A stretch of DNA of 37,211 nucleotides from Leptolyngbyaceae cyanobacterium RM1_406_9 (GTDB taxonomy: Bacteria; Cyanobacteriota; Cyanobacteriia; Elainellales; Elainellaceae): contig JAAUQZ010000018.1 of NCBI GenBank assembly GCA_012033355.1, positions 1-37,211 of the forward strand, read 5' to 3'. Below are positions 1 through 37,211 of this stretch, in pieces. The notes below the pieces were generated by a model. The model had not been told where the DNA came from, searched no databases, and was given only the letters and a program-made list of their open reading frames with translations. Position numbers and translations under genes: made by a program. Within the stretch, counting starts at the first letter, position 1. Every line of letters begins with the position of its first letter.

Positions 1-936
1 TCGCTGTCCGTTGCCTGAGATACCTGCAATGCCGACGATTTCGCCGCTGTGAACGGTTAGGTTAACGCCTGAAACTGCTTCCAGCCCGTTGTCTTTGTTG
101 GCACGAATATCTTTAATTTCCAGAACGGGAACTGGATTGGGATGGTCTGTTTTCTCAACGGGGGTGGGTTCGCGGCGATCGCCCATCATCATTTCAGACA
201 TATCTGCAACGGTCAGGTCGCGTACCATACCGTGACCCGCAAATTTGCCTTTTCGCAAGATCGTGACTTCATCGACGAAAGCCATGACTTCCCGGAATTT
301 GTGCGAAATCATCAGGACGCTGAGCTTCCCGGCAGTCACCTGTTCGCGCAGCAAGCCTAGTACCTCGTCTGCCTCACCAGGAGTCAGCACGGAAGTGGGT
401 TCGTCGAGGATGAGAATTTTGCTCTTGAGGTAAAGCTGCTTGAGAATTTCTAGCTTTTGCTTTTGTCCGGCGGCAAGTTGGGCAATGGGAACATCTAACG
501 GCACCTGAAAGGGTGCAGTCTGCATGAAGGCGTTAAGCTGCTCGTATTCGGCTTTCCAGTTGATCAGGTTGGTGCTATCGAAGCGGGATAGCACTAGATT
601 CTCAGCGACCGTCATGGCGGGGACGGAGGTGAAATGCTGGTAGACCATGCCAATGCCGTATTTGTGGGCATCGCGAGGGCTGGCGATCGCCCTTGTCTGC
701 CGATCGATCAGCACCTCGCCGGATGTAGGGGTGTAAAATCCCATGACGCATTTGACCAGGGTGCTTTTCCCGGCTCCGTTTTCGCCCAGCAGCGCGTGAA
801 AGGTGCCCGGTTTCAGGTGTAGGGAGACATTATCTAAAGCAACCAAGCTGCCAAAACGTTTGGTCATGCTAACAACTTCTAGCTCTGGCGGTTTTTCGAT
901 TTCGACGGTAGAGAGTGTTTCGGTGGCGGTTGTCAT
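1..936 (-). CDS. BMP-family (nucleoside/sugar-type) ABC transporter ATP-binding protein, 3' end outside window
   Basis: Open from ATG at 936 to the left edge: 312 residues with no stop, C-terminus missing. It is the first half of a double-ATPase subunit of the RbsA/YufO type, which energises uptake with two permeases and a BMP-type binding protein. Visible: Walker A GENGAGKST (51-59), Q-loop region GMVYQHF, a degenerate signature LAAGQKQKLEIL, Walker B ILILDEPTS, and the H-loop ISHKFRE. A linker leads to a second ATPase domain whose degenerate Walker A (GISGNGQR) lies at the very edge, as expected for this family. It is 96 nt downstream of the biuret-hydrolase gene and is separated from its permeases by the two enzyme genes. 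That order ties the enzymes to the transporter. Substrate unknown; family members import nucleosides, purines or sugars. Confidence 0.93.
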   Translation of the reverse strand, partial: MTTATETLSTVEIEKPPELEVVSMTKRFGSLVALDNVSLHLKPGTFHALLGENGAGKSTLVKCVMGFYTPTSGEVLIDRQTRAIASPRDAHKYGIGMVYQHFTSVPAMTVAENLVLSRFDSTNLINWKAEYEQLNAFMQTAPFQVPLDVPIAQLAAGQKQKLEILKQLYLKSKILILDEPTSVLTPGEADEVLGLLREQVTAGKLSVLMISHKFREVMAFVDEVTILRKGKFAGHGMVRDLTVADMSEMMMGDRREPTPVEKTDHPNPVPVLEIKDIRANKDNGLEAVSGVNLTVHSGEIVGIAGISGNGQR

Positions 937-973
937 GGGTTTGCTCGTGGAATGGTATTGACTTGGGGAGGCA

Positions 974-1006
974 AGATCTGCGGCTTCTCGAAGAAGTCGC
1001 AGATCT
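974..1006. repeat. Intergenic hairpin between the biuret hydrolase and ABC ATPase genes
   Basis: Fifteen-base arms (974-988 and 992-1006) starting and ending with AGATCT, one mismatch that can form a G-T pair, and a 3-base loop. No T-run follows on the minus strand, so it is more likely a dispersed palindrome or mRNA processing/stability hairpin than a terminator. Confidence 0.7.
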
Positions 1007-1032
1007 GAGCGCTGCATTTTGGATTCTGGAGT

Positions 1033-1719
1033 TTATGTGGATTGGAGGGTTTCGATCAGGGCGGTGGAGGGGGCGATCGCGCCAAATACGCCGCCCTGCA
1101 TTGTCACCATTTTTAGAGCTGCAAGGTGGTTGCCGTAGTCGCTGGCTCCGGTGCAGTCGGAGAGCAGCAGGCATTCGTAGCCGCGATCGTTGGCATCGCG
1201 CATCGTGGTGTGGACGCAAACATCGGTGGTTACGCCTGCCAGAATGATGTTTTGGATGCCTTTGCGCTGAAGCAGCAGGTCGAGATCGGTGGCGTAAAAG
1301 GAACCTTTGCCCGGTTTGTCGATGATGGTTTCGCCAGGGAGGGGAGCCAGTTCGGGGATGATTTCCCAACCGGGTTCGCCGCGCACGAGAATTTTGCCGC
1401 AGGGGCCGGGGTCGCCGATGCCCGCACCAATTTGGCGCGATCGCCACTGTTTGTTTTCAGGCAAGTCTGACAAGTCGGGACGGTGCCCTTCGCGGGTGTG
1501 CATGATGTGAAATCCCTTTTCACGCATCACTCCGAGCAGCCGCTTAATTGGCTCAATGGGGGCACGAGTGAGGGAAAGGTCATAGCCCATCTTGTCTACA
1601 TAGCCACCGATGCCGCAAAAGTCGGTCTGCATATCGATGATCAGCAGCACGGTATTATCTGGACGTAGCTCACCGTTGTAGGGATAGAGATAGGGTTCTG
1701 AGTTGACGTAAAGCCCCAC
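1033..1719 (-). CDS. biuH: Biuret amidohydrolase-type cysteine hydrolase (isochorismatase fold)
   Basis: 228 residues. Biuret hydrolases convert biuret to allophanate plus ammonia in the cytoplasm. The cysteine-hydrolase triad is D29 ([10 protein letters not shown]), K135 ([10 protein letters not shown]) and C168 ([12 protein letters not shown]); Q208 lies in [11 protein letters not shown]. These sit at a constant offset of seven from the Asp36/Lys142/Cys175/Gln215 numbering I recall for Rhizobium leguminosarum BiuH. The stretches [20 protein letters not shown] and [12 protein letters not shown] also match BiuH as I remember it. The start is GTG, preceded by an excellent Shine-Dalgarno at 1723-1731. 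It lies between a formamidase-like gene and the transporter ATPase. Biuret hydrolase is favoured over triuret or ureidoacrylate hydrolase, but substrate specificity inside this family cannot be proved from sequence. No allophanate hydrolase lies in the window. Confidence 0.85.
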
Positions 1720-1722
1720 GAT

Positions 1723-1731
1723 TCACCTCCT
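1723..1731 (-). promoter_or_regulatory. Strong Shine-Dalgarno of the biuret hydrolase gene
   Basis: AGGAGGTGA on the minus strand is a nine-base match to the 16S rRNA tail. The AGGAGG core ends 6 nt before the GTG at 1719, which fixes that start. Many neighbouring genes lack any recognisable site. Confidence 0.85.
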
Positions 1732-1754
1732 AAAGTTTTCCTCCCAACGTCTCG

Positions 1755-1856
1755 TTACGAGGCTCTGCCTCGTAATGCAGAACTAGAGGCTCTGCCTCCT
1801 CAAGCACAAGGGGAGGCAGAGCCTCCCGACTTACATTCCCAAGCAGAGCTTGGGAA
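1755..1856. repeat. Cluster of four palindromes sharing a GGCTCTGCC / GCAGAGC core
   Basis: It fills the gap between the formamidase and biuret-hydrolase genes. Perfect or near-perfect palindromes lie at 1755-1775 (arms TTACGAGGC/GCCTCGTAA), 1786-1798, 1811-1827 (arms GGGAGGC/GCCTCCC) and 1836-1856 (arms TTCCCAAGC/GCTTGGGAA). A decayed copy of the last two modules is at 3204-3252, and a related TTCCCAAGCT palindrome occurs twice at 26661-26768. This is a dispersed repeat family. Transcribed, each forms an mRNA hairpin inside the operon. Confidence 0.9.
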
Positions 1857-1872
1857 CGAGGGAGATGGTTGA

Positions 1873-2892
1873 CTAGCCGGATATGTTTACTGGCATCTCT
1901 TCACCCCGGTAGCTGCGGGTTGGAGTGGGGAAACCACAGGAAGTGCCATCGGTGTGAACGACTTGATCTTCCCAGGGAAGGCGATAGTTGCCGTTCACCA
2001 AATCTTGCATATAGGTGTAGGGGCAGTCTTGCGCTCCACCTTTAACGGCGGTGTAGCCGCGATGCCCAAACTGATAGATATTATTTTCAACCGACCAGTG
2101 CTGACGGGCTTCACGCACCAAGTCGGGACGCAGTTCGGCGGTGATAATCTCGTCGGGGCGGTGACTGCCCATTGCTATCGGTGTCCCGTCAAAGTTGACG
2201 AACATCCCTTCACCCATTGAGTCAAAGGTGCCGTCAGTGCCGCACATACAAACCGAAGCGGTGTACATCAGGTTGCAAAAGGCGTTTGCCTGATTGGTAA
2301 TACGCCACGAATGCCGAATGGGAGCGGTGTAGCCCGCTGTGCGAATCATGATTTCGGCTCCTTTATAGGCACACTCTCGCGCCATTTCGGGGAACATTCC
2401 GTCGTGACAGATAATTAGGGCGATCGCACTACCGTTCGGACCTTCACATACTGGAATCCCAATATTTCCAGGCTCCCAGGGTTCTACAGGCACCCAGGGA
2501 TGCAGCTTGCGATAGTAGAGCCGCAGTTCACCTTTGTCGTCGAGAATGATGCCGCTGTTGTAAGGATTGCCGTGCGGGTTGTATTCCATGAGCGAAAAGC
2601 AGCCCCAGATGTGATTATCTCGACAGGCAGTCTGAAACGCCTCAACTTCGGGGCCATCCAGCCGACACATAATCTCTGGATTGGTGTCCATCGATAGCCC
2701 ATGCAGGGCGTATTCCGGGAATACCACCAGATCCATCGTGGGCATATTGCGCCGAGCTTTGCTCACCATGTTGCAGATGCGATCGCTTTGCGCTGCTAGG
2801 TCATCGGGCGTAACTACATTAGGCAGTTGCAGTTGCACCATGCCAAGAACTACGCCGTTAGGAGATTTGTTTAAGCCGCCAAGACCGTTCAT
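1873..2892 (-). CDS. amiF: Formamidase-type amidase (nitrilase superfamily, AmiF-like)
   Basis: 339 residues from the ATG at 2892. Formamidase hydrolyses formamide to formate and ammonia in the cytoplasm. The nitrilase triad is E60 (VVFPEYALHG), K129 (YYRKLHPW) and C162 (LIICHDGMFPEMA). Helicobacter AmiF uses E60, K133 and C166, so E60 coincides exactly and the other two differ by the same four residues. The C-terminal LPWEDQV region is also more AmiF-like than AmiE-like. A longer frame reaches 3000 but its first 36 residues are translated from heptamer repeats, so I reject that start; no Shine-Dalgarno is visible. The next gene downstream is the biuret hydrolase, 153 nt away, and the locus encodes a BMP-type ABC importer. 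The true substrate may be another small amide or N-formyl compound. Confidence 0.85.
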   Translation of the reverse strand: MNGLGGLNKSPNGVVLGMVQLQLPNVVTPDDLAAQSDRICNMVSKARRNMPTMDLVVFPEYALHGLSMDTNPEIMCRLDGPEVEAFQTACRDNHIWGCFSLMEYNPHGNPYNSGIILDDKGELRLYYRKLHPWVPVEPWEPGNIGIPVCEGPNGSAIALIICHDGMFPEMARECAYKGAEIMIRTAGYTAPIRHSWRITNQANAFCNLMYTASVCMCGTDGTFDSMGEGMFVNFDGTPIAMGSHRPDEIITAELRPDLVREARQHWSVENNIYQFGHRGYTAVKGGAQDCPYTYMQDLVNGNYRLPWEDQVVHTDGTSCGFPTPTRSYRGEEMPVNISG

Positions 2893-2946
2893 AGGGATGA
2901 GGGATAAAGAGTGAAGGAGGAGGGATGAAGGATGAGGGATGAAAGG
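2893..2946. repeat. Heptamer-type tandem repeat (GGGATGA units)
   Basis: Degenerate 7-bp units (GGGATGA, AGGATGA) run upstream of the formamidase start. The same repeat occurs inverted at 3621-3652 and again at 5811-5840. Short tandem heptamers of this kind are common in filamentous cyanobacterial intergenic DNA. Confidence 0.8.
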
Positions 2947-3018
2947 TAAAACTGGGTTCAATGGCACTGGCTGAAGCTTCCACCTTTGCCCTGAACTCAA
3001 GTTCGGGCTAAAAGCTCA

Positions 3019-3110
3019 AGTCCGTTAAAACGGACTGCAATCCTTTAAGGAGCGGGAGCTTAACTCGTTTCAACGGGTTTTAGCTTTGAGCCTGAGATTG
3101 ATCTCAAGGC
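3019..3110. repeat. Palindromic repeats with one half of a 49-bp long-range inverted repeat
   Basis: A palindrome with arms AGTCCGTT/AACGGACT lies at 3019-3036. The segment 3062-3110 is the reverse complement of 5929-5977 with two mismatches by eye. The paired copies bracket the two permease genes. The rest of the 759-base gap before 3651 holds a decayed palindrome module (3204-3252), the 21-bp minisatellite and heptamers; I see no gene in it. Confidence 0.85.
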
Positions 3111-3260
3111 TGTCAAGTCAGTGCTATTCAACAGTGGATTGACGCTTGTTTTCAGGTAGAACTTGGAAATGCATTTGATGTGGCTCTACCCCATGATTTT
3201 GGAAGACGGAGCCTCCAGTTCTGCATTCCAAAGCAGAACCTTGAAACGAAGCTTGCTAAA

Positions 3261-3554
3261 TTCAGAGGATGAGAGTTTAAACAGGAACAATGAGGGTTTG
3301 AACTAGAACGATGCTGTTTTAGATAGGAACGATGTTGCTTTAAGTAGGAACGATGTTGCTTTAAGTAGGAACGATGTTGCTTTAAGTAGGAACGATGCTG
3401 TTTCAAACAAGAACGATGCTGTTTTAAGCAGGAACGATGCTGTTCTGAGTGAGAACGGTGAGGGTTGAAACAGGAACGATGCCGTTCTAAATAAGAATGA
3501 TGAGGGTTTGAGCTAAAACGGTGAGACTTTAACCTGAAATGCTGCAACCTTGAG
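3261..3554. repeat. 21-bp minisatellite, 14 tandem copies
   Basis: Fourteen consecutive 21-base units with no insertions between them. Three central copies (3324-3386) are identical, and divergence increases toward both ends. The core is GAACGATG followed by T-rich and A-rich positions. Because 21 is divisible by three, one minus frame stays open (LKQHRSY heptapeptides), but that frame has no other protein-like feature. The array lies inside the transporter/enzyme locus, between permease 2 and the formamidase gene. Confidence 0.93.
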
Positions 3555-3620
3555 CTTCAATAGCGGCACTGTGCAGACCATTCAACAATGCGATCGCCCC
3601 ACCCTCTGCCCCCACCCCCC

Positions 3621-3652
3621 CTCATCCCTCATCCTTCATCCCTCATCCCTCC
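3621..3652. repeat. Heptamer tandem repeat (TCATCCC units)
   Basis: Units of TCATCCC and TCATCCT abut the stop codon of permease 2. The array is inverted relative to the one at 2893-2946. Confidence 0.8.
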
Positions 3653-4577
3653 TAAGTGTCTGTTCCCAATGCACCTGGCGCACCGGACAAGGTTCGCTTA
3701 GGGGAACAGGTGATGATCATAATCAGCAACGTCAACACATAGGGGGCAGCGTTGAACAAGTAATAGCCTTGCTCAATGCCGACCGACTGAAGTGCCGGGC
3801 CAAGGGCCTGGGCACCGCCAAACAAAAGGGAAGCCCAGAGACACTGAATCGGATTCCAGTGGGCAAAAATCACTAGAGCGACCGCCATCAAGCCTTGACC
3901 GCTGGAAACTCGTTCGCTCCAGAGTCCGGGATAGTAGAGCGACAGGGAAGCGCCGCCAATTCCGGCTAAGAAACTGCCTGCGACGACGCTAAGCATTCGC
4001 ACCTTGAAGATAGAAACGCCCATCGCTCTAGCCGCTTCGGGACTGTCGCCCACTGCGCGGATGAATAAGCCCCAGCGAGTGGATTGAAAGAACCAGTGCA
4101 TTAGGGGGCGATCGCCACTCCCAGCAAAAACAAGGGGCTAATCTGTAACGCTGACTGCACAGGCGGCAAACTGCTCCAGGCTCCCAGGTTAATCGTTGCT
4201 AACTGCGGAGCCGAGGGCTGAATGAAGGGTTTGCCAAAGAAAAAGGCAATGCCGCTGCCAAAAATAATCATGGCAATGCCCACCGCTACATCATTTACCC
4301 TGGGCTGCTGGGAGAGCCAGCCGTGAATTAAGCCAAATACCACACCCGCCAGTCCAGCAACAACCACGCCCAGCCAGGGCGACCCCGTGAGATAGGAAAT
4401 GGCGTAGGCGCTCATCGCACCCATCAGCAATGTTCCTTCTAAACCCAGATTGATTTTGCCGCTTTTCTCGGTCAGGCATTCGCCCAGGCTGACAAACAGG
4501 AAGGGCGTTCCGCCGCGCATCGTACCAGCGGCGATCGCCAACGGTACGCCCCACCAACCGAGTGCTTCTGTTGCCAT
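3652..4577 (-). pseudogene. BMP-family ABC transporter permease 2, split by a one-base frameshift
   Basis: Two adjoining frames together make one permease. The N-terminal part (4101-4577, 158 residues from ATG 4577 with AAGGAGAT upstream) ends GVAIAP-stop. The C-terminal part (3652-4101) begins MHWFFQSTRWGLFIRAVGD, joined by a TAATG overlap. Adding one C to the run at 4104-4108 reads GVAIAPLMHWFFQS without a break and gives about 308 residues, the usual length for YufQ/BPD-transp-2 permeases. Both halves keep hydrophobic helices and family motifs (GKINLGLEGTLLMGA; AVGDSPEAARAMG). The lesion touches the HIP1 octamer at 4108-4115. This could be a sequencing error (favoured), a real null mutation, or coupled translation of two halves. 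It is the second membrane subunit of the importer. Confidence 0.88.
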
Positions 4578-4720
4578 TTTTAGAATCTCCTTGAGATGAA
4601 GGGGCTAGGGGGCTGGGGACTAGGGAGTAAAGGTGGGCGGTGCCCACCCTACTGGATAGGTTTCAGGATTGGTGAAGGGCAACCCTTCTCTCCGATGCCT
4701 AGCCTCTAGCCCCTAGCCCC
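4578..4720. repeat. Intergenic inverted heptamer repeats and hairpins between the two permeases
   Basis: GGGGCTAGGGG-type units at 4598-4625 face CCCCTAGCCCC-type units at 4698-4721, so the whole gap can fold on itself. Inside lie palindromes at 4632-4648 (GGTGGGC/GCCCACC) and 4676-4688. The permease 2 ribosome-binding site follows directly. Confidence 0.75.
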
Positions 4721-5803
4721 TCAAACTACTGCCGTAACTGTGGGTGCTGACGGAGCCTTGACAATTGGCTCTTTGAAGATGGCAAATTTGCCGTAGAGCG
4801 ATTCGCTAAACAGGACGACGAGGAAGACGAGTCCCTGGAAGACCAGAACAGTTGCGTCGGGGAGGTTGTGCGATCGCTGCAAGATGCCGCCGCTGGCAAG
4901 AATGCCACCCAGCATGATAGACACGAGCGCTGCCGCCAGAGGATTGTGTCGGGCGATGAAAGCAACCAGGATGCCGCCATAGCCATAATTGGCATTCAGC
5001 GATTCGTTAGCGCGACCGTGAACGGCTGCGACTTCGACCATGCCTGCCAAGCCCGCGCAGGAGCCTGCCAGGAAACAAATTGCCATCGTTAGTTTGCCAA
5101 CAGGCAACCCCGCAATCCGAGCGGCGCGAATGTTGCCTCCGGCAGTCCGGGCGGCAAAGCCAAAGGTGGTGCGCTGAATTAGGAAGTAGGCGATCGCACA
5201 AGCAACCAAACCATAAATCAGCCCATAGTGAATTCGTGTGCCGGGAATCGTGCCCAGCATATTGATTTCAGCGATCGGATAGGTAGAAGGCTTGTTGAGC
5301 GAACTGGGGTCGCGCATGGGTCCGCCGACTAGGTGGTTAAGGAGGGCGATCGCAATGTAGTTCATCAATAAACTGCTGATAGTTTCATTCACAGCGCGGT
5401 AGTGCCGCAGCGCACCGACCGCACCAATCCATAGACCGCCTGCTACCATTCCCGCAAGCGCCATACCGATCTGCACAACGGTAGGCGAAGCGGTAGATAG
5501 CGCCAGTCCAGCCGCAACTGCACCCAGACCACCGACGACTAACGCGCCTTCATTACCAATGATTACCAACCCTAAACGGGCAGGAAGCGCAGTACATAAG
5601 GCACTCAGCATCAGCGGCGAAGCTCGAATCAGCGTATTTTGAAACGTACTCCAACTGCCAAACGCCGCCTTCCAAATTGAGGCATATACACCAAACGGAT
5701 TGGCTCCTGCCGCCGCACAAAATGCGCCAAACAGAATCAGCGAAAACAAAACTGCCCCAACCGGAATACAAATCGACTCCAAAGTTTTGCGATGAGAGAG
5801 CAT
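4721..5803 (-). CDS. BMP-family ABC transporter permease 1
   Basis: 360 residues from the ATG at 5803 (MLSHRKTLESICIPVG). A start at 5848 is possible in frame, but its extra 15 residues are translated heptamer repeat, so it is rejected. The protein is a polytopic inner-membrane subunit of the YufP/BPD-transp-2 type, with about eight to ten hydrophobic segments. Family motifs include GLVIIGNEGALVVGG, NETISSLLMNYIAIALLNHLVGG and a cytoplasmic-loop region FGFAARTAGGNIRAARIAG. It would form the translocation pore with permease 2 and receive substrate from the lipoprotein encoded upstream. The gap to permease 2 is 143 nt, so co-transcription is likely but not tight. No Shine-Dalgarno is evident. 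Confidence 0.92.
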   Translation of the reverse strand: MLSHRKTLESICIPVGAVLFSLILFGAFCAAAGANPFGVYASIWKAAFGSWSTFQNTLIRASPLMLSALCTALPARLGLVIIGNEGALVVGGLGAVAAGLALSTASPTVVQIGMALAGMVAGGLWIGAVGALRHYRAVNETISSLLMNYIAIALLNHLVGGPMRDPSSLNKPSTYPIAEINMLGTIPGTRIHYGLIYGLVACAIAYFLIQRTTFGFAARTAGGNIRAARIAGLPVGKLTMAICFLAGSCAGLAGMVEVAAVHGRANESLNANYGYGGILVAFIARHNPLAAALVSIMLGGILASGGILQRSHNLPDATVLVFQGLVFLVVLFSESLYGKFAIFKEPIVKAPSAPTVTAVV

Positions 5804-5810
5804 GGGGAAA

Positions 5811-6060
5811 GGATGAGGGATGAAGGGTGAGGGATGAGGTTTATCCAATAGCTTTGGAATAAATCTCAGGTTCAGGTTAGAACCCGTTGAAACTGAGTTG
5901 CACCAACGGCAGGAGGCATTGCACTAGCGCCTTGAGATCAATCTCAGGCTCAAAGCTAAAACTCGTTAAAACGAGTTGAGATGAGGTTCTGCCAGAAGGT
6001 TCTAGTCAGTTTTAACTGACTTATGCTATTAACCCGGAATTGATTCCAGGGCGGGGTATT
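5811..6060. repeat. Repeat-filled gap: heptamers plus the second half of the 49-bp inverted repeat
   Basis: Heptamers GGGATGA/GGGTGAG lie at 5811-5840. The segment 5929-5977 is the inverted partner of 3062-3110, containing the palindrome ACTCGTT/AACGAGT. Further short palindromes lie near 6005-6025 (TCAGTTTTAACTGA core). I see no coding potential in this 310-base gap. Confidence 0.85.
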
Positions 6061-6113
6061 GGGTAACAGACCAAGCTGGTGCAACCGAAGTCATTACCCT
6101 TTGTTTACGAGCA

Positions 6114-7286
6114 TTAACTGGCCACACTGCCAATCACGCCTTCGACCAAATAATTCATCTGCTCCAGCACAGGGTCTTGCTGCTTCAGGGATTGACCCGC
6201 TTCAACGACCACTGCGCCCGTGTTGTCTTTGATTTCGCCGTTATAAATCACCAAACTGCCGTCCATGAAAGCAGCTTTGGCTGCTTCGGCATCCTGCTTT
6301 GCCTGCTCACTTACCGCTGGCCCGTAAGGTGAAAGCTTCCAGAAGCCTTCTGCTATGCCGCCCCGAAGAATATGGGGAATGCTGCCATCCATCAGCGTTT
6401 TGCCGGCGTGAATGTCTTCGGCAATTTTGGAATATACGCTCGTCCAGTCCCACTCAGCGCCCGTGAGATAGCCTTTGGGAGCCAGAGCCGTCTGGTCAGC
6501 GTGATAGCCAGAGGCAAAAATGCCTCGCTTTTCTGCTGTTTCCATCACCACTTTGGGACTATCGACGTGACAGGTCAGCACATCAATGCCCTGGTCAGCC
6601 ATACTGTTTGCGGCTTCTGCTTCCTTGACTGGCAGTGCCCAGTCTCCAGTAAAAATAGCCTGCGTTGTAACATCAGGTTTGACGCTACGGGCACCCAGCG
6701 TGAAACTGTTGATGTTTCTCAGAACTTGAGGAATTGGTTTTGCGCCGATAAATCCGAGCTTTCCGGTTTTAGAAGTGTGAGCAGCGACAATTCCAGCAAT
6801 GTACTGCGCCTCGTCGATGTAGCCGAAGTAGCTGGCCACATTAACCGGGTGGGTTCCTTCCTGGTAAAGTCCCCCGCAGTGGAAGAACTGCACGTCGGGA
6901 TATTCTTCCGCCAGCTTGAGAATGTGAGGGTCAAAGTAGCCAAAAGATGTGGGGAAGAGGACGCTTGCCCCGTCGATGTCGATCATGCTTCGCATCGATT
7001 CCTCAACCGCAGTGGTTTCTGGAACGCTGGCTTCTTCAACGATCTTGACCCAATCAAAACTCTCTGCAATCCCGGCTGCTCCTTCTGCGTGAGCCTGGTT
7101 ATAGCCGTAGTCATCTTTGGGCCCGACGTAAATAAAACCGATTGTGATTTGGTCTGCGGCAGTGCCCCCTCCCTCGGCGGTACTGCACCCGGTGCCAAAG
7201 CGAGCAGTAATGCCAAAGGCCGTCGTGGCAAGCAAGCCTCGAATGACTTGGCGGCGAGATAAGTGTAGAAGCTTTCTATTACTCAC
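6114..7286 (-). CDS. BMP-family substrate-binding lipoprotein of an ABC importer
   Basis: 390 residues from a GTG start preceded by GAGAGGA. It binds the transported compound outside the cytoplasmic membrane and delivers it to the permeases. The N-terminus carries a twin-arginine motif (SRRQVIRG, 10-17), a hydrophobic stretch and a Cys at 34 in FGTGC, so it looks like a Tat-exported lipoprotein; the lipobox is imperfect. The body has the periplasmic-binding fold of the PnrA/BmpA family: TIGFIYVGPKDDYGYNQAH, FPTSFGYFDPHILKLAEEYPDV broken into family blocks, ASYFGYIDEAQYIAGIVA, and QGIDVLTCHVDSP. It is the first gene of the minus-strand locus. Ligand unknown: purine nucleosides are bound by some relatives, while the enzymes downstream suggest an amide or ureide. 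Confidence 0.92.
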   Translation of the reverse strand: MSNRKLLHLSRRQVIRGLLATTAFGITARFGTGCSTAEGGGTAADQITIGFIYVGPKDDYGYNQAHAEGAAGIAESFDWVKIVEEASVPETTAVEESMRSMIDIDGASVLFPTSFGYFDPHILKLAEEYPDVQFFHCGGLYQEGTHPVNVASYFGYIDEAQYIAGIVAAHTSKTGKLGFIGAKPIPQVLRNINSFTLGARSVKPDVTTQAIFTGDWALPVKEAEAANSMADQGIDVLTCHVDSPKVVMETAEKRGIFASGYHADQTALAPKGYLTGAEWDWTSVYSKIAEDIHAGKTLMDGSIPHILRGGIAEGFWKLSPYGPAVSEQAKQDAEAAKAAFMDGSLVIYNGEIKDNTGAVVVEAGQSLKQQDPVLEQMNYLVEGVIGSVAS

Positions 7287-7499
7287 GGTTTCCTCTCTTG
7301 AAAAGGGACGGCTATGCTAACGACAGGCTGAAACGTGCGTATCGGTGATGGGTGATAAGCTACATCACTGACGTAAAGAATTAGGGAGAAAATTGGGAAG
7401 AAATCGGAAAGAAGCCCAAATGTCCTCAAATCCCTGATACTGAAGAAATCTCATCCTTCCACCGTTTTTGTCTGCCTCACTCGCATTTCTTGCAAAGCT

Positions 7500-8204
7500 A
7501 TGACTGACCTTGATTTGCTCATCTTGACGGTCTACATCATCACGGTTGTGTATGTGCTGTATCAGGCAATCAACACATTGGATGACCAGACGACTTTTCA
7601 CTTTGATCGCAATGAACTCGATCGGGTGTTGGAGGAGCAAGAGTTAAAGGATGTGATCAGTCTCAATTTTAGATTTGAAGATCGCTACAAATTTGAGGAG
7701 CAGCCTACAAAACTATCACTGTCGCTGGAAAATAAATCTGCTGATAGGTCTTTTGAGGTGGATTGGGATCATAGCTCGTTAACAGATTTTGAAGGAAGAT
7801 CACGCCGAGCTATCCGCCTCACCCCCGACAAGCGCTTCAATCTTCCTGGATATCTGGCATTTAGCACTGTGCCACCTGGCAAAACCTTGAAAGAGGACTT
7901 TACGGCTGAAGATACGCTCAAAATGAATATCGATGGCAGCCTTGAATCTGCTTCTCCGATCGTCGATATTTTGGGGATCGAAGCAGGCAGCAAGAAACCT
8001 AATAAGAGAGGGGAGCAATTAAAGAAGCTCTACGCCAATTTCATGGAGCGCAAGGAAGATCTTCGGTTTTCGGCGCGAATAATCGTGAAGATGAGTGATT
8101 TGGTAGATGGGGGAAAGGGCGATCGCACCTACGTCTTGCCCTGCAATTTTGTCATCAAAAAGGTGCCTTGGTCAGACGCTCTCCCCTTTAACCCCAAGAA
8201 ATAG
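7500..8204 (+). CDS. Conserved-looking membrane-anchored protein of unknown function
   Basis: 234 residues that I cannot assign to a family. A single N-terminal transmembrane segment (about 5-26, LLILTVYIITVVYVLYQAI) is followed by a soluble domain that is probably cytoplasmic or membrane-associated. That domain is rich in charged residues, with alternating hydrophobic strands (KLSLSLENKSADRSFEVDWD; RFSARIIVKM) suggesting a beta-rich fold. There are no recognisable catalytic motifs and only one cysteine, near the C-terminus (YVLPCNFVIKK). It is divergent from the binding-protein gene, sharing a 213-base gap, and no Shine-Dalgarno is visible. Protein-like composition and length support a real gene. 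Confidence 0.75.
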   Translation: MTDLDLLILTVYIITVVYVLYQAINTLDDQTTFHFDRNELDRVLEEQELKDVISLNFRFEDRYKFEEQPTKLSLSLENKSADRSFEVDWDHSSLTDFEGRSRRAIRLTPDKRFNLPGYLAFSTVPPGKTLKEDFTAEDTLKMNIDGSLESASPIVDILGIEAGSKKPNKRGEQLKKLYANFMERKEDLRFSARIIVKMSDLVDGGKGDRTYVLPCNFVIKKVPWSDALPFNPKK

Positions 8205-8337
8205 CCAGCCTTACCAACTCGCATTTCTCTGAAAGAGGCAATTCCTTGCGTTTTCAGAGGCAAATTTGCTGAGCCCCTTCAGGCACCTCCAAATCGGTGC
8301 TTACAGCAGTTTTCATTTATGTAAACCACAATTCCCT

Positions 8338-8365
8338 GTAAGGGCGACCGTCCGGTCGCCCTTAC
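8338..8365. repeat. Perfect 28-bp palindrome (13-bp arms)
   Basis: Arms GTAAGGGCGACCG and its exact complement are separated by two bases. It lies after the stop of the unknown membrane protein and ahead of the lrp-like promoter, and belongs to the dispersed palindromes of this genome. It could also stabilise or end the upstream transcript, although there is no T-run. Confidence 0.88.
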
Positions 8366-8392
8366 TGTGGCTTACCCATTCGAGAATAGCTG

Positions 8393-8478
8393 TAAGTTTA
8401 ATTTGCTTATCAATGCGCTTGACAAACTTAATAAAAATCGATTTAAATACTGTACAAACCTAATAAAGCTAAGTTTGT
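8393..8478 (+). promoter_or_regulatory. Promoter with four TAAGTTTGT-like half-sites before the Lrp-family gene
   Basis: TTGACA at 8419-8424 can serve as a -35 box, with AT-rich -10 candidates around 8442-8449. Half-sites: TAAGTTTAA at 8393, ACAAACTTA at 8422-8430, ACAAACCTA at 8454-8462 (one mismatch) and TAAGTTTGT at 8470-8478. The first and last of these three forms make a perfect 9-bp inverted repeat. The two middle copies extend to 14 bases (ACAAACxTAATAAA) spaced 32 bp, about three helical turns. Multiple phased sites around the promoter fit autoregulation by an Lrp-type protein, which wraps DNA; this is inference. Confidence 0.6.
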
Positions 8479-8962
8479 GAGCATAAATTCAGTAGATTGC
8501 AAGGTCTTGCAAAATCTCATGACTCAAGGACGGATTACTTGGTCAGAGCTAGCTGGAATTCTGGAACTCTCTGCTCCTGCAACGGCTGAGCGAGTTCGCC
8601 GTCTTGAAGAGCGCAAAATCATCAAAGGATATACGGCCCTAATTGATCCTGAGGCTGTCGGCTGTGAGCTAACTGCATTTATCGCAGTGACGCTGGAGCG
8701 ACCAGAGCATCGAGCTGCTTTTTTACAGCGAGTACAGGAATTGGCAGAGATTCAGGAATGCCATCACGTCACTGGAGAAGACGACTATTTGCTGAAAGTG
8801 CGATGTCGTAACACAAAAGACTTGGAGCAATTAGTCAGCGAAAACCTAAAAGGGCTACCCGGCATTTTGCGAACTCGAACCACCATCGTGCTTTCAACAA
8901 CTAAGGAAACTCCTATTTTGCCTCTACAGTCTCCAGCCGATTCAGAAATGGTTAAAGAGTAG
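8477..8962 (+). CDS. Lrp/AsnC-family transcriptional regulator
   Basis: 161 residues from a GTG start. An N-terminal helix-turn-helix (about 5-52: VDCKVLQNLMTQGRITWSE, then LSAPATAERVRRLEERKIIKGY) is followed by the RAM/AsnC ligand domain, with ITGEDDYLLKV-type motif HVTGEDDYLLKVRC and a family-like C-terminal strand. Lrp proteins form octamers or dimers that sense amino acids and regulate transport or metabolism. The gene next downstream is a LysE-type amino-acid exporter, so regulation of that exporter is plausible. Four repeated half-sites upstream suggest autoregulation. The GTG overlaps the last half-site, so bound protein would cover the start region. Family assignment is secure; ligand and regulon are not known. 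Confidence 0.93.
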   Translation: MSINSVDCKVLQNLMTQGRITWSELAGILELSAPATAERVRRLEERKIIKGYTALIDPEAVGCELTAFIAVTLERPEHRAAFLQRVQELAEIQECHHVTGEDDYLLKVRCRNTKDLEQLVSENLKGLPGILRTRTTIVLSTTKETPILPLQSPADSEMVKE

Positions 8963-9012
8963 TTCCCCAATACAGGGTGAGTAACCCAAATTCTGGAAAT
9001 TTTGTTTTTCGT

Positions 9013-9066
9013 GGGATGGGCATCTCACCTGCTTAATCTGAACGGGCAAGATGCCCATCCCAAAAG
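9013..9066. repeat. Dispersed palindrome GGGATGGGCATCT ... AGATGCCCATCCC
   Basis: Perfect 13-bp arms lie at 9013-9025 and 9049-9061. The right-hand portion (9029-9066) recurs almost identically at 21778-21815, and the outer arm recurs inverted at 30206-30229. It is between the regulator and the LysE exporter. Confidence 0.9.
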
Positions 9067-9108
9067 AGTTTTAAAGAGACATATGCATCATTGAGGAGAC
9101 TTTTAAGG

Positions 9109-9723
9109 ATGGACATTGGCTTTTTAGGACGAGGACTAATCCTCGGTTTCTCGATCGCTGCACCAGTGGGGCCAATTGGTGTACTATGCATACGCCGCAC
9201 CTTAACTGAGGGACTTGCCTCTGGATTTCTCTCAGGGTTAGGCGCTGCGACTGCGGATGCGATATATGGGTGCATTGCTGGATTTGGGTTAACATTTGTA
9301 GCTGACCTGCTGGTTGAACAAACGCTGTGGATTCGGCTGATTGGGGGCTTATTTCTCTGCTATTTGGGAGTGAAAACCATTTTATCTAAGCCTGCTGAAG
9401 CAGCTATTTCGGGTAAGTCACGCAGTCTTTTTACGGCCTACGCTTCAACAGTTGTATTGACGCTAACCAATCCTGCTACTATTCTTTCGTTTGCAGCAGT
9501 GTTTGCAGGTTTAGGGTTAGCTAGCGCTGGCGGGAACTATGCGGCGGCGGGAACTTTGGTGTTAGGGGTGTTTCTAGGATCAGCGCTGTGGTGGTGTTTG
9601 CTGAGTGGAGGGGTCAGTGTGTTGCGACGACGGTTTAACGCAGAGGGTTTGCAATGGTTAAACAGAATTTCGGGTGCAATTTTGCTGGCGTTTGGTGCGA
9701 TCGCCCTCAGCTTGAGAGGATGA
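9109..9723 (+). CDS. LysE/RhtB-family amino-acid exporter
   Basis: 204 residues from the ATG at 9109, chosen over an in-frame TTG at 9091 because GAGGAGAC lies 8 nt before it. LysE-family proteins are small six-helix permeases exporting amino acids. The N-terminal GRGLILGFSIAAPVGPIG is the characteristic helix-1 motif with APVGPIG, followed by CIRRTLTEGLASGFLSGLG and ATADAIYGCIAGFG. A mid-protein VVLTLTNPATILSFAAVFAG carries the conserved TNP. Length is typical. The Lrp-family regulator immediately upstream parallels the known pairing of regulators with amino-acid exporters. A palindromic repeat separates the two, so an independent promoter is possible. The exported amino acid cannot be told. 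Confidence 0.93.
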   Translation: MDIGFLGRGLILGFSIAAPVGPIGVLCIRRTLTEGLASGFLSGLGAATADAIYGCIAGFGLTFVADLLVEQTLWIRLIGGLFLCYLGVKTILSKPAEAAISGKSRSLFTAYASTVVLTLTNPATILSFAAVFAGLGLASAGGNYAAAGTLVLGVFLGSALWWCLLSGGVSVLRRRFNAEGLQWLNRISGAILLAFGAIALSLRG

Positions 9724-9741
9724 AATAACAGTTTTTAGAAT

Positions 9742-10911
9742 ATGGTTAAACCCCTGCGTCAACTCATTCTAAAAATAGCGCTTGGGCTATATCTGTTTTT
9801 GGCACTTGGCTCAACCTCAGTGGCCTATGCGCTACCAATGCTGCCGCTTGCTCAGGCTGGGTCAATAGAGAGCCTACAGCAGCAGCGACAGCAGATTGAG
9901 CAAGAGCGAGATGACATCCAGAGGGAGCGCGATCGCCTGCAAAACCTGGAGCAATCGGCTCAAGATCGGCTGGGGGGTTTACAAAATACTATTCGCGCTA
10001 CCGCTGCCCAGATTCAACAAAACGAAGCGCAGATTAGATCTGCCACTGAGAATCTAAAGAAATTGCAGGCAGAATTGGCGATCGCCGAAAAAGGCTTTCA
10101 AGCCAAGCAAGTTGGCACCGTCGCCCGACTCCGTTTCTTGCAGCGGCAGCAGGGCGGTCAGGGTTGGGCAGTCTTGCTGCAAAGCAACAATCTCAACGAA
10201 TTTCTCGATCGCCGCCGTCAACTCAAGCTCGTCTATCAAGCCGATCGCAAAATTCTGGCTAACCTACAGGCGCAATTTAACGACCTGAACCAGCGCAAAC
10301 GCACGATTGAGCGCCAAAAAAACGACATCGCCCTGATGACCCAACAGCTTCTCGCTCAAAAAGCTCAGTTTGAAGCCCAGGCAAAAATTCAACAAGACCT
10401 GATTGGTCGTCTGCGCCAAGACCGCAACGCCCTGGAAGAGGCAGAATCGCAGCTAGAACGAGACTCTGCCACGATCGCTGTGATGATTCGGCAGAGACTT
10501 TCCATTCCAGGGCCAGTCATTCGGGGAACCGGGCAGTTTATCTATCCGCTGGTTGGCATTGTCACCAGCAACTTTGGCTGGCGCATTCACCCGATTCTGG
10601 GCTATCGCCGCTTTCACGCCGGAGTTGACTTTGGCGCAAGTCACGGTAGCACGATTCAAGCCGCTGATGCAGGCGTGGTGATTTTTTCAGGCTGGTATGG
10701 CGGCTATGGCAACGCGGTAGTCATTAGTCACGGCGGCAGCTTAACGACCCTTTATGCTCATGCCAGTGAACTTTATGTCAGTCAAGGTCAAACCGTCCAG
10801 CAAGGACAGGCGATCGCCGCTGTTGGCTCCACCGGATTCTCGACTGGCCCGCACCTGCATTTTGAAGTCCGGCAAAACGGCGAACCCGTCAACCCTCTAG
10901 AGTTTCTCTAA
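9742..10911 (+). CDS. EnvC-like M23 peptidase / murein hydrolase activator
   Basis: 389 residues. A hydrophobic N-terminal signal (about 10-30, LALGLYLFLALGSTSVAYA region) targets the periplasm. A long coiled coil (about 43-240, rich in Q, E, R and L) is followed by a LytM domain (about 265-389). The metal-site residues are present: H292 and D296 in HAGVDFG, and H371/H373 in GPHLHFE. With these intact it may be a true endopeptidase and not only an activator of amidases, as E. coli EnvC is. It starts 18 nt after the LysE stop, so co-transcription is possible. The likely role is cell-wall splitting at division. Confidence 0.92.
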   Translation: MVKPLRQLILKIALGLYLFLALGSTSVAYALPMLPLAQAGSIESLQQQRQQIEQERDDIQRERDRLQNLEQSAQDRLGGLQNTIRATAAQIQQNEAQIRSATENLKKLQAELAIAEKGFQAKQVGTVARLRFLQRQQGGQGWAVLLQSNNLNEFLDRRRQLKLVYQADRKILANLQAQFNDLNQRKRTIERQKNDIALMTQQLLAQKAQFEAQAKIQQDLIGRLRQDRNALEEAESQLERDSATIAVMIRQRLSIPGPVIRGTGQFIYPLVGIVTSNFGWRIHPILGYRRFHAGVDFGASHGSTIQAADAGVVIFSGWYGGYGNAVVISHGGSLTTLYAHASELYVSQGQTVQQGQAIAAVGSTGFSTGPHLHFEVRQNGEPVNPLEFL

Positions 10912-11059
10912 AAACTTCATTCGAGCAGCGCCATCAAAGCAGTACACTGCACAAAACACGCTAGTTTGTCACGTTAGACTGGGGAATAATTCCGTTACAG
11001 CTTAGACCTGTGTTGTTTCTGCTACAAACTTCGCGGCTTGCCTAATTTCAAGGTCTGCA

Positions 11060-12187
11060 ATGCCCAAAATTGTTTCTGTTCATTCCTTTCGGCACGGCAC
11101 AGGTAAATCTAACCTGGCTGCTAACCTGGTAGTCAGCATCGCACAGCAAGGACAGCGAGTTGGCATCATCGATACAGACGTGCAGGCTTCTGGAGTTCAT
11201 ACGCTGTTTGGGTTAGATGAAGACCAGGCAGATCGCGTCCTTAACTACTATCTTTGGAGCGACACAGAAATTCAACCGACAGCCCATTCCTTTAACCCTC
11301 TGCTCAAGATCGACCAGGGAGAAGTGGCCGTCATGGGGAGAGGCACTTGCTTAACTCCCTCTAACATCAAAATCAGTGAGATGGCTCAACTGCTGAGAGA
11401 AGGCTACGATACCAGCACTTTAAGTCAGGGGCTATTTGAGCTAAGCCGCCGTCTTGAGCTTGACTATTTGCTGATTGATACCAATCCTGGCTTAAGCGAA
11501 GATACACTACTGGCGATCGCCCTTTCCGACGTGTTGGTGCTAGTGCTGTGTTTAGATCAGCAGAACTTTCAGGGCATTGCTTTGACCCTGGATGTAGCTC
11601 GCAAGCTAGGGGTTCCCCAAATTTTGCTAGTTGCCAATCAGGTTTTGCCTGAATATTTGCAGGACGAAGTTAAACAGCAGCTTGAAGCAGCTTATGGTCA
11701 TCCGGTTGCAGGCGTTTTGCCGTTTTCTCAAGAATTGCTGACCTTAGCCAGCAATGATGTCTTTTGCCTGCGATATCCCGACCATTCCTTAAGTCAAATT
11801 GTTCGAGCGATCGCCAAGCAGATTACTAATATTGGCGTAACCAGACGCGCAGATGCCATGCAAGCTTGGCTCACCGCACCGACCTCTGCCCACACCTCCG
11901 AGCCTGGCATTTCAATGTTTGACCTGCTGCTGTTGCCCGACATTGAGCGACAGCTAGTGAATTGGATCATCCGTCGGGGTAAAGCAACCGTAATAGATTG
12001 TGTTAGCCATACTGGACAAAGCAAAGCGACCATTGAAAAAATTCTGGAAAAACTGGTAGAGCAAGGACTACTGCAATTCAGCCAGGTTGCAGATGACAAA
12101 TATTACCAACCCCAACTCAATTCAGAAAAACAGCGGTTACTCCCCGACCACATTTGGGAAGCCTTAAGAGACACCCCCCCTGAGTAG
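11060..12187 (+). CDS. MinD/ParA-type P-loop ATPase with C-terminal winged-helix-like segment
   Basis: 375 residues. Residues 1-260 form a MinD/ParA/Mrp-type ATPase: deviant Walker A SFRHGTGKSN (9-18), switch I DTDVQASG, Walker B LLIDTNPGLSEDTLLA, and a late LVANQVLPE strand. The signature lysine that opens the classic KGGxGKT motif is Arg11 here. After about residue 290, DIERQLVNWIIRRGKATVIDC and KATIEKILEKLVEQGLLQF look like a winged helix, which would make this a DNA- or protein-binding ATPase. It lacks an obvious amphipathic C-terminal membrane helix and so is not the division-site MinD. It is 148 nt from the transcarbamylase gene downstream. Function unknown: partitioning, regulatory and positioning roles are all open. 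Confidence 0.85.
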   Translation: MPKIVSVHSFRHGTGKSNLAANLVVSIAQQGQRVGIIDTDVQASGVHTLFGLDEDQADRVLNYYLWSDTEIQPTAHSFNPLLKIDQGEVAVMGRGTCLTPSNIKISEMAQLLREGYDTSTLSQGLFELSRRLELDYLLIDTNPGLSEDTLLAIALSDVLVLVLCLDQQNFQGIALTLDVARKLGVPQILLVANQVLPEYLQDEVKQQLEAAYGHPVAGVLPFSQELLTLASNDVFCLRYPDHSLSQIVRAIAKQITNIGVTRRADAMQAWLTAPTSAHTSEPGISMFDLLLLPDIERQLVNWIIRRGKATVIDCVSHTGQSKATIEKILEKLVEQGLLQFSQVADDKYYQPQLNSEKQRLLPDHIWEALRDTPPE

Positions 12188-12335
12188 CCCCCCTCGAATT
12201 AACGCCGAAATTTGATCTGGTTCTCTAAATCTCATTCCGCAGCGATTTTCCGCTCCAGAAATGAAATTTTCAAACCGTGACTTGCTGCGTGGAAAGTCGA
12301 GGGTGGCAGCTTGGTCTTGAACTGGAGAATCCGCA

Positions 12336-13277
12336 ATGGTAAAACACTTTCTGAGTTTGATGGACTGGTCTACCCCCGATTTGGAGGAATTGCTAGACAA
12401 AGCCACTTTTCTCAAACGAGAGCACTTCAGCACAGGACATCCGCCCGTGATGCGCGGTAAGACTTTGGCCTTGGTTTTCCAAAAACCATCTCTGCGAACC
12501 CGCGTCAGTTTTGAGATCGCTATCCAGCAGTTGGGTGGACACGCGCTCTATCTTTGCAAGGACGATGTGGATATGGGCGATCGCGAATCCATTGCCGATG
12601 TGGTGCGAGTTTTGGGTGAATACGTTCACAGCATTGCAGCGCGAGTTAGCGACCATAACAATCTGCTGGAAATGGCTACCTGGTCGCCTGTTCCTGTGAT
12701 CAATGCGCTGACGAAACATAACCACCCCTGTCAGGCAATGGCTGATGTACTGACGATTCAAGAAGAGTTAGGGCAGTTGGCAGGGCTGAAGGTGGTTTAC
12801 TTAGGTTCCAGCAATCAAGATACCGCCCGTTCCCTGCTGTTTGCGGCGGTCAAGTTTGGCTTTCAGCTAATTCTCAGTAGTCCCGAAGGCTTTTGGATAG
12901 AAGCAGAAACGATCGACATGGCACGGGCGATCGCAGGAGAGCAAGTCGTTCAGTGTGTTTCAAACCCTACCGAAGCAGTTCAGGAAGTAGACGTAATCTA
13001 CACTGACTCCTGGGAGGGTATGGGGATGTGGGAGAAGGTAAGCGATACCGAAGCAACCCGTCGATTACATCTCTTTAGTCCTTATCAGGTCAACGAAAGC
13101 TTAATGGCTCACGCACCCAAAGCTCTCATCATGCACTGTATGCCAGCCAACCGAGGGCAAGAAATTTCTGATGCCGCCGCAGATGGAATACAGTCCAGAC
13201 TATTGCAGCAAGCCCAGAACCGAGTACACGTGCAAAAGGCGATTCTCCTGCATTTAGTAGGCTGTGCTGCTGCGTGA
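12336..13277 (+). CDS. argF: Ornithine carbamoyltransferase homologue with altered ornithine-site motifs
   Basis: 313 residues, normal OTC length. OTC makes citrulline from ornithine and carbamoyl phosphate. The carbamoyl-phosphate site is intact: SLRTR (52-56), HPCQ (130-133) and HC.P as HCMP (268-271), followed by PANRG. The ornithine side departs from the norm: the family GDxxNNVxNS is GSSNQDTARS (157-166) and the DxWxSMG loop is DSWEGMG (224-230), so the serine contacting ornithine is glycine. The core still resembles bacterial OTC (ALVFQKPSLRTRVSFE; SPYQVNESLM). It could be a divergent OTC or a transcarbamylase for another amine. Its stop overlaps the next gene's GTG by four bases, so the two are translationally coupled. 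Family membership is secure; the name argF is provisional. Confidence 0.8.
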   Translation: MVKHFLSLMDWSTPDLEELLDKATFLKREHFSTGHPPVMRGKTLALVFQKPSLRTRVSFEIAIQQLGGHALYLCKDDVDMGDRESIADVVRVLGEYVHSIAARVSDHNNLLEMATWSPVPVINALTKHNHPCQAMADVLTIQEELGQLAGLKVVYLGSSNQDTARSLLFAAVKFGFQLILSSPEGFWIEAETIDMARAIAGEQVVQCVSNPTEAVQEVDVIYTDSWEGMGMWEKVSDTEATRRLHLFSPYQVNESLMAHAPKALIMHCMPANRGQEISDAAADGIQSRLLQQAQNRVHVQKAILLHLVGCAAA

Positions 13278-14584
13278 GAAAAGAAGAGACATACCTTGTC
13301 GTAACGCTTTGGCTGCTGCTGTTGAGTAATGCTTTGGCCTGTCAGGTGTCTGATGTGGTCGCCGTGAGCGGTTTTTTGAGCAGCGTTGGAGTCAACCAAA
13401 TCTTGGTGGTTTGGCTGGTAGATATGCTGCTCACAATTCTGATTACAGGTTTGCAATCCCTGATCGTCGATCGGTTTAACCGCGTCAATTTGATGGGCTG
13501 GATGAGCTGTGGCTATGTGCTAATGCTGGTGGTTTTGAGGGTGTTGTTTAGCCTTCAAGCACCGGGTTGGCTCAACTATTCGCTGCTCTATTTGCTAGCT
13601 GAACAGCAGTTGCTTTTCTTTCCGCTGATGTTTTGGATTCTGGCAAACGATCTGTTTGACATGGCGCAAACCAAGCGTTTATTTCCGCTGATTGCTACAG
13701 GTAGCTTTGTCGGGCAGATTTTGGGGTTGGGATTAGCGGCGATCGCCCCCACCCTCCTCTCCCGACTTCAGCTAGAGCCAGAAGAATTACTCAGTTTGAA
13801 CGCACTGGTTTATTTAGCTGCTTTTCTGTTAATTCAAACCAGGTTGAAAGGCATCAAATTCAGACAAATGACTCAGAAACAAGAGTCAGCGATCGCCGCC
13901 TTAACAGAAGCCTGGAGCTTTGTTCGAGAAGTCTCCTCCTTCCGTTACTTAACAATCTCGATTTTGGCAATTAATGTTTGTCTGACTGTATTTGAATTTC
14001 ACTTTTTGGCTGTCTCCAATCAAGTCTTTAAAGCCGCTGAAGGCTATCAGCAATTTTACAGCTTATATCGTTTAGGACTCACCCTCACGGCGTTCGGTAT
14101 TCAGTGCTTTTTCACAAGCTTTTTCATTAAGATAACAGGCTTAAAAAATGCGTTTATAGCGCTGCCGCTGGCTCAGCTATTTGGCACCTTATCCATGATA
14201 ATCTTTCCTGGAATTGTGGGGGGAGTCGGCGGTTTTTCTTTGTCTAAACTTACTCAATCTACAATTGATGAATCTGCCCGCAAGTCCTTTCAAGCGCTTG
14301 TGCCAGAGGAGCGTCGGGGTAGAGTCAGTATGTTTATGGATAGCTATCTGTTTGCAATAGGTACTGTTATTGGCTGTTTGGCTACAGGTGTAGTTGTGCT
14401 GCTCGGAAACCAATTTAATATTTCGACTTATTTTTATGTTTATTTATGTATTGGACTAATTGCTTGTGGAGTGGCGATCGCCGCCATTTTCAAAATGCGA
14501 ACCGTTTACGAGCAAAGCCTATTTAACTGGCGGTTGAAACGGCGGCAGCGAGGCAAAGCCATTTTAGACAAACTGAATCTTTGA
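13274..14584 (+). CDS. Multi-pass membrane transporter, Npt/TlcC nucleotide-transporter-like (MFS-related)
   Basis: 436 residues with about 11-12 hydrophobic helices. The segment FWILANDLFDMAQTKRLFPLIATGSFVGQILG is reported here by its ends: FWILANDLFD and RLFPLIATGSFVGQ resemble the Npt1/TlcC nucleotide-transporter clan found in many cyanobacteria and rickettsiae. The tail is strongly basic (RRQRGKAILDKLNL region). The GTG start at 13274 overlaps the TGA of the transcarbamylase homologue (GTGA), which shows coupled expression and suggests the carrier moves a substrate or product related to that enzyme. Bacterial members of unknown substrate are common, so ATP/ADP exchange should not be assumed. 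No Shine-Dalgarno is needed if ribosomes re-initiate. Confidence 0.75.
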   Translation: MRKEETYLVVTLWLLLLSNALACQVSDVVAVSGFLSSVGVNQILVVWLVDMLLTILITGLQSLIVDRFNRVNLMGWMSCGYVLMLVVLRVLFSLQAPGWLNYSLLYLLAEQQLLFFPLMFWILANDLFDMAQTKRLFPLIATGSFVGQILGLGLAAIAPTLLSRLQLEPEELLSLNALVYLAAFLLIQTRLKGIKFRQMTQKQESAIAALTEAWSFVREVSSFRYLTISILAINVCLTVFEFHFLAVSNQVFKAAEGYQQFYSLYRLGLTLTAFGIQCFFTSFFIKITGLKNAFIALPLAQLFGTLSMIIFPGIVGGVGGFSLSKLTQSTIDESARKSFQALVPEERRGRVSMFMDSYLFAIGTVIGCLATGVVVLLGNQFNISTYFYVYLCIGLIACGVAIAAIFKMRTVYEQSLFNWRLKRRQRGKAILDKLNL

Positions 14585-14644
14585 GACTGAATTTTTGAAA
14601 GTTGCTACTCAAACGACTGAGAGATCTACCACAAATCAGGAAAC

Positions 14645-15736
14645 GTGAACACCGAAAAATTAAAATCTCAAAAGCTTCATTTCATCAGTCTGCAACTTAA
14701 AGTTCTGACAGGTTTCACGCTAGTCTTCAGTCTTGTCTTTGCAGGTGCCTACTATTGGTTTTATCGATTTGCGACTAGCTTTGCACTTGAACAAATTCGA
14801 GAAGATTTAGAAACTACAATGGAGGCGGCTGCCAACGGTACAGACACAGACGATTTTGCGGCTCTAATGAGTCAGGGTACACCCAGAGCAGATGGTTACA
14901 GTGACGATCCGCGCTATTGGGAACACGTAAACTGGTTGGCGCAGATAGAAACCATTGAACCCCGCGCCTACATTTACACCTACACAGCTACCTCAACGCC
15001 CAACAAAATCTTGTTTATCGGTAGTGGCAGTGCCGTTAATCAAAGAATTGACGGCGCAAAGTTTTTAGAACCCTATCAGGAACCTGAAGGAGGAATTCTC
15101 ATGCGAGGGCTGGCAACCGAAATCTTTGATACCGATCCGTTCACAGACGAGTGGGGCATCTGGGTATCGGGTGCCATTCCTTTGACCAATGCAAGAGGCG
15201 AGCGAGTTGGGGCACTAGGAGTTGATTTTCGGGCAGATTATGTCCTGCAAGTGCAGCACCAGATTCGCAGCAGCATTCTGCTCGCCTTTACAATGACCTA
15301 CGGAACTCTGTTTATCCTGGTCTGGGTCGTGTCTCGCATCCTAACGCAGCCAATTGTCAAACTTACTTATACCGCTGAGCAGATTGGGGAGGGAGACTAT
15401 ACTCAAAGCCTATCTTCCCTTTTGAGAGAGAAGCGATTTCGCGATGAGATCACCACGCTAGCCGAAGTATTTGAGATCATGGTTAGCAAAGTGCGGCAGC
15501 GAGAGGAAACTCTAAAACAGCAGGTCGCAGAGTTGCGGATTGAGATTGACCAGGCAAAACGTCAAAAGCGGGTACAGGAGATTGTAGATACAGACTTTTT
15601 TCAGGATTTGCAGATAAAAGCTCAATCTCTTCGCGATCGCCACCACAATGCCATTTCAGATCCACTCTTAGATCCACTCTTAGATCCACTCTTAGATCCA
15701 AATCCAGACTCAGAACCACCTACCAGTTCCCCCTAA
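14645..15736 (+). CDS. Membrane sensor-like protein with extracytoplasmic domain and HAMP domain
   Basis: 363 residues from GTG with AGGA upstream. TM1 (about 19-41) is followed by an extracytoplasmic domain (about 42-210) with a Cache-like GERVGALGVDFRADYV segment. TM2 (about 216-238) leads into HAMP (about 238-292; SRILTQPIVKLTYTAEQIGEGDY), then a coiled coil ending in EIVDTDFFQDLQIKAQSLR. There is no kinase, cyclase or methyl-accepting domain, so the signal must pass to a partner or the protein is a truncated receptor. Near the C-terminus DPLL is repeated three times from a 12-bp tandem repeat (about 15658-15700). It sits 60 nt after the transporter gene; what it senses is unknown. Confidence 0.82.
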   Translation: MNTEKLKSQKLHFISLQLKVLTGFTLVFSLVFAGAYYWFYRFATSFALEQIREDLETTMEAAANGTDTDDFAALMSQGTPRADGYSDDPRYWEHVNWLAQIETIEPRAYIYTYTATSTPNKILFIGSGSAVNQRIDGAKFLEPYQEPEGGILMRGLATEIFDTDPFTDEWGIWVSGAIPLTNARGERVGALGVDFRADYVLQVQHQIRSSILLAFTMTYGTLFILVWVVSRILTQPIVKLTYTAEQIGEGDYTQSLSSLLREKRFRDEITTLAEVFEIMVSKVRQREETLKQQVAELRIEIDQAKRQKRVQEIVDTDFFQDLQIKAQSLRDRHHNAISDPLLDPLLDPLLDPNPDSEPPTSSP

Positions 15737-15763
15737 TCACTCCTACAACCCACATCTGTAGAA

Positions 15764-15775
15764 TGTAGCGCTACA
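15764..15775. repeat. Perfect palindrome TGTAGCGCTACA between convergent genes
   Basis: A 12-bp perfect palindrome lies between the HAMP-protein and yvcK stops. Its half CGCTACA recurs in other intergenic stretches (25868, 34048) and its mate TGTAGCG at 33981. Confidence 0.6.
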
Positions 15776-15849
15776 CGCCCTGACTGAGACGTTTTACCTC
15801 AATCTCCCACGCAGGAGTTTTCACGCAAAACCGCGTCCTGAAATATGCA

Positions 15850-17217
15850 CTATAGTTCATGAATCCGGCTGTACCAGCGCAGCAAGATTTTGGCTAGCCG
15901 TTCAGAATCGTGCCGAACTTGTCCCGTCAGTTCGTCTTCTTTCATCACATTGGCAATCACAACGCGGCGACCCAACTGCATCACTGCCTCCCGGTCTAGA
16001 AACACAGGATGAGAGCCTTCCTGGGCATAGCGAATCAAGGATTGGGCAGAGGGCGTTTTCTTTTGCACAACGACTGCATCAAAAAGCTGATGTCCCGCAG
16101 CGGCATCAATGGTGCGAATATGGTCGGAAACAGTGTAGCCCTGGGTTTCTCCTACTTCGGTCATAATGTTGCAGACGTAGACACAGGGAACCTGGCGCTG
16201 GGCGATTGCCTCTGCAATTTGAGGCACCAGCAGGTTTGGAATGATGCTGGTGTAAAGGCTGCCTGGACCCATGATGATATAGTCTGCCTCCCGAATTGCT
16301 TGCAGTGCTTTGGGTAGGGCAGGCGGATTGGGAGGAGTGCAGCCAATTTTAACAATCTTGCCTTGAGCCTCAGTAATGTGAGACTCGCCCTCAATCCGCC
16401 GACCGTCAGATAGCTCGGCCCACAGCCGCATATCAGATAGGGTTGCCGGAAGCACTTGCCCTCGCACGGCTAGCACTTTAGAGCTGGCGGCGATCGCTCT
16501 TTCCAAATCGCCCGTCACCTCACTCATCACCGTCAGAAACAGGTTGCCAAAGCTATGTCCCGTCAGTCCATCTCCTGCTTGAAACCGATACTGAAATAGC
16601 TCAGTCAACAGTTTTTCTTCATCTGCCAGAGCTGCTAAACAGTTGCGAATATCTCCCGGTGGCAGCACACCAATTTCTCGTCTTAGCCGTCCCGACGACC
16701 CGCCATCATCTGCAACTGTCACGATCGCCGTAATGTTGGCACTGTAAATTTTCAGCCCCCGCAGCAGATTAGACAGCCCGGTGCCGCCGCCTAGCACTAC
16801 AATTCTGGGACCTCGATTTAACCGCCGATGGGTCATGAGTACGTCAATCAGTTCCTCATCTCCTTCTGGCATTAGCACCTGAGTGATTGATCCCAGGCTG
16901 CGCGTTTGCCCTAAGAAGATAAACAAAATTCCTATTGCGACTGCGATCGGTCCACTGACATAGCTTGGAAAAATATTGGTGATAGTTTCTAGTAAATCTG
17001 AAATAAATCGCCCAATGTAGAATACGGGAGTCCGGTTTGTCCAGATGGCTAAGCCCAGTCCTGTCAGCAAAACCCCGCTGGCGCTAACCAGCAACCATCG
17101 CTTGACAAATAGCCCTGGTGCTAGCCACAAAAACCATCGACTGACTTTCACCGGAGTGCGGTGACGCGATTCATACCTGATTGCCTTTAAAGCTTGTTTC
17201 AGTAAACCGAATGACAT
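15850..17217 (-). CDS. yvcK: YvcK/CofD-like family protein (gluconeogenesis factor)
   Basis: 455 residues. YvcK proteins have a CofD-like Rossmann fold, bind UDP-GlcNAc in characterised bacteria and affect carbon flux and cell-wall synthesis; no cofactor-F420 role is implied. The core begins at about 135 with [17 protein letters not shown] and continues with [42 protein letters not shown] and [17 protein letters not shown], all family hallmarks. The N-terminal 130 residues carry two or three hydrophobic segments (about 28-60 and 85-105), an extension seen in cyanobacterial members that anchors the protein in the membrane. It is convergent with the HAMP gene and shares a 385-base divergent region with the mlaF-like gene. 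Confidence 0.93.
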
Positions 17218-17602
17218 TGCTGATCACGGGCAAGGTTAGGAAAGCCGACCAAATCTCTCAATTGATGCCCCTATGCTGATATAGCTCATCTGCTAGAGTC
17301 AAGGCAGATCTCAAGTCCTTTACGTTAAGTTAGATACACCGTTCTCAGAATAAAAATTTCAAAGCCATAATCTTCTGACAAGACTGTGCTTTGAGAGTAA
17401 GCCTCTGGTAGGCGGGCATCAGAGTTAGTCATAGACATTCAAAGTTGATTAGAATACATTGCTTGATTTGATTCGTCTTTAAAATGTGTGCCACTTGTGC
17501 AAGCTGGACGCTAGACGCTGGACTTTGATTGGGCTAAGGTTCACAGTTTAAGGTCTAGAGTCTAATTTTCTTTAAGTTCCCTTGACCTGCCTCTCACACA
17601 CT
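17218..17602. other. 385-base divergent intergenic region (yvcK / mlaF-like)
   Basis: It must hold promoters for both genes, but I see no confident -35/-10 pair. Visible detail: a short direct repeat GACGCT-A-GACGCT at about 17508-17520 and several AT-rich stretches. I find no gene. Confidence 0.5.
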
Positions 17603-18385
17603 ATGGCTGAGCCGTTAATTGAACTGAAGGGAGTCAGTAAGTCTTTCGGTAATAATGTAGTCTTGGATCAAGTTGATCTAACCATTTATCGGGGTGAAGC
17701 TCTGGCTGTAATTGGACCCTCTGGTACAGGAAAATCTACGATTTTACGAATTATTGCTGGGCTGCTAGCTCCCGATTCGGGCGAAGTTTTTGTTCAAGGG
17801 CAGCGACGAGAAGGGCTGGTTGATGATGCTCAAGACCCGATTGGAATTGGCATGGTATTTCAGCAGGCGGCCCTGTTTGACTCGCTGACTGTAGATGAAA
17901 ATGTGGGTTTCCTGCTGTATCAACATTCCAGGCTACCGGCCCGCCACATTCGAGAACTGGTTAACCAGAAGCTAGAGATGGTGGGCTTACCCGGAATTGG
18001 CAACCGCTACCCTGCTGAGCTTTCTGGTGGAATGCGAAAGCGGGTTAGCTTTGCTCGGGCAATTATGTCTAACCCAGACAAGCCCTCAGATACGCCGGAA
18101 GTTTTGCTGTATGACGAACCAACCGCTGGACTTGACCCGATCGCTTCAACGGTCATTGAAGACCTGATTCGCGATCTTCAATCTAAGGCCGGCGGATGCA
18201 GCACCTACGTGATGGTGACGCACCAAGACAGTACGATTCGGCGCACGGCTGACCGGATTGTATTTCTTTACAAGGGCAAGGTGCAGTGGGAGGGAACCGT
18301 TGATGAAATTGACTCCACTGACCAGCCGCTGGTGCGGCAATTTTTTAGTGGCAGCATACACGGCCCAATTCAGGTGGTCGGTTAA
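17603..18385 (+). CDS. MlaF-like ABC ATPase of a lipid (MCE) transport system
   Basis: 260 residues from ATG 17603; an in-frame TTG at 17582 gives a non-conserved seven-residue extension and is rejected. Walker A is GPSGTGKST (38-46), the signature is ELSGGMRKRVSFARAI, Walker B is LLYDEPTAGLDPIA and the switch is MVTHQDS. The GMRKR signature and GLDPIAS are typical of MlaF and chloroplast TGD3, which power phospholipid transfer between membranes. An MCE-domain gene follows 157 nt downstream, supporting this role. The MlaE-type permease is not in the window, as is usual in cyanobacteria where these genes are scattered. Confidence 0.92.
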   Translation: MAEPLIELKGVSKSFGNNVVLDQVDLTIYRGEALAVIGPSGTGKSTILRIIAGLLAPDSGEVFVQGQRREGLVDDAQDPIGIGMVFQQAALFDSLTVDENVGFLLYQHSRLPARHIRELVNQKLEMVGLPGIGNRYPAELSGGMRKRVSFARAIMSNPDKPSDTPEVLLYDEPTAGLDPIASTVIEDLIRDLQSKAGGCSTYVMVTHQDSTIRRTADRIVFLYKGKVQWEGTVDEIDSTDQPLVRQFFSGSIHGPIQVVG

Positions 18386-18542
18386 GGAAGTCGGTTAATC
18401 TGTTATGAGCGTTCATTCTGGCGTTTGCTGTGGATTACAAGTTGGGCACTGCTATATAGACGAATTTGACCAGGTAGGTGGAATCTTTATCTGCAAATTC
18501 ATGTCAGATTGGCAATGCCGCAAATCGTTTTGAGGAGAAATC

Positions 18543-19835
18543 ATGCGATCGCGAACGATACGAGAAGGCTCCGTCGGGTTGTTGATTCTGGTGGGGTTAG
18601 GGCTATTTGGGCTGTTGGCACTTTGGATTCGTGGCTTAAATCCAGGAAGCCGTAGTTATCAGGCGATAGTAGAGTTTCCCAACGTGGTTGGAATGCAGGC
18701 AGGTGCGCCCGTTCGCTATCGGGGTGTGGTGGTTGGCAAAATTCTATCGATTCAGCCTGGACCCAATGCGGTTGCAGTAACAATTGAAATTACGCCTGCC
18801 AGTCTGCTAATTCCCAGCGATGTGCTGATTGAGGCAAATCAATCAGGCTTAATTGGTGAAACCTCAATTGACATGACCCCCTTTGAGGAGCCTTCAGCCG
18901 CCGTAGTTGCAACGAACCCACTGGATGCCGACTGTGACAACACGGTGATTATTTGTAATGGCGATCGCCTCCAGGGAAACGTCGGTGTCAGCTTTGAGGC
19001 GTTAATTCGCTCTACGGTCGAGTTAACGAATCTAATTACTGACCCCGTATTTTTTGGCGAAATTCGTACCTTGACCCGCAACACCTCAGACGCGGCTGCG
19101 GGGGTAGCGGTTCTAACTCGTCAAGTTTCAGGGCTGACCCGTTCGGTTGAGCGAGACTTAAATCGACTCACCACCTCAGCTTCCGCTTCGGCAACCTCAG
19201 TGGGGCAAGCGGCAAATCAAATTGGTTTAACGGCTGCTCAGGTCAATGGCTTGCTGACAGATAACCGCTCTGTTTTGGTCAGCACCCTGGGCAATTTGAA
19301 TCAGGCTAGTAGCCAACTTGAGCTTGCCGTCAGTCAGCTTGCTCCCGCAATTGAAGAGAGCGAGTTGCTTGAGAATCTAGAAGTCCTCTCTGCTAATGCG
19401 GCTGAGGCTTCGGCTAACTTGCGAGATTTGACTGGTGCAGTCGGTGATTCTGACAATATTTTGCTGCTACAGCAGACGCTAGATTCTGCTCGGGCCACGT
19501 TTCAAAATGCTCAGAAGATTACGGCTGACCTGGATGAGTTGACGGGCGATCCGGAGTTTCGCCAAAACATTCGTGACTTAGTGGATGGGTTGAGCGGCTT
19601 GGTTTCTTCAACTCAGCAGTTGCAGCAGCAAACCGCTGTGGCTCAGGTTTTAGAACCTGCTGCGATCGCCGCTGAAACTGAAAACCTTGCCCCTAATGAC
19701 CATCTGACAGTAACTATGCCAGAATCAGTTCGCCTGACTCTGCTCCACTCCCAACAGGCTAGAATTCGCCCCTACGCTGTCACCAATCTACCTCAAGTGA
19801 CCCCAGAGGGTATGGCTTCAACTCCAGTAGAGTGA
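18543..19835 (+). CDS. MlaD-family (MCE domain) lipid-transport protein
   Basis: 430 residues with GAGGAGAAATC before the ATG. One N-terminal transmembrane helix (about 10-30, GSVGLLILVGLGLFGLLALW) anchors a periplasmic MCE domain (about 38-115: VEFPNVVGMQAGAPVRYRGV and GLIGETSIDMTP). A long Ala/Ser/Leu/Gln-rich helical region (about 140-385) follows, which in MCE proteins can build a tunnel or needle. It is like chloroplast TGD2 and Synechocystis MlaD homologues. Together with the ATPase upstream it should move phospholipids between the cytoplasmic or thylakoid and outer membranes. Its stop lies only 3 nt from the stop of the convergent AAA ATPase gene. Confidence 0.92.
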   Translation: MRSRTIREGSVGLLILVGLGLFGLLALWIRGLNPGSRSYQAIVEFPNVVGMQAGAPVRYRGVVVGKILSIQPGPNAVAVTIEITPASLLIPSDVLIEANQSGLIGETSIDMTPFEEPSAAVVATNPLDADCDNTVIICNGDRLQGNVGVSFEALIRSTVELTNLITDPVFFGEIRTLTRNTSDAAAGVAVLTRQVSGLTRSVERDLNRLTTSASASATSVGQAANQIGLTAAQVNGLLTDNRSVLVSTLGNLNQASSQLELAVSQLAPAIEESELLENLEVLSANAAEASANLRDLTGAVGDSDNILLLQQTLDSARATFQNAQKITADLDELTGDPEFRQNIRDLVDGLSGLVSSTQQLQQQTAVAQVLEPAAIAAETENLAPNDHLTVTMPESVRLTLLHSQQARIRPYAVTNLPQVTPEGMASTPVE

Positions 19836-19838
19836 GCG

Positions 19839-21662
19839 TTACTCAGACTGGCGCTGGCTGGAGAGTAGCTGGTAGGCAGCAGCAAAGTCGTTAGCGGTAA
19901 TTTGAATTTGGCTTGGGTCGCTAAGTCCCTGGGCACGATAGCGACGAATCGCTTCTAGGGCAGCTTGATTGCTCAGCAGTGCCAGGTCTGCCCCGTTCCA
20001 GCCTTCGGTTTGGCTCGCCCAGGAGGTAAGGTCTACATCGGTGAGAGGGCGATCGCCATTATGCACTCGCAAGATATCCAGGCGGCTCTCCTGATTGGGT
20101 AAATCTACTTTAAGCTGCAAATCTAGCCGTCCGGCTCTCAAAAGGGCAGGGTCAAGGGCTTCAGGGCGGTTGGTTGCGCCGACCAGCAGCACGTTTGGGC
20201 AGTCCTGTAAGCCGTCTAATTCAGTGAGCAGTTGACCGACAACGCGATCGCTCACCCCCGAATCGCCTGCATAACTGCCCCGTGCTGGAGCCAGCGTATC
20301 AATTTCATCCACAAACACGACACAGGGCGCGGCTTGTTTGGCTTTGGTAAACAGTTCGCGGACTGCCTGCTCTGCGGCACCGACCCAGCGGCTGAGCAAT
20401 TCTGGCCCGTTGACAGCAATAAAGTTCGCTCTGGCTTGAGAGGCAACGGCTTTGGCGAGAAGCGTTTTGCCCGTGCCCGGAGGCCCCCACAGCAAAATTC
20501 CACGTGGGGCTTTCGCGCCCGTCTGCTGATAGAGTTCGGGGTAGAGCAGCGCCCCTTCGACAGATTCTTGCAGCGTTTGCTTAATGGATTCCAACCCGCC
20601 AATTTGCTCCCAGGAAATTTCAGGAGACTCAACCTGAACGGAGCGCAATACCGATGGTTTCACCTGCTTGATTGCCTGAAGCAAATCCTGCTGATTGAGG
20701 GTCATTGTCTCTGGAATTGGGGCTTCGAGAGAGGGAACCTGGCGACGCAGGGCAGTGTAGGCGGCTTTTTGGCAAACGGCTTTGAGGTCAGCCCCAACTA
20801 GCCCAACCGAGAGATCGGCGATCGCCCCCAAATCCACCGATTCATCTAAAGGCATCGCACGAGTCAAAATCGTGAGAATTTCCAATCGCCCTTCTCGACT
20901 GGGTACCCGAAACTGCACTTCTCGGTCAAATCGCCCCGGACGACGCAGTGCCGGATCGAGGTAATCCGGGCGGTTGGTAGCGGCAAGGACAATTACTCCT
21001 TTCGTCTGGGCAAATCCGTCCATCAGTCCGAGCAGTTGAGCAACCAGACGCTTTTCTACTTCCCCTTCAACCTTGCTGCGATCGGGAGCGAGGCTGTCGA
21101 TTTCGTCAATGAACACCAGGCAGGGCGCAGAACGGGCAGCTTTCTCAAAAATTCCTCTGAGACGGGCTTCGGCTTCTCCGTAGTATTTGCCGATCACCTC
21201 TGGTCCAACGATGGCAATGTAGTTGACCCCCAACTCTTCTGCTAAGGCGCGGGCGGTCAGGGTTTTGCCCGTACCCGGTGGCCCAACCAGCAATACGCCT
21301 CGTGTCGGCTCTAACCCCAGTTTTGCCAGCAGGTCAGGGCGCTTTAGGGGAACTTCGACCAGCTCTCGCAGTTCTTGCAGCACTTCAGAGAGTCCACCCA
21401 CGTCTCGAAGAGAGCCTGTAGCGGCGGAAGATTGAGCATTTGGCGGCGTGACCATAACCTCATCTGCCTGGGTGGAAGCAGTTTGACTGACTGACGGGTT
21501 TACGCCAACTCCGCCTCTGGGAATGTTGCCCTGACGCGGAATGCTGCTGAGGCTGCGGGAGTTGATCTGCACGTCCGCTTTCAGTTCGCCCTGATCCATT
21601 TTTTCTTCTAGAGCTTTAGCTAGTTCCAAAAGCTGCTCAAATCCTTTAAAGAAGTCGCTCAT
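19839..21662 (-). CDS. Cdc48/VAT-type double AAA+ ATPase
   Basis: 607 residues with two AAA modules. D1 carries GPPGTGKTLTARAL, LVFIDEIDSLAPDRS and RRPGRFDREV. D2 carries GPPGTGKTLLAKAV, SRWVGAAEQAVRELF, VVFVDEIDTLAPARG and RAGRLDLQL. Both Walker A and B motifs and arginine-finger regions are intact, so both rings should hydrolyse ATP. The N-terminus (1-80) is short, Ser/Gly/Pro-rich and lacks the double-psi-barrel domain of archaeal and eukaryotic Cdc48, so adaptor binding must differ. Such proteins unfold or remodel protein complexes; the bacterial substrate is unknown. It is convergent with the MCE gene and divergent from the ArsA-like gene. Confidence 0.92.
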   Translation of the reverse strand: MSDFFKGFEQLLELAKALEEKMDQGELKADVQINSRSLSSIPRQGNIPRGGVGVNPSVSQTASTQADEVMVTPPNAQSSAATGSLRDVGGLSEVLQELRELVEVPLKRPDLLAKLGLEPTRGVLLVGPPGTGKTLTARALAEELGVNYIAIVGPEVIGKYYGEAEARLRGIFEKAARSAPCLVFIDEIDSLAPDRSKVEGEVEKRLVAQLLGLMDGFAQTKGVIVLAATNRPDYLDPALRRPGRFDREVQFRVPSREGRLEILTILTRAMPLDESVDLGAIADLSVGLVGADLKAVCQKAAYTALRRQVPSLEAPIPETMTLNQQDLLQAIKQVKPSVLRSVQVESPEISWEQIGGLESIKQTLQESVEGALLYPELYQQTGAKAPRGILLWGPPGTGKTLLAKAVASQARANFIAVNGPELLSRWVGAAEQAVRELFTKAKQAAPCVVFVDEIDTLAPARGSYAGDSGVSDRVVGQLLTELDGLQDCPNVLLVGATNRPEALDPALLRAGRLDLQLKVDLPNQESRLDILRVHNGDRPLTDVDLTSWASQTEGWNGADLALLSNQAALEAIRRYRAQGLSDPSQIQITANDFAAAYQLLSSQRQSE

Positions 21663-21763
21663 CAGTTTTTCCCGTTCTCCTAATTAAATTTGTCAGAGAG
21701 CCGTATCACTGGTTAACGGATGCAAGGTACACCTGAATTCCTGGCAGCCCTGTTTCCCCGTGG

Positions 21764-21815
21764 AGCAGGCATCTTGCCTGCTTAATCTGGACGGGCAAGA
21801 TGCCCATCCCACAAG
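21764..21815. repeat. Dispersed palindromic repeat (second copy of the ATGCCCATCCCA family)
   Basis: The segment 21778-21815 matches 9029-9066 almost base for base (GGGCAAGATGCCCATCCCA core). A local GCAGGCatcttGCCTGC palindrome lies at 21765-21781. No gene is seen in the rest of the 286-base gap. Confidence 0.9.
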
Positions 21816-21948
21816 AGGTTTGAAAAAGTTGTGTTTCTGTGGATTCAGTAGATCCAGCAATGTTAGAGCCATTGATTCTAATGCTCCCAATGGTTTAGTC
21901 ATCCCAAACGATTGGGCACTTTAACGATGCAGGCTTCAGGTAAAAGGA

Positions 21949-23859
21949 ATGTATCAGTACGACGGGCTGCGGTTAGCAATGTTTAGCGGTAAGGGTGGGG
22001 TGGGTAAGACGACGCTTTCCTGTGGGTTTGCTCGTCGCTGGGCACAGCAGTTTCCTGATGAGCAAATTCTGTTGATTTCGACTGACCCGGCTCATTCGCT
22101 GGCGGATGTTTTGCTGTCTCCGGTTGAAGATGCGCCGCGATTAGCGCAAAGCGCAACCCCGAAGGAGTCGCTCCCCACTCTACCCAACCTCCAGGTGAGA
22201 GCGCTAGATTCTCAAGCCCTATTGCAACAGTTCAAAGCAGACTATGGCAAAGTTTTAGAGCTTTTGGTAGAGCGGGGTAGCTTTGTGCAGGGCGAAGACC
22301 TCAGCCCCGTCTGGGACTTAAGCTGGCCTGGGCTGGATGAACTCATGGGCATTTTGGAGATTCAGCGGCTCTTGCGAGAGCAAATTGCCGATCGCATTGT
22401 GGTAGACATGGCTCCCAGTGGGCATACGCTGAACCTGTTTGAGCTAATGGACTTTTTGGATGGTTTTCTGGAAGCGATGGATTTATTTCAGGAAAAGCAT
22501 CGCGTCATCAGTCAGACGTTTGCCGGAAAGTATGCTCCTGATGAGGCGGATGCGTTTTTGGCAGAGATGAAGGCTGATTTGGCGGCGGGGCGACAGCTCT
22601 TACAAGATCAGCAGCAGACGGCTTGTCTGGTAGTGGCGATCGCCCAACCGATGAGCTATCTAGAAACTCGACGATTTCTGACAGCACTAGAAAAGCTGCA
22701 AATCCCGGTCGGTGGGCTTTTTGTAAATCACATCCTGTCGGAGTCTGATGAAAGCGATCGCTACGATGAGCAGCAATTGGTTTTAGGAAAATTTCAGGCG
22801 ATCGCCCAGCATCCTATTTTCACAGCGCCTCAGCAAGCCGAAGAACCCGTTGGCACAGCCGCTTTAGATCAATTGATGGTTCAAATCCAGGAATTCCATC
22901 CGCAGGAGTTTCAATCCGCTCGTGTGGCTGAACCTAGACCGCTGCCTGAGAAAATTTCGCCTGGTTTTAGTGATTTTTTGGCGGAAGGACGGCAGTTAAT
23001 TTTGGTCGGCGGCAAGGGCGGGGTGGGAAAAACAACGGTGGCAGCGGCGATCGCCTGGGCAATGGCTGAGCGCCATCCTGACCACAACATTCGAGTGGTT
23101 TCGATTGACCCAGCGCACTCGTTAGGAGATGCGTTAGGCGTGCAGTTGGGGCATCAGCCCACAGCCTTGACTGCTCACCTCAGCGGCCAGGAAGTTGATG
23201 CAAAAGAGGTCTTAGAACAGTTTCGAGCAGATTACCTGTGGGAACTCGCCGACATGATGAGCGGCGAGACAGGCGATGACGATCTGAAGATTGCCTATGG
23301 GCCGCAGGCATGGCGGCAGATTGTTTCCCAGGCGTTACCCGGAATCGACGAAATGCTGTCCCTCGTGACGGTAATGGAGCTACTAGAGCAAAAGGCACAA
23401 GATCTAATCATTCTAGATACTGCACCGACGGGTCATCTATTGCGCTTTCTAGAAATGCCAACGGCAATGGCAGACTGGCTTGCCTGGATCTTTCGCCTGT
23501 GGATTAAATATCAGGACGTGGTGGGTCGCACAGAATTGATGGGGAAGTTGCGATCGCTCCGTCAGCGGGTCATGCAGGCACAAAAACGACTAAAAAATCC
23601 TGAATACACTGAATTTATTGGTGTACTTCAAGCACAGTCGGCGATCGCCTCTGAAGCACAACGGCTCACCCAAGCTCTAAACAAACTGGGAGTTCATCAG
23701 CGCTATATCGTTCACAACTGTTATCAAACGGGAGAAGAAATTGCGGTTGAGGGGTTTGAAGAGAGGGGCGATCGCTTAACTTTCGTTAAGCTGCCGATGT
23801 TGCCTCGCTCTATTGCTCCACTTGAACAAATCCAGCTTGCCTCAAACCTGCTGTTTTAG
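21949..23859 (+). CDS. Two-domain ArsA/GET3-family ATPase
   Basis: 636 residues with tandem P-loop domains. Domain 1: FSGKGGVGKTTLSCG (about 13-27), ISTDPAHSLADVL and VDMAPSGHTLNLFELMDF. Domain 2: VGGKGGVGKTTVAAA (about 352-366), VSIDPAHSLGDAL and LDTAPTGHLLRFLEMP. All deviant Walker A, DPAHSL and TGHTL-type switch motifs are present in both halves, so this resembles ArsA with its fused halves. I see no CxxC zinc motif of GET3 and no clear arsenite Cys triad, and no arsB or arsR gene is nearby. Arsenite efflux is therefore doubtful; a GET3-like or metabolic ATPase role is more likely. Confidence 0.88.
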   Translation: MYQYDGLRLAMFSGKGGVGKTTLSCGFARRWAQQFPDEQILLISTDPAHSLADVLLSPVEDAPRLAQSATPKESLPTLPNLQVRALDSQALLQQFKADYGKVLELLVERGSFVQGEDLSPVWDLSWPGLDELMGILEIQRLLREQIADRIVVDMAPSGHTLNLFELMDFLDGFLEAMDLFQEKHRVISQTFAGKYAPDEADAFLAEMKADLAAGRQLLQDQQQTACLVVAIAQPMSYLETRRFLTALEKLQIPVGGLFVNHILSESDESDRYDEQQLVLGKFQAIAQHPIFTAPQQAEEPVGTAALDQLMVQIQEFHPQEFQSARVAEPRPLPEKISPGFSDFLAEGRQLILVGGKGGVGKTTVAAAIAWAMAERHPDHNIRVVSIDPAHSLGDALGVQLGHQPTALTAHLSGQEVDAKEVLEQFRADYLWELADMMSGETGDDDLKIAYGPQAWRQIVSQALPGIDEMLSLVTVMELLEQKAQDLIILDTAPTGHLLRFLEMPTAMADWLAWIFRLWIKYQDVVGRTELMGKLRSLRQRVMQAQKRLKNPEYTEFIGVLQAQSAIASEAQRLTQALNKLGVHQRYIVHNCYQTGEEIAVEGFEERGDRLTFVKLPMLPRSIAPLEQIQLASNLLF

Positions 23860-23867
23860 GAGTGTGA

Positions 23868-23976
23868 CTCACTGTGGCTCACTGCGGCTCACTTTTAAGG
23901 TTTGTTTACGTCCATAGAAGGAGCGTTTGATCAAGCGTAATTCAAGATACTCTAGATCAAACTGTAGATCAAACTG
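23868..23976 (+). promoter_or_regulatory. Repeated GTTTGATC half-sites and tandem repeats upstream of hemF
   Basis: Tandem decamers CTCACTGTGG and CTCACTGCGG start at 23868. GTTTGATC occurs at 23925-23932 and as its complement GATCAAAC at 23955-23962 and 23967-23974; the last two come from an exact 12-bp tandem duplication (TAGATCAAACTG, 23953-23976). Spaced half-sites 95-145 bases before hemF are operator-like. The regulator is unknown. Confidence 0.45.
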
Positions 23977-24068
23977 TGGCAACTCCAATTGTTGTCACCT
24001 GCATAAACATCTATCCTTTTCGCCCCATTCAAATATCCAAGCGGGCATAGACGATTTAAAGTAGGGCT

Positions 24069-25103
24069 ATGACAAATTACACCACTGAAATCAAGACCTC
24101 TAGCTTTGTGCCCCCCTCCGACTCCAGACAGCGAGTCAGCCAATTTCTACGAAACCTGCAAGATCAGATTTGTCAAAAATTAGAAGCCGTAGACGGTGAA
24201 GGCACCTTTCAAGAAGATGCCTGGGAACGGGAGGAAGGTGGCGGCGGTCGTTCTCGCGTGATGAAAGCAGGCAAGGTGTTTGAGCAGGGTGGTGTTGGCT
24301 TTTCAGAGGTTTGGGGAAAGGACTTGCCGCCCTCCATTTTGGTGCAGCGTCCAGAGGCGGCAGGGCATAGCTTTTATGCAATGGGCACTTCAATGGTGCT
24401 GCATCCGCGCAGTCCTTACATTCCAACGGTTCACCTTAACTATCGCTATTTTGAGGCAGGTCCGGTTTGGTGGTTTGGCGGCGGAGTTGATCTGACTCCT
24501 TACTACCCCTTTGCAGAAGATGCGGCTCATTTTCACCAGACGATGAAGCGGGCTTGCGATCAGCATCATCCAGAGTATTATCCAACCTTCAAGCGTTGGT
24601 GTGATGAGTATTTTTATCTGAAGCACCGTCAGGAAACGCGAGGAGTTGGAGGCATCTTTTTTGACTATCAGGATGGACGGGGCACGCTGTATCACGGCCC
24701 TAACTCAAACGGGCAAGCAGCAGCTTACAGCAATGCATTAGGAGAAATAGAACCGCGCAACTGGGAGCAACTATTCGCCTTTGTGCAGGATTGTGGCAAT
24801 TCCTTCTTGCCTGCTTACCTTCCCATCGTGGAGCGGCGGCAGGGAATGGAATATGGCGATCGCCAGCGCCAGTTCCAGCTTTATCGTCGCGGTCGCTATG
24901 TCGAGTTCAACCTGATTTACGACCGGGGCACGATTTTTGGGCTACAAACCAACGGGCGCACCGAGTCTATTCTCATGTCCTTACCGCCAATGGTGCGCTG
25001 GGAATATAGCTATCAGCCAGAACCGAACACGCCCGAAGCGGAACTCTATGAAAGATTCCTCAAGCCACAGGATTGGGCTAGCTGGTCACCCGATGTTCAG
25101 TAA
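24069..25103 (+). CDS. hemF: Oxygen-dependent coproporphyrinogen III oxidase
   Basis: 344 residues, usual length. HemF converts coproporphyrinogen III to protoporphyrinogen IX with O2 in heme and chlorophyll synthesis. Family blocks are complete: [91 protein letters not shown], and the C-terminal [18 protein letters not shown] and [17 protein letters not shown]. Every residue block I know for catalysis is present. Start at ATG 24069. It is a single gene with its own 209-base upstream region carrying repeated half-sites. In cyanobacteria HemF is complemented by the anaerobic HemN, so oxygen control is plausible. Confidence 0.97.
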
Positions 25104-25442
25104 GTGATTTTGTAGCCATCTTTAGTAGAACTGAACAGGATAGGCAACTCATAGGAATGGGTAAGCTAAGGCTGTCATGCAGCCAATCTTGACTCAAGCG
25201 TTGTTGATTTAACGAAAGTACGCGATCATAACCGCTTAATCAGACTTGATTAGAATAGACACAGTTCTGTGACGGACGAGGCTAGGTGTGTCTACCCTCT
25301 CTGGATATGATTCCGGAACTGGTATTCTGGGGGCGATCGCTTGAGTCGTACACATCTCTAAATCTTGCTTTGAGGCTTTTTGAGGCTTAAATCACCCCAG
25401 AACCTGCATACTGCAATTCCTAAGAAGAGGGCAATAATTCAC
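25104..25442. other. 339-base intergenic region after hemF
   Basis: It holds a HIP1 octamer at 25334-25341 and AT-rich stretches (around 25240-25260) that could hold a promoter for the STAS gene. I see no terminator, repeat family member or gene. Confidence 0.5.
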
Positions 25443-25802
25443 GTGGAGCAGACAACACACACCACCCAGGATGGCAAAACGGTCATCGTTCTCACCCCAA
25501 TCGGGCGATTAGACATTACAACGGCATGGCAATTTCGGCTCAAGCTACAGGAGTGCATTTCTAGATTGAGTCCATACGTCGTCGTAAATCTGGGTCAGGT
25601 TAACTTTATTGACAGTTCGGGCTTGACTTCTCTCGTTGCTGGAATGCGCGATGCCGACAAAGTGAAGGGCAGCTTTCGCATTTGTAACGTTCACCCCGAA
25701 GCCAAGTTGGTTTTTGAGGTGACGATGATGGATTCGGTATTTGAAATTTTTGACACTGAGCTAGAAGCGCTGGAAGGCTCTCCTCGCGGCATTGCTAGCT
25801 GA
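25443..25802 (+). CDS. STAS-domain anti-sigma-factor antagonist (SpoIIAA/RsbV-like)
   Basis: 119 residues from GTG 25443 (VEQTTHTTQDG); a longer frame from TTG 25380 adds a non-conserved leader and is rejected. The STAS domain fills the protein: VLTPIGRLDITTAWQFR, YVVVNLGQVNFIDSSGLTSL and FEVTMMDSVFEIFDTE. The phosphorylation motif DSSG places serines at 58 and 59, matching S58 of SpoIIAA. Unphosphorylated, such proteins sequester anti-sigma kinases and free a sigma factor or other partner. No RsbW-type kinase or PP2C phosphatase is adjacent. The thf1 gene starts 109 nt downstream, and co-transcription is possible. Confidence 0.92.
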   Translation: MEQTTHTTQDGKTVIVLTPIGRLDITTAWQFRLKLQECISRLSPYVVVNLGQVNFIDSSGLTSLVAGMRDADKVKGSFRICNVHPEAKLVFEVTMMDSVFEIFDTELEALEGSPRGIAS

Positions 25803-25911
25803 CTTAGCGGCGTTCTCAAAAGTAGCTTTTGTCTGAGCATTCACTTAAACATTGCTTGGCAAACTAGCCGCTACACGAGACAATGGGATCAAGTTATCTT
25901 TAGAATTTCTC

Positions 25912-26625
25912 GTGAATAACGTCCGCACTGTCTCCGATACCAAGCGAGCTTTCTACAGCACCCACACTCGCCCAATTAACTCTATTTACCGCCGAGTTGT
26001 GGAGGAGTTAATGGTAGAAATGCATTTGCTTTCCGTCAATGCGGATTTTCGCTACGATCCCATTTACGCATTGGGTATAGTTACTGCATTTGAGCGATTC
26101 ATGCAGGGCTACCGTCCCGATCATGACAAAGTTTCCATTTTTAATGCGCTTTGCCAGTCTATCGGTGATGATCCGCAAACCTATCGGCAAGATTTTGAGC
26201 GGTTGCGGTCAGAGGTATCTGGCTTGTCTTTAGATAACCTGATGGGTCAGCTTAAGCAGTCTGAAAACTCAGAGTCAGGCGGGCTGACGGAGCAGTTTCA
26301 GGCGATCGCCCAAAACCCCAAGTTCAAATACAGCCGCCTGTTTGCGATTGGCTTGTATAGTTTGCTGGAGCTTGTGGATGCTGATCTCGTCAAGGATGAG
26401 AAGCGTCGTAACGATGCGCTTCAGCAGGTTGGTGCTGTCTTAAACTTGCCGGATGAAAAAGTGCAGAAAGATCTGGAGCTTTACCGCAGCAATTTAGAGA
26501 AAGTTGCTCAGGCACAGATTGTGATGGAAGACATTCTCAAGGCAGACCGCAAGAAAAAGGAAGAACGGGAAAAGGCTAAAGGCGCAGTTGCCACTCCTCC
26601 CAGCAATTCTCAAGAGTCAACCTGA
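25912..26625 (+). CDS. thf1: Photosystem II biogenesis protein Psb29/Thf1
   Basis: 237 residues from GTG 25912 (MNNVRTVSDTKRAFY), which matches the family N-terminus; a TTG at 25852 would add 20 unrelated residues. Thf1/Psb29 supports photosystem II assembly and repair and interacts with FtsH proteases at the thylakoid. Hallmarks: RPINSIYRRVVEELMVEMHL, DPIYALGIVTAFERFMQGY, KFKYSRLFAIGLYSLLEL and NLPDEKVQKDLELYRSNLEK, then a charged coiled-coil tail (KADRKKKEEREKAKG). Length is normal. It is a marker of oxygenic phototrophs and supports the cyanobacterial assignment. Confidence 0.96.
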   Translation: MNNVRTVSDTKRAFYSTHTRPINSIYRRVVEELMVEMHLLSVNADFRYDPIYALGIVTAFERFMQGYRPDHDKVSIFNALCQSIGDDPQTYRQDFERLRSEVSGLSLDNLMGQLKQSENSESGGLTEQFQAIAQNPKFKYSRLFAIGLYSLLELVDADLVKDEKRRNDALQQVGAVLNLPDEKVQKDLELYRSNLEKVAQAQIVMEDILKADRKKKEEREKAKGAVATPPSNSQEST

Positions 26626-26660
26626 AGTAACCCTGTCCCTACTCGTGACTCGTTTGCCCG

Positions 26661-26768
26661 TTCCCAAGCTCCAGCTTGGGAATGCAATTTGGAAGCTCCG
26701 GCTTCCTTCCCTCGAAATTGGAAGAAGCTGGAGCTTCTTAGCACGGTTCCCAAGCTCCAGCTTGGGAA
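26661..26768. repeat. Cluster of palindromes between convergent genes (TTCCCAAGCT family)
   Basis: The same 22-bp palindrome (arms TTCCCAAGCT/AGCTTGGGAA) occurs at 26661-26682 and 26747-26768. Between them are a 16-bp palindrome at 26691-26706 (GGAAGCTCCGGCTTCC, one central mismatch) and a perfect-arm one at 26722-26739 (AAGAAGCT/AGCTTCTT). All share an AGCTCC/AGCTGG core, relating them to the 1836-1856 module. Placed between thf1 and panE-like stops they could act as bidirectional RNA hairpins. Confidence 0.92.
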
Positions 26769-26818
26769 CCAGGAAAGTCCAGTTCTTAGCCGATTAAAGT
26801 ATACATAAGTCGCTAAAG

Positions 26819-27780
26819 CTATACAGAGCGATTCTGTTTGTCCAAAAATTGAAGCTGCTGATAGAGCATCTCGATTCGAGGAATCTGTGCCCCAGCTTGT
26901 TGAGCCAGGTTTAGCGGCTTGCCAAAAATTGCTTCGATCTCAAGCGGACGGCGTTCGTCGTAGTCAATTTTCATGCTGGTGCGGTAGGGCTTCATTTTTG
27001 CCGTGTGGTCCAGCATTTTTTGAATGTAGCTGTCGGGAAGCGATCGCCCACACGCCTCAGCAGCCATCTGCACCTCGCGCATAATTTGTTCTGCAAGCTT
27101 TTGGACAGCCGGATTCGTCATCATTTCCTCAGTCGTTGCATTCAGCACAACCGAAAGCCCATTGAAGGGAATATTCCACACTAGCTTTTGCCAGCGTGCC
27201 AAAAATAAGTCGTCCTTCAGGTCAATTGAGACATTGGCTCGGCGGAAGTCATCAGCGATTTCAGACATCTGCCTGGTGATGCCGCAGGGCTGGTTGTCGT
27301 CTGAGTAGTGTCCGAGGCGATCGCCCCATAGTCTAAATGGTGAATATGACCGGGCGCAATTTTGTTAGAGCAGAGGAAACATAGCCCACCTATCACCTTT
27401 TCTGCGCCTACAATTTGAGCGGCTTCGGCTTCAACTCCTAACCCATTTTGCAGAACTAACACGGTGCTGGTTTCGCTAACCAGAGGCGGCAAAAGTTGAG
27501 GCAGCAGGTAGTTTTGAGTTGTTTTCAAGGCAACCACAATAACATCGCAAGGGGGCATCTGCTCAACGCTAGCGTAGGCATGAACCTGGGGTAGCTTGAA
27601 GTTACCTTGTACAGAGTCGATTGTGAGTCCGTGCTGCCGGACGTGCTGGTAGTCGCTTCGCAGCAAAAAATGCACCTCTGCCCCAGCTTGCTGTAACCGT
27701 GCGCCGTAGAATCCACCTAATGCGCCTGTACCCAAAATGGCGTAGCTGCGGTCAGATTGAGAATTATTTAGAAGAACCAT
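26819..27780 (-). pseudogene. 2-dehydropantoate 2-reductase-like protein (PanE/ApbA), split by a one-base frameshift
   Basis: The N-terminal frame (from ATG 27780) has the Rossmann motif AILGTGALGGFYGARL and VVALKTTQNYLLPQLLPP, with VLVLQNGLGVE, then reaches LDYGAIA before drifting into SDTTQTTT. The other frame continues LGHYSDDNQPCGITRQMSE and carries the C-terminal catalytic helices (WQKLVWNIPFNGLSVVLNAT; KPYRTSMKIDYDERRPLEIEAI). Adding one base beside the HIP1 octamer at 27317-27324 joins GAIA to LGHY and gives about 320 residues, a normal PanE length. The K...N...N and S/D motifs of ketopantoate reductase look preserved. It could be the pantothenate enzyme or a related oxidoreductase. 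The break is probably a consensus error. Confidence 0.88.
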
Positions 27781-28049
27781 CGTGACATTCTGGAGGAGAA
27801 ATTCTGTTTAATTTTGAAAGGTTTTTATAATTTTCAGAAAAGACCTTTAATTTATTGGTTGAGTTTGCAATAAGTGGGTGCAGGTGATTAGACTAAACAC
27901 TTCACTGGTGAACAGGTTACTTTCTTGATTGATTCCGGTTTATTGAGTTTCGTTCAGCGATCTAGACCAGCTATCTAGACCGATTTACATAGAACTGGTT
28001 CACGATCATTTGGCAGTTGCGCTTTAGCTAAACTCACTCAGGACATATT

Positions 28050-30055
28050 ATGCTCCATCTTCCTCCAGAACAGCAGCAGGGGTTTTATCGCTACAGTCCA
28101 ATGGGGTTAAAACAGCGTGGTCCTGCACGATTGTTTGCCCACATTGGTGAAGATGGGACGCTGGGCTATGGTTTAACTCGGATTTATCAAAACCTGATTG
28201 AACAGGGACGAGTTTCACCGCCATTAAGTTTGCTAATGCAGTGGATTGAATCGACCCTTCAAAGGATTCGTCAGCAGTTAGATAAGCTGAGTACGCTACT
28301 GGCAGATGTAGAGTTTTTACATTCAGATTGGCTTAACTGGTCACTGCCTCCGGGGGAAACGTTTAGCAGTGAATATGTACGCGATCGCCGCAAGATGGGG
28401 CAAATTTTAACATCAGCGAGTAAGGCTGCGATCGCCGCTCGCCTACAGGACGATTCTCCATTTTTGATCGAAACTCGATTAAGCACCTTGCAGAAGCGGC
28501 AGTCGCTTTCTCCCAAAGATTTAGCGTCGAGCAGTGAACGGCAGCGGCTACGGTTTTACGCAGAGCTAGAACAGCGCCAGCGCGAGCGCCCTAGAGTTAG
28601 CCTGATTCATGCCAGGGACGGAGAGTTGAGCGATCGTGAATTTGCCCGTCAGCGGTTAGCTGGTACAAATCCGATGATCGTGCATCGCCTGCGTGAAGCA
28701 GACCGAGAGCGGTTGCAGCCCTGGGCAACCCAAGATTATGCATTGGCAACCGGGGAAACGGTAAATTTATCGGAGGCGGTGACTCAAAATCGGCTGTTTC
28801 TGGCAGACTATCCCCTATTTCAAGATCTCACTTCAACGGATCTTCAGTTGGGGCGCTATGTGGGCAATCCGCAGGCTTTGTTTTACCGCACTGAGCAAGG
28901 GCTGTATCCCGTATTGATTCAGTTGGAATTGGGTAGCAATTGGATAACTCCGACGGCAGCAGCAGATGACTGGATGCGGGCAAAGCTCTATACGCAGGCG
29001 GCAGACATGACGCACCACGAGCTAATTGACCATCTGTGTAACACGCATTTGTCAATGGAGGCATTTGCGATCGCCACTTCCCGTCAGCTTCCGGTGGGGC
29101 ATCCGCTCTATCAGCTTTTGCGCCCTCATTTTCGCTTTTTGCTAGCGATTAACACACGCGGCAATACGCTGTTGCTGGCTGAAGATGCCGCCATTGAAGA
29201 GCTATTAGCTCCGACGCGAGAGGCTTCTGTGAGTCTGATCAATCAGTCCTATCGAGAGCGCCCGTTTACCGATGCGGCTTTTCCCAATGACATCGCCAAA
29301 CGGGGGTTAGAGCCGGAATATTTGCCTGATTTTGCTTATCGGGATGATGCTCAGCTTTTGTGGGAGCGATCGCCACCTACGTCAGCAGCTACCTCCAGCG
29401 CTATTACCGGGATGATACTGCCGTGTTGCTTGATCCCTACCTGCAAGCCTGGGCCGCAGAACTAGGGCAGCCGCTGAGCGATCGCCCGCTCAACGAATTT
29501 CCTGAACTGCCCAGTTGGGTGCCTGCCGGGTTTGCCGCCAAAACAGGAATTCGAGTTGAAAGCTTGCCTGACTATCCGCGTGTGCCTCACTTTCCGTCTG
29601 TCAACAGCGCCAATCAGCGGCTAGGCGAAATTCAAGGGCTTCAGCAGCTAATTGACATTGCCACTCATATCATCTTTACCTGTGGCCCACAGCACGCGGC
29701 GGTGAATTTTTCTCAGTTTGACTATGCCGGATATGCGCCTAATGCACCGCTAGCAACCTATACCCGTCCGGATGTGGCGGTGCCCCTAGAAGAAGTGCTG
29801 CCGTCTCCCGAACAAGACCTGAAGCAGATGGAGCTAACGTTTGCGTTGAGCGGCATCATCTGGGGAAAGCTGGGGGACTCGCAACTGATTCGATATGAGG
29901 AAGAGGGCGATCGCCAAATATTGCGCCAGTTTCAACTGAGGCTGGAGAGCGTCGAGCTAGAAATTCAGCAGCGCAACCAGCAGCGGCTCAATCGAGATGG
30001 CGTAGACTACCCCTACCTGCTGCCGTCGAGAATTCCCAATAGCATCAACATTTAG
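28050..30055 (+). pseudogene. Lipoxygenase, split by a one-base frameshift but otherwise complete
   Basis: About 668 residues if repaired. Lipoxygenases add O2 to polyunsaturated fatty acids to make hydroperoxides. The iron-site signature H-x4-H-x4-H-x17-H-x8-H is exact: H323, H328, H333, H351 and H360 (THHELIDHLCNTHLSMEAF; GHPLYQLLRPHF). The second frame (to 30055) carries GPQHAAVNFSQFDY, giving the H-x3-N ligands, and ends in SINI, the C-terminal Ile ligand. The first frame runs off at LLWERSPP near 29366. Adding one G before the HIP1 octamer at 29366-29373 gives LLWEAIATYVSSYLQRYYRDD, read here as LLWEAIATY then VSSYLQRYYRDD, which is typical. There is no fused catalase/peroxidase or PLAT domain. 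It is divergent from the panE-like gene. Confidence 0.9.
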
Positions 30056-30109
30056 GGAACTCACTGAGGAATGGGAATTAATTAAACTTGCCTAATTCCT
30101 CTGCTGTAA

Positions 30110-30252
30110 GGGCTTGGCACTGCCAAGCCCCTAAGTGCCAAGCCCCTAGCTGAAATACCGCATTTATTAAATTCATGCTCCTTAGGAATGGGAATTAAAC
30201 AAACTGTGGGATGGGCATCTTGCCCGTCCGGGCGGGTGAGACACCCACCCCA
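30110..30252. repeat. Two palindromic repeats downstream of the lipoxygenase gene
   Basis: The first, 30110-30130, has arms GGGCTTGGC/GCCAAGCCC and a partial copy at 30135-30147. The second, 30206-30229, is an inverted copy of the GGGATGGGCATCTTGCCCG family also found near 9013 and 21790. They lie between convergent lipoxygenase and ccs1 stops. Confidence 0.88.
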
Positions 30253-30273
30253 CAGGTTACTCCTATTCCGCCG

Positions 30274-31683
30274 TTAAGAGTTAGGAACGAGGGATTTTTC
30301 GCTGTTAACGGCTTTGGCTTCAAGCTTAGAGGATTCCAAACCATCTAAGATTTCCAGCATTTCGCGCTCGAAGGCAACCTGAGCGCGATTGGTTCTACCG
30401 CCAATGTAGAATTTTCCGGTTTCTTCTAGTGCCCAAATTTGAGAATGGGAAATGTAGCTCATCAGCACACTGACCATCAGCAAGCCAAACCCGGTATAAA
30501 CGATCGGAATGCCCGGATCAGCTTTGATCTGCAAGCCTGTGCTGCCCACGATTTCGGCGATCGCCAATGTCACTCCATTCACTTCAGTAGACATCCCCTG
30601 ACGCACCGTTGAGATCAGCTTGCCCTCCATGTCGTAGACCAGCAGCATTCCCTGGAGGTCTTTTGCCAAAACGGATACGCCTTCACTCAGGTCAGGTTTT
30701 GTGGGAATCCAGGTGCCCCAAATGCGACCGCTACCCGTGTCAAGCGGTGCCATTGGCAATTGCAGGATAGGGCTGTTGTTCAGTCGAATTCGGACGGCGG
30801 CGATCGCCCAATCTGCCTGGTAGAGCGTCACCCCCCGATGGCGCAGCGGCTCATTAACGTGAATTGTTTTACGCTTGATTTCTGCACCCTGATCGTCCAA
30901 AACGGAGAGGTCAGAATAAAACTGGTCAATTGTGCCTTCTGGCGTGTAGTCAATCCAAAAGCGATTGACCCGCACTGACCAATCCTTGGGAATCTGTCCT
31001 GCTGCCCAGGGGCCAGCATCAAAAATATTTTGAATGCGGAATGTTTCACCGCTAGGCACCATCTCTTGAGCAAAAAAACCCGTCATTGCGCCCACGATCG
31101 CCCCTAGCAAAATCAGGATCATGCTGGCATGAACAATGATCGGGCCGATGCGTCCAACAATGCCTCGGTCTGCGTAAAGCGCATTGTCTCGCCGAAAAAT
31201 CCGGTAGCGGCGTTTTTCTAGCAGCGGCACCAGTTGCTCAGTCGAAACCTGATCTAACTCAGCACTCAGGGCAAATTTCTCAAACTGTCGGGGTTTGGTG
31301 TAAAAATTCCAGGTGCGAGAAAACCAGCGTAGGGAAGGAATTTGTCGCTGAAAGGTGCAGGTAATCAGGCTAGAGCCAAACAGGATCAGCAGCGCCAGAA
31401 ACCACCAGGTGCGGTAGACGTGATCAAGCCCTAGTGTGAGTAACACTTTCCAGGTGAGGAAGCCAAACAGAGCCGGATTCTCTGGATAGTTTGCCTGGTA
31501 AAAGTCTAGAGATTGCCCCTGCTCGATGACGGTGCCCGTGATGCTAAAGATGGCGATCGCCAACAGCAGGGCGATCGCCAGCCGCAGATCTGCCAGCAGC
31601 GGAAACAATTCTCGCTTAAGGTAGCGCTGAGGGATCGCCGCCCAGTTTCTCAATTTTGATGAGCTTGAAGTTTCTGAAGTCAT
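30274..31683 (-). CDS. ccs1: Cytochrome c biogenesis protein Ccs1 (ResB family)
   Basis: 469 residues. With CcsA, Ccs1 carries heme across the membrane and attaches it to apocytochromes c (system II), needed for cytochrome f and c6/c550. Three N-terminal helices (about 30-50, 80-103 and 175-200) and a large lumenal domain lead to a final helix (about 395-415). Family blocks: [67 protein letters not shown], and the lumenal [17 protein letters not shown] with a conserved His. Length matches the cyanobacterial and chloroplast family. It lies 17 nt after ccdA, so the two are surely co-transcribed; both act in cytochrome c maturation. Confidence 0.96.
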
Positions 31684-31700
31684 GAGTTCAGCTTACATTC

Positions 31701-32438
31701 CTATCCCACTGGGAAAAACCGAAACAGCAGGGAAAAAACGCCAAACCCGACCAGCAGCGCACCGCTTGCGGGTGTAATCCAGCTTGACCAGCGGCGCAGT
31801 TCTAACAGTTTTTTAACTGAAGCGGTGAAGGTGCCTGCCAAAACTAATGGAGCGACATACCCGACCGTATAAGACAGTAGCAAAACGCCACCCAAAACAG
31901 GATCTTTGGTCTCAGTCACCCAGGCCAGCAGCGTAATCAAAACGGGAGTGCTGCACGGTGAGGCAACCAGCCCAAAGGTTAAGCCAATCAGGTAAGACCG
32001 AACGCCTTCGGGTAAGTCTTTAGAAATCCAGTCCATGCCGCCCCAGTTGGGCAGTTGCAGCGGTAAAGCCTCAAGCAGGTTTAAACCCATAAGAATGGCG
32101 ATCGCACTCACCACGATCGGCAACCCCACCCCAACTTGACCATATACACGACCCAGCACTGCCGTTGCAATTCCCAGCCCTGCCAGCGTCGTCGCCAAAC
32201 CCAGGGCAAACCAGGTAGACTGTGCCGCCGCCTGGATGCGACTTCTCGCCTCATAGCCGCCGATGTAGCCAATTGTGATCGGCAACATAGACAGCATACA
32301 CGGGGTCAAACTGGTCAGCAGCCCCGCCAAAAAGATGATGCCAACGCTTGTCGCGGTCAGGTGCGATAGCTGATTTGCCACCAGGCTATCGGCAAAATGT
32401 TCCAACTCGTAGAATCGAGTTTGCAGGGTTTCCAGCAT
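31701..32438 (-). CDS. ccdA: Thiol-disulfide transporter CcdA (DsbD transmembrane family)
   Basis: 245 residues, about six helices. CcdA moves reducing equivalents across the membrane to keep apocytochrome c cysteines reduced for heme attachment. The two redox cysteines are in LTPCMLSMLPITIGYIGGY and LVASPCSTPVLITLLAW, both with the expected TPC/SPC proline context. It is the middle gene of ftsW-ccdA-ccs1, 109 nt after ftsW and 17 nt before ccs1, and partners directly with ccs1 in system II. No Shine-Dalgarno is obvious. Confidence 0.96.
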   Translation of the reverse strand: MLETLQTRFYELEHFADSLVANQLSHLTATSVGIIFLAGLLTSLTPCMLSMLPITIGYIGGYEARSRIQAAAQSTWFALGLATTLAGLGIATAVLGRVYGQVGVGLPIVVSAIAILMGLNLLEALPLQLPNWGGMDWISKDLPEGVRSYLIGLTFGLVASPCSTPVLITLLAWVTETKDPVLGGVLLLSYTVGYVAPLVLAGTFTASVKKLLELRRWSSWITPASGALLVGFGVFSLLFRFFPVG

Positions 32439-32547
32439 GGTTTGAAGGGAGCAAGGCCATCACGCCTATCGTCAGATATACCTTCATCTTATCGAACATC
32501 TGATCGGAGGCGGGCTTGAGAAGGGGGCGATCGCTTCCTAACCCCGC

Positions 32548-33744
32548 TCAAGCACCGGGCAAACTGCCCCTTTGCCGTCTGTGAGTACGCCGATGATCTA
32601 GGGATACAACCTTAGCCTCACTCCCTTCCCGCGCAATGCGGATCAGCAGTGCTGAGAGCAGCAGACTGGCAATCATCGAGTTGCCCCCATAGCTAAAAAA
32701 CGGAAACGGTAAGCCTGTCGTAGGCAGTGCGCCCGTTGCCACGCCAATGTTGAGCAGCGATTGACCGACCAGGAGAATGACCACCCCAATCGCCACCAGG
32801 CGGTGAACAGGATTAACGGCTTTTAGCGCAACCTTTAGCCCTAACGTGGCATAGGCCGCCAGCAGCAGCAGCAGCAGCATACTGCCGATAAAGCCAAATT
32901 CTTCAGCAAATACGGCAAAGATAAAATCAGTGTATTGAATCGGCAGGTAAGACAGCTTTTGTTGAGATAGCCCGTATCCGACTCCACTAAAGCCGCCCGA
33001 CCCGATCGCCATCAGACTTTGGGTAAGCTGATAGCCGTTTCCCAGCGGGTCAGCCCAGGGATTGAGAAACGACATAATCCGTTCTCGCTGATATTCTTTA
33101 ATGCTGATACTGATGATTGCGGCACCCAGTCCGGCGATCGCCGTTGCCCCCAGATGCAGATACGGTAAGCCTGCTGCCAGCGCCACTAACCACAAAACCA
33201 TACCGCAAAGCGCCGCTGTACTCAGGTTAGGCTGAAGCAAAATGCCCACCAGAACTGCCGCAAAAATGCCCAACCAGGCAATCCGGGTGGAGTTAGACAG
33301 CCGCTCCCATTGCCCAAACACACGGGCACTCTGGAGTACCAAAAACGGCTTAATGATCTCAGAAGGCTGAAGCAGCGCATACGACCCCAACGAAATCCAG
33401 CGGTTAGCTCCGTTGATGGAGGTGCCCAGTCCAGGAATGATCGTCAGCAAAATTAGCCCCAGCAGCCCCAGCAGAAACCAGTCGGCGATCGCCAAAATGT
33501 AGCGCAGCGGCGAATGCACCAGCAGCCCAAAGCCAACTAGACCAACCGCAACCCAAATGATCTGTCGCTTGAAATAATACAGCCCGTCGCTAAAATCTGC
33601 ATCTGCAACCGCAAAGGAAGCAGAAAACAGCATCACCAGCCCGACGAATAGCCACAAAAACGTCAGCCACCGCAGCAGCCGAGCTTCTAAAGCCCATTCT
33701 TTAACCGATGAATCAAACAGTGGGATTAGATATCGAAGGTTCAC
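32548..33744 (-). CDS. ftsW: FtsW/RodA/SpoVE-family peptidoglycan polymerase, probably FtsW
   Basis: 398 residues from GTG 33744, about ten helices. SEDS proteins polymerise lipid II at division (FtsW) or elongation (RodA). Family blocks include GLVMLFSASFAVA, FKRQIIWVAVGL, GANRWISLGSYALLQPSEIIKPFLVL, HPDLSTA-like LLQPNLSTAAL, NGYQLTQSLMAIGSGGFSGVG, FIFAVFAEEFGFIGS and the C-terminal LPTTGLPFPFFSYGGNSMIASL. The long basic tail (KVVSLDHRRTHRRQRGSL) and division-gene family suit FtsW more than RodA. It is the first gene of the ftsW-ccdA-ccs1 operon. A cyanobacterial grouping with cytochrome genes is known and not functionally explained. Confidence 0.94.
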   Translation of the reverse strand: MNLRYLIPLFDSSVKEWALEARLLRWLTFLWLFVGLVMLFSASFAVADADFSDGLYYFKRQIIWVAVGLVGFGLLVHSPLRYILAIADWFLLGLLGLILLTIIPGLGTSINGANRWISLGSYALLQPSEIIKPFLVLQSARVFGQWERLSNSTRIAWLGIFAAVLVGILLQPNLSTAALCGMVLWLVALAAGLPYLHLGATAIAGLGAAIISISIKEYQRERIMSFLNPWADPLGNGYQLTQSLMAIGSGGFSGVGYGLSQQKLSYLPIQYTDFIFAVFAEEFGFIGSMLLLLLLAAYATLGLKVALKAVNPVHRLVAIGVVILLVGQSLLNIGVATGALPTTGLPFPFFSYGGNSMIASLLLSALLIRIAREGSEAKVVSLDHRRTHRRQRGSLPGA

Positions 33745-33879
33745 GCAGCTTAACGAGCTATCTAAACAATTTGCCTATAACAGTAGCGCAAGAGTGCATG
33801 AAGGAGTACACAAAAGCAAACTCTGGGGGCGATCGCAAAATACTAAACTTGCACAAGTTCTAAAAAAATTCCTGATAGG

Positions 33880-33954
33880 GCACCTCATGCGGGAATAAAA
33901 GAATGGTAGATGCACCCTGAATTAATCCCTGGCTTCACGTCAGGGATTTTTTTT
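33880..33954 (+). ncRNA. Candidate small RNA or leader ending at the terminator
   Basis: A terminator on the plus strand has no upstream plus-strand gene to serve (ftsW is on the minus strand). A possible promoter is TTGCAC at 33849-33854 with TGATAG at 33873-33878, giving an RNA of about 70-75 nt. I do not recognise Yfr1 (its ACUCCUCACAC motif is absent) or any other known family. Alternatively it is a transcription-attenuating leader for the gene at 34098. Confidence 0.3.
33924..33954 (+). terminator. Strong intrinsic terminator
   Basis: Stem AATCCCTGGC / GTCAGGGATT (10 bp with one wobble), loop TTCAC, then eight T residues (33947-33954). It is the only clear Rho-independent terminator I see in the window. 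Confidence 0.85.
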
Positions 33955-34097
33955 GAGTGAACGTAAAGATATTTTTAACCTGTAGCGTAATGTTGACTAC
34001 ACCATTCAACAACAGTTCTTTTTAAGATATTGCAGGTTGAGTTTTACCGCTACACGGCTCTCTCTAAGTCATTAGCACAAAAATTTAGAGTGGGAAT

Positions 34098-34523
34098 ATG
34101 AGCAACATCGCTGAACGCTACATCTATCTGTGCCGTTGCTACATTGAGCTTGCAGACCGATTTCAAAAGCTTGATGTAGAACACATGACGCTAAAAGGCA
34201 AAATGGTTCCGATGTTGAAAGCAATGAAAAGCTACAAACACACCATTGAGCAGCTATCGCAAGAAAAATTAGAACTGGAGCAAAAACTGCAAGCCGTTAC
34301 TGCTCAATATGAAGCATTAAAGCCTTTTGAAGCTTTACTCCAGCCAGAAACTCAGGCTGTACTGGCAGAAGCCGAAGAGCAAATGAACCTCGTCCAGCAA
34401 ACCATTGAGGAAATTGAGCAGGAAACCGATCCCGATATGAGTGAGGCAGACAAGACTTTACTCAAAGAATATTCCGAGCATTCTGACGAGTTTAGCTGGA
34501 TGAACACCCCAGCGAAAAGCTGA
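34098..34523 (+). CDS. Small cyanobacterial-type coiled-coil protein of unknown function
   Basis: 141 residues, cytoplasmic, no signal or membrane segment. After an N-terminal block with two cysteines (RYIYLCRCYIELADRFQKLD), a predicted coiled coil spans about 48-110 (LSQEKLELEQKLQAVTAQYE; EAEEQMNLVQQTIEEIEQE). The tail is acidic (HSDEFSWMNTP). Strong helical periodicity and composition argue that it is real. I do not recognise a named family. It is a lone gene, 143 nt after a terminator that may attenuate it, and the downstream 179 bases hold no gene. Confidence 0.75.
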   Translation: MSNIAERYIYLCRCYIELADRFQKLDVEHMTLKGKMVPMLKAMKSYKHTIEQLSQEKLELEQKLQAVTAQYEALKPFEALLQPETQAVLAEAEEQMNLVQQTIEEIEQETDPDMSEADKTLLKEYSEHSDEFSWMNTPAKS

Positions 34524-34702
34524 TGAGTTCCTAAAGCACTTGTAGCTGTAGTTATGCTGCTCATATAGTTATACCGCTTAATCTTTAGCAGGGACAGCAG
34601 CCGAAAGCCTGTCTATCAGCTTTTGGATTAAGCTAGCGCGAGACCGCCGATGAGACGATGCTTTGTGCTTGCTAGTAGGCGGTTTCACTATCTGAGCCAA
34701 CT

Positions 34703-35002
34703 TTAACTTGTAAGTCTCTCAGGTTTCATCAAGAGTAGTTCCCAATTTTCGACTAATCCTTCTGTGTTCTTCTGAAAAACGCTAATGTGTTCGGATGCCA
34801 TGTGCTGCTCCCAAAGAACCCGGCTTGCCCAATTCTCATAAAACAAGAATAGAGTGCTGTCTTCGATAGAACGATGCAGATCGTAGTTGAGGCACCCCTC
34901 TTCTAGCAGCGTCGGCTGAATTAGGTGCAGTAGTTCTTGATGTAAAACCGCCTCTGAACCTGATTTCGCTTGGATTTTGGCAACTACTGTCAATTGAGTC
35001 AT
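34703..35002 (-). CDS. ABM-domain putative quinol monooxygenase (YgiN-like)
   Basis: 99 residues, the normal size of single-domain ABM proteins, which form dimers of ferredoxin-like folds. Visible: MTQLTVVAKIQAKSGSEAVL, an NYDLHRS strand and FLFYENWASRVLWEQHMAS with the family FYExW. Relatives such as E. coli YgiN oxidise quinols or protect from quinone stress. It lies 24 nt downstream of the quinone oxidoreductase gene in the same direction, with the HxlR regulator divergent beyond it. The three together look like a quinone/electrophile response unit. Enzymatic activity is not certain for this family. Confidence 0.88.
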   Translation of the reverse strand: MTQLTVVAKIQAKSGSEAVLHQELLHLIQPTLLEEGCLNYDLHRSIEDSTLFLFYENWASRVLWEQHMASEHISVFQKNTEGLVENWELLLMKPERLTS

Positions 35003-35026
35003 TGCACGTCTCTACTTTGTACGTTT

Positions 35027-36031
35027 CTAATAAGAATTGAATGATTGCGTCAGCACAACTTTCCCAATTGCTTGACCTGACTCAGCGTGTTGATGGGCAT
35101 CGGCAATCTCAGCCATGCTGAAGGTTTTAGGATCCAGGAGAGGACGTATCTTGCCTTCATCTACGATTTGAGCTAGTTTCAATAGAATTTCCCTATGATG
35201 AATGCGATTTACATTAAACAGCATCGGAATCAGCATGAAAACTAGATGCAGGGTTAGCCCCTTTGCATGGAGCAGAGTTAAGTCTTGCTGAGATAGAGAA
35301 ACGATCGACACGACAGTTCCATTTAGTTTCGCGGCTTTAAAGGCATTCTGAAGATTGTCATTACCAACCGTATCAAACACCACATCAAAACCTTGACCAT
35401 CCGTATGTTCTGCTACAAATTCCTCAACAGGCTGCTTGCGGTAGTTAATGATAATATCTGCTCCTAAACGATGGGCGATCGCTGCCTTCTCATCGTTAGA
35501 AACTAGAGCATAGACTTTTGCCCCTGCCCACTTCGCCAGTTGGACTCCAATATGTCCTACTCCTCCGGTTGCTCCATATACTAAAACCTTTTGCCCTGGC
35601 TGAATTTTGGCGCGATCAATCAGACCTTCCCACGCCGTAATTGAAACTAGGGGAAGTGCCGCCGCCTCTGCCATTGTGAGAGATTTTGGCTTATGAGCAA
35701 TTAGGCGAGCATCAGCCAGCATATATTCGGCTAACGCACCTCCCATTCCTTTTACGCCACCTGCACAGGCATAGACTTCATCTCCAATGTGAAACCAATC
35801 GACACCTGCTCCAACGGCTGCGATTGTTCCTGCCATATCTCCATGCAAGACGGCTGGAAAACTAGGGGCAATATCTACTGCAACCCCTTGCCGGATTTTG
35901 TAGTCAACCGGATTAACGCTTGTTGCAGCCACTTGAATTAAGACATGATTGGGAAGAACGTCTGGAGTCTTTAAATCGGTTTCCTTAAACACGCTGGAAT
36001 TGCCAAATTGCTCAATCACCAAAGCTTTCAT
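35027..36031 (-). CDS. NAD(P)-dependent quinone oxidoreductase, MDR superfamily (zinc-free)
   Basis: 334 residues from ATG 36031, preceded by GGAGAG; an upstream in-frame start at 36049 adds only six residues. Medium-chain dehydrogenase/reductase fold: GroES-like domain (MKALVIEQFGNSSVFKE; ATSVNPVDYKIRQG), then a Rossmann domain with VLVYGATGGVGHIGVQLAKW (nucleotide motif AxGxxG type). The zinc-binding Cys/His set of alcohol dehydrogenases is absent, typical of QOR-like reductases. It would reduce quinones or enones with NADPH. It is divergent from an HxlR-family regulator and followed by the ABM gene, matching QorR/YodB-type regulons. Confidence 0.92.
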   Translation of the reverse strand: MKALVIEQFGNSSVFKETDLKTPDVLPNHVLIQVAATSVNPVDYKIRQGVAVDIAPSFPAVLHGDMAGTIAAVGAGVDWFHIGDEVYACAGGVKGMGGALAEYMLADARLIAHKPKSLTMAEAAALPLVSITAWEGLIDRAKIQPGQKVLVYGATGGVGHIGVQLAKWAGAKVYALVSNDEKAAIAHRLGADIIINYRKQPVEEFVAEHTDGQGFDVVFDTVGNDNLQNAFKAAKLNGTVVSIVSLSQQDLTLLHAKGLTLHLVFMLIPMLFNVNRIHHREILLKLAQIVDEGKIRPLLDPKTFSMAEIADAHQHAESGQAIGKVVLTQSFNSY

Positions 36032-36065
36032 GGTTTTGCTCTCCTGCAAAAACTGACATCCATAA

Positions 36066-36082
36066 AGTACGATCGCAGTACT
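36066..36082. promoter_or_regulatory. Candidate HxlR operator AGTAC-N7-GTACT
   Basis: The inverted repeat lies in the 101-base gap between the divergent oxidoreductase and regulator starts. Its symmetric arms suit a dimeric winged-helix repressor controlling both genes. A second small inverted pair (TTAC at 36117, GTAA at 36127) sits close to the regulator start. Confidence 0.5.
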
Positions 36083-36132
36083 GCTGCCCGTAAGGATTTA
36101 CAGCAAAGTGCAATAGTTACTTTTTGGTAAAC

Positions 36133-36585
36133 ATGGCTCTAAATCATGATTTCAATGGTTCTCAACTGAGCTACTTACCTCAGCCAGCACTTGAGCGGAT
36201 TGCAAAAATGGATCTGTTTGATACAAGCTGTGCTGGGCACCAGATTCTTGAACACATTGCCAACAAATGGACAATTTTGATCGTCTATGCGCTCACTCAA
36301 GGCAAAAAGCGGTATGGCGAACTCAAACAACAAATTGTTGGTGTGTCGCCTAAGATGCTGATTCAAAACCTGCGGAGTTTAGAGCGGTATGGGTTGATTG
36401 AGAGAGAGGTGTACCCAACCGTTCCTCCAAGAGTCGAATACTCACTCACTCCACTGGGGACTTCACTCGTTGAGCCATTGGCAGTCCTGGGTGAATGGGC
36501 CTATCAACACATTGCAGACGTAAAAATGGCGATGGAATGTTATGACAGCAATCCAGACCCTAACAACTACTGGGAACCTAAGTAG
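36133..36585 (+). CDS. HxlR-family winged-helix transcriptional regulator
   Basis: 150 residues from ATG 36133; an in-frame TTG at 36124 is rejected. The core HILEHIANKWTILIVYALTQG-like region (read: HQILEHIANKWTILIVYAL) and KKRYGELKQQIVGVSPKMLI with LRSLERYGLIEREVYP and PPRVEYSLTPLGTSL give a complete HxlR domain. C33 sits just before helix 1 (DTSCAGHQ), the position of the redox or quinone-sensing cysteine in YodB, HypR and QorR. It is divergent from a quinone reductase plus ABM pair, so it probably represses them until its cysteine is modified by quinones, aldehydes or diamide-like agents. A second Cys near 137 could form a disulfide. Confidence 0.92.
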   Translation: MALNHDFNGSQLSYLPQPALERIAKMDLFDTSCAGHQILEHIANKWTILIVYALTQGKKRYGELKQQIVGVSPKMLIQNLRSLERYGLIEREVYPTVPPRVEYSLTPLGTSLVEPLAVLGEWAYQHIADVKMAMECYDSNPDPNNYWEPK

Positions 36586-36719
36586 GTTACATAACAACTT
36601 GGAGAAGCGTAATTCGGCATAACAACACCCATGCACCCCGACCGTCGAGATGTGGATTGGTTTATGCAGAGGTTGTCTGGGGCGGTGATAGGCAACGAAT
36701 AGGTGGCAGCCAGAATGCT

Positions 36720-37211
36720 TCAATTCTCAGCCGCTAGGACTTGAGGCACGATGGATGCCTTTTCGCTAACCGCAAGCTGCTTTTTGTTAAAGGTCAACTT
36801 ATGGTCTACCAGGTCAATCAAAATTGTGTCACCTTCGATGAAAGTATTCTCCAAAATTTTAGTGGCGATCGGATTTTCCAATTCCTTTTGAATTGCCCGC
36901 TTTAAGGGACGCGCACCATAAACCGGATCAAAGCCTACCTCAGCAATATAGTTTTGGGCGATCGGGGTTAGCTCCAGCTTAATTTTTTGGTCTGCCAGCA
37001 GTCGATGAATCCGCTTGAGTTGAATGCCAACAATTTTCCGCAGTTCTTCCAGCCGCAGCGGGTGAAAGAGAATCAGGTCATCGACGCGATTGAGAAATTC
37101 GGGGCGAAAGTGCGATCGCAGCGCATCCATCACTCGCTTTCGCATCAGTTCATATTGTGAATCGTCCCCCGACACATCCAAAATGTGATCGCTGCCGATG
37201 TTGCTCGTCAT
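36720..37211 (-). CDS. clpB: ClpB disaggregase, C-terminal part; 5' end outside window
   Basis: 163 residues to the right edge; its first residues MTSNIGSDHI are internal (sensor-1 region of the second AAA+ domain), so the start is beyond 37211. Visible: RSHFRPEFLNRVDDLILFHPL with its sensor/arginine-finger region, and FDPVYGARPLKRAIQKELENPIA, the sensor-2 GAR motif block, followed by a typical C-terminal beta tail (EGDTILIDL). ClpB resolubilises aggregated proteins with DnaK. No ClpP-interaction loop is visible in this part, and the D2 C-terminal sequence favours ClpB over ClpC. The 134 bases beyond the stop hold nothing recognisable. Confidence 0.9.
   Translation of the reverse strand: MTSNIGSDHILDVSGDDSQYELMRKRVMDALRSHFRPEFLNRVDDLILFHPLRLEELRKIVGIQLKRIHRLLADQKIKLELTPIAQNYIAEVGFDPVYGARPLKRAIQKELENPIATKILENTFIEGDTILIDLVDHKLTFNKKQLAVSEKASIVPQVLAAEN

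Follow-up and report, generated by a model that had tools for sequence, protein, structure and literature searches.

Which compound does a transcarbamylase carbamoylate once the residues that hold ornithine have been replaced, and does the membrane carrier encoded next to it belong to the same function? The question is raised by a locus in Leptolyngbyaceae cyanobacterium RM1_406_9, within a stretch of 37,211 nucleotides (referred to here as the window). An intact open reading frame at 12336-13277 (+) codes for a 313-residue protein of the ornithine transcarbamylase (OTC) family, and its end overlaps a carrier gene at 13274-14584 (+). A first interpretation, made from the letters and translations of the window (the sequence-only reading), had proposed a dedicated enzyme-carrier pair acting on an amine other than ornithine. 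The locus was compared with 390 cyanobacterial genomes from 160 genera, and the window's own assembly (G000) is 83% complete. The comparison tips modestly toward a non-OTC transcarbamylase that would turn an ornithine-like diamine into a ureido amino acid, together with a dedicated carrier and sensor.

A transcarbamylase with a rebuilt second-substrate site

The window protein scores 158.9 bits with Pfam OTCace_N (PF02729), 140.6 bits with OTCace (PF00185), and 320 bits with the NCBIfam OTC model TIGR00658 (cut-off 281), and it is 40-44% identical to ArgF. The superfamily signatures SxRT, HPxQ, and HxxP are present as SLRT, HPCQ, and HCMP, within the motifs FQKPSLRTR, HPCQ, GSSNQDTARSL, YTDSWEGMGMW, and HCMPANRG. 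The NCBIfam models for the knotted transcarbamylases (AOTC, SOTC, and YgeW), a group marked by a proline-rich loop and an extended 120s loop, all score far below cut-off on it. Proteins of its subfamily occur in 4 of the 390 genomes, three from one genus (G000, G001, and G002) and one from another family (G076). In a profile search of the 390 genomes, these four gave E values from 1e-166 to 1e-199, compared to about 1e-82 for the best canonical OTCs.

The sequence-only reading had called the carbamoyl-phosphate (CP) site intact. The core residues bear this out (S52, R54, T55, R103, H130, Q133, and C268). The Gln of the 80s loop, however, has become Asp in the window enzyme and Gly in G076, and HxLP has Met for its Leu. 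The larger changes are at the second-substrate site, where the motifs SSNQDTARS, DSWEGMG, and HCMP had been read correctly. The second Asn of GDGNN (N199 in human OTC, numbered as in PMC8517447; N167 in E. coli) aligns with Asp162 in the window enzyme and with a Glu in G076. This refines the earlier view of a rebuilt Asn region, since Asp162 is the N199 equivalent and Gln161 its neighbor; the codons of this loop region, inside GSSNQDTARSL, lie at approximately 12820-12836 (+). In the SMG loop (13005-13025 (+), from residues 224-230), the change of Ser to Gly had also been recognized correctly: DxWxSMG, or more loosely DxxxSMG, has become DSWEGMG in the window enzyme and DSWIQTG in G076. This means that S267 is replaced by Gly or Gln, and M268 by Thr in G076; L304 is replaced by Met. 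The SMG-loop Asp (D263) is kept throughout the subfamily along with the core CP motifs, and the window copy keeps the Met and Gly of the loop as well.

The reference motifs used for this comparison were those of PMC4581275. Canonical ArgF rows of the motif table, from cyanobacteria and other bacteria, are nearly uniform, with the 80s-loop Gln, GDGNN, and HCLP throughout and DxWxSMG in nearly all; the subfamily's four proteins depart from all four features alike. Judged from the alignment, nearly every second-substrate position of the subfamily departs from OTC, the SMG-loop Asp excepted, and the rebuilding noticed in one protein is conserved over two distant lineages. AlphaFold2 models built from shallow alignments were poor (mean pLDDT 53.8 and 38.9), and no structural claim is built on them.

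It is worth asking whether the enzyme could still be an OTC, specialized in regulation or affinity and making citrulline for export or signaling, with the motif changes as tolerated drift. The identity to ArgF, the score above the OTC cut-off, and the retained Asp, Met, and Gly of the window's SMG loop all agree with this explanation. The genus also lacks the aminomutase discussed below, which leaves ornithine as the most evident diamine on hand. Even so, N199, S267, and the 80s-loop Gln, near-uniform among ArgF rows, have all changed, related changes persist in a lineage with just 44% identity, and a canonical argF already serves arginine synthesis. We regard continued OTC function as rather unlikely, and a non-OTC activity of the window enzyme as likely.

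A diamino compound is a reasonably probable substrate. If it were a diamine without a carboxylate, such as putrescine, cadaverine, or agmatine, the enzyme would resemble putrescine transcarbamylase (PTCase): the acidic residue at the N199 position and the kept Asp would provide two acids to hold the distal amine, and the Ser contact to the ornithine carboxylate is lost. PTCases, however, are marked by a (Y/W)(G/W)(V/L/I)x loop, a Gln in FxQxSxRT, and a C-terminal end longer by about 20 residues (PMC4581275). The window enzyme has EGMG in the loop, Lys in FQKPSLRT, and a length of 313 residues, and it scores 257 bits with the PTC model against a cut-off of 500. The cluster also contains neither agmatine deiminase nor carbamate kinase, and a carboxylate-free substrate is improbable.

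A third paralog and its subfamily in two lineages

The sequence-only reading had suggested looking for a second argF. In the window's assembly, a canonical argF is found on contig C384, contig C288 carries a catabolic arcB next to genes for carbamate kinase and an APC-type antiporter, and pyrB is on contig C322. The window gene is thus the third OTC-branch paralog in its genome. The reading was to be given up if this were the sole argF and it complemented an argF mutant with normal ornithine kinetics, and the first half of that does not apply. Elsewhere in the assembly (L015 about 4690-5270, which is G000:C165 about 9690-10270), some 65 initial arcB-like residues are fused in frame to the remainder of a carbamate kinase, either what a deletion has left of a second arc locus or a chimera of the assembly.

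G001, a relative within the window's genus, has a locus 88% identical to that of the window, while the transcarbamylase lineage of G076 is only 44% identical. Between the window and G001, dN/dS is 0.076 for the transcarbamylase, 0.073 for the carrier, and 0.083 for the Cache-HAMP protein encoded after it. Values this low indicate purifying selection, and all three genes are therefore maintained. Other members of the G076 family are without the atypical transcarbamylase, and the enzyme lineages that are independent of one another number only two. A scan of contigs for close relatives beyond the cyanobacteria returned only ordinary OTCs, from Phycisphaerales-type contigs.

The four atypical transcarbamylases group together (100/99), apart from the cyanobacterial ArgF proteins, which are themselves a clade (99/99). 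A recent duplication of cyanobacterial argF was considered as their origin and set aside in view of this separate ArgF clade. Yet a grouping of the enzyme with ArgF is not rejected by the AU test (p = 0.50), and the trees are therefore compatible with more than one source of the enzyme.

The carrier and its probable coupling to the enzyme

The coordinates and the four-base overlap given by the sequence-only reading are correct. The carrier gene (for a protein of 436 residues) begins with a GTG at 13274 and the stop of the enzyme gene ends at 13277, so the two share GTGA; the overlap is also found in G001 and is absent in G076. Its product had been described as nucleotide-transporter-like, which stands as far as remote homology goes. 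Pfam TLC scores 24.1 bits, just above its cut-off of 21, and a profile of the carrier family matches the plastid ADP/ATP carrier 9j3j with E = 1.9e-7. The NCBIfam NTT/TLC family model reaches just 20 bits against a cut-off of 387, and by these scores the protein appears too remote for the name "nucleotide transporter". NTT/TLC carriers have the charged residues K155, E245, E385, and K527 (PMC10654386). The aligned region takes in E245 and E385 of these four, and the window carrier has what are presumably the corresponding Glu; it also has Gln in place of a conserved Lys in the first transmembrane segment (TM1), a position that might correspond to K155.

The carrier family is present in 23 of the 390 genomes, from 14 of the 160 genera. 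A carrier gene adjoins the transcarbamylase gene in all four genomes that have the enzyme (Fisher p = 9e-6). The carriers of G000, G001, and G076 form one clade (99/96) against the species grouping, with other carriers from the window's family placed elsewhere in the tree, and the tree of the Cache-HAMP proteins leans toward the same enzyme-linked grouping (93/91). At the TM1 position, the four enzyme-linked carriers have Gln, compared to Lys or Arg in the other scored carriers (G038 could not be scored). This substitution suggests a matched change of cargo, but the clade and the Lys-to-Gln change could also reflect shared descent instead of adaptation.

Could the linkage be incidental, with lateral transfer having happened to place the transcarbamylase gene upstream of a carrier-sensor pair that has nothing to do with it? 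There are only two independent lineages, the carrier-sensor pair occurs without the enzyme in other genomes, and G023 has the same synteny as the window minus the transcarbamylase gene. A search for a degraded copy of the gene in that gap and at other loci found none. Chance placement would have to account for adjacency in every genome with the enzyme, for the translational overlap within the genus, for enzyme and carrier trees that both unite the same two distant lineages, with the sensor tree leaning likewise, and for a carrier residue change that tracks the enzyme. We consider it very improbable, and functional coupling of the transcarbamylase to the carrier is likely. The dedicated pair of the sequence-only reading has thereby gained support beyond a single overlap, its cargo excepted, and as a whole that reading is supported in part.

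Two genes of the genus show disrupted frames: the G002 carrier gene is split across two frames (L046 7220-8526), and the ParA-like gene of G001 appears frameshifted (L045 8084-9212). Either sequencing error or decay would explain them.

A carrier-sensor module shared with aminomutase clusters

What the sequence-only reading missed is the conserved module around the carrier, to which a Cache-HAMP protein belongs and, in the majority of genomes, also a KamA-family lysine/arginine 2,3-aminomutase (a radical SAM enzyme). The window's Cache-HAMP-type membrane protein (14645-15736 (+), recognized by Pfam HAMP) has no output domain in this copy and may be a sensor or an adaptor. Its homologue adjoins the carrier in most carrier loci, which makes the two a conserved pair, and they lie side by side at the window locus as well; in G089, the Cache-HAMP-type protein is fused to a histidine kinase. 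A ParA/MinD-like ATPase (11060-12187 (+); family F2, found in 17 of the genomes compared) is a conserved neighbor, often near the carrier or near KamA in relatives. KamA has as its neighbor, in many of these genomes (L116-L130), a ParA/MinD-like ATPase of sequence SIHSYRGGTGKSN.

Further upstream are an Lrp/AsnC-type regulator (8477-8962 (+), family F13) and a LysE-type amino-acid exporter (9091-9723 (+), Pfam LysE 87 bits, family F6), in a synteny that G001 shares and that G023 and G015 share in part. The two fit amino-acid handling, but they persist where the enzyme is absent and so are not linked to it. Promoter and terminator scans returned no more than in shuffled sequence.

KamA is found in 19 of the 23 carrier genomes compared to 11 of the 367 others (Fisher p = 5e-21, with genomes that are not phylogenetically independent, the carrier genomes spanning five families). 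The arginine 2,3-aminomutase model TIGR04468 is above cut-off in G010, G023, and G031, and the lysine 2,3-aminomutase model TIGR03820 in G076 and G089; some members of the family match other KamA models. The carrier genomes without KamA are the three of the window's genus and G015. The contig of G015 breaks off at the point where G010 has KamA, next to an ATP-grasp gene that both genomes share, and the absence of KamA from G015 may therefore be an assembly gap. In the window's genus, a search for KamA gave no match in G000, G001 (99% complete), or G002, and the transcarbamylase is present where most carrier genomes have KamA. G076 has both. No description of KamA-linked carrier-sensor clusters was found in the literature, and this setting is more interesting than the enzyme variant itself.

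Two kinds of ATP-grasp protein accompany KamA. A 440-residue type is found in six genomes plus G015, and a Ddl-like type lies beside KamA in G334, G340, and G376, with a close homologue inside the transcarbamylase cluster of G076. Neither ligase type was found in the window's genus, where the Ddl-like type gave matches only at the level of ordinary Ddl. In G340, a lysine 2,3-aminomutase-like gene, an amidinotransferase, and a Ddl-like ATP-grasp stand in a row (L124 5696-9048). The middle protein matches inosamine-phosphate amidinotransferase (E = 1e-125 to 1bwd), and the row possibly encodes a beta-homoarginine-type pathway.

Other genes also border these loci. Small SET-domain or SET-like proteins are encoded beside the carrier-sensor pair or KamA (L086 3548-4690, L093 7289-7741, and L125 4690-5139). 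At L079 and L092, the neighbors of the module are glycogen-debranching, anti-sigma/antagonist, and phosphatase-like genes, a set reminiscent of the Synechocystis icfG cluster. At 1033-7286 (-), an unbroken series of genes in the window encodes biuret amidohydrolase (408 against a cut-off of 370), formamidase (578 against 406), and a PnrA-like binding protein along with two BMP-type ABC permeases; it looks like an operon for ureide or amide uptake and breakdown. A pathway shared with this operon (1-7.3 kb) was considered and rejected: it is on the opposite strand, several genes off, and no link to the transcarbamylase was seen in relatives.

What might the module make?

The proposed mechanism begins with a second-substrate pocket that would no longer fit L-ornithine. 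With carbamoyl phosphate as the donor, the enzyme would carbamoylate an ornithine-like diamino compound at its terminal amine, and the product is probably an unusual urea-bearing amino acid, not arginine. Going by family and position, the NTT-like carrier, presumably co-transcribed, would move the product or its precursor across the membrane, with export slightly favored over import, and the Cache-HAMP protein would sense or adapt to the carried compound. In most genomes with the carrier-sensor pair, a KamA-type 2,3-aminomutase would make beta-lysine or beta-arginine, and in the window's genus, the transcarbamylase would act in its stead.

G076 has both enzymes, and beta-lysine would be the best substrate candidate there, though a tentative one. 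From its terminal amine to the amine-bearing carbon, the distance is as in ornithine, and its carboxylate is one methylene further, an argument from chemical structure and not from a docked model. Such a shape would suit the G076 pocket because the SMG-loop Asp is kept and the carboxylate-binding residues are rebuilt. In the window's genus, beta-lysine has no visible source, since neither KamA nor the ATP-grasp ligases are there. The substrate may thus differ between the two enzyme lineages, and in the window's genus it could be lysine, ornithine, or an imported compound.

More speculatively, a transcarbamylase of beta-lysine or a similar diamino acid would be a new activity in an undescribed cyanobacterial pathway to 3-amino acids that end in a guanidino or ureido group, with a dedicated NTT-like carrier and Cache-HAMP sensor. 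This rather doubtful scheme would have three branches: arginine 2,3-aminomutase leading to beta-arginine, lysine 2,3-aminomutase with the amidinotransferase leading to beta-homoarginine, and lysine 2,3-aminomutase with the atypical transcarbamylase leading to carbamoyl-beta-lysine. If the main reading holds, about 6% of the sampled cyanobacterial genomes would have a module that couples the synthesis of beta-amino acids or ureido amino acids to a carrier and a membrane sensor, the transcarbamylase would be a natural swap of chemistry with the carrier changed to match, and the cargo of the carrier family would become testable. Databases would name the two genes argF and nucleotide transporter, and both names are probably wrong. 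The enzyme gene is best filed as an OTC-branch transcarbamylase without an assigned substrate, not as ArgF.

How does the locus compare with known systems?

With the ornithine transcarbamylases ArgF and ArcB (TIGR00658), the window enzyme has in common its fold family, its degree of identity, the core carbamoyl-phosphate motifs, the SMG-loop Asp, and its length. Its subfamily differs from them at N199 (Asp or Glu), S267 (Gly or Gln), L304 (Met), and the 80s-loop Gln (Asp or Gly); its gene lies outside any arginine locus, and its clade is separate from cyanobacterial ArgF. Like putrescine transcarbamylase (TIGR04384), it belongs to the OTC branch and has lost the Asn and Ser that contact ornithine, but it is without the PTC loop motif, the C-terminal extension, and the agmatine deiminase context. 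The diaminopropionate and diaminobutyrate transcarbamylases of the viomycin, zwittermicin, and padanamide pathways are a further parallel, being OTC-branch enzymes that moved out of arginine metabolism into a specialized pathway. They have TRWQ(T/S)(T/M)G, with a (T/S)RWQ loop, and HDLP, whereas the window enzyme has DSWEGMG, with DSWE in the loop, and HCMP.

The carrier resembles the NTT/TLC ADP-ATP carriers of plastids, Rickettsiales, and Chlamydiales in remote homology over about 210 residues and in two aligned Glu, presumably at the E245 and E385 positions. It differs from them in falling far below the family cut-off and, in this branch, in the TM1 change of Lys to Gln. The closest likeness in gene content is to the cyanobacterial clusters of KamA-family lysine/arginine 2,3-aminomutases, which have the same carrier, Cache-HAMP protein, and ParA-like ATPase. 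Unlike those clusters, the window locus has the transcarbamylase in the aminomutase's place.
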